From positions 1 through 51,734 of the forward strand of contig JAJYQJ010000084.1 in NCBI GenBank assembly GCA_021794655.1: 51,734 nt of DNA, given 5' to 3'. Every line of letters begins with the position of its first letter. The first letter of the stretch is position 1. The position numbers and the translations under genes are program-made. Of this stretch, positions 1 through 51,734 are shown piece by piece. The DNA is from Actinomycetes bacterium. Lineage in GTDB: Bacteria; Actinomycetota; Acidimicrobiia; Acidimicrobiales; RAAP-2. Under the pieces are notes generated by a model. The model was not told where the DNA came from and did no database searches. It worked only from the letters and a program-made list of their open reading frames with translations.

Positions 1-166
1 CTTTCCACTCTGCGTGCACCCAATCGACCGCCTGATCCCAGAGAAGAGCGGCAGTGTGATGTGCATCGTGTGCTCGCCGGTAGTTCGCTCCCGAGAGAGT
101 GATAGGGACAGTCGCTGTGCGTAGAACCTCGCTGCTCGTTGGTGTCCCGGCTGGTACTACGATCAT
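1..166 (-). CDS. Probable TnpB/OrfB-type transposase, N-terminal fragment (runs off window)
   Basis: An open frame begins at ATG 166-164 on the minus strand and reads 55 codons without a stop to the window edge. After a short leader it encodes VPITLSGANYRRAHDAHHTA followed by LLWDQAVDWVHAEWK. I recognise this as similar to the start of a subgroup of IS605-type OrfB (TnpB-like) transposases of actinobacteria; that similarity is from memory and the catalytic RuvC-like part lies outside the window. The gene is divergent from hrcA and shares about 160 bp of upstream DNA with it. No terminal inverted repeat is expected for this family, and none is seen. A cargo or unrelated protein cannot be excluded from 55 residues. 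Confidence 0.5.
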   Translation of the reverse strand, partial: MIVVPAGTPTSSEVLRTATVPITLSGANYRRAHDAHHTAALLWDQAVDWVHAEWK

Positions 167-324
167 ATGTTCGATACTACACCACGGGTGTATCAATTCG
201 TGCAACGGTGCTCACTCATTTCGCCGTCGGCCTTGACCCCTCCCTCACAGAAGGGGGTTGCGGCCGCGGTCGGCTCAAACACCGCTTCACAAGGGGGGTT
301 TTGCCAACTGTGCATACGCGTGCC

Positions 325-351
325 TTGGCACTCGGTAGAGTAGAGTGCTAG
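325..351 (+). promoter_or_regulatory. CIRCE operator (HrcA binding site)
   Basis: The sequence TTGGCACTC, nine bases, then GAGTGCTAG is an inverted repeat with the exact 9-9-9 geometry of CIRCE (consensus TTAGCACTC-N9-GAGTGCTAA). Each arm differs from consensus at one position. It lies 34 bp upstream of the hrcA start. By established knowledge of the family, HrcA dimers bind here and repress hrcA and dnaJ until heat stress occupies GroEL. Confidence 0.93.
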
Positions 352-384
352 GTGAGACGGTGGGAGTAGTTACAGGAGTCAAAG

Positions 385-1512
385 ATGACCACAACTGATT
401 ACGGGACCCGTCAGGCAGAAAAGGGGCGTAGCTCGCGCCCGACCGGCGCCCGCCTCGACGAGCGCAAGGCCGCAATCCTGGAGGCGGTCGTCACGGAGTA
501 CATCGGTACCGCGCAGCCAGTCGGATCGCAACATATCGCAGGCGTTCCCGGGGTGAACGTCTCTTCGGCGACGGTTCGCTCGGAGATGGCGGCTCTTGAG
601 TCCGAAGGCTACTTGGTCCAGCCCCACACGAGCGCGGGTCGAATCCCGACCGACAAGGGGTACAGATTCTTCGTCGACAATATGGCGTCGCCGGGCGTAC
701 TCGGTCCTGCGCAACGCCAGAAGGTCTATCGGTTCTTCGACCAGGTCCACGGGGAGATGGGTGAGATGCTCGAGCGCGCATCTCGACTGCTGTCGGATCT
801 GACGTCGTGTGCCGCCGTTGTGATGGGACCACCGCATGACTCGGCCGTCATAAGAAGTGTTCAACTCGTCGGCCTGGGACCACGATCGGTTCTCGTCGTC
901 ATAGTTCTTTCCGACGGGACGGTGGACAAGTGCTCGATCGAGCTCACCAACGACGCGTCCGACGAACTCCTCGAGGCGGCGTCGCGTCGCCTTCAAAGCG
1001 AGTTCGTGGGGGCGCCGGTTCTCGCAGTCGGTCCGTTGGGGCGATCCGGGAACAGCGACGTCGACGACGTCGCAGAGATAGCAGCCCACGTGATATCGGA
1101 GATCGGCCAGAAGGGAGTGTGCGACCAGATCTTCGTCGGTGGACCTTCACGGCTCGCGGTCGCGTTCGACGCGGTCGAGACCGTGCGCTCGGTGATGACG
1201 ATCCTCGAGCAGCAGATGGTCGTCGTGAGCCTCCTCCGTGACGTGATGGACCGTGGCCTCTCGGTCGCGATCGGAGAGGAGCACGGATTTGCGCCGCTCG
1301 CGTCGTGCGCCGTCGTCGTCGCCCCGGTTTCCGTTGACGGACACGACGCGGGCGCCGTCGGCCTCCTCGGGCCGACGCGTATGAACTACCCCCAGGCGCT
1401 CGCCGCTGCCCACATGGTCGGAGATCGCCTCGGGGCGCGAATTGCACAACGTCTGGGGAGCGGCGTGACCCCGCAGACGACCGCCACAGATCGGAGTTCG
1501 GATCGTGGCTGA
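385..1512 (+). CDS. hrcA: Heat-inducible transcription repressor HrcA
   Basis: This 375-residue protein has the HrcA layout. An N-terminal winged helix (about residues 20-95) carries the typical segments EYIGTAQPVGS, SSATVRSEMAALE and GYLVQPHTSAGRIPTDKGYR. It is followed by the GAF-like regulatory domain and a C-terminal segment with LLGPTRMNYP. HrcA represses chaperone genes by binding CIRCE, and one CIRCE copy sits just upstream, so autoregulation is expected. The ATG at 385 is preceded by AGGAG at 374-378. The stop overlaps the dnaJ start, so the two genes should be one heat-shock transcription unit. The length is slightly above the usual 340-350 because of a serine/arginine-rich N-terminal tail. 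Confidence 0.96.
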   Translation: MTTTDYGTRQAEKGRSSRPTGARLDERKAAILEAVVTEYIGTAQPVGSQHIAGVPGVNVSSATVRSEMAALESEGYLVQPHTSAGRIPTDKGYRFFVDNMASPGVLGPAQRQKVYRFFDQVHGEMGEMLERASRLLSDLTSCAAVVMGPPHDSAVIRSVQLVGLGPRSVLVVIVLSDGTVDKCSIELTNDASDELLEAASRRLQSEFVGAPVLAVGPLGRSGNSDVDDVAEIAAHVISEIGQKGVCDQIFVGGPSRLAVAFDAVETVRSVMTILEQQMVVVSLLRDVMDRGLSVAIGEEHGFAPLASCAVVVAPVSVDGHDAGAVGLLGPTRMNYPQALAAAHMVGDRLGARIAQRLGSGVTPQTTATDRSSDRG

Positions 1513-2647
1513 GATGAGTTCGGACCTCTACGGCCTTCTCGGAGTGTCACCGTCGGCCACCGACGACGAGATAAAGCGGGCGTACCGGAAGAAGGCCCGT
1601 CAGCACCATCCCGACGCGAACGGAGGCGACCCCGAGTCCGAGGCGTTGTTCAAGCAGGTCTCGATGGCCTATGAGGTCCTGAGGGACCCGGAAAAGCGCG
1701 CTCGCTACGATCGGTTCGGGCCGGAGGGGGTATTTGGCCAGGGATACACGAGTTCGACGTCGGGGTTCAACTTCGAAGGTGGGATCGGTGATCTCTTCGA
1801 CGCGTTCTTCTCGAACATGGCCGGAGCTTCCGGGCGCGGGGCACGCAGGGGACCCCAGCCGGGACCCGACGCCGAAGTCCGTTTGAACCTCACACTCATC
1901 GAGGCGGCGTTCGGGGCAAAAAAGGAGCTCTCGGTACGTGTCCTTGTGACCTGTGAGACCTGTTCTGGAAGTGGGGCCGCCCCGGGGACTACGCCGGTAT
2001 CGTGTCTAGACTGCAAGGGCACGGGCGAGATCAGGCGGATCCGCCAGTCGCTCTTGGGTCAGGTCGTGACATCGGTCGCCTGTGGAACGTGTCGCGGACT
2101 CGGCGAGACGATCGCGTCGCCGTGCGCGACGTGTAGAGGTGAAGGACTTCGGTTGGACGACCGATCGATGGTCGTCGACGTTCCAGCCGGCGTCGAGGAC
2201 GGATCGACCCTACGCCTCGCAGGCCGCGGGCCCGCCGGACCGAGGGGCGGTCCAAACGGTTCCCTCTTCGTCCACCTCGTCGTGGAGCCGGACCCACGCT
2301 TCGAGAGATCGGGCGACGACCTGCACGCGACGTATCACCTCACGATGGTCCAAGCCGCTCTCGGGACCGAGATCGTCGTCGACACGTTGGAAGAGCCGCG
2401 TCGTGTAGAGGTCGCCGCCGGCACACAAGGCGGTCACGTCGTCCGTCTCAAAGGGGCGGGTGTCCCGCACCTCCGCGGGAGGGGTCGCGGGGACCTCTTC
2501 GTCCACCTCGTCGTAGATACGCCCGTTGGAATCGACGGCCCCCAAGAGGAGTTGCTCCGTCAGTTCGCCGCCGCCCGCGGCGAGGACGTCGCAACCGCGA
2601 CAGGAAACGACGGTGTCTTCTCCAAGCTGCGATCTGCGTTCAGCTGA
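1505..2647 (+). CDS. dnaJ: Chaperone protein DnaJ
   Basis: The 380-residue product has the full type I DnaJ order: J domain (residues 5-70) with YRKKARQHHPD including the HPD motif, a Gly/Phe-rich linker, four zinc-binding CxxCxGxG motifs (CETCSGSG, CLDCKGTG, CGTCRGLG, CATCRGEG) and the C-terminal substrate-binding beta domains. It stimulates DnaK ATPase activity and presents unfolded clients. The GTG at 1505 overlaps the end of hrcA by 8 bp and has GGAG at 1493-1496; the ATG at 1514 is an alternative. Linkage to hrcA, rather than to dnaK-grpE, is the usual arrangement of the second actinobacterial dnaJ. Confidence 0.96.
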   Translation: MAEMSSDLYGLLGVSPSATDDEIKRAYRKKARQHHPDANGGDPESEALFKQVSMAYEVLRDPEKRARYDRFGPEGVFGQGYTSSTSGFNFEGGIGDLFDAFFSNMAGASGRGARRGPQPGPDAEVRLNLTLIEAAFGAKKELSVRVLVTCETCSGSGAAPGTTPVSCLDCKGTGEIRRIRQSLLGQVVTSVACGTCRGLGETIASPCATCRGEGLRLDDRSMVVDVPAGVEDGSTLRLAGRGPAGPRGGPNGSLFVHLVVEPDPRFERSGDDLHATYHLTMVQAALGTEIVVDTLEEPRRVEVAAGTQGGHVVRLKGAGVPHLRGRGRGDLFVHLVVDTPVGIDGPQEELLRQFAAARGEDVATATGNDGVFSKLRSAFS

Positions 2648-2675
2648 TCGTCAGGCCGTGTCGGTGAACGCTCCG

Positions 2676-3542
<867 letters not shown>

Positions 3543-3579
3543 GATCTTTGGACCCGACCTCGGGGGCGTCGACTCGTTG

Positions 3580-4089
3580 GTGAAGCGTGAACGTGTCAGC
3601 CAAGACGCGAGTGAGGGCGGCGCGAGTGAGGGCGGCGCGAGTGAGGCCGACGCGAGTGAGGGCGGCGCGAGTGAGGGCGGCGCGAGTGAGGGCGGCGCGA
3701 GTGAGGCCGACGCAGCTGTATGGTTGAACACCCGCGAAGCGTCGGCCCGTCTCGGAATGACGCTTCAGACGCTCTACAGATTTATCGACGAAGGAGAGCT
3801 CGTTGCCTACAAGTTCGGCAGGGTGATACGCCTCAAGCAGCGAGACGTCGACAGCTTCATCGAGAGATGTCGCATCCAACCAGGTGAGCTCGACCACCTC
3901 CACGCTTCGCGAAAGAGATCCGACGGTCTCGACTCCGACGGTCTCGACTCCGACGGTCTCGACTCCGACGGTCTCGACCCCGAAGTGCTTGACTCGAAGG
4001 GTCGAACCTCCAGGAGAACGAGCGCTGACCCGGGCGATCTCGCTACTGCGGCGACCGATCGAAGTCGAGCGCGTAGACTTCGAAGATGA
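3580..4089 (+). CDS. Small excisionase/BldC-like helix-turn-helix protein with two repeat tails
   Basis: The central part (about residues 46-95) has the MerR-like excisionase-family DNA-binding fold: WLNTREASARLGMTLQTLYR, then GELVAYKFGRVIRLKQRDVDSF. This fold is typical of small regulators such as BldC and of phage excisionases. It is flanked by an N-terminal tail of seven ASEGG/ASEAD units and a C-terminal tail of four SDGLD units, both DNA tandem repeats. The start is GTG 3580 (TTG 3577 is also in frame). Its last codon overlaps the next ATG (ATGA at 4086), so it is translated with the HIT gene and the housekeeping operon. It is more likely a chromosomal regulator than a prophage remnant; its target is unknown. 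Confidence 0.75.
   Translation: MKRERVSQDASEGGASEGGASEADASEGGASEGGASEGGASEADAAVWLNTREASARLGMTLQTLYRFIDEGELVAYKFGRVIRLKQRDVDSFIERCRIQPGELDHLHASRKRSDGLDSDGLDSDGLDSDGLDPEVLDSKGRTSRRTSADPGDLATAATDRSRARRLRR
3607..3711 (+). repeat. 15-nt tandem repeat (7 copies), N-terminal tail of the HTH protein
   Basis: There are seven contiguous 15-nt units of the type GCGAGTGAGGGCGGC, encoding ASEGG. Units 3 and 7 share the variant ASEAD, so a higher-order duplication of several units has occurred. The array is in frame. Confidence 0.95.
3919..3978 (+). repeat. 15-nt tandem repeat (4 copies), C-terminal tail of the HTH protein
   Basis: Four identical units TCCGACGGTCTCGAC encode SDGLD, with only the last base of the final Asp codon differing at the exit. 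This is a second, unrelated array in the same small gene. Confidence 0.95.
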
Positions 4090-4436
4090 CCGACTGCTTA
4101 TTTTGTAAGATCGTTAGTGGGGACGTCGACGCTGACGTCGTCATGAGGACACCTGGGACGGTCGCGTTCAAGGACATCAACCCGGCGGCGCCGGTCCACG
4201 TCCTCGTCGTTCCGCGTCGCCACATCGAGAACGCCGCGTTCGTCGAGCCCGAACATGCGCCCGAAGTCGCGGAACTCCTCACGTCGGCGAGGGCGGTCGC
4301 TGAGATGGAGGGGATCGCGTCGGAAGAGCGCGGATACAGGTTGGTGTTCAACGTCGGGCCGGACGCGTTGAACTCGGTTCCTCACCTGCATCTGCATGTG
4401 ATCGGTGGGCGAAAGATGACGTGGCCGCCCGGGTGA
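4086..4436 (+). CDS. HIT-family nucleotide-binding hydrolase (HinT-like)
   Basis: This 116-residue protein has the histidine-triad signature HLHLHVIGG near the C-terminus and an N-terminal CLFCKI segment with the Cys pair often seen in HinT proteins. DINPAAPVHVLVVPRRH covers the nucleotide-binding strand. HIT proteins hydrolyse adenosine phosphoramidates or related nucleotide adducts; the exact substrate cannot be read from sequence. The length is normal for the family (105-140 residues). The gene is translationally coupled to the HTH gene upstream, and its end lies close to or overlaps phoH, depending on the phoH start. Confidence 0.93.
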   Translation: MTDCLFCKIVSGDVDADVVMRTPGTVAFKDINPAAPVHVLVVPRRHIENAAFVEPEHAPEVAELLTSARAVAEMEGIASEERGYRLVFNVGPDALNSVPHLHLHVIGGRKMTWPPG

Positions 4437-4477
4437 GTGCTCCTGGAACGGGTTCTAGTGTTAGCGAGGTGAGTCGC

Positions 4478-5449
4478 GTGGTCACGACTACCGCTCGGAT
4501 ACCGGGGAACCACTTGATGACCGGCCTTCTCGGTCAGCGCGACGAGTTCTTGAGGCTGGTCGAGGCGTCGTTTCCGGAGAATCGGATCTCGGTGCAGGGA
4601 AACGTCGTCGACGTGGAGGGGCCGGACGCCGAGACGATCGCTCGGTTGTTCGAGGAGTTGGTACTGGTCCTCGAATCCGGACAGAGACTTGACGCGGCGA
4701 AGCTCGCGTTCACGATCGACATGGTGCGCGAGGACATGCGGCCTTCCGAAGTTCTGAACTCCGAGGTCGCTCGTGGGGCGAGGGGGCGTAGCGTGCGCCC
4801 GAAGACGGCGGGCCAGAAACGATACACCGACGCGATTGCGTCGAACATCGTCACGTTCGGCATCGGACCCGCGGGAACGGGGAAGTCGTACCTCGCGGTC
4901 GCTCTCGCGATCTCCGCGCTCCAATCCCACGAAGTCAACAGGATCATCCTCACGCGGCCCGCGGTCGAGGCCGGCGAGCGTCTCGGCTTCCTCCCTGGTG
5001 ACATGATGGCGAAGGTGGACCCGTATTTACGTCCGCTCTACGACGCACTCTTCGATCTCTTGGACCCCGACGGCGCCCAGCGGCTGATAGATCGTGGAAC
5101 GATCGAAGTGGCGCCGCTCGCGTTCATGCGAGGGCGCACGCTCAACGCGTCGTTCATCATTCTCGACGAAGCACAGAATACGACACCTGAGCAGATGAAG
5201 ATGTTTCTGACGAGAATCGGTTTTGGTTCCAAGTGTGTCGTGACGGGGGACGTGACACAGATAGACGTGGCTGGTGGTCGCTCAGGACTCGTCGGCCTCG
5301 ATGACGTCTTGGGTGACGTCGAGGGCGTATCGTTCATCCAGTTGTCCCGTAAAGACGTGGTTCGTCACCGTATCGTCGCAGATATCGTCGACGCGTACGA
5401 AAAAGCCGAAGGTAAAGAGCTGGACGGCCGTCCACGTTTAAGACCTTGA
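4478..5449 (+). CDS. phoH: PhoH-family ATPase (PhoH2-like core)
   Basis: The 323-residue protein has a P-loop GPAGTGKS (about residues 130-137), TRPAVEAGERLGFLPGD, the Walker B segment FIILDEAQN and the sensor segment VVTGDVTQID, all typical of PhoH-like ATPases related to superfamily 1 helicases. It is almost always next to ybeY in bacteria and is thought to act in RNA metabolism. The frame is open from GTG 4421, which would overlap the HIT gene by 16 bp. I chose GTG 4478 because GAGGTGA at 4464-4470 gives a well-placed ribosome binding site. Confidence 0.92.
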   Translation: MVTTTARIPGNHLMTGLLGQRDEFLRLVEASFPENRISVQGNVVDVEGPDAETIARLFEELVLVLESGQRLDAAKLAFTIDMVREDMRPSEVLNSEVARGARGRSVRPKTAGQKRYTDAIASNIVTFGIGPAGTGKSYLAVALAISALQSHEVNRIILTRPAVEAGERLGFLPGDMMAKVDPYLRPLYDALFDLLDPDGAQRLIDRGTIEVAPLAFMRGRTLNASFIILDEAQNTTPEQMKMFLTRIGFGSKCVVTGDVTQIDVAGGRSGLVGLDDVLGDVEGVSFIQLSRKDVVRHRIVADIVDAYEKAEGKELDGRPRLRP

Positions 5450-5468
5450 GAGCAACGGGTCGACTGAG

Positions 5469-6032
5469 TTGGCTATAGACGTATACGCGGCGGACGAGCA
5501 AAGCGACTGCGACGTCGAGCTCGCGACTTGGACGGCTCTCGCCCGCGCCGTGTTGGAAGATCGAGGTGTGAAGGCGGACGCGGAGCTTTCGATACTCTTC
5601 GTCGACGAGCCGGCGATCGCGTCGTTGAACGAGAAGTTCATGGACCGAGATGGCCCGACCGACGTCTTAGCGTTCCCGATCGAGGACGCCCCGATTCCAG
5701 GTGGGCGTTATCCCGACTCATGTGGGCCGGGTCCAGACGCCGGGGCACAGTTCGAGGCCGGTAACGACGAAGATCCCCCGTTGCTCATCGGTGACGTCGT
5801 GATCTGCCCGGCGGTCGCGACGCGAAACGCAACAGAGCACGGGGTCTCGTTAAGCGACGAGCTGGCGCTCTTGGTCGTCCACGGGATACTCCACCTCCTT
5901 GGAATGGACCACGAAGACGATAGCGACGCGGCTCTTATGGAGGGAGCCGAACGGCAGATCTTGGAGCGCCACTACGTAGCCGGCCGATCTTCGCGGCCCG
6001 GTTGCCGAGACGGCGACACCGCCGATGGCTGA
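5469..6032 (+). CDS. ybeY: Endoribonuclease YbeY (16S rRNA maturation)
   Basis: The product (187 residues) carries the zinc-binding motif HGILHLLGMDH (His about 138, 142 and 148) and the family segment LNEKFMDRDGPTDVLAFP. YbeY is a metal-dependent RNase for 16S rRNA 3' processing and 70S quality control. A stretch of about 25 residues between the DVLAFP strand and LLIGDVVICP is longer than usual and Gly/Pro/Asp-rich. The start is TTG 5469. The stop overlaps the next gene by 8 bp, and phoH ends 19 bp upstream, giving the classical phoH-ybeY-CBS-era order. Confidence 0.93.
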   Translation: MAIDVYAADEQSDCDVELATWTALARAVLEDRGVKADAELSILFVDEPAIASLNEKFMDRDGPTDVLAFPIEDAPIPGGRYPDSCGPGPDAGAQFEAGNDEDPPLLIGDVVICPAVATRNATEHGVSLSDELALLVVHGILHLLGMDHEDDSDAALMEGAERQILERHYVAGRSSRPGCRDGDTADG

Positions 6033-7374
6033 GACGTCTTGTGTGATCAACGGATATTTCACGGCGACGGTGGGCTTTCACCCGATCGACTGGCTCTTGG
6101 TCGCCTTAGTCGTCGTCCTGCTAGTCACCTCTGGGCTACTCGCGCTCGCAGAGACGAGCTTGGTGCGTACCTCGAAGGTGAAGGCGCAGTCTCTCGTTGG
6201 AGACCGACGCAGGGGAGCACGTCCGTTGGCCCGCCTCGTCGAGCACCCCGAACAGTTCTTGAATCCGGTGCTCTTACTCGTTCTAATCTGCCAGCTCGTC
6301 TCGGCGACGTTGATCGGGGTGCTCGCAGAACAGTGGTTTGGAGCGGTCGGAGTGTTGGTCGCGACGGTCTTCGAGGTTATCGTTATCTTCGTCGTTTTCG
6401 AGGCGGTTCCGAAGAACTGGGCGGTCCACAATCCCGAAAAGGCGGCCCTGTTCACTGCCCCGATAGTGGACGCGTTGATTAGATTTCCCCCCGTCCGGGC
6501 GGCTTCGACCGTTCTTATCGGTCTTTCGGACCTCCTCCTCGGTCGTCGCGATCTTAAAAGCGGTAGCAAAGTGGCGAACGTCACCGAGTCCGAGCTACTC
6601 GCGATGGCGGACGTCGCTCACGAGGAGGAGGTAATAGAGCCCGAGGAACGGGCGTTCATCCACTCGATCATCGACTTCGGAGATACGGTCGTTCGAGAGG
6701 TGATGATCCCGAGACCCGACATGGTCGCCGTCGAATCTCGCTCGAGCGTCGCGGACGTCCTCGGCGTCGCGCTCACGAACGGGTTCAGCCGCCTACCCAT
6801 CTTCGACCAGAACTTGGATGAGATCTCAGGTGTCGCGCACATAAAAGATCTCATCAAGGTCGAGAGAAAGGGCCACCGGGACGATCGTGTGAGTGGTCAT
6901 CTGCGACCGGCCAACTTTGTCCCCGAGACGAAGCATCTCTCTCAGCTGTTACACGAGATGCAGGAGTCGAAGTTTCACTTGGCGATCGTCGTGGATGAGT
7001 ACGGGAGCACCGTCGGACTCGTCACCCTAGAAGACGTCATCGAAGAGTTGGTCGGGGAGATCGTTGACGAGTTCGACGTCGAAACCCCTCTCGCCGAGCG
7101 ACTCGACGACGGGAGCGTGATCGTTAGCGGGATGATGCCGGTCGACGACGCGTCGGAACTGCTGGGCGCCGATCTCCCGGAGGGGGCCTGGGATACGGTC
7201 GGCGGGCTCGTTCTCGACCTCGCAGGGAGAGTTCCGCGGGAGGGAGAAACTGTGGAAGTCGACGGATTTCACCTCGTTGTCCAAAGGGTGCAACGACGGC
7301 GTATCGGCCGGGTAAAGATCGTTCCCCACGGCGCCGATGTGAACGATAGCGTCGCCGATGGTCTAAGAAGCTGA
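6025..7374 (+). CDS. CNNM/CorC-HlyC family membrane protein (DUF21 + CBS pair)
   Basis: The 449-residue protein starts with a DUF21/CNNM transmembrane domain: several hydrophobic helices between about residues 20 and 165, with ALAETSLVRTSKVKAQ and FEAVPKNWA. A CBS-domain pair follows (IPRPDMVAVE, GFSRLPIFDQNLDEISGVAH, VDEYGSTVGLVTLEDVIEE), then a C-terminal CorC_HlyC domain (DTVGGLVLDLAGRVPREGE). Relatives act in Mg/Co ion export or homeostasis; older annotations say hemolysin, which the sequence does not support as a toxin. It overlaps ybeY and is separated from era by one base. Confidence 0.93.
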   Translation: MAETSCVINGYFTATVGFHPIDWLLVALVVVLLVTSGLLALAETSLVRTSKVKAQSLVGDRRRGARPLARLVEHPEQFLNPVLLLVLICQLVSATLIGVLAEQWFGAVGVLVATVFEVIVIFVVFEAVPKNWAVHNPEKAALFTAPIVDALIRFPPVRAASTVLIGLSDLLLGRRDLKSGSKVANVTESELLAMADVAHEEEVIEPEERAFIHSIIDFGDTVVREVMIPRPDMVAVESRSSVADVLGVALTNGFSRLPIFDQNLDEISGVAHIKDLIKVERKGHRDDRVSGHLRPANFVPETKHLSQLLHEMQESKFHLAIVVDEYGSTVGLVTLEDVIEELVGEIVDEFDVETPLAERLDDGSVIVSGMMPVDDASELLGADLPEGAWDTVGGLVLDLAGRVPREGETVEVDGFHLVVQRVQRRRIGRVKIVPHGADVNDSVADGLRS

Positions 7375-7375
7375 G

Positions 7376-8281
7376 GTGAAGTCGGGGTTTGTGGCGATCG
7401 TCGGCAGGCCGAACGTGGGTAAGTCGACGCTCGTCAACCAGATCGTTGGAGAAAAGGTATCAATTGTCTCGTCTCATCCGAATACGACTCGGTTCAACGT
7501 TCGTGGAGTATGTAATCGTACGAACGCCCAGATTGTCCTCGTCGACACGCCGGGGTTGCACAGACCCAAGAGCGCGCTCGGGAGCCGCCTGAACGACGCC
7601 GCTGTGGCTTCCCTATCCGACGTAGATGTCGTCGTCGCGATCGTCGACGCGACCGGAGCGATCGGCCCCGGTGATCGAGTGGTGATCAAGAGGGCCGTCG
7701 AGGCGGCGGTGCGCGGCGGTGTGAAGTTGGGGTTACTAGTAGTCGTCAACAAGACCGATCGAGCGCGCAGCGAGGACGTCCTCTTGAGGCTCGCAACTGC
7801 GAGCGACGCGGTCGGTGCGGTTCTAGACGAGATCGGTGGTGCGTCGATACTGGAGAACGTCGAATACTTTCCCTTGTCCGCGAGAACTGGCGAAGGAGTT
7901 GAAGGACTCATCGAAGCGGTGATCGATCGCCTCCCGAGTGGCCCGCGGTACTTTCCCGACGACATGAGCTCTGACGTCGGAGAAGCCATGTGGGTCGCCG
8001 AGCTCGTACGGGAGCAACTCCTTTCCGTCGTCCGCGATGAGCTGCCCCATTCGATCGCTTGCCGGGTGACGGAGTGGGAGTGGCCACGGATCCGATGCGA
8101 GATCGTCGTCGAACGTGACTCTCAAAAGGCGATCGTCATCGGGCGCGGCGGCGAGGTACTAAAGGCCGTCGGCACAGCGGTGCGGCGCCAACTTCGACCC
8201 GGCGCGTATCTAGAGCTCTTCGTCAAAGTCGAGAAGCGCTGGCAGGGCGACGAAGGAGCGTTGGATCGCCTCGGGTACTAG
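7376..8281 (+). CDS. era: GTPase Era (30S ribosome assembly)
   Basis: This 301-residue protein has the Era GTPase motifs G1 GRPNVGKS (10-17), G3 DTPG (57-60) and G4 NKTD (about 125-128), and a C-terminal KH domain with GRGGEVLKAVG. Era binds the 3' end of 16S rRNA and couples ribosome assembly to the cell cycle. The usual TTR segment after G1 is present as NTTRF. GTG 7376 starts one base after the preceding stop and reuses GAGGTG. The gene converges with dinG, with 21 bp between the stops. Confidence 0.95.
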   Translation: MKSGFVAIVGRPNVGKSTLVNQIVGEKVSIVSSHPNTTRFNVRGVCNRTNAQIVLVDTPGLHRPKSALGSRLNDAAVASLSDVDVVVAIVDATGAIGPGDRVVIKRAVEAAVRGGVKLGLLVVVNKTDRARSEDVLLRLATASDAVGAVLDEIGGASILENVEYFPLSARTGEGVEGLIEAVIDRLPSGPRYFPDDMSSDVGEAMWVAELVREQLLSVVRDELPHSIACRVTEWEWPRIRCEIVVERDSQKAIVIGRGGEVLKAVGTAVRRQLRPGAYLELFVKVEKRWQGDEGALDRLGY

Positions 8282-8302
8282 TTCCCTTCTAGACGCTCTC
8301 CT

Positions 8303-10618
8303 CTAGACGCTCTGCCTCTGGGCGCAACGTTTGAGGAACTCGACAGCTTGGCGTTGTTGTGTCGTGCGCCTCATCGGCGGGAGGCCGGCGAGGAGAGCCC
8401 CCCTGTAACGTGCTTTAGCGAGGCGCGGGTCGAGGACCGCGACGACCCCGGTGTCGTCGCTCGAACGGATCAATCGGCCGACCCCTTGAGCGAGAAGTGT
8501 CGCAGCCCTCGGTATGTCGACGGTGTGGAACGCACTGACGCCGTTTGAGTCGGCGAGCTCGCGGCGGGCTTGGAGGAGCGGGTCGTCGGGACGGGGGAAC
8601 GGGAGACGATCGAGGGTGACCAACGTCAAAGATGGCCCGGGGACGTCGACCCCTTGCCAGAACCCGAGCGTCGCGAACAGACACGAGGACTCGTCGTCGA
8701 CGAACGCGCTGAGGAGCTTGGTCTTTGGGAGCTCTCCTTGGGTCATCAGGCGATAGCTGAGGCGAGGTCTTAACGCTTGTGCTACCTCCGTGACGGCACG
8801 ATGGCTGGTGAAGAGAGCGAGCGTTCGGCCTCCCGCCGCGTTGATCAGGAGTTCCAACTCGTCGACTATCGCCGGAGCAGAACTTTTCTCCTTGCGATCG
8901 GGTAGGTGAGTAGCTACGTAGAGGAGCGCGTGGCTCGCGTAGTCAAACGGGCTGCCGACGTCCAACTCGTCGACAAGAGAGGAGCTCAGCCCGACCTTTG
9001 AGCGAATCTTGGGCGGGATCGTCGCGCTCGTCAAGATCGACGTCACCTCTCCCCAGAGCCCGTCAGCCAGATACGGTCCGACGTCGATAGGGGAGAGACG
9101 GAGCGTTGGTCCTCTCGCGTCTGCGTCCACCCACGCTACTTCGTCGTTCTTCTTCGAGAGTATTCGCTGGAGGTCTTCTAATAGGTGCCCGGCGGCGGTC
9201 AACGCGCGCTTGTTGCGTGCGGCGAACTCCGGGTCGTCGCGCGCTCGTTGGTCCGGACTGTCGACTGCGAGTAGCGAGTGAAGGGCTTCGACTCGTGAAG
9301 TCGCGAGCAAGAGCGTCTCGGCGAGCGCGGAGTCGTTTGAATGTGCCGACTTGGGTAAGGGATCGCCCGATCCCGCGGGCACTTCGTCGTCGAGGCCGGC
9401 CGCTATGGGTCCCAGTTCACGCAACCGCTCTCGTCCACTGGGCTCTCGTGTATCGGGCTCTCGTGTATCGGGCTCTCGTCCACTGGGCTCTCGTGTATCG
9501 GGCTCTCGTCCACTGGGCTCTCGCATATCGGGTTCTCGTCCACTGGACTCTCGTGTACTGGGACCTGGGGAGGTCGGCTCTCGAAGGACCCTCTTGCCGG
9601 GGCTGTCGAGGAGCAGGTCTCGCAACTGCTCGCCGACTTCGGCAACGTGTTGGAGGACGCTTGGTGCTGGGTCTTCGTGGAGGAGACCTCGAGCGATGCG
9701 CGCGAGCGCCCGGAATCGCCCGGGCGAGAGTTCGACCCCGAGACTTGCGGTCATAACCTCTTCCAACTCGTGTGCCTCGTCGAAGACGACCACTTCGTGG
9801 GGTGGAAGGACGCTGTGGTCGCTCGCGAGCTTGACGGCGAGGTGGGCGCCGTAGAGGTGAGTGTTTACGATCACGACGTCGCAACCCTCGGCGAGTTCCC
9901 GGGCTTTCTCGGCGAAGCACTCATAACCGGAGGGACAGTCGTGTTTCCCCGGACATTCGTTAGGTCCGGCGCTCAGCATCGACCAGGCCTTTGGGTGTGG
10001 TTCGAAATGAAGCTCGGCTCGGTCGCCGCTGGAGGTGCTCTTTGACCAGGTGATGAGGTCGCGGACGTGCCGGCCGAAGAGGCCGGAGCTACCGCGGGGA
10101 TCTAGTGTTGTGTCCGAGGTGGAGATCTCGTGGTCAACGCTGGCGAGATCGTCGTCGATGTATGGCGCGTCGTCGTTAAAGGACTGTTGGTAGCCGCTGT
10201 CTTGGATCTCCGTTGCTTTTTGCAGGCACAAGTAGTTGCTGCGACCTTTTAACACGGAGAAGGTGAACGAGGTGGAGTTCTTGAGTGCGTTGGCGACGAG
10301 TGGGAAGTCTTTTCTTGCGAGTTGGTCCTGGAGGCCCTTCGTCGCGGTCGCGACGACGACTCGCTTGCCGGAGAGGATGGCGGGGACGATGTATGCGAGA
10401 GACTTTCCGGTCCCGGTGCCGGCCTGGACGACGAGGTGACGCCCGGAGGAGATCGAGCTCGCGACCGATGTGCACATCTCGATCTGGGAGTCGCGGGTCT
10501 CGCCCCGAGTGAGGGCCGAGGTCACTTGGCGTAGGCAATCGATCACGTTCTCGGGCTCGAGGGTCGATCCTGGATCGTCGTGGTCTGCGGTTGGGTCGAC
10601 GCTTGCCGGTGGTTCCAC
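8303..10618 (-). CDS. dinG: DinG/XPD-like ATP-dependent helicase
   Basis: The protein (about 771 residues) is a superfamily 2 DinG/XPD helicase. Visible features are the Walker A segment QAGTGTGKSLAYIVP, the DEAH box VVVFDEAHELEEV, a likely iron-sulfur cluster with Cys in YLCLQ, ECPGKHDC and YECF followed by DVVIVNTHLY, and C-terminal motifs FATLGFWQGVDVPG and AQGVGRLIRS. Such enzymes unwind DNA 5'-3' in repair or at R-loops. The frame stays open upstream to 10825, but the preceding gene ends at 10629. GTG 10618 is therefore the best start, although no strong ribosome binding site is seen. An acidic/arginine repeat (REPDT/REPSG) interrupts the linker between the DEAH part and the second motor domain. 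Confidence 0.88.
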   Translation of the reverse strand: MEPPASVDPTADHDDPGSTLEPENVIDCLRQVTSALTRGETRDSQIEMCTSVASSISSGRHLVVQAGTGTGKSLAYIVPAILSGKRVVVATATKGLQDQLARKDFPLVANALKNSTSFTFSVLKGRSNYLCLQKATEIQDSGYQQSFNDDAPYIDDDLASVDHEISTSDTTLDPRGSSGLFGRHVRDLITWSKSTSSGDRAELHFEPHPKAWSMLSAGPNECPGKHDCPSGYECFAEKARELAEGCDVVIVNTHLYGAHLAVKLASDHSVLPPHEVVVFDEAHELEEVMTASLGVELSPGRFRALARIARGLLHEDPAPSVLQHVAEVGEQLRDLLLDSPGKRVLREPTSPGPSTRESSGREPDMREPSGREPDTREPSGREPDTREPDTREPSGRERLRELGPIAAGLDDEVPAGSGDPLPKSAHSNDSALAETLLLATSRVEALHSLLAVDSPDQRARDDPEFAARNKRALTAAGHLLEDLQRILSKKNDEVAWVDADARGPTLRLSPIDVGPYLADGLWGEVTSILTSATIPPKIRSKVGLSSSLVDELDVGSPFDYASHALLYVATHLPDRKEKSSAPAIVDELELLINAAGGRTLALFTSHRAVTEVAQALRPRLSYRLMTQGELPKTKLLSAFVDDESSCLFATLGFWQGVDVPGPSLTLVTLDRLPFPRPDDPLLQARRELADSNGVSAFHTVDIPRAATLLAQGVGRLIRSSDDTGVVAVLDPRLAKARYRGALLAGLPPMRRTTQQRQAVEFLKRCAQRQSV
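9431..9565 (-). repeat. 15-nt tandem repeat (9 copies) inside dinG
   Basis: Nine contiguous 15-mers alternate between two variants, read on the plus strand as TCGTGTATCGGGCTC and TCGTCCACTGGGCTC. They encode alternating REPDT and REPSG. The alternation suggests duplication of 30-nt blocks. The array lies in a linker and keeps the frame. Confidence 0.95.
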
Positions 10619-10628
10619 TGCGAACCAT

Positions 10629-11774
10629 TCAACCAGGAGCGCTGCTACGTGCCGACATCGTAATGAAATCCCGTGCCCACCAGGACTCGAAGAATGTCCA
10701 AGGGCCCTGCACGGTGTTCGGGAGAAGTTTGGTGCCGTTGGATGGCGCGGCCGGAGCCCCAGGGGTCGGCGGGTCGTATGTGACGAAGACGTCCCAGTCC
10801 GGGTTGATGTCCATCTGCATCCCACGTATAGCGCCGGCTCGGACGAGGAGCTGTGCGAGTTGGATCGGCGCGAGCGACGGACCGGTCACGTATACGAGAG
10901 CACCGTTGCTGGTAATCCCGATGCCGGAGCGCCACTGGTTCTCGATGCCGGGCACCGACGGTGCACACGAAGTTGCGCCACACGTCGCTCCCCAGGCTTG
11001 CCAGTTCGGACTCGATGCCGCCGGGGTGGGTTGGCCTCCCGCGACGAGGGGCAGGAGATTCTGGCGCACGCTGACGACGTTCGGGGTCATGGTGACGTCA
11101 CTACCCCACGCGCCGACGTTGACGGTGCCGTTAGAGTAGATGACGAGAGATGCCGCTCCGTTGACGAGCGGATCGATGGTCCGACCGTCGGTGTAGTAGC
11201 CGCCGCCCGCGACGTTCATCACGAACCCCCCGTTGAACGCGGCGACTAACGAGGTCGCTTGTGCGGTCTGGATCGGGGCGGTGTATCGATAGGGTCCACC
11301 GCCCGGGCTCATAGAGCCCGAGTAGAGGCGTGCCGACAACAACGCGGTGTCGATCCACGCGATCCCCGCGGGCTGGGTCCCACCCGGCGGGATGAGTGTC
11401 GTCTCGTAGACGGCCGGCACGCCGTTCACCAAGCGTCCTGCCGGACTCCAGGAACCCTCGCCCGGGAGCGAAGGAGTTGCGAACGGCGTGAGTGGGGCGG
11501 GGGTAGGAAGCGGGGAGCCGAGTGCGGTTCCGGTGGGGCGGGCTGGGTTCTCTGGGACCGTAGTTGTCGGGAGAGCGGTGGTCGGGTGAGGAGGGACGTG
11601 GCGGGTGCGACCCCGCGTGGTTTGGACCCGTGTCCGGTTGTTGGCGTTAAAAGTGGAGGTAGGAGTACGTGACCCACACGAGGTGGCCGCAATCGCGACG
11701 CATACGAGGAGACACAGCGTTGCGATCGACGGACTTGTTTTTGGCGGCGAGGATCGTGGCTGAGTGATCGGCAT
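10629..11774 (-). CDS. Putative lipoprotein with phosphodiester glycosidase (NAGPA-like) domain
   Basis: The 381-residue product begins with a lipoprotein signal: a basic N-terminus, hydrophobic LCLLVCVAIA and lipobox ATSC with Cys33. A Thr/Pro-rich spacer follows to about residue 105. The C-terminal domain shows AAFNGGFVMN, GGYYTDGRTIDPLVNG, SLVIYSNGTVNVGAWG and a late GMQMDINPDW strand, which match the phosphodiester glycosidase (NAGPA, formerly DUF2233) family. That family cleaves phosphodiester-linked sugars; the substrate here, possibly a cell-wall glycan, is unknown. The protein should be anchored on the outer face of the membrane. The gene lies about 10 bp upstream of dinG on the same strand. 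Confidence 0.78.
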   Translation of the reverse strand: MPITQPRSSPPKTSPSIATLCLLVCVAIAATSCGSRTPTSTFNANNRTRVQTTRGRTRHVPPHPTTALPTTTVPENPARPTGTALGSPLPTPAPLTPFATPSLPGEGSWSPAGRLVNGVPAVYETTLIPPGGTQPAGIAWIDTALLSARLYSGSMSPGGGPYRYTAPIQTAQATSLVAAFNGGFVMNVAGGGYYTDGRTIDPLVNGAASLVIYSNGTVNVGAWGSDVTMTPNVVSVRQNLLPLVAGGQPTPAASSPNWQAWGATCGATSCAPSVPGIENQWRSGIGITSNGALVYVTGPSLAPIQLAQLLVRAGAIRGMQMDINPDWDVFVTYDPPTPGAPAAPSNGTKLLPNTVQGPWTFFESWWARDFITMSARSSAPG

Positions 11775-11867
11775 GTTGCAACTTTAGAAGCAGCGCTCAG
11801 CTGGGGCTGCGCGGCCGAGAACTCGAGCTGTCGCGGCGAGGCGCTGGTCGTCAGCTAACTTCGTGAG

Positions 11868-12680
11868 GTGGCGCGATCAAAGAGCAGGGCAACCGACGGC
11901 CGTTTGAGACGTTCACCGGGAGACGACCGGGGAGCGACGACGGTTCCGTCGAGCGTACCTGCCGACGTTCCGGCCGAGATCGACTTGGGGAGAGTCCCGG
12001 TGCACGTCGCGTGTGTTATGGACGGCAACGGTCGCTGGGCGAGCGCACGCGGTCTGCCGAGGACCGAAGGGCACGCGGCGGGCGAGAAGGCGCTACTCGA
12101 CGTCGTCAACGGAGCGCTCGCTATCGGGGTGAAGTGGTTGACGATGTACGCGTTTTCGACCGAGAACTGGCGACGACCTCCAGATGAGGTTCGTTACCTG
12201 ATGGGATTCAACGAGTCCCTCTTGATGCGTAGGCGAGATGAGTTGAACGAAAAAGGAGTTCGTATTCGCTTTGCGGGGCGGCGTGATTGGAGGGTCCCGA
12301 GGCGCGTGCTGCGCCGGATGGACGAGTCGATAGAGCTGACGAAGTCGAATACGACGATGACGCTCACGATGGCGTTCAACTACGGCGGGAGAGCTGAGAT
12401 CGTCGACGCGGTCCGTTCGCTCGTAGCTGAAGGGGTGGGTCCCGACAAGATCGACGAACGATCGATCCGTCGCCATCTCTACTATCCCGAGATGCCGGAT
12501 CCGGACCTCGTGATAAGGACGTCGGGCGAACAACGCGTGTCGAACTTCTTGCTATGGGAGATCGCGTACAGCGAGTTCGTGTTTCCAGAGACGCTGTGGC
12601 CCGACATGCGTAGAGATCATCTTTACGAGGCGGTCTTGGAATTCCAAAGCAGGAACCGGCGCTACGGGACCGTCAAGTGA
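11868..12680 (+). CDS. uppS: Isoprenyl (undecaprenyl/polyprenyl) diphosphate synthase
   Basis: This cis-prenyltransferase (270 residues) has the catalytic segment CVMDGNGRWA with Asp52, FSTENWRRP, and the C-terminal signatures MPDPDLVIRTSGEQR and ELWPD-like FPETLWPDM. It makes the long-chain polyprenyl carrier lipid for cell-wall synthesis; chain length cannot be told from sequence. The first 40 residues are a Ser/Arg/Pro-rich extension, so a start inside the frame is possible, although GTG 11868 follows GTGAGG. The stop overlaps the next GTG start (GTGA at 12677). Confidence 0.93.
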   Translation: MARSKSRATDGRLRRSPGDDRGATTVPSSVPADVPAEIDLGRVPVHVACVMDGNGRWASARGLPRTEGHAAGEKALLDVVNGALAIGVKWLTMYAFSTENWRRPPDEVRYLMGFNESLLMRRRDELNEKGVRIRFAGRRDWRVPRRVLRRMDESIELTKSNTTMTLTMAFNYGGRAEIVDAVRSLVAEGVGPDKIDERSIRRHLYYPEMPDPDLVIRTSGEQRVSNFLLWEIAYSEFVFPETLWPDMRRDHLYEAVLEFQSRNRRYGTVK

Positions 12681-12952
12681 TATTCACGAGGATTGCGGTG
12701 GCGCTCGGGATAGTCGTTCTTGGAGCACTGATCTGGCTGGCGGCGGCGGGGTTCAAGCCGGCGGTCGCGCCGCTCGTCACCCTCGCGGCGTTGGTGGTGC
12801 TCGTCGCGGGCGGCAACTGGATCAGCTCGAACTTCTCGATTCACCACGGAGGGTCTTTAAAGCGTTACGCTCCCGACGAGCCGAACCGGTCGGGGAGCGA
12901 CGCGGAGGGTCCGTCCCTGACTGGCCGAGATGCGCGAGAGTTGGAGGAGTGA
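12677..12952 (+). CDS. Small two-helix membrane protein
   Basis: The 91-residue product has two hydrophobic helices (about residues 5-25 and 30-48) and a polar, acidic C-terminal tail of about 40 residues. It belongs to no family I can name. It overlaps uppS by four bases and recO by four bases (GTGA at both ends), so it is translationally coupled in the uppS-recO unit. Small membrane proteins at this site occur in other actinobacteria, and a role near polyprenyl lipid metabolism is only a guess. Confidence 0.75.
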   Translation: MIFTRIAVALGIVVLGALIWLAAAGFKPAVAPLVTLAALVVLVAGGNWISSNFSIHHGGSLKRYAPDEPNRSGSDAEGPSLTGRDARELEE

Positions 12953-13761
12953 GCCTATTTAGTGACCGCGGCGTAGTGCTTCGAACGTACAAGCTGGGCG
13001 AGGCTGATCGAATCGTCGTAATACTCACTGAGGGTCATGGAAAGATTAGAGCGGTAGCGAAGGGAGTACGGCGCACGACGTCGAAGTTCGGCGCGCGCCT
13101 TGAGCCGCTGAGCCACGTGTCGCTACTCGTATGGAGCGGGCGAAGCGATCTCGATATCATCAACCAGGCAGAGATCGTTGATACGTTCCGTACGATCCGC
13201 GAAGATCTAGACCGCGTCCCTAAGGGAATCTCGCTTCTCGAAGTTGCCGATCAGATCTCCCAGGAAGGTCTGGCGGACCCCCGTTTGTACCAGATGCTCG
13301 TCGGCGCGCTTCGGGCGTTATCGGATACGGCGTGGAATCCAGAGCTTGTCGCACCGGCGTTCTTCTTGAAAGTGCTCGGCCTCGAAGGGTCGGCGCCGGT
13401 CTTGGACGCGTGTGCGTCGTGTGGGGCACGACCGAGCAGTTCGATTGGCCGAGATAGCGATCGCCATATTGCTGCCGAGAGGACTCCCGAGAGGGCTACC
13501 GAGGACGAAGCGGGCGATCTGGTCGAACTTGTGGCGTTTGACCTTGTCGTAGGCGGGATGCTCTGCCAGGGTTGTCGGCGTGGGCGTGCGGTGAGCGCGG
13601 AGGCGTTGGATCTGATGCGCAGGATCTTGAACGGTTCGTTGAGCGGTGTGCTTCGAGGCGTGCAACCAGGATCGGAGGAGGTAACTCAGATCGCGACGGA
13701 GGCGATGGAGACCCATCTTGACCGCCGGCTACGCAGCGTACGCTCAGCCGTCGGCGCGTGA
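12949..13761 (+). CDS. recO: DNA repair protein RecO
   Basis: The 270-residue protein has the N-terminal OB fold of RecO (SDRGVVLRTYKLGEADRIV, ILTEGHGKIRAVAKGVRR) and the helical C-terminal region with a zinc-type Cys set (CASCG and CQGC). RecO loads RecA with RecF/RecR at gaps and anneals SSB-coated strands. Between the two Cys pairs is a roughly 45-residue polar stretch with ERTPERATEDE. The start GTG 12949 overlaps the small membrane protein stop. Confidence 0.93.
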   Translation: MSLFSDRGVVLRTYKLGEADRIVVILTEGHGKIRAVAKGVRRTTSKFGARLEPLSHVSLLVWSGRSDLDIINQAEIVDTFRTIREDLDRVPKGISLLEVADQISQEGLADPRLYQMLVGALRALSDTAWNPELVAPAFFLKVLGLEGSAPVLDACASCGARPSSSIGRDSDRHIAAERTPERATEDEAGDLVELVAFDLVVGGMLCQGCRRGRAVSAEALDLMRRILNGSLSGVLRGVQPGSEEVTQIATEAMETHLDRRLRSVRSAVGA

Positions 13762-13762
13762 G

Positions 13763-14902
13763 ATGAGACGGCAGGTGCCGACGTCACGTTCGGGTGGGAG
13801 TCCGTTTGGGGTTTACGTCCACATACCGTTCTGTCGTGAACGCTGTGACTACTGCGCGTTTGCGACGTACAGCGATCGGGATCACTTGATGCGGAGCTAC
13901 GTCGAAGCGTGCGTGGAAGAGATCGAGCGTGCGTACGGTTCGGGGGATCTTCCTCCCGCGTCGAGTGTCTTCTTCGGCGGCGGAACGCCGTCTCGGCTTC
14001 CTCCAGAGGATCTTGTGACGATTCTTCGTGCGATACCGCTCAAAGAGGGTGCGGAGGTAACCGTCGAGTGCAACCCCGAAGATGCACAGATCGAGAGGCT
14101 GTCTGTGTATGCGAGCGCTGGGGTGACCCGTATGTCCTTTGGAGTCGAGTCGACCCTGGAGCACGTACTCGCAACACTGGGACGCACGTCGTCGGCGAGT
14201 GAGCGCGCCGACGAGACGGGTGGGTCGGTGCCGGAGATGCTGGCTGACGACGTTCGCCAAGTCGGATTCAAGAGTTGGAACTTGGATCTGATCTACGGCG
14301 CTGCGAGCGAGACTCACGAAGATTGGCACGACGTTCTCGTTGGGGTCGTATCGATGAGCTGTCCCCCGCCACACTTGAGCCTTTATGCGTTGACGGTCGA
14401 GCTGGGCACCCCGCTCGCGTCGGACCCGAGTCGGTATCCCGACGACGACGTCCAGGCGGAGCGCTACGAGTACGCGAGTGCGTTCTTGTCGGCCCACGGT
14501 TACGTCTGGGAAGAGATCTCCAACTGGGCTCTGCCGGGCCACGCCTGCAGGCACAACGATCTCTACTGGAGCCAAGGGAACTATCTCGGAGTTGGATCGG
14601 GTGCGCACTCGCACGTAGACGGCCGGCGCTGGTGGAACATGAGGACTCCTGAGCGCTACATTCGCGCGATTAAGACGGGGTCGTCTCCGGTCGCAGGGGA
14701 GGAGACGCTGAGCGAAGCGGAGCGTGAGTTCGAAGAGCTCGCGTTGTCCCTCAGGACGCGCCGTGGGGTCCCTGAATCGGCACTGCCGACGGCGCCGGCG
14801 GATCTCGTCTTGCGAGAAGGAGGTCGGGCCGTCTTGAACGTACGTGGAAGGCTGGTTGCAAACGATCTGACCGCTCGCTTGGTCACTGGCGCAGCGCTGT
14901 AG
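13763..14902 (+). CDS. hemW: HemW-like radical SAM protein (heme chaperone / oxygen-independent CPO family)
   Basis: From ATG 13763 the 379-residue protein has the radical SAM cluster CRERCDYC (Cys24, 28 and 31), FFGGGTPSRL, VECNPED, GVTRMSFGVES, the family segment DLIYGA and a C-terminal EEISNWALPGHACRHN-type HemN region. HemW proteins bind heme and a 4Fe-4S cluster and are often misannotated as coproporphyrinogen oxidase; the CxxxCxxC followed by a plain Tyr/Ala rather than a fourth Cys fits HemW. A TTG at 13718 is also in frame, but ATG 13763, one base after the recO stop, is the natural start. Confidence 0.9.
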   Translation: MRRQVPTSRSGGSPFGVYVHIPFCRERCDYCAFATYSDRDHLMRSYVEACVEEIERAYGSGDLPPASSVFFGGGTPSRLPPEDLVTILRAIPLKEGAEVTVECNPEDAQIERLSVYASAGVTRMSFGVESTLEHVLATLGRTSSASERADETGGSVPEMLADDVRQVGFKSWNLDLIYGAASETHEDWHDVLVGVVSMSCPPPHLSLYALTVELGTPLASDPSRYPDDDVQAERYEYASAFLSAHGYVWEEISNWALPGHACRHNDLYWSQGNYLGVGSGAHSHVDGRRWWNMRTPERYIRAIKTGSSPVAGEETLSEAEREFEELALSLRTRRGVPESALPTAPADLVLREGGRAVLNVRGRLVANDLTARLVTGAAL

Positions 14903-14962
14903 CGATTTGACCGTGGGGCCGCTTGGTTCTAGACGACCGGCAGACGAAGTATCTTGTCGCAG

Positions 14963-16098
14963 ATGCGAGACGATGCGGTGCGAGACGATGCGGTGCGAGA
15001 CGATGCGGTGCGAGACGATTCGGTGAGAAAGGACAGGGTGAGAAAGGACACGGTGCGAGACGAGAACGTCCCACAGGACGCGAGCTCGAGGGATTCGATT
15101 CGCGGCGGTGAGGTGATGGAAAAGATCGTCGGCCTCTGCAAGCGGCGGGGCTTTATATTCCCCTCGGCCGAGATCTACGGAGGATTTCGCTCGACGTACG
15201 ACTACGGTCCGCTAGGGGTGAACCTACTGCGGAACGTGAAAAATGCTTGGTGGGAAGAGATGGTCCAGCGCCGCGCGGACGTCGTCGGACTGGACGCCGC
15301 CGTCCTATCTCCACCGAGGCTTTGGGAGGCGTCGGGTCATCTCGCGAACTTCACCGATCCGCTCGTCGACTGCTTGGGTTGTCACGCTCGCTGGAGGCTC
15401 GACAAGATCGACGGCGTGTGTCCAAAGTGTGGGTCCGATCAGTTCACCGAGCCGAGGGCGTTCAATTTGATGTTCAAGACTCACGCGGGCCCCGTCGAAG
15501 ACGACGGCGCGGTTGCGTACTTGCGCCCCGAGACGGCACAGGGGATGTTCGTCAACTTTGCGAACGTCCTCCAGACGACGAGGAAGAAGCCGCCGTTCGG
15601 GATCGCCCAGATCGGTAAGTCGTTTCGAAACGAGATCACCCCTCAGAACTTCGTTTTTCGTACCCGGGAGTTCGAACAGATGGAGATGGAGTACTTCGTT
15701 CCACCCAAAGAGGCCGACGAGTGGTTCAACTACTGGTTGGACGAACGCTTCCGTTGGTATCTGGGCCTTGGGATACGAGAGGACGAACTGCGCTTGCGCC
15801 ACCACGAACGAGACGAGCTCTCGCGCTGTGGAGTTGCAGTCCTTCCGCTCTCGAAGGCGCGCGAACTTGAGAGGGCAAGTTCAACCTACGAGTGCACCGA
15901 CAGCGATGTCAGCACTTCTATGTACTGTTTAAGCCTGATTTCGCGTGCGACTTCGATACGACTCAGGGAATCGTTAAGCGCCGTCGTAGCCGAGTCGGAG
16001 TAGGGACGTCGTGGTGGGCGATGATCGACTTTGATACGTTGATGGATGACGCGGTCACCACGCGTGATAAGGACGCGACCGATCAGGCAAGAGTTGGG
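14963..16098 (+). pseudogene. glyS: Glycyl-tRNA synthetase (class II, alpha2 type), internally deleted and frameshifted
   Basis: From ATG 15116 the frame encodes a normal GlyRS start (CKRRGFIFPSAEIYGGFR, YDYGPLGVNLLRN), the Cys pair CLGCHARW and CPKCGSDQF, RPETAQGMFVNF and motif 2 (GKSFRNEITPQNFVFRTREF). After LRLRHHERDELSR (about 15826) it jumps directly to GVAVLPLSK, a segment that in intact enzymes begins the anticodon-binding domain. The region between, with ELEGIANR and class II motif 3, is missing (estimated 100-130 codons). A frameshift then occurs near 15880-15925. The true C-terminus continues in another frame (ACDFDTTQGIVKRRRSRVGV, then MIDFDTLMDDAVTTRDKD) to about 16090. Motif 3 supplies the ATP-binding Arg, so activity is not possible. 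The organism must carry another glycyl-tRNA synthetase. Confidence 0.93.
14965..15069 (+). repeat. 15-nt tandem repeat (7 units) upstream of glyS core
   Basis: Three identical units GCGAGACGATGCGGT are followed by four diverged ones. They encode RDDAV, RDDSV, RKDRV, RKDTV and RDENV in the glyS frame. Together with the first in-frame ATG at 14963, they form an N-terminal extension ahead of the conserved GlyRS start at ATG 15116. Confidence 0.93.
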
Positions 16099-16103
16099 CT
16101 AGG

Positions 16104-16664
16104 TCACGCCGCGTGTTCGTGTACGTGGGCCTTCGCGACGAGTTCGCCGAGTGTGAGATTAACGGTTCCAAGGTCGTGGCTGAGGCCGTCAATTCGCAGA
16201 TCCAAGCGACCGATGTCCGCACGCAGCCCTCCGATCTCGCCCTTCAGCTCCGCACGCAGCCCTCCGATCTCGCCCTTCAGCTCCGTGCGCGTTCCTCCGA
16301 TCTCGCCCTTCAGCTCCGTGCGCGTTCCTGCGATCTCGTCCTTCAGCTCCGTGCGCGTTCCTGCGATCTCGTCCTTCAGCTCCGTGCGCAACCCAGAGAT
16401 CTCCCCGCGCAGCTCGGTTCCTAATGAGTCGACGCGGTCCCCGAGAGAGTCGACGCGGAGCCCGAGGGAGTCGACGCGGTCCCCAATGGAGTCGACGCGG
16501 AGCCCAAGGGAGTCGAAGCGGTCCCCGAGAGAGTCGACGCGGGCCCCGAGTGAGTCAAAGCGGGCCCCGAGTGCTCGTGTGCCAGAAAGGATGGCGACGA
16601 ACGCGGCCGTGCCACCGGCGATGATCACCCCGATGAGCGTCCAGACTTGCGCGGCCATATCCAT
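16104..16664 (-). CDS. Membrane-anchored coiled-coil repeat protein, paralogue A
   Basis: The 186-residue product has an N-terminal hydrophobic segment (AQVWTLIGVIIAGGTAAFVA) and then a long predicted coiled coil. The first part is heptads of the RVDSLGD/LRVDSLG type (21-nt DNA repeat). The second part is hendecads of the TRTELKDEIAG type (33-nt DNA repeat). It ends in a conserved tail LGELVAKAHVHEHAA. A close relative with the same head and tail lies at 28584-29042. I do not know a function; similar TM-plus-coiled-coil small proteins are common in actinobacteria and cyanobacteria. Its stop is within a few bases of the decayed glyS end. Confidence 0.8.
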   Translation of the reverse strand: MDMAAQVWTLIGVIIAGGTAAFVAILSGTRALGARFDSLGARVDSLGDRFDSLGLRVDSIGDRVDSLGLRVDSLGDRVDSLGTELRGEISGLRTELKDEIAGTRTELKDEIAGTRTELKGEIGGTRTELKGEIGGLRAELKGEIGGLRADIGRLDLRIDGLSHDLGTVNLTLGELVAKAHVHEHAA

Positions 16665-17269
16665 AACGTTACCTCTTTTCTAAGATGTGAGTGTTTCTCA
16701 GGCGAGCTGGCGGTCGTGCCCAGCGAAGCGATCTTGGAGGACGGCCCACGACGGCGTTTGGAGCGAGCCGCTCTTGCACTGGCTGCGCTCGGTGCTGTCC
16801 ACATCCAATAGGGTGCCACGGGGGTGTATCAGAGGTCGATGAGGCACCTCGTTCCTGAGTAGAAGGTTGCGGCGAGAGGCAATGTGTGCTCCACCGCCTA
16901 GCGGGCAAGTGTCTGATCCGCCGCCCGTCTGACACCCCCCGCCCGCCTGCCGCCCGTCTGACACCCCCCGCCCGCCTGCCGCCCGTCTGACACCCCCCGC
17001 CCGCCTGCCGCCTGGCCGCCCGCCCGCGACCCTTCCACTGCCTTGCTGGTACGTGCCGGTGGTATCGAAGTCTCCGTCGGCGTTTCGTGGTGGAAGCGAA
17101 TGGCAACCTGTGTTATGTGGAAGAGCTGGCGGGGGACCGTGAGCGAATGCCGTCTTGCCGTTGCCGTGGGATCGATGCGATGAGTCGAGAGGAGAGGAGA
17201 CGAGACGAGGCTTGCGCTCGGCGAAGATGGCGAAGAGCAACTATCCAGGGAGCGCTTTCGTGACTTACC
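16665..17269 (+). other. Intergenic region between divergent genes, no convincing coding
   Basis: About 600 bp separate coiled-coil gene A (minus) from the response regulator (plus). It contains a 29-nt tandem array and otherwise only low-quality frames whose composition changes as the 29-nt repeat rotates frame. It must contain the promoters of both flanking genes, but no promoter stands out. Confidence 0.7.
16923..17009 (+). repeat. 29-nt tandem repeat (3 perfect copies), intergenic
   Basis: Three identical copies start at 16923, 16952 and 16981. Each contains GCCCGTCTGACACCC followed by a C-rich GCCCGCCTGCC. A partial, diverged copy precedes (GTCTGATCCGCC) and follows. The unit length is not divisible by three, in contrast to every in-gene array in this window. 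Confidence 0.95.
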
Positions 17270-18313
17270 ATGTGTGATATGGGCGATCCATCCGACGACT
17301 TGGCGATCGGCCGGACTAAAGATCTACCGACCCCCGATACGACACCCCCGACCGCGACGATCCCCGATACGACACCCCCGACCGCGACGATCCCCGATAC
17401 GACATCCCCGACCGCGACACCCCCGACCGCGACGACCCCGACTCCGACGACCCCGACTCCGACGACGGTCGTCGTGGTCGACGATCATCAACTCCTTCGC
17501 GAGGGGACGCGCCAGATCGTCGAGCGGGCGGGCGGGTTTTCGGTCGTTGGGGAAGCGGGGGATGCCGAGGGTGCGCTGGCTCAAGTTGCGGCGTGTCGTC
17601 CAGACGTGGTGTTGCTTGACGTCCGCCTCCCGACGAGGAGCGGGCTAGAAGTTGCGGCGCAGTTGCGAGAGATCTCTCCAGCTACCCGAGTAGTGATGTT
17701 GAGTGCGTTTGATGATCCGGGTTACGTGCGAGCGGCGCTCGCGGCGGGAGTGAGTGGGTACCTGTTGAAGACGACGCCGGCGACTGAGTTGGTTCGATCG
17801 ATCAGGACGGCGTTGACGGGGGTAGTGGTGCTCGACCCAAAGCTGTCGGGCTATCTGGGCACGACGAATCAAGGAGCGTCGCGTCGACTGCCGAACGCGT
17901 CCGAGACGCTGTCTAGCCGAGTCGCGGGCGACCGCAAGTTGTCGAGCGACCCGTCGCGAGCCGAAACACCGCCGACTCCGGCACTCCAAGAACCGACACC
18001 GCCGACGCCGGAACTCCAAGAACCGACACCGCCGACGACGGCACCCGAGGGACGATCGCCGGCGGGCGAGGTTGAGCGGTCGGTGGAGTTCGCGATTGGA
18101 ACGCTGCTGAGTGGTGACGTTCTGACGTCGCGCGAGGTTGAGGTCGTCAAGCTGGTTGCGAGAGGACTTTCGAACAAGGAGATAGCGGTGGCGCTTGGGA
18201 TCAGCCGCAGGACGGTCGAGGCGCATCTCAATCATGTCTTCGAGAAGGTCGGGACGACTTCGCGGACTCGACTGATCGCGATAGCGGTCGGGGAACGGAT
18301 GGTCGGAGGTTGA
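17270..18313 (+). CDS. NarL/FixJ-type response regulator with Pro/Thr-rich N-terminal tail and linker
   Basis: The 347-residue protein starts with about 60 residues of Thr/Pro repeats. A receiver domain follows, with VVVVDDHQLLREG, the phospho-accepting Asp in VVLLDVRLPTRSG and the conserved Lys in YLLKTTPATEL. A long Pro-rich linker, again repeated, leads to a LuxR-type HTH (LTSREVEVVKLVARGLSNKE, ISRRTVEAHLNHVF). Usual NarL regulators have about 215 residues, so tails and linker account for most of the excess. The start is ATG 17270. It overlaps the histidine kinase (TTGA at 18310), so the two form a cognate pair. The nearby pilus-like genes are possible targets. Confidence 0.92.
   Translation: MCDMGDPSDDLAIGRTKDLPTPDTTPPTATIPDTTPPTATIPDTTSPTATPPTATTPTPTTPTPTTVVVVDDHQLLREGTRQIVERAGGFSVVGEAGDAEGALAQVAACRPDVVLLDVRLPTRSGLEVAAQLREISPATRVVMLSAFDDPGYVRAALAAGVSGYLLKTTPATELVRSIRTALTGVVVLDPKLSGYLGTTNQGASRRLPNASETLSSRVAGDRKLSSDPSRAETPPTPALQEPTPPTPELQEPTPPTTAPEGRSPAGEVERSVEFAIGTLLSGDVLTSREVEVVKLVARGLSNKEIAVALGISRRTVEAHLNHVFEKVGTTSRTRLIAIAVGERMVGG
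17332..17466 (+). repeat. 30-nt tandem repeat in the response regulator N-terminus
   Basis: A 30-nt unit encoding DTTPPTATIP is present about three times. It then degenerates to shorter TATPP and TTPTP units (15 nt). Copies are nearly identical at the DNA level and in frame. Confidence 0.92.
17966..18045 (+). repeat. 30-nt tandem repeat in the response regulator linker
   Basis: Two full and one partial copy of a 30-nt unit encode TPPTPALQEP / TPPTPELQEP / TPPTTA. This is a second array in the same gene, in the hinge between the receiver and output domains. Confidence 0.9.
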
Positions 18314-19995
18314 CGACGGCGCCGGCAGATAAGTCCGCAGCGCGACCAGCCCCCGAGGAGCGACCAGCCCCCGAGGAGCGACCAGCCCCCGAGGAGCGCC
18401 CAATCCCGGAGGATCGCCCAACGCCCGCAGCGCGCCCAACCCCAGCAGCGAGTTCGGCCCCACGCCCCGACAGATACATAGCCGGCGCCGGCGACAGAGA
18501 CAGCGACAGAGAGGAGGTCTCTCGGGGGCGCGTTGGGTCGGTTCAGGCGGTTGTGCACTCGAAGGTGTGGGTTGGCGTAATTGGGGTACTCGTAGCGAGT
18601 GGTGCGTGGGAGGGTTTGGTACTGGCGGCGGGACTGAGTAGAAGTGAGGGGGCGGTCGTGTTCATGCCGCTCGGGTTGTTCTTGGTCCCGGTCCTGTATG
18701 CGTCGGCGAAGTTCGGGACGTTAGGAGGGGTCGTGTTCGCGGTCGTCGCGACGGCGGTCGTGTTCCCGCTCGTGGTCGGGGCGACGAGGGACGGGCAGAG
18801 CACGTACGCGTGGTTCGAGGTTGTCGAGCTGAGCGTGCTCTACGTGATCGCGTACTTCGTCGGCACGGCGGTGACGGCGGAGAGGGAGGCGAGGCGGTTC
18901 GCGGAGATTGCTCGAGTCGCCCATCGCGCGGCGGAGGATCGTTACCGGGGACTGTTCGAGACGAACTCGGAGCCGATCCTGCTCGTCGACTCCGGTGGCG
19001 AGGTCGTGGAGGCGAACGAGGCGGCGCTGGAGCTGTTCTTGGATCACCAAGTTAGAGTTGTCGGCCGCTCGATTACGACGCTCGTCGGTGAGGCGGCGGA
19101 CGTCGCGTTGAGACCCTACTCGAGCGAGGATCGAGGGGCGAGGGGAGAGTCGAGGGAGTCGTGGAGGTCGGGGTCTGGTTCTATCGTACCGGTTGGAACC
19201 GGCGGTGCGCTGTATCGCGTGATAGCGACGCCGGCGATCTCGATCGAGGGTGAGGAGATGTGTCAGGTCGTCCTCCAAGACACGACGGAAGAGGCGAACC
19301 GGCGGATGCGGATAGAGGCGTTTGCGACCCACGTGCAACAGGCTCAAGAAGACGAACGTCGTAGGATCGCACAGGAGCTTCACGACGGGCCGCTCCAGTC
19401 GCTCGTGCGTCTCTTGAGAGCGGTCGACGATCTCGAGGGAGACGATGTGGTCGGCACTGGTCGAGCCGCAACCCCGGAGCGAGAGGGTTGGCGTGGAGGC
19501 GAAGAGCTGAGGCCGTTGATCGAGTCGATCGCGACGGAGGTTCGGCGGATCTCACAGGGGCTGCGTCCCCCACTCCTTGACGACCTCGGTCTTGTGGCGG
19601 CCCTTAAGACGTTGTGCGATGAGACGGAACGCCGTGGAGGGGTAGCTGTCTTACTCCGCGTGGAGCTACCGTCGGGGAGCGTGTCGTCGGTTGTCGAGCT
19701 CGCGTTGTTTCGGATGGTCCAAGAGGCTCTGGAGAACATCGTTAGACACGCGATGGCCTCTACTGTCAGCCTCGAGCTGTCTTTTGACCGAGGTGTTGCG
19801 GGTCTCGTCGTCAGAGACGACGGTGAGGGGTTCGACCCGTCGTTGGTTGGGCGGGCGAGTGACGCGGTAGCGCTCGGGCTGACGGGGATCGCGGAGCGTG
19901 CGGAGTCGCTCGGTGGCAGCGTGGTCGTTCGCTCGGCGAGGGGCGAGGGAACGATTCTCGAGGTGAAGATTCCAGTCGATACGGGGGATAGGTGA
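18310..19995 (+). CDS. Membrane sensor histidine kinase (HisKA_3/NarL-partner type) with PAS domain
   Basis: The 561-residue kinase has a repeat-rich, Pro/Glu/Arg N-terminal tail (to about residue 60). Four hydrophobic helices (about 80-190) follow, then a PAS domain (RYRGLFETNSEPILLVDSGG to VVLQDTTEE). The HisKA_3 dimerisation helix has the phospho-accepting His in RRRIAQELHDGPLQSL. The HATPase domain has the N-box in MVQEALENIVRHA and the G-boxes VRDDGEGFDP and GLTGIAERAESLGG. The start is TTG 18310, overlapping the response regulator stop, with GGTCGGAGG directly upstream. It should autophosphorylate and pass phosphate to the adjacent regulator. There is no extracytoplasmic domain of note, so the signal may be intramembrane or cytosolic. 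Confidence 0.92.
   Translation: MTTAPADKSAARPAPEERPAPEERPAPEERPIPEDRPTPAARPTPAASSAPRPDRYIAGAGDRDSDREEVSRGRVGSVQAVVHSKVWVGVIGVLVASGAWEGLVLAAGLSRSEGAVVFMPLGLFLVPVLYASAKFGTLGGVVFAVVATAVVFPLVVGATRDGQSTYAWFEVVELSVLYVIAYFVGTAVTAEREARRFAEIARVAHRAAEDRYRGLFETNSEPILLVDSGGEVVEANEAALELFLDHQVRVVGRSITTLVGEAADVALRPYSSEDRGARGESRESWRSGSGSIVPVGTGGALYRVIATPAISIEGEEMCQVVLQDTTEEANRRMRIEAFATHVQQAQEDERRRIAQELHDGPLQSLVRLLRAVDDLEGDDVVGTGRAATPEREGWRGGEELRPLIESIATEVRRISQGLRPPLLDDLGLVAALKTLCDETERRGGVAVLLRVELPSGSVSSVVELALFRMVQEALENIVRHAMASTVSLELSFDRGVAGLVVRDDGEGFDPSLVGRASDAVALGLTGIAERAESLGGSVVVRSARGEGTILEVKIPVDTGDR
18343..18450 (+). repeat. 18-nt tandem repeat (6 units) in the histidine kinase N-terminus
   Basis: Three identical units CGACCAGCCCCCGAGGAG (RPAPEE) are followed by three diverged ones (RPIPED, RPTPAA, RPTPAA). 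The array begins only 11 codons after the start codon and is in frame. Confidence 0.94.
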
Positions 19996-20050
19996 CAAGC
20001 GGCTTCAGCCGTCGCGGCTGCTCAAAGCGGTGTATAGGTGTAATTACCTA

Positions 20051-20080
20051 TTCCACTCTCGGTGGTTTTTCATATATACT
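20051..20080 (+). promoter_or_regulatory. Candidate sigma-70 promoter for the pilus-like cluster
   Basis: TTCCAC (20051-20056) and TATACT (20075-20080) are 18 bp apart in an unusually AT-rich patch about 90 bp upstream of the first pseudopilin start. The -10 is a good match and the -35 is weak. Just upstream, GTAATTAC forms a short palindrome that could be an operator. Confidence 0.35.
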
Positions 20081-20170
20081 CACCAGTAACCAAGAGTACG
20101 TGACTACAACTCTCTAGAAGTTGAGCGCCAGTAGTCGAGAGTTCAGCAGTTGAGATAAGTGGGGGACCGT

Positions 20171-20782
20171 ATGGACGTGAGAAGAGGACGGTCGGTGGCC
20201 GAAGAGGTGATGTCGCGGTCGCGTTCAAGGCTGTCTAAGGGAGCTTTGGGCGAGGAGTCGGGTTTCTCCGTAGCAGAGGTAGTCTTGGCACTCGTGATCA
20301 TCCTGATAGCGCTCGTCGCGACGAGCCAGGTCCTCACGTCGACGACCGAAGCGGTTGTCAACCAGCAGCAGCTCAACTCGGCGCGCGGCCTGCTCTCCTC
20401 GACGGTCCAAGCAGAGCTCACCGCGGAGTCCCAGGCGTCGAGCACGACCTTCCCCGTCGATCCCAACCCTGCGCCCTCTCTGACAGTGGCGGCAGCTTGG
20501 CCGTCGACTCCCACCTCTACCCAGACGGTCAGCGGGTTTAAGTTCGACGTCTACCAGGTGTGGGGATGGTGCGCACCGACTGGCTCCCCACCGGTGATGG
20601 GCAACTACACCGGATACACTGCGCCTGCGTATCCGGTCTACGAGATGGCGGTCAAGGTTACCTGGAGCAGCAACTATCCGAGTTCGATCAGCCAGGTCAC
20701 CGAGATCCCGCTCCCACCAAGTCAAGCGGCTACGTACTCTTACCCGACGTCATCGAGTAACTGCCCGGCGGGTCTGAAGTGA
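20171..20782 (+). CDS. Type IV prepilin-like protein (minor pseudopilin, PilV-like)
   Basis: The protein has a class III prepilin signal: basic leader ending EESG, then the cleavage site and mature FSVAEVVLALVIILIALVA with Glu at +5. The mature part is about 165 residues, Ser/Thr/Pro-rich, with two late Cys pairs. It should be processed by a prepilin peptidase and inserted in the membrane as part of a pilus or pseudopilus. I chose ATG 20171 because GGGGGA at 20161-20166 precedes it; ATG 20210 would give a more usual 18-residue leader. It overlaps the next gene (GTGA at 20779). Confidence 0.82.
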   Translation: MDVRRGRSVAEEVMSRSRSRLSKGALGEESGFSVAEVVLALVIILIALVATSQVLTSTTEAVVNQQQLNSARGLLSSTVQAELTAESQASSTTFPVDPNPAPSLTVAAAWPSTPTSTQTVSGFKFDVYQVWGWCAPTGSPPVMGNYTGYTAPAYPVYEMAVKVTWSSNYPSSISQVTEIPLPPSQAATYSYPTSSSNCPAGLK

Positions 20783-21750
20783 AACGGTTTACACCACGTT
20801 GCCGGGTAGCTGGTGCGGCGGATGAGGCTGGCTTCTCGTTGATCGAGTACATGGTCGCGCTCACGATCCTCGCGCTCCTCTCCACGATGGTCACCCTCGG
20901 GTTTTCAACGATGGAGCAGGTTGCGACGTCGTCTTACCACAGAGGGAACGCGACGAACTACGCGATAGTAGCCGGTGACGAGCTGACGCCGGTCATTCAA
21001 AGTGCGATAGCTCCGTCTGTCGCGAGCGGGATTGGAGGTGGTGGATCTTGCTGGGGGACCTCACTTAACGGCAACCTTCCACATGGGTATAGCTCGTCGG
21101 AGCAGTTCTTGGTAGTTGCGGCCTCTAACTACGCTATCGAGTTCTGTGGCTACCCGAGCGAAAAGGCCGGACAGGCCGCAGCTACGATTCTGATCCAACC
21201 AGACGTCCAGGCGTGCAACCTCACGAGCGCGCCGAACGCGCCGACGTGCCCGCTCGTCGAGTACGACCTCGGTAGTTCTTACTGCACTATCTCGACTTCG
21301 ACCGGCCTGTGTCCGACGCCTACGTCCGGGGTTGTCAACACGGTGGAGAGGGTGTGGTGTGACTCTTACTGCCAAGGAACGAGCTCCACGCGTGGAACGA
21401 CTCCGGCATACTTCTCCTACTGCATGAGTCCACCAGCTGCTCCAAGCGGTGTCTCGGCGGACTGCAACTCCAGTACCTGGAACGACTTCCAGACGGCCCC
21501 CACGTCGCCAAGCAACAGCTGTTCGGTCGGTTCGTCGCCGCCGTACTACGTGCGGATGCCTACACCGTTCACGCTCACGCAGCCTTCGTCGACCAGCAAC
21601 TGGTCTCAGTGCCTGCCCAAGATCACGAATGTGACGATTGACCTCTACGTAATGCCAAACGTCGTGTCACACAACACTCCCTCGCCTGGAAGCGGACCAG
21701 GGGTAGCGAGCGAGATCGTGAAACAGATCGGACTCCCCAATGCTGGATGA
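20779..21750 (+). CDS. Type IV prepilin-like protein (minor pseudopilin, PilW-like)
   Basis: The 323-residue product has a prepilin signal DEAG followed by FSLIEYMVALTILALLSTMV with Glu at +5. The ectodomain is Ser/Thr/Cys-rich with about a dozen Cys, suggesting disulfide bonds outside the cell. Size and position second in the cluster resemble PilW-type minor pilins. Start GTG 20779 is coupled to the preceding pilin. No pilus motor (PilB/PilT), PilC or PilD gene is in the window, so the assembly machinery must be elsewhere. Confidence 0.8.
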   Translation: MKRFTPRCRVAGAADEAGFSLIEYMVALTILALLSTMVTLGFSTMEQVATSSYHRGNATNYAIVAGDELTPVIQSAIAPSVASGIGGGGSCWGTSLNGNLPHGYSSSEQFLVVAASNYAIEFCGYPSEKAGQAAATILIQPDVQACNLTSAPNAPTCPLVEYDLGSSYCTISTSTGLCPTPTSGVVNTVERVWCDSYCQGTSSTRGTTPAYFSYCMSPPAAPSGVSADCNSSTWNDFQTAPTSPSNSCSVGSSPPYYVRMPTPFTLTQPSSTSNWSQCLPKITNVTIDLYVMPNVVSHNTPSPGSGPGVASEIVKQIGLPNAG

Positions 21751-21825
21751 GAGTACTCGTAGTTTCTTGGTAGCCCCGGCCACGTTGTTCTACTCGTCTA
21801 ACTCGATTGATTTGGAGGAACGGCA

Positions 21826-24540
21826 GTGATATCACTCAAGCCTATAAGGCGTCCGGGCGGTTCAGAGAAGGGCCAGACAGCGATGATGCTCGCCTTACTC
21901 ATGGTGATCGTCATGGTGTTGCTGCCACTTGGAGTCCTCATCATCGCCCAGAGCCAGCCTGCGGTTTCTGCTCAAGAGCTCTCGAGTCAGCAAGCTCTTC
22001 AGGCGGCCCAGAACGGGCTGAGCGCCTACCAGGTCTGGATCAACACTCAAGGAACGGGTAACGCCCAGTCCTACTGCAGCGGCGGCTACGCTGGTCTAAG
22101 CAACGGTTGGACGTGTTACTCTGGAAAGGACAGCCGGACCAACAACGATTACTACCCTTACTCCGACGCGTCGGTCCCTGGGTTTGTGAACTGCTTTAGT
22201 GGGACGGGGACAAGCGGCGAACCACTCCAGGGCAACTCAGGCTCTAGCTGTGTGAGCCAGCCCCAATGTCCATCCAGCAGCTATAGCTCATCTGGATGGC
22301 AGACGATCTCTGGAAGCTCGTCCGGGGTCAATACCGGTTATCAGTTCGTAGTCGACTCTTCCGCGGTGCAAAACAGCACATCTACGAGCGGGCCTATCTA
22401 TATCTATGCGACCGGCCGCTCGGGGGTCAGTGGAAACTACGTCTGTCGGACCGCTAAGACCGTGATTACAGACACGCTGCCCAAGCCCCAGAAGTCTGAG
22501 ACCCTCACTACAGATATCACGACCTGTGGCTCCAATACGCCGCTTCCGACACCAAATAATGCAACTTCAGCTAACGTCACCTTGGCTGGTGGCAACGGCA
22601 GCCCGGGTGGGCCAGGAGCCTACCCGTTTACCGGCACGGCGGGCGGCGGTGGCGATGGCGCTCAGATGAATTTCACCATGTCTATTACTTCCGGGGCCAC
22701 CTATACGGTTAACGCGGGTTGTGGAGCGACTGGAACTGGGACCGCTGGCGCTGGTACCGGGTTTGCGAGCGGCGGTGCTGGTGGTAACGATGGCGGTGCA
22801 GGCGGCGGTGCGAGCGCTCTCTGCGTCGGCGTAACAAACTGCACCGACTCTTCTTTGAACACCGTGGCAGAGGTCGACTCGAACTTGATCGCTGTCGCTG
22901 GCGGCGGCGGCGGCGGCGGCGAGGGTGATGGGTGGTTCGGCGTAGGTGGGACAGGTGGCTGTGCTGGGGGAGTGTCGCAGCCGCCTATGACGACTGCGCC
23001 TCCTCCGTGCCAGAGCCCTGTTCCTACATATCCGAGTATGGGAGCTATGACGAGCGGTGGCGGTGGCTGTGGAGTGGATATCATTTTCTTTGGTTGCATA
23101 GCGGGCGCCGGAGGCGCTCCGGTCAACAACACTACGTCTTACACAGGCAGTGGAGCAGCCGGCGTGGCCGGTCAGACCGGTGGAGCAGACGGTGGTGGTG
23201 GCGGTGGCGGCTTCATTGGTGGGCTAGGTGGGCAACAGTCTTCTGCGTTCTTTGGCTGGGGATTCGGCGGTGGCGGTGGGTCTGGTGGGACTTCTTGGGT
23301 TAACCCTTCTACCTCCGTTGCCCCGGTTAGCGGCCTCACCTGGTCAAACAACACTCTTCCTGCCGGTTCACCGGGGGTCAGTGTCACTTTTTCCTGTTCT
23401 GGCACCTGTACGTTCCCCTCCGGATCGCCGTACTCCGCGACCGGCTCCACCTTCTCGTGGCCTGCTCAGTTTTCCTGCGGGGGGTCTGACCCGTTTGCCA
23501 TTCAACCTCCAAACGGAGCTAGCAGCTTCAGCCTTACGGTCGGGGTAGTAGGTGCAAACGGCGGGGCTGGTGGGACTGATACCCAACACGGTTCGGGGCC
23601 GGGTGGATCTGCTGGCGCAGGCCAGGGTGCAATTGCTGTGATCTCGGGACCAGTTCAATACAACAACGGCAAAGCCCAGCCCCAACAGTTCTCTGTCAAC
23701 CTTGGCTGCAACGGGGCTCCAAACGGTGGGAACACGACATCGGGGTTCAGCCAGGGTGGAGCATCTGGGAATCCCGGGGCCACTTCGTCGGGAGCTGGTG
23801 GAGGTTCGAGTGGCATCTGCATTGGGACAAACTGCACTGTGAACGGGGCGACGCCTACGTCTCCGAGTGACGTCCTGGTGGTCGGTGCTGGCGGCGGCGG
23901 AGGCGGGGAGAACGTCACCGACTCTCCAGCGCCACAGTCGAACTACACGTCAGGTGGAAACTCGATCGACGACAACAACCCGAACGAGGCGCCGATGACG
24001 ATGTACGGCGGTTCTGGTGGTGGCCAGATGGGTGGCGATGGAGTCAACTGCGACGAGTCCAACTTTGGCGCTGGCCCCAGCCAACCCTGTGTTAACGACG
24101 CGACCCAGCTTATGCCTGGTCCTACCAACAACGGTGGCCAGGGTTCAGCATCCGGGAACCTTCCTATACCGGGCGGAGCTGACGGCGGCGGCGGCGGCGG
24201 CGGGTACAACCCTTCCAACTCAGGCGGTGGTTGGGGCGGTGGCGCGATGGGCTGTGTCGACTCCGGTTTTTGGTACGTCTACGGCTGTGGTGGTGGTCCC
24301 GGAGGTCAGGGTGGAAGTAGCTATGCGAACACGAGCAACCTGCCCGATAACTGGTCCGTCACGAACCCCTGCTACGGCCCTGCACCGCTAACCTGTGACG
24401 GGATAACGGTGACTGGCGCCACGATATCTGGGACGATCCAGTTCACCTCGAATCCAAACGGTGCGTCGATCAGCACTCTGGCTTCGGGGTTGTCCGGGGT
24501 GAACGCTGGTGCGTCAACCTCGTCGGGACCTGCCTGGTAG
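21826..24540 (+). CDS. Large glycine-rich surface protein with PilX-like N-terminus
   Basis: The 904-residue protein starts with GSEKGQTAMMLALLMVIVMV, which resembles a PilX-type pseudopilin signal but lacks the usual Glu at +5. About 220 Ser/Thr-rich residues follow. Then come two copies of a roughly 250-residue glycine-rich module (VTLAGGNGSPGGPGAYPF and a matching LTVGVVGANGGAGG) with spaced Cys and (G)n runs. This recalls the glycine-rich domain of ALK/LTK-like and bacterial surface proteins. GTG 21826 has a strong site GGAGGAA at 21814-21820. As the third gene after two minor pilins it is a good candidate for a pilus-tip adhesin. The functional call is inference. Confidence 0.75.
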   Translation: MISLKPIRRPGGSEKGQTAMMLALLMVIVMVLLPLGVLIIAQSQPAVSAQELSSQQALQAAQNGLSAYQVWINTQGTGNAQSYCSGGYAGLSNGWTCYSGKDSRTNNDYYPYSDASVPGFVNCFSGTGTSGEPLQGNSGSSCVSQPQCPSSSYSSSGWQTISGSSSGVNTGYQFVVDSSAVQNSTSTSGPIYIYATGRSGVSGNYVCRTAKTVITDTLPKPQKSETLTTDITTCGSNTPLPTPNNATSANVTLAGGNGSPGGPGAYPFTGTAGGGGDGAQMNFTMSITSGATYTVNAGCGATGTGTAGAGTGFASGGAGGNDGGAGGGASALCVGVTNCTDSSLNTVAEVDSNLIAVAGGGGGGGEGDGWFGVGGTGGCAGGVSQPPMTTAPPPCQSPVPTYPSMGAMTSGGGGCGVDIIFFGCIAGAGGAPVNNTTSYTGSGAAGVAGQTGGADGGGGGGGFIGGLGGQQSSAFFGWGFGGGGGSGGTSWVNPSTSVAPVSGLTWSNNTLPAGSPGVSVTFSCSGTCTFPSGSPYSATGSTFSWPAQFSCGGSDPFAIQPPNGASSFSLTVGVVGANGGAGGTDTQHGSGPGGSAGAGQGAIAVISGPVQYNNGKAQPQQFSVNLGCNGAPNGGNTTSGFSQGGASGNPGATSSGAGGGSSGICIGTNCTVNGATPTSPSDVLVVGAGGGGGGENVTDSPAPQSNYTSGGNSIDDNNPNEAPMTMYGGSGGGQMGGDGVNCDESNFGAGPSQPCVNDATQLMPGPTNNGGQGSASGNLPIPGGADGGGGGGGYNPSNSGGGWGGGAMGCVDSGFWYVYGCGGGPGGQGGSSYANTSNLPDNWSVTNPCYGPAPLTCDGITVTGATISGTIQFTSNPNGASISTLASGLSGVNAGASTSSGPAW

Positions 24541-24684
24541 CTGAAGCGGATCCAACCGCGATGCAAGCCAGGTAGTCAGCATAAGCGCGCGAGGTTGTGC
24601 CGTCTGCTTCCCGGCGTCTTTGAATGTCGACAGGTTCCGTGAGCGGTCAAGGGTATGTGCACGTCGCCCTCATGTTGGGTGTAG

Positions 24685-24811
24685 AGGGTGGCCGGGACGA
24701 GGACTAAACGTGAGACGGTGGACGTTGCGCTCCGGGAGTTGGTCGCACAGAGCGCGACGGGGGTGAACTGGGCGACATCACCGGATCCGAAGACGCGGCC
24801 CGCGGGCGGTG
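24685..24811 (+). pseudogene. VapB-type antitoxin remnant (N-terminus lost)
   Basis: The frame reads AGTRTKRETVDVALRELV, which is the second helix of the ribbon-helix-helix domain of VapB antitoxins (typical form TGTKTKREAVDLALREL). The preceding codon in this frame is a stop (TAG at 24682-24684), and no strand-forming N-terminus is found upstream in any frame. Downstream the frame drifts into non-VapB sequence and runs into vapC. The antitoxin is therefore beheaded and non-functional. Confidence 0.75.
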
Positions 24812-25201
24812 ATCGTCGTCGATACGAGTGTCTGGATAGACGTCTTGAACGGGACCGACTCGGCAAAGGCCATGGAGTGCGTAGAGCTGATCGATAGTGG
24901 TTTCCCGGTTGCGCTCACCGACATCGTTCTGACAGAAGTGCTCCAGGGTCTACGTTCCGAGCACGACGCTGATGTTGTCGAAGCGCACCTCTTGGAGTTT
25001 CCAATCCTTCGTTTGGAGGGATTGAGTGACTTTTCAACGGCCGCGAAGCTCTACCGCGGAACAAGGCGAGTAGGGATAACTATTCTAAATACCTTGAACT
25101 GCCTAATCGCGGCGCCGTGCGTTCGCGTCGGTGCGCCGCTCTTGCACGCCGACGCGGACTTCGATCGCCTCGCCAGTTGCACGGCCCTTACGGTCTGGTA
25201 G
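24809..25201 (+). CDS. vapC: VapC-like PIN-domain toxin, probably inactive (catalytic Asp to Asn)
   Basis: The 130-residue protein has the PIN motifs DTSVWID (Asp5), TEVLQG (Glu43) and HADADFDRLA near the C-terminus. The third acidic position, normally Asp in the segment T-x-D-C-L-I-A-A, is Asn97 in NTLNCLIAA (codon AAC at 25097-25099). PIN RNases need this cluster to bind Mg, so the enzyme is predicted to be dead or severely weakened. This agrees with the loss of its antitoxin just upstream. The start is GTG 24809. The reading frame is otherwise intact, so decay is recent or the protein has another use. Confidence 0.85.
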   Translation: MIVVDTSVWIDVLNGTDSAKAMECVELIDSGFPVALTDIVLTEVLQGLRSEHDADVVEAHLLEFPILRLEGLSDFSTAAKLYRGTRRVGITILNTLNCLIAAPCVRVGAPLLHADADFDRLASCTALTVW

Positions 25202-25218
25202 TTGAGCCCGATGTTCCC

Positions 25219-25237
25219 GACACCTGTAAGCGGTGTC
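25219..25237 (+). terminator. Short hairpin after vapC
   Basis: GACACC and GGTGTC form a perfect 6-bp stem with a 7-nt loop, starting 17 bp after the vapC stop and lying between convergent genes. There is no T-run, so factor-independent termination would be weak. Confidence 0.4.
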
Positions 25238-25291
25238 TGTAGGACAAGTTGCGCTGAGCGTGTGGCCAACTGCGCTGCTTTGCGTACCTCG

Positions 25292-25933
25292 TCACGCGGC
25301 GCGAACTTCTACGCCGACGCGCTCGCCGTCGGACGAGAGTACGCCGATGCCCGACTCCTCCGCAGCTTCGTTGGAGCCCATGTACACCCGAAGGCCGTAC
25401 GCGTAGGCGACGTAGTCTTCAACCCCCCCGATAGCCTCGATGAGTCCGGGGAGGGCGGCTGCGAAACGACGCACGTCAGCAGGTCGTAACCGCGTCTTGG
25501 CTTCAACGACAACAGCAACTAGATGCCCTCTTGGATCACGGGCACGGGCGAACACGTCGATCTCCCCGTTCGCCTCGAGCGAGTCCGGAGGCGTCACGAA
25601 ATGCCAACCCTTTGATTCGAGGACCGTGACGACGACAGATGCCGCGTCCTCCTCGACAGTTCCTCCAACGACCGTCGATAGTTGACCCACCTCTCTACGT
25701 AAGGAAGAGAATCCCATCTCGACCGCAGCGGTCAACGCGGCGATGTCCGCGCTGTTTCTCGTGATGTCCTCGCTGTTCCTCGTGACCGCGGCGGTCAACG
25801 CGGCGATGTCAGCGCTGTTCTTCGCGATGAGTGCTGGAAGAGTGAGGATCTCGTCTCCAAGCAGGACCGAACGCAACTGCGCCTTGAGGCCGGGGTCGGT
25901 CTCGATCTGGCGGATGATCTCGAGCGTGTCCAT
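25292..25933 (-). CDS. PD-(D/E)XK nuclease-like protein with coiled-coil N-terminus (DUF3782-like)
   Basis: The 213-residue protein has a helical N-terminal half with two near-copies of NSADIAALTAAV and a coiled-coil look. Its C-terminal half reads EANGEIDVFAR (Glu124, Asp126) and VAVVVEAKTRL (Glu144, Lys146). This is the spacing of a PD-(D/E)XK nuclease core, as in the DUF3782/DUF3883-type proteins common in cyanobacteria and actinobacteria. Its target is unknown. ATG 25933 or GTG 25939 is the start. The gene is alone and convergent to the dead vapC. Confidence 0.7.
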   Translation of the reverse strand: MDTLEIIRQIETDPGLKAQLRSVLLGDEILTLPALIAKNSADIAALTAAVTRNSEDITRNSADIAALTAAVEMGFSSLRREVGQLSTVVGGTVEEDAASVVVTVLESKGWHFVTPPDSLEANGEIDVFARARDPRGHLVAVVVEAKTRLRPADVRRFAAALPGLIEAIGGVEDYVAYAYGLRVYMGSNEAAEESGIGVLSSDGERVGVEVRAA

Positions 25934-25989
25934 AGCCACAGGTTAGCGCATTAGTGTGATCGTTCTGCGTTCGAGAGCGCCTGGTGCGC

Positions 25990-26790
25990 CTACGCGGTGC
26001 GCCGGTATCGCCAGACGCCGAGGGGCACGAGGACGGCGAGTAGCCCGACGCACCACGCGAGCGCCTGGAGTTCCGCGGAGGTCGAGTGGTACGCCCCGCC
26101 GAGCATGAGGGATCTCGCCGCGTCGACGACGAGGCTGACCGGCTGGTGCGCCGCGAACGCCTGGAGCCATCCCGGCATCGACGAGACCGGGACGAACGCG
26201 GAACTCGCGAACGTGAGCGGGAAGAGGAGTGGAAACGACATGACCTGGGCGGTCTCGCTGTTCGGGGCAGAGAGCCCGACGACGGAGAACCCCCAGCTGA
26301 GCGAGTACGCGAAGACGAGCAGCAAGAGCGCCCCGACGAGGAAGAGGGCCGCGTTCGTCCCGATGCGAAAGCCCACGAGGTACCCGACGCCGGTCATGAT
26401 CGCGACGACGAACACGTTTCTCACGAGATCCGCGCTCGTGCGGCCGCCGAGCACCGCGATCCGCGCCATCGGTAGCGCCCGGAACCTCTCGATCAATCCC
26501 TTTTGGAGGTCCTCAGCGAGTCCGATGCTCGTCGCGACCGCGCCGAAGCACACCGTCTGGACGAAGATCCCCGGCATCAAGTAGTCGACGTACGCGGTGC
26601 CTTCGACGTGGATCGCGCCGCCAAAGACGTAGCGGAACAACAGCACGAACATCACCGGGTGGAGCGTCGAGAAGAACAACGCCTCTGGGATCCTCAAGAA
26701 CCCGAGGAGGTTTCGCCACGTCACCGTCACGACGTCGCTCAGCATCCAGCGTATCCGCCCCGACGAGCCTATGACCTCAGACGTCGTCAC
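25990..26790 (-). CDS. ABC-2 type transporter permease (DrrB-like)
   Basis: The 266-residue product has six hydrophobic segments and the ABC-2 permease pattern: an N-terminal RNLLGFLRIPEALFFSTLHP, the loop GLIERFRALPMAR, and a late SSAFVPVSSMPGWLQ followed by NQPVS-like AHQPVSLVVDAAR. It matches the daunorubicin-resistance DrrB subfamily. With the ATPase encoded just upstream (four-base GTGA overlap) it forms an exporter, of a drug, lipid or glycolipid. The substrate cannot be inferred. Confidence 0.9.
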   Translation of the reverse strand: MTTSEVIGSSGRIRWMLSDVVTVTWRNLLGFLRIPEALFFSTLHPVMFVLLFRYVFGGAIHVEGTAYVDYLMPGIFVQTVCFGAVATSIGLAEDLQKGLIERFRALPMARIAVLGGRTSADLVRNVFVVAIMTGVGYLVGFRIGTNAALFLVGALLLLVFAYSLSWGFSVVGLSAPNSETAQVMSFPLLFPLTFASSAFVPVSSMPGWLQAFAAHQPVSLVVDAARSLMLGGAYHSTSAELQALAWCVGLLAVLVPLGVWRYRRTA

Positions 26791-27782
26791 CCCACCACCG
26801 CACCTTTGGCCGCCGCCGCCGCCGTCGTGGCGGAGTCGTCGCTCTTATGTCCCGTGAGAGTCAAGAAGACGTCGTCGAGGCTCGGCTCTCGCAGCGCCAA
26901 CCCCCCAACCGCTATACCGGCCGCGTCGAGCGTGCGGAGGACCTCGATCGCGACACGCGGACCGTCTTCGACCGTCAGCTCGAGCGCCGCCCCCTCGTGC
27001 AGGATCGGGCGCGTCGAAAGCCCCTGGAGGAGCGTCGACGCGTCGTCGGCGATCGAAGAGTCTCCAAACGTCACCTCGACGACCGTCGTCCCGAGGTCCG
27101 CCTTCAGCTCTCCCGGAGTCCCCTCTGCGATCACCCTGCCGTGATCGACGACGACGACTCGATCCGCGAGGCGGTCCGCCTCTTCGAGGTACTGGGTCGT
27201 AAGAAGCACCGTCGTCCCGACCTTCACGAGCCCCTCGATGATCGACCAGAGATCTTGACGGCTCTGGGGGTCGAGTCCCGTCGTCGGCTCGTCCAAGAAC
27301 ATCACCGGCGGGCGCCCGACGAGCGCGGCGGCCAAGTCGAGCCTCCGTCTCATCCCCCCCGAGTACGTCTTTAGTGGCCTTGACGCCGCGTCGGTCAGCT
27401 CGAAGCTCTCGAGCAGCTCGTCGGCCCTCGACCGCACCGTCGCCCGGTTCAAGTGCGTGAGGCGCCCGACCATCACGAGGTTCTCGCGTCCCGTCAGGTT
27501 CTCATCGACCGTCGCGTACTGCCCCGCAAGGCCGATGAGTTGGCGCACCTTGGACGCCTCCTTGACGACGTCGTGTCCCAAGATCGAGGCCCACCCTGAG
27601 TCGGGGGCGAGAACGGTCGAGAGGATCCGGACGACCGTCGTCTTTCCCGCACCGTTCGGTCCCAAGAGGCCGAGGACGCTGCCTCGTTCGACACTGATCG
27701 AGACGCCGGAGAGCGCTCGCACTTTTCCCTTGTCGAACACCTTTACGAGCTCGTTCGCCTCGATCGCTGGAGCCTCAGACAT
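26787..27782 (-). CDS. ABC transporter ATP-binding protein (DrrA-like)
   Basis: The 331-residue ATPase has Walker A (GPNGAGKT), Q-loop segment, signature YSGGMRRRLDLA, Walker B VMFLDEPTTGLD and a switch His replaced by Gln in LLTTQYLEEAD, which is typical of DrrA. The C-terminal regulatory extension (EPSLDDVFLTLTGHK) confirms the DrrA subfamily. ATG 27782 is the start. It pairs with the permease that follows. Confidence 0.93.
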   Translation of the reverse strand: MSEAPAIEANELVKVFDKGKVRALSGVSISVERGSVLGLLGPNGAGKTTVVRILSTVLAPDSGWASILGHDVVKEASKVRQLIGLAGQYATVDENLTGRENLVMVGRLTHLNRATVRSRADELLESFELTDAASRPLKTYSGGMRRRLDLAAALVGRPPVMFLDEPTTGLDPQSRQDLWSIIEGLVKVGTTVLLTTQYLEEADRLADRVVVVDHGRVIAEGTPGELKADLGTTVVEVTFGDSSIADDASTLLQGLSTRPILHEGAALELTVEDGPRVAIEVLRTLDAAGIAVGGLALREPSLDDVFLTLTGHKSDDSATTAAAAAKGAVVG

Positions 27783-27927
27783 TAGCTCGCCAACTTAGCG
27801 CAACTCCGCCCGCCGTTGTCGAGCGCACCTCGGGCGTCGACTCGATCCGTCTCGACACCTCCTCGCTACGACTCGATCAGCGCCGCGACGGCCAGTTCTA
27901 ACGGGCGGACGACTGGATCGACGCGGC

Positions 27928-28398
27928 TCACCCGGCGGCAGGCGTGTCAGCTCCGGTACGCTTCAAGGCGCTCTCGCTCTGTCGACCTGGGCCGAGTCGA
28001 CGTGGCACTCCGTCGGGGCAGTCGGGGCAGACGGGGCAGTCGGAGCAGTCGGAGCAGAACTCCGCGACCACGCCGTCGTCGTCGAGCGCGACCGCCGTCA
28101 AACCTGTCTTCACGAGTGTCCTGCCAAACGACGTCGTCGCCGCCCGCTCCCGGATCGCGACGTCCAGCTCCAGGTTGGCAGCGACGCGATCCTCGGTCGT
28201 CAGCGCGGACAGCGGCAGTTCCTCGCGTGCGGCCAACGCAATACGCCGACGCGCGACGGTTTCACGGGCGGAAGTCTCCCTTCCCAGGCGGGTCCAGTGT
28301 TCGAGCTGCTGGCGGGCTGAGCGGCGTTCCCGGCGACCTTCGTCGGCGGTCGCCTCGAACAGATCGTTGTCAAATCGGGTAATGTGATCGTGAGCCAC
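27928..28398 (-). CDS. ParD-like antitoxin-family protein with Cys/Asp repeat tail, no adjacent toxin
   Basis: From GTG 28398, with AGAGGAG correctly spaced upstream, the 156-residue protein starts with AHDHITRFDNDLFEATADEG and SARQQLEHWTRLGRE. I recognise this as the ParD-like antitoxin family of actinobacteria. The C-terminal part contains DDDGVVAEFCSDCSD and a short array of CSD/CPD units, a 9-nt DNA repeat giving six Cys in about 15 residues, which could bind metal. No toxin-sized frame flanks it; the ABC genes follow about 150 bp downstream on the same strand. It may be an orphan antitoxin or a regulator. Confidence 0.65.
   Translation of the reverse strand: MAHDHITRFDNDLFEATADEGRRERRSARQQLEHWTRLGRETSARETVARRRIALAAREELPLSALTTEDRVAANLELDVAIRERAATTSFGRTLVKTGLTAVALDDDGVVAEFCSDCSDCPVCPDCPDGVPRRLGPGRQSESALKRTGADTPAAG
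28010..28057 (-). repeat. 9-nt tandem repeat, Cys/Asp-rich tail of the ParD-like protein
   Basis: About five 9-nt units of the type CAGTCGGGG or CAGTCGGAG (plus-strand reading) encode alternating Cys-Pro-Asp/Cys-Ser-Asp triplets on the minus strand. The frame is preserved. Confidence 0.85.
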
Positions 28399-28583
28399 GC
28401 CGAACGCTCCTCTGCAACACTTCGTATACAAATGTAGCAGAACGCTACCGGAGCCAGATCGCTCCGAGACGCACCCACCGCGACGCCGTTCGCACTCCAG
28501 CGCGAGAGCCGAGTTTCCTACGCGGCTGGTGCTTGGGCGCTTCGGTGCTCGGCTGCGATGCTGGTTCCTGCCTCTTCGAACGT

Positions 28584-29042
28584 CTAGGCAACGTGCTCAT
28601 GAGTGTGAGCCATCGCAACCAACTCACCCAGTGTGCGGTTCATGGTGTGGAGCTCGACGTTGATCGCATCAACCCGAACGTTCGTAGCACCGATCTCACT
28701 CTTCAGGTCCGTGCGCAACTCACCGATCTCACTCTTCAGGTCCGTGCGCAACTCACCGATCTCGCTCTTCAGGTCCGTGCGCAACTCACCGATCTCACTC
28801 TTCAGGTCCGTGCGCAACTCACCGATCTCACTCTTCAGCTCCGTACGGAGGCCGTCGTTCGCACCTATGAACTCGGCGCGTAGGGCGTCGTTCGCACCTA
28901 TGAACTCGGCGCGTAGGGCGTCGTTCGCACCTATGAACTCGGCGCGGAGGCCATCGATCTTTCCCAGTATAGCGACGGAGAAGGCGACTCCTCCAGCGAT
29001 GATGATTCCAATCAGCGTCCAGACCTGCACAGCCACATTCAT
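28584..29042 (-). CDS. Membrane-anchored coiled-coil repeat protein, paralogue B
   Basis: The 152-residue protein has the same architecture as the product of 16104-16664. It starts VQVWTLIGIIIAGGVAFSVA (membrane anchor), has three GANDALRAEFI hendecads and four SEIGELRTDLK hendecads (33-nt DNA repeats), and ends LGELVAMAHTHEHVA. Head and tail are strongly conserved between the paralogues while repeat number and type differ. An 11-residue period predicts a slightly right-handed coiled coil. No function is known to me. Confidence 0.8.
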   Translation of the reverse strand: MNVAVQVWTLIGIIIAGGVAFSVAILGKIDGLRAEFIGANDALRAEFIGANDALRAEFIGANDGLRTELKSEIGELRTDLKSEIGELRTDLKSEIGELRTDLKSEIGELRTDLKSEIGATNVRVDAINVELHTMNRTLGELVAMAHTHEHVA

Positions 29043-29440
29043 GATATTAGCTCCTTTTCGTCTTCTCGGCGTCGAACTTTGCGGTGTTCAGCGCCGGAGT
29101 GCCAAACCCGCGCACCTTCATCACCAATGAGTATTGCTCGGGGGTGTGACTTTCCCGCCGGGAACCTGATAACTGCGGTGGCCCTCCGTTGGTTATTCAG
29201 GTTGTCTTAGTTGTCCCGCTGTTGGAAACGTTGGCCGTTCGCCGGGTCTGCGGGGAAGGATCCGAGTTCATCGGGTCGCCGAAGCTCACGGCGCCGGCCG
29301 TCGGGATGAGGTCAAGTCTCGAATACCACAGGACACTCGCTTCTCGCTACGATCTGTCTTGGAGCACGGAGAGCACGGAGAGCACGGAGAGCACGGAGAG
29401 CACGGAGAGCACGGAGAGCACGGAGAGCACGGGAGAAAAG
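29043..29440 (+). other. Upstream region of ppdK, no separate gene seen
   Basis: The ppdK frame is open back to 29189, but the upstream codons do not look like a PPDK N-terminus. I see no gene here. The main feature is the 9-nt array next to the ppdK start. This interval must hold the ppdK promoter and that of the divergent coiled-coil gene. Confidence 0.6.
29363..29434 (+). repeat. 9-nt tandem repeat (7 perfect copies plus one variant) abutting the ppdK start
   Basis: Seven perfect copies of AGCACGGAG and an eighth, AGCACGGGA, end six bases before ATG 29441. In the ppdK frame they would encode repeated Ser-Thr-Glu. Each copy contains GGAG, and the last one provides the GGGAG (29431-29435) that looks like the ribosome binding site. 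The array is therefore either an N-terminal extension or a ladder of Shine-Dalgarno-like sites. Confidence 0.95.
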
Positions 29441-32140
29441 ATGGGTTACGTATTTGACTTCGACCACGAACACGAGCGACGTCCGATGGAGATGAAGGAC
29501 GTCCTCGGCGGGAAAGGGGCGAACCTCGCGGAGATGACGTCGGTGTTGAAGCTGCCGGTACCGCCGGGGTTCACGATCTCGACGGACGCGTGCCGGGCGT
29601 ACATGAAGGAGGGGTGGCCGGAGGGGTTGACCGAGGAGGTCGCGAGAGCGAGGGCCCGTCTCGAGGCGGCGATGGGGAAGGTGATCGGAGACCCGGCGAA
29701 CCCGCTGTTGGTCTCGGTCCGCTCGGGGGCGAAGTTCTCGATGCCGGGGATGATGGACACGGTGTTGAATCTCGGGTTGAACGACCAGTCGGTCGAGGGG
29801 CTCGCGGCGCTGACGAACGACGAGCGGTTCGCGTTCGACTCGTATCGCCGGTTCATCGCGATGTACGCGAAGATCGTGATGGACCTCCCCGGCGAGGAGT
29901 TCGACTCGTTGTTCGAGGCGGCGAAGGAGCTCGCGGGGACGGAGTCGGACGCGAAGATCCCGACGGAGTTGCTGCGCTACCTCGTCGGCGCGTACCAGCA
30001 AGTCGTTCTTCGCCACACCGGGAGTCCGTTCCCCCAGAGTCCAGCCGCGCAGCTCCGAGGAGCGATCGAGGCGGTGTTTCGCTCGTGGAACGGACCGCGG
30101 GCGATCGCGTATAGAAGGAGAGAGCACATCTCGGACGACCTCGGGACCGCGGTGAACGTCCAGGCGATGGTCTTTGGGAACAGGGACGACAACTCGGGGA
30201 CGGGGGTCGGTTTCACGAGAGACCCGGCGACGGGGGAGAAGGGGAGCTACGGGGACTTCTTGGTGAACGCGCAAGGCGAGGACGTCGTCGCGGGGATCCG
30301 TAACACGGAGCCGCTCGCGGCGTTGGCCGACGAGTTCCCCGACGTCTACGCGGAACTCCTCGAGATCTTCGACCGTCTCGAAGGCCACTACCGCGACATG
30401 TGTGACACCGAGTTCACGATCGAGCGGGGAAAACTCTGGATGCTCCAGACGCGGGTCGGCAAGCGCACGGGTAGGGCGGCGCTCAAGATGGCGGTCGAGA
30501 TGACGAAGGAGGAAAAGATCGCGCTCAAGAAGTCGGAGGCGGTTGCGAGGATCACGGAGGACCACCTCGACTCGGTGCTCCATCCCCAGTTCGCGACGTC
30601 CGGCCACGACGTGTTGGCGGTCGGCCTCGGCGCGTCCCCGGGCGCGGCGGTCGGTAGGGCGTACTTTAGCGCCGACAGGGCGGCGGAGGCGGCGGAGCGT
30701 GGCGAGAAGGTCGTCTTGGTGCGCAGCGAGACGTCTCCCGAAGACGTCCACGGGATGCTCGCGTCCGAGGGGATACTGACGGCGAGGGGGGGTCTCGTGA
30801 GCCACGCGGCGGTCGTCGCGAGGGGTTGGGGGAAGCCGGCGGTCGTCGGCGCGGAGGCGCTCGTGATCTCCGATCGTTCGATGCGGGTCGGCGATACGAC
30901 GATCGCGGAGGGCGACTGGCTCTCGGTCGACGGGACGATGGGGACGGTGATGGTCGGTCAGATCCCGCTCCTCCCCGCGGACCCCCCCAAAGACCTCCAG
31001 ACGATCCTTGGTTGGGCGGACGAGATCCGAGAAGGTCACCTCGGCGTACGGGCGAACGCGGACACCGCGGACGACGCGAGACACGCGCGCGCACTCGGAG
31101 CGGAGGGGATCGGGCTGTGTCGAACCGAGCACATGTTCTTGGGCGAGGACCGCCTGCCGGTCGTCCGCAGGATGATCTTGGCGTCTGACCCAACCGAGGA
31201 GCGAGAGGCGCTCGAAGAGCTCCGCAAGGTTCAAAAGGAAGACTTCGTCGGGATCCTCGAAGCGATGGACGGGCTCGCGGTCACGGTCCGGTTGCTCGAC
31301 CCGCCGCTCCACGAGTTCTTGCCGTCGACCCACGAGCTGACGATCAAGGAGGCGACCGTCGGGTTGAGCGCGGAGGAACGACGCCTCTTTGACGCGGCGA
31401 AGGCTTGGCAGGAGGCGAACCCGATGCTCGGGACCCGCGGCGTTCGACTCGGTGTGATCAAGCCCGGCCTCTACGCGATGCAGGTGCGGGCGCTTATGGA
31501 GGCAGCCCTCGAGCGCATAGCGGCCGGTGGTCGTCCGATCGTCGAGGTGATGATCCCGCTCACCGTGAGCCGTGAGGAGCTCGCGCTCGCCCGGACGTGG
31601 GTCGAAGACGCGGTCCAAGAGGCGACGGCAGCCGGCGGGAAGTCCGAGAAGCCCGCGAAGAGCTCGTCTAAGTCCCAGAAGGCCCAAGGCGGCGCCGGAA
31701 AGTCGGTGGAGAAGATTGAAGTGAGCATCGGGACGATGATCGAGACTCCGAGGGCCGCCCTTCGCGCCGGAGAGATCGCAGAGGCGGCCGACTTCTTCTC
31801 TTTTGGGACGAACGACCTCACCCAGATGACGTTTGGGTTCAGCAGGGACGACGTCGAAGGCAGGATGATGAGCACCTATCTCGAACTCGGATTGTTGGCC
31901 CGCAACCCGTTCGACGTCGTCGACGCCGACGGTGTCGGCGAGCTCGTGCGCATCGGCGTTGAGAGAGGGCGTGAGACTCGCCCGGGGTTGAAGGTCGGCG
32001 TCTGCGGCGAGCACGGCGGAGACCCCGAGTCGATCGCGACGTTCTACGCGGCCGGCGTCGACTACGTCAGCTGCTCGCCGTACAGGGTGCCCGTCGCGCG
32101 ACTCGCGGCGGCCCAGGCGGTCCTCGCGAGTCGTAACTGA
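29441..32140 (+). CDS. ppdK: Pyruvate, phosphate dikinase
   Basis: From ATG 29441 the 899-residue enzyme has the ATP-grasp nucleotide-binding domain ([36 protein letters not shown]), the swivelling phosphohistidine domain with the catalytic His at residue 455 in [13 protein letters not shown], and the C-terminal PEP/pyruvate TIM barrel ([43 protein letters not shown] with the catalytic Cys). It interconverts pyruvate, ATP and Pi with PEP, AMP and PPi in central metabolism. His455 sits exactly where it does in the Clostridium enzyme. A 30-residue Lys/Ser-rich insertion lies in the barrel domain near residues 730-760. Upstream in-frame codons to 29189 are probably not translated. Confidence 0.96.
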
Positions 32141-32164
32141 GCGTCGGAGCGTTAGAGGGTTAAG

Positions 32165-33070
32165 GTGGCGCCCGCTCCACTCGCCGTCGATCTCTCGGCG
32201 GTTCGAAAGCAGTTCGGCCACGTCGAGGCGGTACGCGGGATCGACTTGGCGATCGGCTCCGGTGAGGTCGTCGCATTCTTGGGACCGAACGGCGCCGGTA
32301 AGACGTCGACGATCGACATGATCCTCGGGCTCTCGAAGCCGAGCTCTGGCGCGGTGAGCGTCTACGGGATGGAGCCCGGCGAAGCGGTGCGCCGCGGGCT
32401 CGTCTCGGCGGTACTCCAAAACGGTGGCCTCTTGAAGGACCTGACGGTTGAAGAGACGGTGCGCTACGTCGCGAACCTCTTCGTGAAGACTCGTCGGGTT
32501 AAAGAGGTGCTCGAGCGCGCTGGGATCGCCGAGATCGCGGGGCGGCTCGTCGCGAAGTGCTCCGGTGGCGAGCAACAGAGGCTCCGCTTTGCGATCGCGC
32601 TCCTCCCCGACCCCGAGCTCCTCATTCTCGACGAACCGACCCAAGGCATGGACGTCGAGGGACGCAGGGAGTTCTGGCGAGCGATTCGTCACGACGCGGA
32701 CCGCGGTCGAACGATAGTGTTTGCGACCCACTACCTCGAAGAAGCCGACAGTTACGCAGACCGTATCGTCTTGATCCGCAGAGGTGAGCTCGTAGCCGAC
32801 GGCACCGCGGTCGAAGTCAAGAGCTTGGCGGCGGGCCGCACCGTGCGAGCGACGCTCCCCGGCGCGACCGAGCGGTCGTTCGCCGGCCTCAAGTGCGCAG
32901 CAGACGTCGAGGTGCGCGGGAACACCGTCGTCATCCAAACGAGTGACCCCGACGCCGTCGCCCGGTACCTCTTGAACGAGACGGACGCTCACGACCTAGA
33001 GATCACCGCGCGCGGCCTTGAGGACGCGTTCCTCGCACTCACCGGCGACGACGAACCCGGTGGTCGGTAG
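32165..33070 (+). CDS. ABC transporter ATP-binding protein
   Basis: The 301-residue ATPase has Walker A (GPNGAGKTSTIDM), Q-loop in SAVLQNGGLL, signature CSGGEQQRLRFAIA, Walker B LLILDEPTQGMD and switch His in FATHYLEEAD. It belongs to the ABC-2 exporter group and pairs with the permease 20 bp downstream. Start GTG 32165 follows AAGG. It is the second ABC-2 exporter in the window and is only distantly similar to the DrrA-like one. Confidence 0.93.
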   Translation: MAPAPLAVDLSAVRKQFGHVEAVRGIDLAIGSGEVVAFLGPNGAGKTSTIDMILGLSKPSSGAVSVYGMEPGEAVRRGLVSAVLQNGGLLKDLTVEETVRYVANLFVKTRRVKEVLERAGIAEIAGRLVAKCSGGEQQRLRFAIALLPDPELLILDEPTQGMDVEGRREFWRAIRHDADRGRTIVFATHYLEEADSYADRIVLIRRGELVADGTAVEVKSLAAGRTVRATLPGATERSFAGLKCAADVEVRGNTVVIQTSDPDAVARYLLNETDAHDLEITARGLEDAFLALTGDDEPGGR

Positions 33071-33090
33071 ATGAAGTCGACGGCAGAGCG

Positions 33091-33882
33091 ATGAGCCTCT
33101 CTTCGAGCGAGTTGATGGCCCGAGCGACCCCGCGCTTTGGCGGGTTCAAGCCGGTGCTCGTGCGACTCGAGATCCGCCGCCTCCTTCGCAACAAGCGGAC
33201 ACTCTTGTTCACGATGGTCGTCCCGGTTGTCTTCTTCTTGTTGTTTGGGCTCAACAGCGCTTACGCGGGAGAGAGGGCCGGACGTGGCAACGTCTCCGCG
33301 TTCATCATGATCTCGCTGGCACTCTACGGAGCGGTCCTCGCGACGACCGGCGGCGGTGCGATGGTCTCGACCGAGCGGATCGTCGGGTGGTCGAGGCAGC
33401 TGCGAGTGACACCGCTCTCTCCGGTCGCGTACATCGTGACGAAGATGCTCACCTCGCTCGTCTTGGGGCTCTCGTCGCTCGCCGTCGTCTACGCGGCCGG
33501 AATTGTCGTCCACAAGCCTTCGATGCCGTTGTACGTCTGGATCACGACGGCGGCGTGCGTTTGGATCGGCTCGTCGCTCTTCGCCGCGTTCGGCCTCTTC
33601 GTCGGGTACCTGCTCCCCTCGGAGAACGTCATGCAGGTCGTAGGGTTCGCCCTGATGCTCTTCTCCTTCGGCGGCGGGCTCTTCATCCCCTTGAGCCAGT
33701 TCTCGCCGCTCCTGCGGACGATCGCGACCTACACCCCCCTCTACGGGCTGAACCAACTCGTCCACTACCCGTTGATCGGAGGTCCACTCAACTGGACCTG
33801 GGTGTTGAACCTCCTCGCCTGGCTCGTGATCTTCGTCGCCGGTGCGTCTCTTGGGTTTCGAAGGGACACCGCGAGGGTCTAG
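33091..33882 (+). CDS. ABC-2 type transporter permease
   Basis: The 263-residue membrane protein has six hydrophobic segments. RLEIRRLLRNKRTLLFTMVV at the N-terminus and GGGLFIPLSQFSPLLRTIA near the end are the usual ABC-2 permease landmarks, with STERIVGWSRQLRVTPLSP as the cytoplasmic loop. Together with the preceding ATPase it forms an exporter of unknown cargo. It converges with a small membrane protein gene, the two ends overlapping by four bases. Confidence 0.9.
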   Translation: MSLSSSELMARATPRFGGFKPVLVRLEIRRLLRNKRTLLFTMVVPVVFFLLFGLNSAYAGERAGRGNVSAFIMISLALYGAVLATTGGGAMVSTERIVGWSRQLRVTPLSPVAYIVTKMLTSLVLGLSSLAVVYAAGIVVHKPSMPLYVWITTAACVWIGSSLFAAFGLFVGYLLPSENVMQVVGFALMLFSFGGGLFIPLSQFSPLLRTIATYTPLYGLNQLVHYPLIGGPLNWTWVLNLLAWLVIFVAGASLGFRRDTARV

Positions 33883-34358
33883 CCCCACCCCCAAGAGTCG
33901 TGCCCGCGGAGCCGGGGCGAGCGGCGCTCGACGCTCGTGCCAACTACTACCAGCGCGATCGCCGGAGGGAAGAAGACAACGATTAAGGGGATTAGTAGAG
34001 TGAGTAGCCCAAGGAGTATGAGTACTCCAGCGATCACATACGCGACGACGTCAACGCGTAGCCGCGGCCACTTGCCAGAAATGGCCGCGCAAACGGCGAC
34101 AACGAAGGCGCTTAGAACGATCGCGAATCCCGGGACCAGAGCCATGAGTCCGTTTTCCTGATAAAGAGTCGGGTTGTAGGTACTGCCGCTCGCACCGTTC
34201 GACGGCAGGAGGACTGCTAAGAGCACTGCTCCGGCTCCCCAAACGATTACCGCGATCGTCAGTGCGTAGATCCACAGTACGACGTTGTGTCTCGATGAGC
34301 GTTGAGACTTGAAAACGGGTTCCCGCATAGAGTCAGGGGCGGGAGTCGAGGTGCTCAC
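33879..34358 (-). CDS. Hypothetical membrane protein (four predicted helices)
   Basis: From GTG 34358 (alternative ATG 34328; the frame is open to 34535) the protein has about 159 residues. A short polar N-terminus precedes helices beginning NVVLWIYALTIAVIVWG, a small extracytoplasmic loop with Ser/Asn/Gly, and three more hydrophobic segments. It ends in a basic tail. I cannot assign a family. Its end overlaps the permease gene tail to tail. Confidence 0.65.
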   Translation of the reverse strand: MSTSTPAPDSMREPVFKSQRSSRHNVVLWIYALTIAVIVWGAGAVLLAVLLPSNGASGSTYNPTLYQENGLMALVPGFAIVLSAFVVAVCAAISGKWPRLRVDVVAYVIAGVLILLGLLTLLIPLIVVFFPPAIALVVVGTSVERRSPRLRGHDSWGWG

Positions 34359-34664
34359 GCCTGACGACCTGACGCTCTCGCCGCCTCCATGACGACCCGG
34401 CCCTCCCGAAGTGGCCAGTAGTGCGTCGATTCCGTCGGAAAGCTCACCCTGGAGACCTCGGTGAGAGATCCCGACAGACAGCCGCGAGCGCCACGAACGA
34501 TCCGCTCGACCCAGCGCGGCGAGCGGCCCTCGCAATCGGCGACAGGGGCGGCATCACCACCTCTAGAGCATACCAGGGGATCGCCTTACTCGTAATCGGC
34601 GGTACTCTTCTCTTGTGGGATCTTTGTCCGCTAAGTCGTGTTTGGATCGATCACAGGAGATCTC

Positions 34665-36512
34665 ATGGCGATAAGCAGTGAAGAGGTCGCCCAGGTAAGA
34701 GCGTCGACGGACCTCGTCGCGCTCATCGGGGAGCACTCCGCTCTGAAGCGCCAGGGACGGCGCTGGCTCGGACTCTGCCCGTTCCATTCGGAAAAGACCC
34801 CGTCGTTCAGCGTTAACGCGGAAGAGGGGCTCTACTACTGCTTTGGCTGTCAGGCCTCCGGCGACGCGATCACGTTCGTAAGGGAGATCGAACGCCTCGA
34901 CTTCGTCGACGCCGTCCGCCTCCTCGCCGACCGCGCCGGGGTCGTCATCCACGAAGACGCATCGTCGTCTACGACCGCGAAGCTTCGAACCCAGCTCCTC
35001 TCCGCGATGGAACAAGCGGTCGAGTGGTACCACGAGCGACTCCTCTCGGCGCCCGACGCGGGACCGGCGCGGGACTATCTGAGGTCGCGTGGCTACGACG
35101 GTGACGTCGTGCGTAAGTTCCGCCTAGGTTGGGCGCCGGACGAGTGGGACGCGTTGAGCCGCGCCCTCAACCTCGAAGCGCACGTCCTCGCCGAGTCGGG
35201 TCTAGGTTTCGTCAACCGGGCGGGACGCACCCAGGACGCGTTCCGCTCCCGCATCATATTTCCGATCTGCGATCCCTCGGGACGTCCCATCGCACTCGGC
35301 GGAAGAGTACTTCCACCCGTCGACCCTAACCGCGCTCCGGCCACGAATCGGCGCGCGGAGCCGAAGTACAAGAACTCCCAAGAGACGCCGATCTACTCGA
35401 AACGCCGGACCCTCTACGCTCTCAACTGGGCGAAGACCGGCGTGATATCCGCCGACGAGGTCGTCGTCTGCGAAGGCTACACCGACGTCATCGGACTCTT
35501 CCAAGTCGGCGTCGAGCGAGCCGTCGCGACGTGCGGCACCGCTCTCGGTGAAGACCACTTCAAACTCCTCCGTAACTTCGCTAAACGCGTCGTCCTCGCG
35601 TACGACGCAGACAGCGCCGGTCAGTCCGCGACGTCGCGCGTCTACGAGTGGGAACGTCGCCACGACGTCGACGTCGCCGTCGCCGCGCTCCCCGCCGGGA
35701 GCGACCCCGCGGACTTAGCGCGAAGCGACCCCGACGCACTTCTGAGAGCAGTCAACGACGCAAGACCGTTCCTCGGCTTCAGAGTCGAAAGAGTCTTTCA
35801 AGACGCCGACCTCGTCACCCCCGAAGGTCGCGCCCACGTCGCCGACGCCGCGCTCGCCGTCGTCGCCGAGCATCCCGACGAACTCGTCCGTGATCAGTAC
35901 TTGATGCAGATCGCCGACAGATGCCGGCTATCACACGACCTCGTCCGTACCCGCCTCGCCGCCGCCGTCAAACGTGCGACCCGACGTCCGACCGACAACG
36001 ACGACGACCACGGGAGCGCTCGTCCCCCTCGACGAAGTGGGTCCCAATCGCGAGGGGAGAGCCGTCCGGGGTTGGAGGCACTCCGGTTGATCGTGCACAG
36101 ACGAGACGAGGTCTCATCCAGATTCGACCCCATCCTCTTCGCCGACCCACTGCACAAGAGCGCGTGTCTCGTACTCATGAACTCCGACAGCCTCGCACAA
36201 GCAGCGAGTGACTCCCCGGGCGACGTCGCCGACCTCTTGTATCGGGTCGCCGTCGAGGATCCGATCGACGACGTCGACTCCCTCGGAGACCCCGTCGACT
36301 CCCTCGTCACCCAGTTGGTCAGAGAGGCCGCGAAGCGGGCCCTCGCCGACGAGCTCGCCGACGCGAGGGCCGGCGGCCGGGAACTAGAAGCGCTCCAAGC
36401 CGACACCGCCAGAGTGCGACTTTGGCTCGAAGACCTGGAAGATCCCGCCGCGTGCAAGACCGCCGTCGAGTCGTTGCTAGCGTGGCTTCGCGAGCGCTCC
36501 GAGGAGGTGTGA
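34665..36512 (+). CDS. dnaG: DNA primase DnaG
   Basis: The 615-residue primase has the N-terminal zinc ribbon (Cys38, His41, Cys59, Cys62 in [12 protein letters not shown] and YYCFGC), the RNA polymerase domain with [19 protein letters not shown], the TOPRIM segment [14 protein letters not shown] and [10 protein letters not shown], and a C-terminal helicase-binding region. It makes RNA primers for replication. ATG 34665 has AGGAGA upstream; the frame also reads from 34638. Its stop overlaps the rpoD start as TGATG, the macromolecular-synthesis pairing seen in many bacteria. Confidence 0.95.
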
Positions 36513-38005
36513 TGACCGCGAAGGGATCTGTCCAGACCCACAACGACGCAAACTGGGACGAGAGGAACGGCGAGACCGGTCGTCGCGATCCCGTCAACCC
36601 TGCGGCGGAGCTGAATCAGCGACTACCCGCCGGCGTCTCGATCGACGACTTCGATCGTCTCCTCGCCCTCGGTCGTGAGCGTGGCCACCTCACCCACGAC
36701 GAACTCGTCGAAGCGCTCCACGCCGTCGAGTTGACCCCCGACGCCATCGAATCCCTCGTCGTTCGAGTCCGATCCGAGGGGATCGAACTCGTCGACGAAG
36801 TACTCGAGGAACTCTCCACAACTCTTCGCGACCGCGAGCTCGACGATCGAGCGCCCGGATCGACATCTAAGCGCACGACGAGCGCCGACGGTGAGCGATC
36901 CGGACCGCCTCGATCCCACCCGACCCGCGCTCTCGGTCGTTCGGGCTCCACCCCGAAGACCCCAACGACGCGTTCTGACTCTCGGACCACAAACGGGAAG
37001 CGGCCGAAGTCAAAGGTCGCGACCACGACCGACGCGACCGCCGAGAGTTCCTCTGGGGCCTCAGAGGATCCCGTCCGGACGTATCTAAGAGAGATCGGCC
37101 GGGTCCCACTCCTGAGCGCGGAGCTCGAAGTCGAGATGGCGCGGAGGATCGAAGAGGGAAACGACGCCTCCGCGAGGCTCTTGACCCACCGCCTCGCCGA
37201 AGACGGGACCGGCGATAAAGCCGACCTCTTGTCACCCGAGCAACTCGTCCACTTCCGCCAACTCGCAAAGCGCGGCCAGCACGCAAAAGAGGTTCTCATC
37301 GAGGCGAACCTGCGGCTCGTCGTCTCCATCGCGAAGCGCTACCGCAACCGCGGTCTCGCCTTCTTGGACCTCATCCAAGAAGGGAACCTAGGGCTCATGC
37401 GCGCCGTCGACAAGTTCGACTACACGAAAGGTTTCAAGTTCTCGACGTACGCAACCTGGTGGATCCGCCAGGCGATAACGAGGTCGATCGCCGATCAAGC
37501 TCGCACGATCCGGATCCCCGTCCACATGGTGGAGACGATCAACAAGGTCGTCTGGGCCCAACGCCAGCTCCACCAAGAGCTCGGTCGTGAGCCGACCCCC
37601 GAAGAAGTCGCGATGCGAATCCAGTTCCCGATCGATCGAGTCCGCGAGATCCAGCGGATGAACCAAGACACGATATCTTTGGAGCAACCCGTCGGCGACG
37701 ACGAGGACTTCAGCCTCTCCGACATGATCGAAGACCGCGGCGCCGTCGTCCCCGACGACGCCGCCGCCCGCATGATGCTCGAACGCGCCCTCAACGAAGC
37801 GCTCGACCACCTCTCCCCGAGGGAGCGCGGAGTCGTCCGGCTCAGATTCGGGCTCGAAGACGGCAAGATCCGCACCCTCGAAGAGGTCGGGAAGGAGTTC
37901 GGCGTCACCCGCGAGCGCGTCCGCCAGATCGAGACGAAGACCCTCGCAAAACTGAGGAGACCAGACGCCGCCCACCTCTTGAGGGGCTACCTCGAGGACT
38001 CCTGA
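36512..38005 (+). CDS. rpoD: Primary sigma factor RpoD/SigA
   Basis: The 497-residue protein has region 1.1 (about residues 35-105), a Ser/Thr/Lys-rich spacer, region 1.2 ([20 protein letters not shown]), region 2 ([58 protein letters not shown]), region 3 ([13 protein letters not shown]) and region 4 ([34 protein letters not shown]). It recognises housekeeping promoters. ATG 36512 shares its A with the dnaG stop and is preceded by GAGGAGG at 36501-36507, so the two are coupled. Confidence 0.96.
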
Positions 38006-38044
38006 GCGACACGACTTCTGCGACCTGCTATCGTGTTGGCGCTC
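38004..38044 (+). terminator. Hairpin just after rpoD
   Basis: GAGCG-ACACGA pairs with TCGTGT and, after a three-base bulge, CGCTC, giving an 11-bp stem with a 16-nt loop that begins within the rpoD stop codon. No T-run follows. It may be a terminator or an RNA processing element before tRNA-Asn. Confidence 0.4.
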
Positions 38045-38135
38045 GCACGCTCCGCCAGAGTCGCCGGTCGGGCGTTGGGCGTTGGGCGTCTGGCGTCGAC
38101 CGCTCGCCGGTCGGACTTCGCCGTCGTCCAAGCTT

Positions 38136-38207
38136 TCCGGGGTAGCTCAACGGCAGAGCAAGCGGCTGTTAACCGCTAGGTTGAGAGTTCGAGTCTCTCC
38201 CCCGGAG
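38136..38207 (+). tRNA. tRNA-Asn (anticodon GTT)
   Basis: A complete cloverleaf can be drawn. The acceptor stem TCCGGGG pairs with CCCCGGA (38200-38206). The D stem is GCTC/GAGC, the anticodon stem AGCGG/CCGCT with loop CTGTTAA (anticodon GTT), and the T arm GAGAG-TTCGAGT-CTCTC. The discriminator is G. CCA is not encoded directly after it. Confidence 0.97.
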
Positions 38208-38660
38208 CGCCATCATCGGGTTGCGTCTCGAACCTTAAATCCCGGTAGATCCGACAGCGCTTCTCGTCTCAGATCTGTCGAGCCTGTCGAGTCGTTCCGA
38301 ATCCGGCGAGATATCTTCGAGGGAGAACCGTTTACAACTAGCTCGGCCATCTCGCCGAGGCGAGCGAGTATCTCAGTGAACTACTCGACCCTGCCATGCC
38401 GAGTGTGGACCCGGAGGTGGAAAAGGCGCTCTTCGACGCCGACTCTGTGCGGGCGCTCCAAGGTCGATCGAGGACCTTTCATCTACACCGTACACACCGT
38501 AGCGAGTGCACCATAGCGAGTGCACCATAGCGAGCACACCATAGCGAGCACACCATAGCGTGGGACTTCATCTCCACCTCTCGAATGCCAGACACCTGTT
38601 TCACGCCGACGTGTCCGATATGGCCGCAGTCTTGGGCTACGAGCGTTTAGATTCTTATGT
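38208..38660 (+). other. Intergenic region with a coding-like fragment and a 14-nt array
   Basis: No complete gene is seen. Around 38340-38460 one frame reads HLAEASEYLSELLDP and then PSVDPEVEKALFDADSVRAL, which looks like a piece of real protein without a start. It may be a gene remnant. The 14-nt tandem array follows, then the hydrolase start. Confidence 0.55.
38495..38560 (+). repeat. 14-nt tandem repeat (4 copies plus partial), intergenic
   Basis: The units are CACCGTAGCGAGTG, CACCATAGCGAGTG, two copies of CACCATAGCGAGCA, and a partial CACCATAGCG. The unit length is not a multiple of three, and the array lies outside any convincing gene, about 100 bp upstream of the hydrolase start. Confidence 0.93.
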
Positions 38661-39755
38661 ATGTCATCGACCAAGGACCATAGCGCGGCGCACGCCCGCG
38701 GCGCACGACCTCGTTACTGGATGCGGCGGTTCTTCGCTCTCGGCGCCGCAGTCGTCGTCGTCGCGGGAGTCGTCGTGCTCGCGAATATCGGCCACGGCAA
38801 ACTCCGACCAGTCGTGAAACATCCCCCACCCTCTACTACGTCGTCGTCGGTACCGAGCACCGAGCCACCCGCCGGACCGCCGTACGCAGTTGGAATCGTA
38901 TCGGTAAACATCGTCGTCAACGGCAAGACGCTCCCGACAAACATCCGTTATCCAACCCTTGGACCACCCGGGAGCGCCGACGTAACCGGGTCGACGCCCG
39001 ACCGCGCCGCCGCGCCGTACCCGCTCGTCGTCTTCTCACAAGGATTCGACATCTCCCCGGAGGCCTACGCGTCGATCCTCCAGGCGTGGGCAGCAGCCGG
39101 CTACATCGTCGCGGACCCGACATACCCGCATACGGACCCCAACGCTCCGGGCGGGCCGAACAGGGCCTACCTCGTCAACCACCCCGCCGACTTGAACGGG
39201 GTGATCTCCCAGATCCTCTCTTACGCCAACACCCCTGGCACCTTGGAAGGTGTCATCAACACCTCCGAAGTCGCCGTCGCAGGCCACTCCGACGGCGGGG
39301 ACGTGAGCCTCGCCGTCGTCGCCAACAGCTTGTATACGAGCGCCGCAAGCAACATCAAAGCAGCGATCATCTTCTCCGGCGCCGAGTACGCACCCTTCGG
39401 TGGCGCCTACTTTCCACCCGGCGCCCACTCAGTGCCGATGTTGGTGACCCAAGGGACGTCCGACAACATCAACCCGCCCTCGTGTAGCGTCCAGATCTAC
39501 AACTCGGCTCCACCCCCGAAGTACTATCTATACCTCTACGGAGCGGGGCATCACTCCCCGTACTTGTACCCAACCCCCTACGAACGCACCGTTACGGCGG
39601 TGAGCATCGATTTCTTGAACCACGTACTAAAGCACGACGCCCCTGCGTTGAGTGCGATGGAACTTGCCGGGAACGTCCAAGGGGTCGCTTCTATTACTTC
39701 AGCCTCGAGCGTCCCACAGGTAGCCGGAGCGTGCCCCGGGGCGCCACCAGGGTAG
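38661..39755 (+). CDS. Membrane-anchored or secreted alpha/beta hydrolase
   Basis: The 364-residue product has a signal anchor near residues 25-45 (FFALGAAVVVVAGVVVLANI), a Pro/Ser/Thr linker, and an alpha/beta-hydrolase fold. The fold shows PLVVFSQGFDISPEAY (oxyanion strand), the nucleophile elbow GHSDGG (Ser about 209), and a late GAGHHSPY segment that supplies the catalytic His. It resembles the dienelactone hydrolase / PAF-acetylhydrolase-like esterases. The substrate is unknown; location should be outside the membrane. ATG 38661 is the first plausible start. Confidence 0.82.
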   Translation: MSSTKDHSAAHARGARPRYWMRRFFALGAAVVVVAGVVVLANIGHGKLRPVVKHPPPSTTSSSVPSTEPPAGPPYAVGIVSVNIVVNGKTLPTNIRYPTLGPPGSADVTGSTPDRAAAPYPLVVFSQGFDISPEAYASILQAWAAAGYIVADPTYPHTDPNAPGGPNRAYLVNHPADLNGVISQILSYANTPGTLEGVINTSEVAVAGHSDGGDVSLAVVANSLYTSAASNIKAAIIFSGAEYAPFGGAYFPPGAHSVPMLVTQGTSDNINPPSCSVQIYNSAPPPKYYLYLYGAGHHSPYLYPTPYERTVTAVSIDFLNHVLKHDAPALSAMELAGNVQGVASITSASSVPQVAGACPGAPPG

Positions 39756-39837
39756 GGCTGTTTTCTACGGGTGACGGTGGTAATTTATTGAGCGAGGTGA
39801 AGGTGATCTTCAACGTGAACGTCCACAGCTCGTCTGG

Positions 39838-40443
39838 ATGCCGGAGGGGAAACGAACGTCACCGTCGGCCCCCTCAGGCGCTTCGGCTGGGTCGGTCGCG
39901 TCGGTCGGGTCGGTTGCGTCGGTCGCGTCGATGAAGAAGCGCAATCTCGTGATCGGGCTCGGTATCGTCGTCGTAGTCGTCGTAGTCGTCTCGTTTCTCA
40001 CCTCCGGCAGCGGGCCCTCTCCAGACGCTACCGTCCACGGACTCTTCGCCGACACCTCCGCTCGCAACTACTCCGGCATCTGTTCTAAGTTGACCCCGTC
40101 CGTCCAGTCAGAGTGCACGACCAAGATCCCGGTACTCTTCGCGACGATACCGCAACACATCTCGTTCAACGTGACCACTACCGCGGTGACCGAGGGAAGT
40201 CGCGCACTCGTCTTCATCGTCGGACGAGTCTGCTCCGGGTCGTCGTGTAGCTTCGTAGGGAATCCCTACGACGCCACCCAGGGGATGAGCGCCGGATTCA
40301 ACACCGCGTACTCAAACGCGCGTTCTTCGATGTCGCTTGGAACCTACAACCTGAGCGATCCGGTCGTTCCCTGCCTTCGCGTCAACGGTCGATGGTACGT
40401 CGACGTACCGAGCAACGTGTTCTCAAAGAACGTTTACGGTTAG
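39838..40443 (+). CDS. Hypothetical single-pass membrane or exported protein
   Basis: The 201-residue frame starts at ATG 39838. It has a repeated Gly-Ser-Val-Ala-Ser stretch, then MKKRNLVIGLGIVVVVVVVV, a strong signal anchor. ATG 39931 at the Met before KKRN could be the true start, with the repeat as leader. The exported part has four to six Cys and DATVHGLFADTSARNYSGIC followed by a C-terminal NGRWYVDVP strand, recalling small NTF2-like lipoprotein-type domains of actinobacteria. The family call is weak. It lies 82 bp after the hydrolase and may be co-transcribed with it. Confidence 0.7.
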   Translation: MPEGKRTSPSAPSGASAGSVASVGSVASVASMKKRNLVIGLGIVVVVVVVVSFLTSGSGPSPDATVHGLFADTSARNYSGICSKLTPSVQSECTTKIPVLFATIPQHISFNVTTTAVTEGSRALVFIVGRVCSGSSCSFVGNPYDATQGMSAGFNTAYSNARSSMSLGTYNLSDPVVPCLRVNGRWYVDVPSNVFSKNVYG

Positions 40444-40952
40444 CGTTCTCCTTCGGCGTGGTGGGATGCCGGCCTGATCGGTGTCTCTCTTCATGCTGAC
40501 AGACAGGGGTTCAGGAACTTGGGAATCATCCTTGTAAATTCGGCACGCTGAGCCGAAATTGCAAGGAGCGGTTCTCCATCTCAGTGCTGCTGACACCGCC
40601 TTTGTCCTGGTCACAGCCTCCCCACCCGGCAGCTGGAGCAGGGCTACAGCATCCAGATGGAGAACCACTTCCTTTAGACTTTTTAGTGATCTTTAGGGAA
40701 GCCCTCCGGTGGTCGCCGCCCCGCTGACCACGCCTCCCGTGTGGGTGCCGAGAACCCGTTCGCCCAACTCGAGTGACCAGCCGACAGTAGTCAATGAGGC
40801 CATCAGCCACTCAGCCGATCTGTTCTCCGTAGCACCGCCCAGCGACTTACGGTATAGAAAGTTGTCTAGATAGCTCGGGTCGCTGTGTTCGGGCTATGTC
40901 CCAGCGTGTACCGGGGCCCCCTGCTGCCACCAGTCGGGTGCTGCCATGTTCA
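40444..40952 (+). other. Non-coding stretch at the left edge of the toxin-antitoxin island
   Basis: About 500 bp hold no frame with recognisable protein content on either strand. Base composition is lower in GC than the flanks, and codon-like periodicity is absent. It could be decayed mobile DNA, but no transposase piece or terminal repeat is recognised. Confidence 0.6.
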
Positions 40953-40979
40953 ACGTACTTGACGTACGTGGCGTACGTC
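40953..40979 (+). promoter_or_regulatory. Three 9-bp iterons, candidate TA operator
   Basis: ACGTACTTG, ACGTACGTG and GCGTACGTC follow each other without spacing and end three bases before the antitoxin ATG at 40983. Such iterons are typical of antitoxin autoregulation. Their position leaves no room for a ribosome binding site, so leaderless translation or a downstream start is possible. Confidence 0.55.
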
Positions 40980-40982
40980 GAT

Positions 40983-41411
40983 ATGTTGGATGCCGTGACG
41001 GTTCTTACCTTTGACTCTTACAGCGAGGCCCGTGACCACCTCAAGGAGGTGTTGGACACGGCCGACCGCGGGGAGCCGGTCGTGGTCCGTCGCCAGGGCC
41101 ACGCCGCAGCAGTTGTGAACGTCGAGCGCTTGCGTGACCTGCTTATCCACCGCTGTCCGCCAGATGCACGCGTGGTCCCAGAGGCAGGGGGGTGGTCGAT
41201 CCTTCTCCCTGGACTGCCGATCGCCGCTGACGGGTCCACGCTCGACCAGGCGCTCGACGAGATGGTGTTGGCTCTCCGGGAGTATGCAGCAGACTGGTGC
41301 GATCACTTAAAAGACGCTCCTAACCATCGTGAGAACTGGGGGCTTGTGCAAATGGTCAGTCTCAGCGACGATGCTCAGATCAAGGAGTGGTTGGCCGGCC
41401 CGTCGGCGTGA
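40983..41411 (+). CDS. Phd/YefM-type antitoxin with C-terminal extension
   Basis: The 142-residue protein begins with a Phd/YefM fold: VTVLTFDSYSEARDHLKEVL, then GEPVVVRRQGHAAAVVNVER. A second part with GWSILLPGLPIAADGSTLDQ and ALDEMVLALREYAADW resembles the HicB-like or RelB-like C-terminal domains found on some actinobacterial antitoxins. It should bind the toxin encoded next (GTGA overlap at 41408) and repress the operon. The frame is open from 40896, but conservation begins at the Met at 40983. Confidence 0.8.
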   Translation: MLDAVTVLTFDSYSEARDHLKEVLDTADRGEPVVVRRQGHAAAVVNVERLRDLLIHRCPPDARVVPEAGGWSILLPGLPIAADGSTLDQALDEMVLALREYAADWCDHLKDAPNHRENWGLVQMVSLSDDAQIKEWLAGPSA

Positions 41412-41842
41412 CCAACTGGCCGCAGCCCACCCGGGCAGACCACGACACCTTCTGCCGACGCGAGGCGTGGGAGAGAGTTCGAGACTCTCGCGGCTCTACC
41501 GGCACGCACCACGTCACCTACGAGCTGACCCTACCCGACGGGCAGGTACTTCGCACCCGGGTGTCGCACCCACCCGATAGGACGGACTACGGCGCGTCCA
41601 TGTGGAGCCACATCCTGCGAGACCAGTTGAGGGTCAGCGAGGAGGAGTTCTGGGCATGTGTGCGCACTGGAACGACTCCGAACCGAGGCGGCGTCCAAGT
41701 ACCAGATGAGTCGCTCCCGACCGACTTGGCGTACCTACTTGTTCGTCGTGTCGGGCTTTCCGAGCACGAAGTCGCAAGGCTGACCCGAGCCCAAGCAATC
41801 GAACGACTCCATCAGTATTGGTCCAGTCCACCGCGTCCGTGA
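41408..41842 (+). CDS. Toxin of the Phd-linked module (annotated cytotoxin family of actinobacteria)
   Basis: From GTG 41408 the 144-residue product starts TNWPQPTRADHDTFCRREAW and continues with GTHHVTYELTLPDGQVLRTR, HPPDRTDYGASMWSHILRDQ and EEEFWACVRTG. This matches, from memory, a family named cytotoxin or cytotoxic translational repressor that accompanies Phd-like antitoxins in actinobacteria. Mechanism is not established to my knowledge. The four-base overlap with the antitoxin supports a functional, coupled pair. The stop touches an inverted repeat. Confidence 0.75.
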   Translation: MTNWPQPTRADHDTFCRREAWERVRDSRGSTGTHHVTYELTLPDGQVLRTRVSHPPDRTDYGASMWSHILRDQLRVSEEEFWACVRTGTTPNRGGVQVPDESLPTDLAYLLVRRVGLSEHEVARLTRAQAIERLHQYWSSPPRP

Positions 41843-41883
41843 TCTGCCCGATCAGAAAGACGTCAAACTTTTTTGGGCAGATC
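41841..41883 (+). terminator. Inverted repeat after the cytotoxin gene
   Basis: GATCTGCCC (41841-41849) and GGGCAGATC (41875-41883) are a perfect 9-bp inverted repeat with a 25-nt loop ending in a T6 run. It overlaps the toxin stop codon and lies between convergent TA modules. A terminator is likely, though the loop is long; a recombination or mini-transposon end is the alternative. Confidence 0.5.
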
Positions 41884-42007
41884 TCGCGAGGAATCATCGT
41901 GGCTAACGGCCCACCTCCTTCTGTTCGTTGATCCATGCGACCACAGGTATTGGCGGTGGGACCGCGGGCGTGCGCTACCGTCACCGATGATCCAGGAGCT
42001 GGCGTGA

Positions 42008-42412
42008 TCAAAGCTTGTAGAAGGCGAACCCGGCGACGTCGCTCAAGACGGAGTAATCACTGTCCTGCGTCACGATAGGTAGATCGTGGACGAGCGCTGT
42101 TGCCGCGATCCACGAGTCGTTTACGTTGAGTCGTCGCCCCACGTCGGCAAGGCGGGCACGCAAATATGCCCAGGTAAGGGCCACCTCCTCGTTGATAGGG
42201 AGTACGTAGATACTCGCGAGAGCTTCCAGTGTCGCCAACCGGCGGGTACGGGTCTCGATATCGCGTGCAACCAGTACGCCAGCGTGAAGCTCTCCCAAGG
42301 TAATAACCGAGATAGCGAATTCGTCGGGGAGCCGGCTTGTATCCAGTGGGTGAGCTATCTCTTGGGCGATGAACACGCTCGTATCGAGTAGCGCACGAGT
42401 GGGAGCAGTCAA
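42008..42412 (-). CDS. vapC: VapC-like PIN-domain toxin (intact)
   Basis: The 134-residue protein keeps the full acidic set of PIN RNases: LLDTSVFIAQE (Asp), SVITLGELHAG (Glu), NVNDSWIAATAL (Asp) and VTQDSDYSVL (Asp). VapC toxins cleave tRNA or rRNA when freed from VapB. The start is TTG 42412, overlapping the antitoxin stop as TTGA. Compare the decayed copy at 24809, where the third acidic residue is lost. Confidence 0.92.
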   Translation of the reverse strand: MTAPTRALLDTSVFIAQEIAHPLDTSRLPDEFAISVITLGELHAGVLVARDIETRTRRLATLEALASIYVLPINEEVALTWAYLRARLADVGRRLNVNDSWIAATALVHDLPIVTQDSDYSVLSDVAGFAFYKL

Positions 42413-42669
42413 CGGATTGGTCCGAGGTCATCTGTGATATCACCGGCAATTTCAGCCAGGTCGTAGCGCAGCTGAGAGTCCGCTTGGGTCCTGCGCAGGA
42501 TCTCTAGCAGTTCGGCACGAGGCATCCACTGCCGACGAGATGTGGTTACCGGCACTAGTTCGGCAACCGGGCGTCCTCGTACGGTTACGACGATGTGCTC
42601 TCCGGCCTCGACACGTCGAAGCAGTCCGGCGGTATGGTTGCGCAACTCTCTGGTTGGCACCTGCGCCAT
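42409..42669 (-). CDS. vapB: VapB/Phd-type antitoxin
   Basis: The 86-residue antitoxin has a Phd/YefM-like N-terminus (VPTRELRNHTAGLLRRVEAG, VTVRGRPVAELVPV) and an acidic C-terminal tail of the kind that wraps a PIN toxin. ATG 42669 lies directly beside a candidate operator. It is coupled to the vapC downstream by a TTGA overlap. Confidence 0.9.
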   Translation of the reverse strand: MAQVPTRELRNHTAGLLRRVEAGEHIVVTVRGRPVAELVPVTTSRRQWMPRAELLEILRRTQADSQLRYDLAEIAGDITDDLGPIR

Positions 42670-42703
42670 AGCTCAAACGTAGCACATTCGTAGCAGTTGA
42701 GCT
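42670..42703 (-). promoter_or_regulatory. Candidate vapBC operator
   Basis: AGCTCAA (42670-42676) and TTGAGCT (42697-42703) are a perfect inverted repeat. The 20-nt spacer holds two direct CGTAGCA copies (42678-42684 and 42689-42695). The site abuts the vapB start codon on the minus strand, as expected for autoregulation by the VapBC complex. Confidence 0.6.
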
Positions 42704-42778
42704 GATTCGGGCTGATTAGGGTAGCAAGATGGGTTGAGTCCGAACTTGACCTTGGTTTGCGTCTGACTTCGTGACATG

Positions 42779-42801
42779 GGGTTGCATACCAGGTGCAACC
42801 C
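42779..42801 (+). promoter_or_regulatory. Candidate operator of the RHH/PIN-like module
   Basis: GGGTTGCA and TGCAACCC form a perfect 8-bp inverted repeat with a 7-nt spacer, centred about 27 bp upstream of the antitoxin ATG at 42817. The geometry suits a ribbon-helix-helix dimer pair. Confidence 0.65.
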
Positions 42802-42816
42802 ACATAAACTGATAGT

Positions 42817-43209
42817 ATGCGGACATCAAGCACCGTCGGGTTCGCGGTCGACGAGACCGACCGAGCTCGCTTAGACCACCTCGCCGATGTCTTCGGTGGA
42901 GGGAACCGAAGCGCCTTCCTCCGGAAGGCGATCGATATCATGGAAGAGTTGGAGCTCGTTCAAGAGATCGGACGTCTCCAGGCGTTTGGCGCCCAGCGCC
43001 TCGCGGAGGCCGGCTACACGATCGAGGACATACCTGAAATCGTGGACAAAGCCCTCGCCGATCCCGACCCGGAAGCGCTCGCACAAGCGAAGCTGATTGT
43101 GGCGGGGATGACCCGGACCTGGCCCAGTCCTATCTGCGTCGCCTCGCCAGACGACGAGCGTCGCCGTGTTGCCTTCTACGAGGCGCTCGATGAGATTCGA
43201 AGTGTCTGA
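42817..43209 (+). CDS. Ribbon-helix-helix antitoxin-like protein
   Basis: The 130-residue protein begins with an RHH DNA-binding unit (TSSTVGFAVDETDRARLDHL, then GNRSAFLRKAIDIMEELE) and continues with a helical tail rich in acidic residues. It is followed after 3 bp by a PIN-like gene, so it is the probable antitoxin. It does not look like the standard VapB or ParD tails. ATG 42817 is preceded by a perfect inverted repeat. Confidence 0.75.
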   Translation: MRTSSTVGFAVDETDRARLDHLADVFGGGNRSAFLRKAIDIMEELELVQEIGRLQAFGAQRLAEAGYTIEDIPEIVDKALADPDPEALAQAKLIVAGMTRTWPSPICVASPDDERRRVAFYEALDEIRSV

Positions 43210-43212
43210 TCC

Positions 43213-43782
43213 ATGCGGATCCAGGTCGTATTCGACTCGAAGGTCATCGTCGCCGCGCTTTGCGAGATCGGAGCGGGGGCGCTTACCTACCCTGGTGTCC
43301 CGCCGCTGACCGGACGGGACAACGCCGACGCACTCTTTGTCTTCGCCTACCCGGATGACGATAACTTCGCTTTCGTGTCTTCGGGAGCGATTATCGACGA
43401 GGTCGTTCTAGCTCTTGCAAGAAAGACGTTGCTCGAATGGCCTTTCGATTCAACTGACGTTGCCGAGGTCGTCCTGAGAAACTTGGCCCGCCGCAGCTCA
43501 GGCGGCCAGGTCACACCCACTATGCGGGTAAACGTACCGCCGAGATTCGCTGACACGACGAAGACGGCACTACAGACGGCGGCGACATCGGATTCGTTGG
43601 GCGACTTCCCGCGGGTCGTCGTCACGGCAGACCCAGTAGCGCTGAAGTTGGGTCAGTTACAACCACACGGAATCTCGTTTTCAAAAAACGATCCGATCAC
43701 ATTCCTGTCGCCTCTCGACTTTGCGCGACTGGCACACCGCGTGCGCTGGAAGATGCGTCCCGCTCTGCCGACACGTCCGTAA
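43213..43782 (+). CDS. PIN-like putative toxin
   Basis: The 189-residue product starts RIQVVFDSKVIVAALC, like the first strand and Asp of PIN domains. It has a helix SSGAIIDEVVLALARK with a candidate second acid, and ends with PRVVVTADPVALKLGQLQPH and SPLDFARLAHR, like the last strand and its Asp. The protein is longer than VapC (130-140) and the third acid is not obvious. Pairing with the RHH gene three bases upstream supports a TA module of an unusual PIN subgroup. Confidence in a PIN fold is moderate. Confidence 0.6.
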   Translation: MRIQVVFDSKVIVAALCEIGAGALTYPGVPPLTGRDNADALFVFAYPDDDNFAFVSSGAIIDEVVLALARKTLLEWPFDSTDVAEVVLRNLARRSSGGQVTPTMRVNVPPRFADTTKTALQTAATSDSLGDFPRVVVTADPVALKLGQLQPHGISFSKNDPITFLSPLDFARLAHRVRWKMRPALPTRP

Positions 43783-43923
43783 GAGACGTTCGGTGGAGCT
43801 GGCCCACGGAGGAAGGCGGCTATCTGGACCTGCCGGGTGCCCGTTGGCGACGGAATCGCGTCGGACTGCCGCAAGGGTAGACGGGTATGTGGAACGCGCC
43901 AAGTGGACTATAACAATGGTCTA

Positions 43924-44205
43924 ATGACGACGCTTCCACTTTCCGAGGTGAAGGCAAGGCGGTTGAGATCGCCGAGGAAGTGGCGACCACTCATGACCGG
44001 GTGCAGATAACCAAGAACGGTCGCGACTACGTCGTGCTTCTGGCAGCGGAGGACCTGTAGTCCATCGAAGCGACGTTGGAACTCTTGAGCGATCCCGAAG
44101 CGCAGGGACGGATCGATCGCGCCGAAGAGGACGTTGCGGAGGGTGACGTCCTCGACGAAGAGGGAGTTCGTGCTCTGCTCGCTGGTCGGCCGAGGGGACA
44201 CCAGA
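43924..44205 (+). pseudogene. relB: RelB/Phd-type antitoxin, frameshifted with a nonsense codon
   Basis: ATG 43924 opens MTTLPLSEVKA, the standard start of this antitoxin. The frame is then lost at about 43957-43960. The correct continuation (VEIAEEVATTHDRVQITKNG, RDYVVLLAAEDL) is in another frame. It hits TAG at 44058-44060 where relatives have Glu, and then resumes SIEATLELLSDPEAQGRIDR and DVLDEEGVRALL. Two independent lesions inactivate it. Confidence 0.88.
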
Positions 44206-44472
44206 GTGAGCTTTCGGGTCGTCGTCGCCCGAACTGCTGCGGGTCAACTTGCGGAGCGTCTCCCCGAGGCTGTTGCCGGAGCTTGCGTGGAGTTCATCTT
44301 AGAAACGCTCGCACAGAACCCCAATCGAGTCGGCGCGCCGCTTCGAAAATCGTTCGATGGAAAGTAGCGAGCGCGCCGCGGAGTGTATCGAGTTCGCTAC
44401 CGAATTGACGATCACGCCCAGACGGTCTATTTCCTCGATGTCGATCACCGTTGGGACGCCTACAGAAGCTGA
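44206..44472 (+). pseudogene. relE: RelE-type toxin with an internal stop codon
   Basis: GTG 44206 starts SFRVVVARTAAGQLAERLPE and continues to PLRKSFDGK, then TAG (44365-44367). In the same frame the RelE C-terminus follows: RARRGVYRVRYRIDDHAQTV, then YFLDVDHRWDAYRS, ending at TGA 44472. Only the nonsense codon separates the two halves, at a point where relatives usually have Leu or Trp before SARRG. The catalytic Arg and aromatic residues lie after the stop, so the toxin is dead. Confidence 0.9.
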
Positions 44473-44588
44473 CCGTCGGATGGAGTCTGCCCGGACGGCC
44501 AGTCGCCTACCTCACCGGCGAACGCGACCAAACACGTTCTCTGACGCAAGCACGGCAACGTTATCCCCCATAACCTGCACTTATCGAG

Positions 44589-44661
<73 letters not shown>

Positions 44662-44735
44662 TTGCGTCGCTTCTGGTTATAGCCTTAACGGTAGCGCATC
44701 GCCAGCCAGCTAACTGCCCGAGAAGAGCGATCCGG

Positions 44736-46334
44736 TTAGTCGGCGCCGAAGAACGGCGCGTTAAACGAGAAGATCCCACCGTCTGCCGCAACCATCCAGT
44801 AGCCACCCGTAGCGGCATCGGTCGCGATACCGACTATCGGAGCGTTGAGTGGCCTACCGCCCATCGAGCCGTAGAAGCTCGCGTCTCCAAATGCAAAGAT
44901 CCCACCGTCGCTGGCTACGAGCCAGTATCCACCGCTATCTGGTGTAGCAGCTACTGAGGCAACGGGTTGGTTGAGTGGATGACCGCCCATCGAGCCGTGG
45001 AACGGCGCGTTGAACGAGAAGATCCCACCGTCTGCCGCAACCATCCAGTAGCCACCCGTCGCGGTATCGGTCGCGATACCGACTATCGCAGCGTTAAGTG
45101 GCCTACCACCCATCGAGCCGTAGAAGGTCGCGTCTCCAAATGCAAAGATCCCACCGTCTGATGCAACCAACCAGTAGCCCTTTGAGTCCGCAGTAGCGGC
45201 CATGCCGACGATCGGAGCATTGAGCGGTTGACCGCCCATCGAGCCGTAGAAGGTCGCGTCCCCGAAGCCAAATACGCCACCGTCTTGGGCAGCCAACCAG
45301 TATCCCTTACGATCGATTGTGGCAACCGTGCTGACGACTCTCCCTCCGTTAACTCCAAACTGGTATGGATGTTGCATGTCCTGGTACCACATCGCTGATC
45401 CGTGCGGCGACACCCTGCCCCAAAGGTTGGTCAACCAGTAGCCGTTGCCGTTGGCAGCTGGCGCGATCGAGGTCACACCCATCGAGTCAACGGAGATGCC
45501 ATGGAACGCCGCTTGTTGTGTTCCGGGGTAGACGGGCCCGCTGGAGGTCCAGTCGACTCCAGTTGCAAACGGCGCCTCTGCAGCTATAGGACCGGCCGGG
45601 AACACCCCATCTGAGGGGATCGAGCCGCCACCGTCTTGTGGGGGCTCATTCACAGAGGTGACCGTCCCGTTGCTCTGAGCGTAGACAGAGTTCTGAGCAA
45701 GCTCGGCTTGGTAGCGGTTCTGGCCTGACAGCCACCCGTTGAAGGTCCGGTTGTAGAAGACCTCTACTACGACGACCGCTGTCCCAGGGTCGATAGCGAC
45801 CCCGATCCCAACGATGCTAGGAGCCGCGGACAACATAGCTGCCGCGTGCCCGGGCGAGTCCATCAGACCCCTGTCTACGTTTGCAGATGTTGCGCCGCCC
45901 CAGGCGGCGTTTCCACCATCTGATGCGTATCCACCTGGAGCTGGGCCGCCGTAGTCGTAGCCGCCTGTCACATGGGATATGTCGTACTCTGCTGCAGCTT
46001 GCGCGGTCTGTTGTGCGAGCTGGTCCATCGGTAGCGCAGGCAGCGTCATGAGCTGTCCTTGGTAGGTGTAGTCGCGCTCTCGCATAGAGCGCTCTATGTT
46101 CATGCGTGCCAACACGTCGCTTGCAAAGCCTTGCTCGTATTGGGTCGGCGCAGTGTAAGGGCATTGGGGGCCGGGGCAGGCCATGTTCGCAGGCGTATGC
46201 GGGAACAGCGCTGATCCAACCTGTCCCGAGTGGGCTACGGGAGTGGCGGCTGACCCAGCTCTAGGAGTTAAGAGAAGCTGAGCGCTTAACAGGCAGGCTG
46301 TCGTCATGAGAGTCGTTGCGAGCCTCTTTAGCAT
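44736..46334 (-). CDS. Secreted CAP/SCP-domain protein with C-terminal GYW repeats
   Basis: The 532-residue protein has a signal peptide (LATTLMTTACLLSAQLLL to SAA) and a CAP/SCP-type domain in the N-terminal half: MNIERSMRERDY, HVTGGYDYGG, NVDRGLMDSPGHAAAMLS, VVVVEVFYNRTF. About five 40-residue units then follow of the type KGYWLVASDGGIFAFGDATF, GSMGGRPLNAPIVGIA. These repeats are known from actinobacterial wall-associated proteins. The ATG at 46334 directly abuts the sortase stop, making it the third gene of the surface operon. Function may be wall binding or host/surface interaction; the repeats probably form a beta propeller, an inference. Confidence 0.85.
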   Translation of the reverse strand: MLKRLATTLMTTACLLSAQLLLTPRAGSAATPVAHSGQVGSALFPHTPANMACPGPQCPYTAPTQYEQGFASDVLARMNIERSMRERDYTYQGQLMTLPALPMDQLAQQTAQAAAEYDISHVTGGYDYGGPAPGGYASDGGNAAWGGATSANVDRGLMDSPGHAAAMLSAAPSIVGIGVAIDPGTAVVVVEVFYNRTFNGWLSGQNRYQAELAQNSVYAQSNGTVTSVNEPPQDGGGSIPSDGVFPAGPIAAEAPFATGVDWTSSGPVYPGTQQAAFHGISVDSMGVTSIAPAANGNGYWLTNLWGRVSPHGSAMWYQDMQHPYQFGVNGGRVVSTVATIDRKGYWLAAQDGGVFGFGDATFYGSMGGQPLNAPIVGMAATADSKGYWLVASDGGIFAFGDATFYGSMGGRPLNAAIVGIATDTATGGYWMVAADGGIFSFNAPFHGSMGGHPLNQPVASVAATPDSGGYWLVASDGGIFAFGDASFYGSMGGRPLNAPIVGIATDAATGGYWMVAADGGIFSFNAPFFGAD

Positions 46335-47405
46335 CTAGGTGCCTTTCGCTGTTGGATGGACGGTAGAAACGACTGCGACCCCGTGGGAGATCACAATTTG
46401 GATAACGAGGTTTTCATCCCAAGCTCTAAGTGTGATCGGGCCGGCAGCACCCCACGGAGCAGAGGCGGATATCTCAAGAGCGCCCGAGCGCGGTGGTAGC
46501 GAGCGTGGAAGGGGCGTGTTAGGTGCGAGAGCAGACCACCACTTCTTGTCTTGTGCTTTGGCAGCTCTGTGGAGCCCTATCCACTCCGACTCTGCTACTC
46601 CAGTCGCTGCAAGCGGCGCGGGCGAGACGGCCCAAGTGTAAGGAGTACCAGCAACGAGCGAAAGCGTCCCCATCACCTGGGAGTATGAGGAAAGAGTGAT
46701 TCCTCTGGCCTTGAGGGAGGCTGGAGCCGGGACGCTGAAGTGTGGGCCGTGGGGATCGAGGTTAGACGAAGTTGGGAGCCGAGCTGAGCTACTCGCGTAC
46801 GCGGCTATTACTACGTAGCGCTGCTTTGTCCAGAAAAGCGCGTTGAGTGGCCAGCAGGTCGAGAGCACCAGCGCTCCACTTACAGGGGTCGCTATAGCTG
46901 AGCCGGCAGTGGTCACCGTCTTGGAGACCACTATGTAGTGATAGCTCGCGCATCTTGCCAGGTAGTAGATGGAGTCACCAATCGCTAGAGAGTTAAGGTG
47001 CGAGAAGTATCCTACGTCATGAGCGGACAAGACAGAGGTTGCACCAGGTCCTGGTAGAGGAGTTGAGCTGGCGTGTCCAACCGCTACCGCTAACGTCGCG
47101 TCGGAAAGCCCCGCTTCGACCGGGGCTGTGACTTGAAGAGTTGGAATCTTAAGTATCCCAGGGAGCGAGCCCGATCCTGTGGTCGTTGAGCCACAGCTCA
47201 TGTTGGTCGAGGAGTTGAGCGAGCTTTCAGCGGAACGAATCTTGGATACGAGCGAAGCTCCAGCAGAGCTCTGGCGATGCTGCCACCACAACGAGTAAGA
47301 GAGAGCTCCAACTGCACAAGCGCTCACGACCACGACTGTTGCGAGCGTGATCAAAGAGAGTGCGTTGCCAGATCGTGAGTTGCCGGCCCGCGTGCCGCTA
47401 CGCAT
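46335..47405 (-). CDS. Sortase
   Basis: The 356-residue protein has an N-terminal membrane anchor (about 17-40) and a sortase core: ILKIPTLQVTAPVEAGLSDA, the catalytic His129 in SVLSAHDVGYF, the nucleophile Cys184 in LVLSTCWP and Arg196 in WTKQRYVVI. The C-terminal 130 residues after the core are an extra, uncharacterised domain. It overlaps the surface-protein gene by 8 bp, so that protein is its likely substrate. Sortases cut a C-terminal sorting signal and join the protein to the wall or polymerise pilin subunits. The class is probably D/E-like or F by motif, not certain. Confidence 0.88.
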   Translation of the reverse strand: MRSGTRAGNSRSGNALSLITLATVVVVSACAVGALSYSLWWQHRQSSAGASLVSKIRSAESSLNSSTNMSCGSTTTGSGSLPGILKIPTLQVTAPVEAGLSDATLAVAVGHASSTPLPGPGATSVLSAHDVGYFSHLNSLAIGDSIYYLARCASYHYIVVSKTVTTAGSAIATPVSGALVLSTCWPLNALFWTKQRYVVIAAYASSSARLPTSSNLDPHGPHFSVPAPASLKARGITLSSYSQVMGTLSLVAGTPYTWAVSPAPLAATGVAESEWIGLHRAAKAQDKKWWSALAPNTPLPRSLPPRSGALEISASAPWGAAGPITLRAWDENLVIQIVISHGVAVVSTVHPTAKGT

Positions 47406-50400
47406 CGGGCAGTAGGCGAAGCCGCCTGCGCCGCATCAAGAGCCAGGATGCGAGGATGCCCCCTAAGAGAGTAGTTGCTATCTCAACAGGGACAGTACCG
47501 CTTCCAGCCCAGAACTCTCCGGTGTGTGCGCTTGGCACCGAGACTACCGGGAGCTCTGGAAGCGCTATTGACAAAGCGCTCGCGGGGGAGGCAGTCGTGA
47601 GCACACCGGTGCAGTGAAAGGATGGATCTGGTTGGTAGCCGCTTGGAGCGTTCAGCTCGTGGAGGCACCACGAGTAGCCGGAGGGAACGGTGAAGACAAG
47701 GTTCCCTGACGCGTTACTGGTGCCAGTTGCCCAGTAGCTGTCCCCAGGTGGCACGTTTGCATCAGCTGGAGCACTTGGAGGAGTTCCCGGAGGAGCAGAG
47801 CCCTCTACGACGAGCTCGTATGTCGCTCCTGGGATCGAGGTGTTCGGGTCCAACGAGTTGAACTTGTGAGCGCTTAAAGTGAGGTTTGCGAGCGTCTCTG
47901 GAAGTGCGATCGTCGTTGCTTCCGGTGGAGAGCTCGTCGTCAAGACTGCGGTGCAGTGAAGCGCTGGGTCCAGTGAGTAGTTAATTGGCGCTGCGACCTC
48001 CTTCATGCACCACGCGTAGCCAGATGGGACGCTGAAGGATAGGTCCCCGTTGGAGTTGGTTGTGCCTCTTTCGTACCAGGAGTCCCCGGGCTCGCTCGCC
48101 GGCGGCGGAGAGGTTGGCGCAGGCTGCGGCGTAGCACCAGGAGGTGGGCTGCCTTGGACGAAGAGGTCGTATGTCGCTCCTGGGATCGAGGTGTTTGGAT
48201 CCAACGAGTTGAACTTGTGAGCGTTAATCGTGATCGTAGAGGAGGTGTCTGCGACGGTCACCTGCGTGGGAGCAGGGGTTGGAGAGGTTGACCCGTTCAG
48301 AACAGGGGTGCAACTGGGAACGGGGTTGACCTTGAAGTTTTGAGGGGCAGAGTGCTCTATCACGCAGTAAGAGAACCCGGGATACTGGAGTGGGAACAGC
48401 GCCACACCGCTCGCTCCCGTCGTGGCTCTTGCTACCCAAGTGTCTCCTGGAACAGCTGTTGCGTCGCTAGGAGGTGTCGGGATCACTCCAGGGCCGTGGC
48501 CGCCGTCTACCCTGTAGAGGTCAAAGACAGCGCCGGGCAGCTTGACCGAGGGATCTGCTGCGTCGACCTTGTTCGCGCTGATCTCTACGAACTCGCCGGC
48601 GTCTGTGACTGTTATTGGAAGCCCTGCCTGGGAACTGCTCGCGATAAAGCAGCCTCTTGCTCCTCCAGCTAGGCCAGGTGGCGCAGCAGTCTCGACCCAG
48701 CAGTACCCGTTGCCCGGCACAAGGACCGAGCTCGTCGAGCACGCTCCGCTCGTATCGGTCGTACAGGTCGTGACCTGTGGACCGGTTGGCGATCCAGACG
48801 AACCTCTATCGTAGAGTGTGATAACTGCGCCCTTGTAGCTCACCTGAGCGGGGTTGTAGTTGCCGGTCGCGACCTTTTGAAAGCTCGCCGGCACGAGCGG
48901 CAGGTCGCTGAAGCTGACCACCGAGGCAGTGCCGGTCTCGCCGGGGTTAAGCGTTACGTCTTGTGTTGCCCCGAATGGATCGAGGTAAAAGCCTTGCGGG
49001 GCGGTCACCTCTGTAATCTGGTAGTTGCCGGGGAGGTAGCCTCCAGTGTCGTTTTGAGGTGGCGTACAACTCCCTGTGGCATCCGTCGTGCAGCGCCCGA
49101 GGTCGACGGTGTAGTGACCGGTCCCACTCGGGTCGTAGCGAGTGTCAAAGACAGCGCCGGCAAGAGGGGAGCCAGTAGTTGAGCTCACTTTTCTAACCGA
49201 GAGGGCTGCCGGCACAACAGCGTCCGCGAAGCTCACCGATGCAGTTGTAGCGCCGTAGGTGACGTCGACGCTCTGTGGGGGAGCGAGCCCGTAACCGCTT
49301 GGTGCGGTTGTCTCACTCACCGTGTAGGTGCCGGCCTTGAGCCCGGTGAGCGTGTTTGACACCCCGTCTGGTGCGACCGTGAGCGTCCCCGCGGACGCAG
49401 TTGAGGGCGCGGGTCCAGTTGCTTTGAACACAGCGCCTGCTATCGAGTGGTACGCGGTGTCGTTCCCCGTCTTTCTCACTCGCAAGGATCCAAGCAGGTA
49501 GTCGTTAAACTTGGCCTTCACTAACGTGAAAGGAGCTGCGTAGACGTCGTCTACAGCGGTTGTAGGGTCGAGGTAGTAGCCAGGTGGGGCAGAGATCTCC
49601 GTGATCTGATACCAACCAGGCAGCAGCAGGTTCGTGCCAGCTTGTGGGTAGTTCCCAGCCGGCATGCACGATCCAGTCGACGAGGTCGTGCACTGCCCTA
49701 AGTTCTCGTTGTACTGCCCGTTGTTGAACTGGTCGTAGCGGACGTCAAATACAGCGCCCGCAAGAGGAGCGCCGCTTTGGGCGTCAAGCTTTTCGATCGT
49801 GATCTGGCTCTGATGGATAGTGTCTTGCTCGCTTCCAGTGTATGAGACCAAGTAGTTTCGCTGCTGGGTGACCGCTACGAGCTGCGCTGGAGCTGTGTTG
49901 TAGTTGGGTGGGGAGGAGACCTCTGTGACGTCGTAGTTGCCAAATCTGAGTGGAGGGGTTGGAAGGCTGTATCCTTGAGCGTTGGTGGTCAAGGAGTATG
50001 TGGCAGAGGCGACCCCTGGTTCGCCAATCGGTCCTCTCACGTCAAATACCGCACCGGCTATCGAGTAGTAGGCCATGTCGTTTCCCTGCTTGTAGATCGA
50101 TATCGTGCCGTTTAGCTTGTGCGGCACGACAGTCGCGGAGGCCGTGTTGAGCGGCCCGGCCGTGTAGAACCCTTGGTTGGTAGTGCTCGGCGCCCAGTAG
50201 ACGACCGACGTCGACGGCAAGAAGGTGTAGTCCGCGCTCACCTGCTGTGTGCCTGCTGGAATCGACACGCTAAAGGTTCCACTTGTCGGCGTCGAGTTGT
50301 AGGTGGTGCTCGTTACCGTTCCAGACGCAGAGGTAACCGCAACAGTGACGGGCCCGCCACCGGTGTAGTAGTGGCCCGACCCGTCGACGATCGTGAACGT

Positions 50401-51123
50401 TGCAGAGGTTCCAGACGACGAGATCGAAGCAGTTGCGCTGTAGGGGCCAGCACCGCCGGACGCGGTGTTGATTGTCGAGACCTCGGCGTTGATCGAGGAG
50501 GCGAAAGTCCCGGGGTTATCCACCGACCCGGGGTCTTGTCCGAGCAGGTTCCAGACCTCGAGCTGAGCGGCTGCTGCTTGGACTGGGTTGGTCGTGAGCT
50601 CGTTGGTCGAGACAACGAAGCCGAGTGCGGGGGCGTTAGTGGGGGAGCCTTCGGTGTAGGTAGTTGACGATCCTGCGACCGCGAGGTTGAAGTTGCCACA
50701 GAACGAGTGAGGCGGGAACGGGTCTGGCGTAGCGGAGTTGTTGTAGTTGCCCGCGGGAAACGATGAAGGGCCGGCGGTGTTCTGCGTGTGTAAGTACGAA
50801 CAGGCCTGGAACGGATACGGAGCCGGCGTTGCGCAAGCCCGTGCGTCACCGAGGGTGTGGGGTAGGACGCTTGGTGAGAGCTGTGTTGGTGAGAGCTGTT
50901 TTGGTGGGAGCTGGCTCGGTGGTTGGGTAGTCGAAGTAACCGGCGCCGGGGGAGTCTCTGGCGCCGGCCCGGTCGACCACTGACCGGTCTTGGATCCCGA
51001 GGTCATAGCGGCGCCGGCGGGTCCGATCGGAGCTACGAGGAGCCAGGCCGTTATCCCGAGCGTCACGACGAGCGCGGCTCGTAGGCACCTTCGCAACACC
51101 GTAACCGCAACCGTCACTGTCAT
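47398..51123 (-). CDS. Large SpaA/Cna-B-type surface protein, putative sortase substrate
   Basis: The 1241-residue protein has a signal peptide (LRRCLRAALVVTLGITAWLL to AGAA), a Pro/Gln/Ser tail with short repeats, a thioester-like adhesin N-terminal region (CSYLHTQNT, FCGNFNLAV), and about eight Cna-B/SpaA-type beta domains. Each domain carries the pattern K..D..G.PLAGAVFDV and a late ITE/VTE segment (candidate Lys and Glu of isopeptide bonds). It ends with SAHTGEFW, a hydrophobic helix and MRRRRLRLL, a sorting-signal layout with SAHTG in place of LPXTG. ATG 51123 has GGGAGAGGA upstream. It is first in the operon with the sortase and the CAP protein. The role is likely adhesin or pilus backbone. 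Confidence 0.87.
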   Translation of the reverse strand: MTVTVAVTVLRRCLRAALVVTLGITAWLLVAPIGPAGAAMTSGSKTGQWSTGPAPETPPAPVTSTTQPPSQLPPKQLSPTQLSPSVLPHTLGDARACATPAPYPFQACSYLHTQNTAGPSSFPAGNYNNSATPDPFPPHSFCGNFNLAVAGSSTTYTEGSPTNAPALGFVVSTNELTTNPVQAAAAQLEVWNLLGQDPGSVDNPGTFASSINAEVSTINTASGGAGPYSATASISSSGTSATFTIVDGSGHYYTGGGPVTVAVTSASGTVTSTTYNSTPTSGTFSVSIPAGTQQVSADYTFLPSTSVVYWAPSTTNQGFYTAGPLNTASATVVPHKLNGTISIYKQGNDMAYYSIAGAVFDVRGPIGEPGVASATYSLTTNAQGYSLPTPPLRFGNYDVTEVSSPPNYNTAPAQLVAVTQQRNYLVSYTGSEQDTIHQSQITIEKLDAQSGAPLAGAVFDVRYDQFNNGQYNENLGQCTTSSTGSCMPAGNYPQAGTNLLLPGWYQITEISAPPGYYLDPTTAVDDVYAAPFTLVKAKFNDYLLGSLRVRKTGNDTAYHSIAGAVFKATGPAPSTASAGTLTVAPDGVSNTLTGLKAGTYTVSETTAPSGYGLAPPQSVDVTYGATTASVSFADAVVPAALSVRKVSSTTGSPLAGAVFDTRYDPSGTGHYTVDLGRCTTDATGSCTPPQNDTGGYLPGNYQITEVTAPQGFYLDPFGATQDVTLNPGETGTASVVSFSDLPLVPASFQKVATGNYNPAQVSYKGAVITLYDRGSSGSPTGPQVTTCTTDTSGACSTSSVLVPGNGYCWVETAAPPGLAGGARGCFIASSSQAGLPITVTDAGEFVEISANKVDAADPSVKLPGAVFDLYRVDGGHGPGVIPTPPSDATAVPGDTWVARATTGASGVALFPLQYPGFSYCVIEHSAPQNFKVNPVPSCTPVLNGSTSPTPAPTQVTVADTSSTITINAHKFNSLDPNTSIPGATYDLFVQGSPPPGATPQPAPTSPPPASEPGDSWYERGTTNSNGDLSFSVPSGYAWCMKEVAAPINYSLDPALHCTAVLTTSSPPEATTIALPETLANLTLSAHKFNSLDPNTSIPGATYELVVEGSAPPGTPPSAPADANVPPGDSYWATGTSNASGNLVFTVPSGYSWCLHELNAPSGYQPDPSFHCTGVLTTASPASALSIALPELPVVSVPSAHTGEFWAGSGTVPVEIATTLLGGILASWLLMRRRRLRLLPDA

Positions 51124-51415
51124 CGTGGAGGTCCTCTCCCTTCGGGTAGTTCGACTCGTCTCGTGAGATCACGTGACCAGGGGAGCCACCCTTGTGGCGG
51201 CCGGCCGCAATGGAGCCCTGCGACAAAGACGCGGGACTACGGGCGCTCGGCGGTCTGTGAACTCGACCCTATTTTTAGGGGCCCGTACTCCTCCAGGACC
51301 TCCCCCAACGGCTCCCACCAGGAAAATTTATTTAGAAATCGGGCGCTCGTGACGTCTTTGTCGCTCTATCTAAGATACCGGCATTTCCCGGTCGTGGCCG
51401 GTACGCTCTTTGACG
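51124..51415 (+). other. Divergent promoter region between the surface operon and the PH-domain gene
   Basis: This stretch of about 290 bp has no gene. It includes an AT-rich patch (near 51322-51340) and a small inverted repeat CCCTA-TTTT-TAGGG at 51267-51280, which could be an operator. No clear -35/-10 pair is recognised on either strand. Confidence 0.5.
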
Positions 51416-51734
51416 GTGCCGATATCGAACCGACAGCTCCTCGACGGCGAAGAGGTCATCTTGGACATGAGGCCGCACTGGGTCGTCCTCGCGGGACCCG
51501 CGATCCTGACCGGCTTCGCCGTCGCTGTCGCGGTAGCGGTGACCGTGAGGTTCCAAAAAGCCCCGATCGCCGTCGCGTGGGCGCTCGCCGTGATGGTCGC
51601 CGTCCCAGCGGTGTGGTTGGTCGCGAGGATAGCGAAGCGCCTCGGAACGAGCCTGATCCTCACGACGGCGAGGCTCGTCCTACGAAGGGGCGTGTTCGGT
51701 CGAGACCTCGTCCAACTCCGCCTCCAAAGGATCG
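51416..51734 (+). CDS. PH-domain (bPH_2-like) membrane protein, N-terminal part, runs off window
   Basis: GTG 51416 opens a frame of 106 codons with no stop before the window end. It encodes PISNRQLLDGEEVILDMRPH, then two hydrophobic helices (VVLAGPAILTGFAVAVAVAV and AVAWALAVMVAVPAVWLVA), then SLILTTARLVLRRGVFGRDL. The last segment is the start of the bacterial PH domain found in DUF304/bPH_2 membrane proteins. Function in the family is unclear, possibly membrane stress or wall related. Confidence 0.8.
   Translation, partial: MPISNRQLLDGEEVILDMRPHWVVLAGPAILTGFAVAVAVAVTVRFQKAPIAVAWALAVMVAVPAVWLVARIAKRLGTSLILTTARLVLRRGVFGRDLVQLRLQRI

Follow-up and report, generated by a model that had tools for sequence, protein, structure and literature searches.

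The window analyzed here, a stretch of 51,734 nucleotides, corresponds to contig C100 in a draft genome (2,707,925 bases in 155 contigs, with an estimated completeness of 95.13% and a contamination of 0.32%). Its forward strand carries a gene that we take to be uppS (11868 to 12680), followed by recO (12949 to 13761; TIGR00613, with RecO_N and RecO_C), hemW (13718 to 14902; TIGR00539) and the glyS locus. Directly 3' of glyS stand two further forward-strand genes which, from a reading of their sequences, probably encode a response regulator (17270 to 18313) and a histidine kinase (18310 to 19995).

Matches to uppS, recO and hemW, all syntenic in relatives, precede glyS in 10 of the 13 relatives' loci compared; among the remaining three, one has no hemW at this place and two end at a contig edge or have no uppS. 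The two regulator-like genes occupy the same place, in the same order, in a single relative (G016) among these 13, and the window genes at 26 to 38 kb have matches further downstream in relatives, with their order kept. Because gene order is conserved on both flanks, the placement of glyS at its ancestral locus is supported, as the first-pass annotation had proposed from the neighbor order recO-hemW-glyS. The same synteny indicates that, at the scale of genes, the contig was not joined from unrelated pieces.

The forward-strand reading frame at 14954 to 16003 matches the dimeric glycyl-tRNA synthetase (GlyRS) over 237 conserved residues from 15113, and matches to NF003211 and TIGR00389 at this locus lie over the cut-off. 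The ATG at 14963, previously given as the start of the gene, is one possible start; conservation sets in at 15113/15116, preceded by a possible N-terminal extension (14963 to 15112). This extension contains in-frame DDAVR repeats, encoded by 15-base tandem repeats with 97% matches at 14964 to 15063. The relative with locus L050 has a short and different extension before the conserved GlyRS start. The N-terminal part proper (15113 to 15823, 237 codons) includes motifs 1 and 2, aligns without gaps to relatives as far as DELS, which ends at 15823, and is 83 to 87% identical to its best relatives, bearing out the earlier description of the N-terminal and motif 2 parts as intact.

Directly after DELS, nine bases (15824 to 15832) replace 99 codons. 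Alignment to a full-length GlyRS, a check proposed in the first-pass annotation, shows that 99 residues lie between DELS and VAVLPLSK in the relative L012 and that these include ELEGIANR and motif 3; both elements are missing from the window, as had been noted, and the loss, put earlier at about 100 to 130 codons, amounts to 99 residues when measured against L012. The replacement is in frame, and VAVLPLSK (15833 to 15856), the start of the anticodon-binding domain, is still read in the frame of the N-terminal part.

The frame break is located after VAVLPLSK and not at the 99-codon deletion. The interval from LE to CDFD spans 80 bases in the window versus 51 in L050 (hand-counted), and it is through these 29 additional bases that the frame is lost. 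The rest of the truncated open reading frame (15857 to 16003) continues to a TAG stop, its GlyRS register lost after the first codons. What remains of the anticodon-binding domain (50 codons with no internal stop) lies in another frame at 15946 to 16095, confirming that this domain continues out of frame; it is decayed in its residues as well. At least 15 codons, as read from the alignment, are absent from the end of glyS. Compared with the dimeric (alpha2) bacterial GlyRS (TIGR00389 / PRK04173), the locus is thus alike in position and in residues 1 to 237, where the region of motifs 1 and 2 retains its conserved residues, and differs in having no motif 3 among its 99 missing internal codons and an anticodon-binding domain that is decayed and in a different frame. 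Motif 3 of this enzyme was not found elsewhere in the draft contigs.

The loss of 99 codons together with the many residue changes in the remnant means that these lesions did not arise from a base-call error, as previously argued. For the deletion taken by itself, an assembly fault is a different matter: glyS would be intact, or nearly so, in the genome, and the 99-codon gap would come from sequences wrongly joined, perhaps those of a functional gene and of a decayed partial copy close to it. A draft of 155 contigs that shows a single GlyRS locus, although the organism cannot do without the enzyme, is consistent with such a fault, as are the pristine N-terminal part and the abundance of tandem repeats around the locus. 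Conversely, the assembly has no Ns at the junction, the flanks are syntenic, and the decayed C-terminal part needs a source and stands in the right order behind the N-terminal part. Moreover, among eight relatives compared, only L050, the nearest one, has the CDFD of the remnant, and its TQG recurs in L050 and L045, suggesting that the C-terminal part is the lineage's own gene. We therefore regard a misassembled deletion as unlikely, though a serious contender.

The two parts of the locus differ in the constraint under which they have evolved. Conservation was scored in columns conserved in at least 95% of 77 relatives, which were kept from 109 loci after removal of identical proteins and of loci not fitting the N-terminal pattern (L050 is not among the 77, and about three of the rows are gapped near the C-terminal columns). 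None of the 101 such columns in the N-terminal part is changed in the window, and each of its six segments is clean. In the C-terminal remnant, 10 of 26 conserved columns are changed, the maximum among the 77 relatives being 4.

The same difference appears at the level of codons, for which 8 of 11 relatives were used (L042, L046 and L048 fell outside the pattern). Divergence between the window and these relatives at codon positions 1, 2 and 3 is 0.143, 0.091 and 0.449 in the N-terminal part and 0.273, 0.312 and 0.555 in the C-terminal part; among the relatives themselves, the corresponding values are 0.104, 0.076 and 0.346 for the N-terminal part and 0.074, 0.057 and 0.398 for the C-terminal part. 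A joint codon model with branch lengths common to both halves rejects their simultaneous death (2dlnL 28.3, 1 df, P = 1e-7), and in this model the omega of the N-terminal part on the window branch does not differ from background (P = 0.30). When the C-terminal part is fitted alone, on its 50 codons only, omega is 0.108 on the window branch versus 0.0107 elsewhere (2dlnL 19.7). An omega of 1 on the window branch is not rejected for the C-terminal part (2.50) and is rejected for the N-terminal part (61.8). Among the control genes, uppS and recO show no difference from background on the window branch (2dlnL 1.27 and 1.53), and hemW is slightly raised (2dlnL 4.09).

Simulations of neutral decay place the C-terminal part at about 0.2 substitutions per site. 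Decay sufficient to spoil about 10 of the 26 C-terminal columns would also spoil some 37 to 43 of the 101 N-terminal columns (about 37 at 0.2 substitutions per site), and zero changed N-terminal columns occurred in none of 1,000 runs, already at K = 0.05. With no internal stop or indel, the remnant is slightly tidier than expected from free decay: at K 0.2, 56% of the runs had acquired a stop. Synonymous sites along the window branch are saturated, with neutral changes numbering about 10 for each codon, so times are rough and no date is attached to these events.

The C-terminal domain has therefore been abandoned, and the N-terminal half has been selected until now or until recently. The first-pass annotation had pronounced glyS dead, a verdict that these results do not support for the N-terminal half. 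In bacteria, the pseudogene of a replaced housekeeping gene shows an in-place deletion, a frame break and a decayed 3' part. The window glyS resembles such a pseudogene in its lesions and in the decay of its C-terminal part, and differs from it in a 5' half without decay, constraint not having been lost along the whole of the former gene. Had the entire gene died once its role passed to a duplicated or transferred GlyRS, both halves would have been decaying for an equal time; the untouched N-terminal columns and the rejection of a common death argue against this, making it quite improbable that the locus is a pseudogene of the ordinary kind.

No second glyS, and no glyQ, was found in the draft contigs, where the earlier annotation had suggested searching for one. 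The family model of the dimeric GlyRS matched, in the draft contigs (95.1% complete), only the glyS locus and, weakly, places on contigs C57 and C73, which from their length we take to be ThrRS and ProRS. The best glyQ match in these contigs scored 10.5 bits, the cut-off being 361.45. The class II core (PF00587) was found at six places, one on the window contig and five elsewhere, those on C57 and C73 among them, with only the glyS locus read as GlyRS. A C-terminal-half probe from L050 recovered only the remnant in the draft contigs, and no C-terminal half was found elsewhere in them. These searches covered the dimeric family, the tetrameric type through glyQ, the shared core PF00587 and the C-terminal half.

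Across the 41 genomes of the neighborhood, the window's own included, glyQ was found in none, and the neighborhood thus shows no change to the tetrameric enzyme. The N-terminal query has a match in all 41 genomes and a single match in 39 of them; the second matches are a piece beside a scaffold gap in G001 and a weak one in G033. The G001 locus (L050, G001:C87) was considered as a second damaged glyS and rejected: two Ns in an otherwise intact gene mimic a split gene in searches, so the apparent split is an assembly gap and not a parallel case.

Genes for tRNA-Gly with anticodons GCC, CCC and TCC are present in the genome (tRNA finder on 28 loci, of 41 tRNA places), and the need for glycine charging is accordingly unchanged. 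The gene for tRNA-Gly(GCC) is identical over its 74 bases to those of G002 and G032, both of which have a GlyRS match; this identity gives no hint of a tRNA adapting to a foreign enzyme and, like the lack of a second GlyRS in the draft contigs, counts against replacement of the whole gene by another synthetase. All three isoacceptors carry U73, which was also considered as a clue to a foreign enzyme; U73 is likewise present in the nine relatives' rows with visible 3' ends (of 30 loci, one being the window's own) and is general in bacteria according to PMC3990555, and it does not discriminate.

The best explanation, which we hold with belief and doubt in about equal measure, is that the organism's own dimeric (alpha2) glyS suffered real damage in place, in at least two steps, at a locus known from a draft assembly. 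In this account a frame break severed the C-terminal anticodon-binding domain, which has since decayed like unselected DNA, to about 0.2 substitutions per site; over that period purifying selection acted normally on the N-terminal half, which holds motifs 1 and 2. Motif 3 was taken out separately, when 99 codons were lost in frame, this order of the two events being the probable one. The product should not match the full enzyme in charging tRNA-Gly, and the cell should therefore carry another charging enzyme outside the draft. The first-pass annotation likewise had the cell relying on another GlyRS, a biological necessity provided that the locus is correct. Such a second enzyme would lie in the missing part of the genome, and it counts against this two-step account that the GlyRS it needs is not seen in 155 contigs with an estimated completeness of 95.1%.

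Several histories can be set beside these observations. One that fits is that the fragment is still in use. It fits equally that an enzyme without the anticodon-binding domain worked for a while and lost motif 3 lately, once another GlyRS was available. In a third that fits, and as already weighed an unlikely one, the 99 codons are missing through a fault of the assembly.

How a fragment might remain in use can be compared with known systems. The anticodon-binding domain has been lost in synthetase-like proteins such as HisZ and the aa:CP ligases. These proteins, according to PMC9437257, arose by duplication beside a housekeeping copy and use a synthetase part outside normal charging, which for the window fragment is a candidate role. 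With a second GlyRS charging tRNA from the missing part of the genome, the fragment may thus have been retained for a new job that does not involve tRNA charging. Constraint on the N-terminal part during decay of the C-terminal part is consistent with such a role, the synthetase-derived proteins described in PMC9437257 provide precedents, and a stretch of the N-terminal part gives matches to DNA polymerase gamma accessory subunits. In contrast to HisZ and the aa:CP ligases, which have a housekeeping copy alongside, no second GlyRS was found in the draft of the window's genome; furthermore, all strongly conserved columns are kept, and under a new function drift in the active-site columns would often be expected. 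A new role of this kind seems to us doubtful.

It is highly improbable, yet conceivable from the sequence, that the half still present functions as a natural GlyRS fragment. It would then be one chain of a split GlyRS, with the other half (motif 3 and the anticodon-binding domain) encoded in the unassembled part of the genome, or else an Urzyme-like enzyme that has motifs 1 and 2 alone. On this reading, selection kept the conserved N-terminal columns while the rest of glyS decayed. The HisRS Urzyme, an engineered class II construct of 122 residues for which amino acid activation and tRNA charging are reported in PMC4082485, likewise keeps motifs 1 and 2 without motif 3 and the anticodon-binding domain. 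As described there, it differs in being a laboratory construct from another synthetase that also lacks the long insertion, whereas the window fragment is known from sequence only.

GlyRS is an essential enzyme, and literature searches of open-licence papers returned no title on a glyS truncated like that of the window. If the C-terminal half decays next to a selected N-terminal half, the locus would be a natural experiment on how small a class II synthetase can be, or on how part of a synthetase comes to serve another purpose; should a second GlyRS be discovered, the locus would be a case of an essential gene replaced stepwise where it stands.

Beyond the glyS remnant, an antisense open reading frame (16104 to 16664, reverse strand) resembling a coiled-coil protein has its stop end where the remnant ends, and a paralog of it lies at 28587 to 29042 on the same contig. 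Tandem repeats of 33 and of 21/42 bases occur within this frame at 16228 to 16571. GC-rich tandem repeats follow at 16920 to 17012 (29 bases, 3.2 copies, 100% matches) and at 17328 to 17457, where repeats of 15, 30 and 45 bases lie within the response-regulator-like reading frame.
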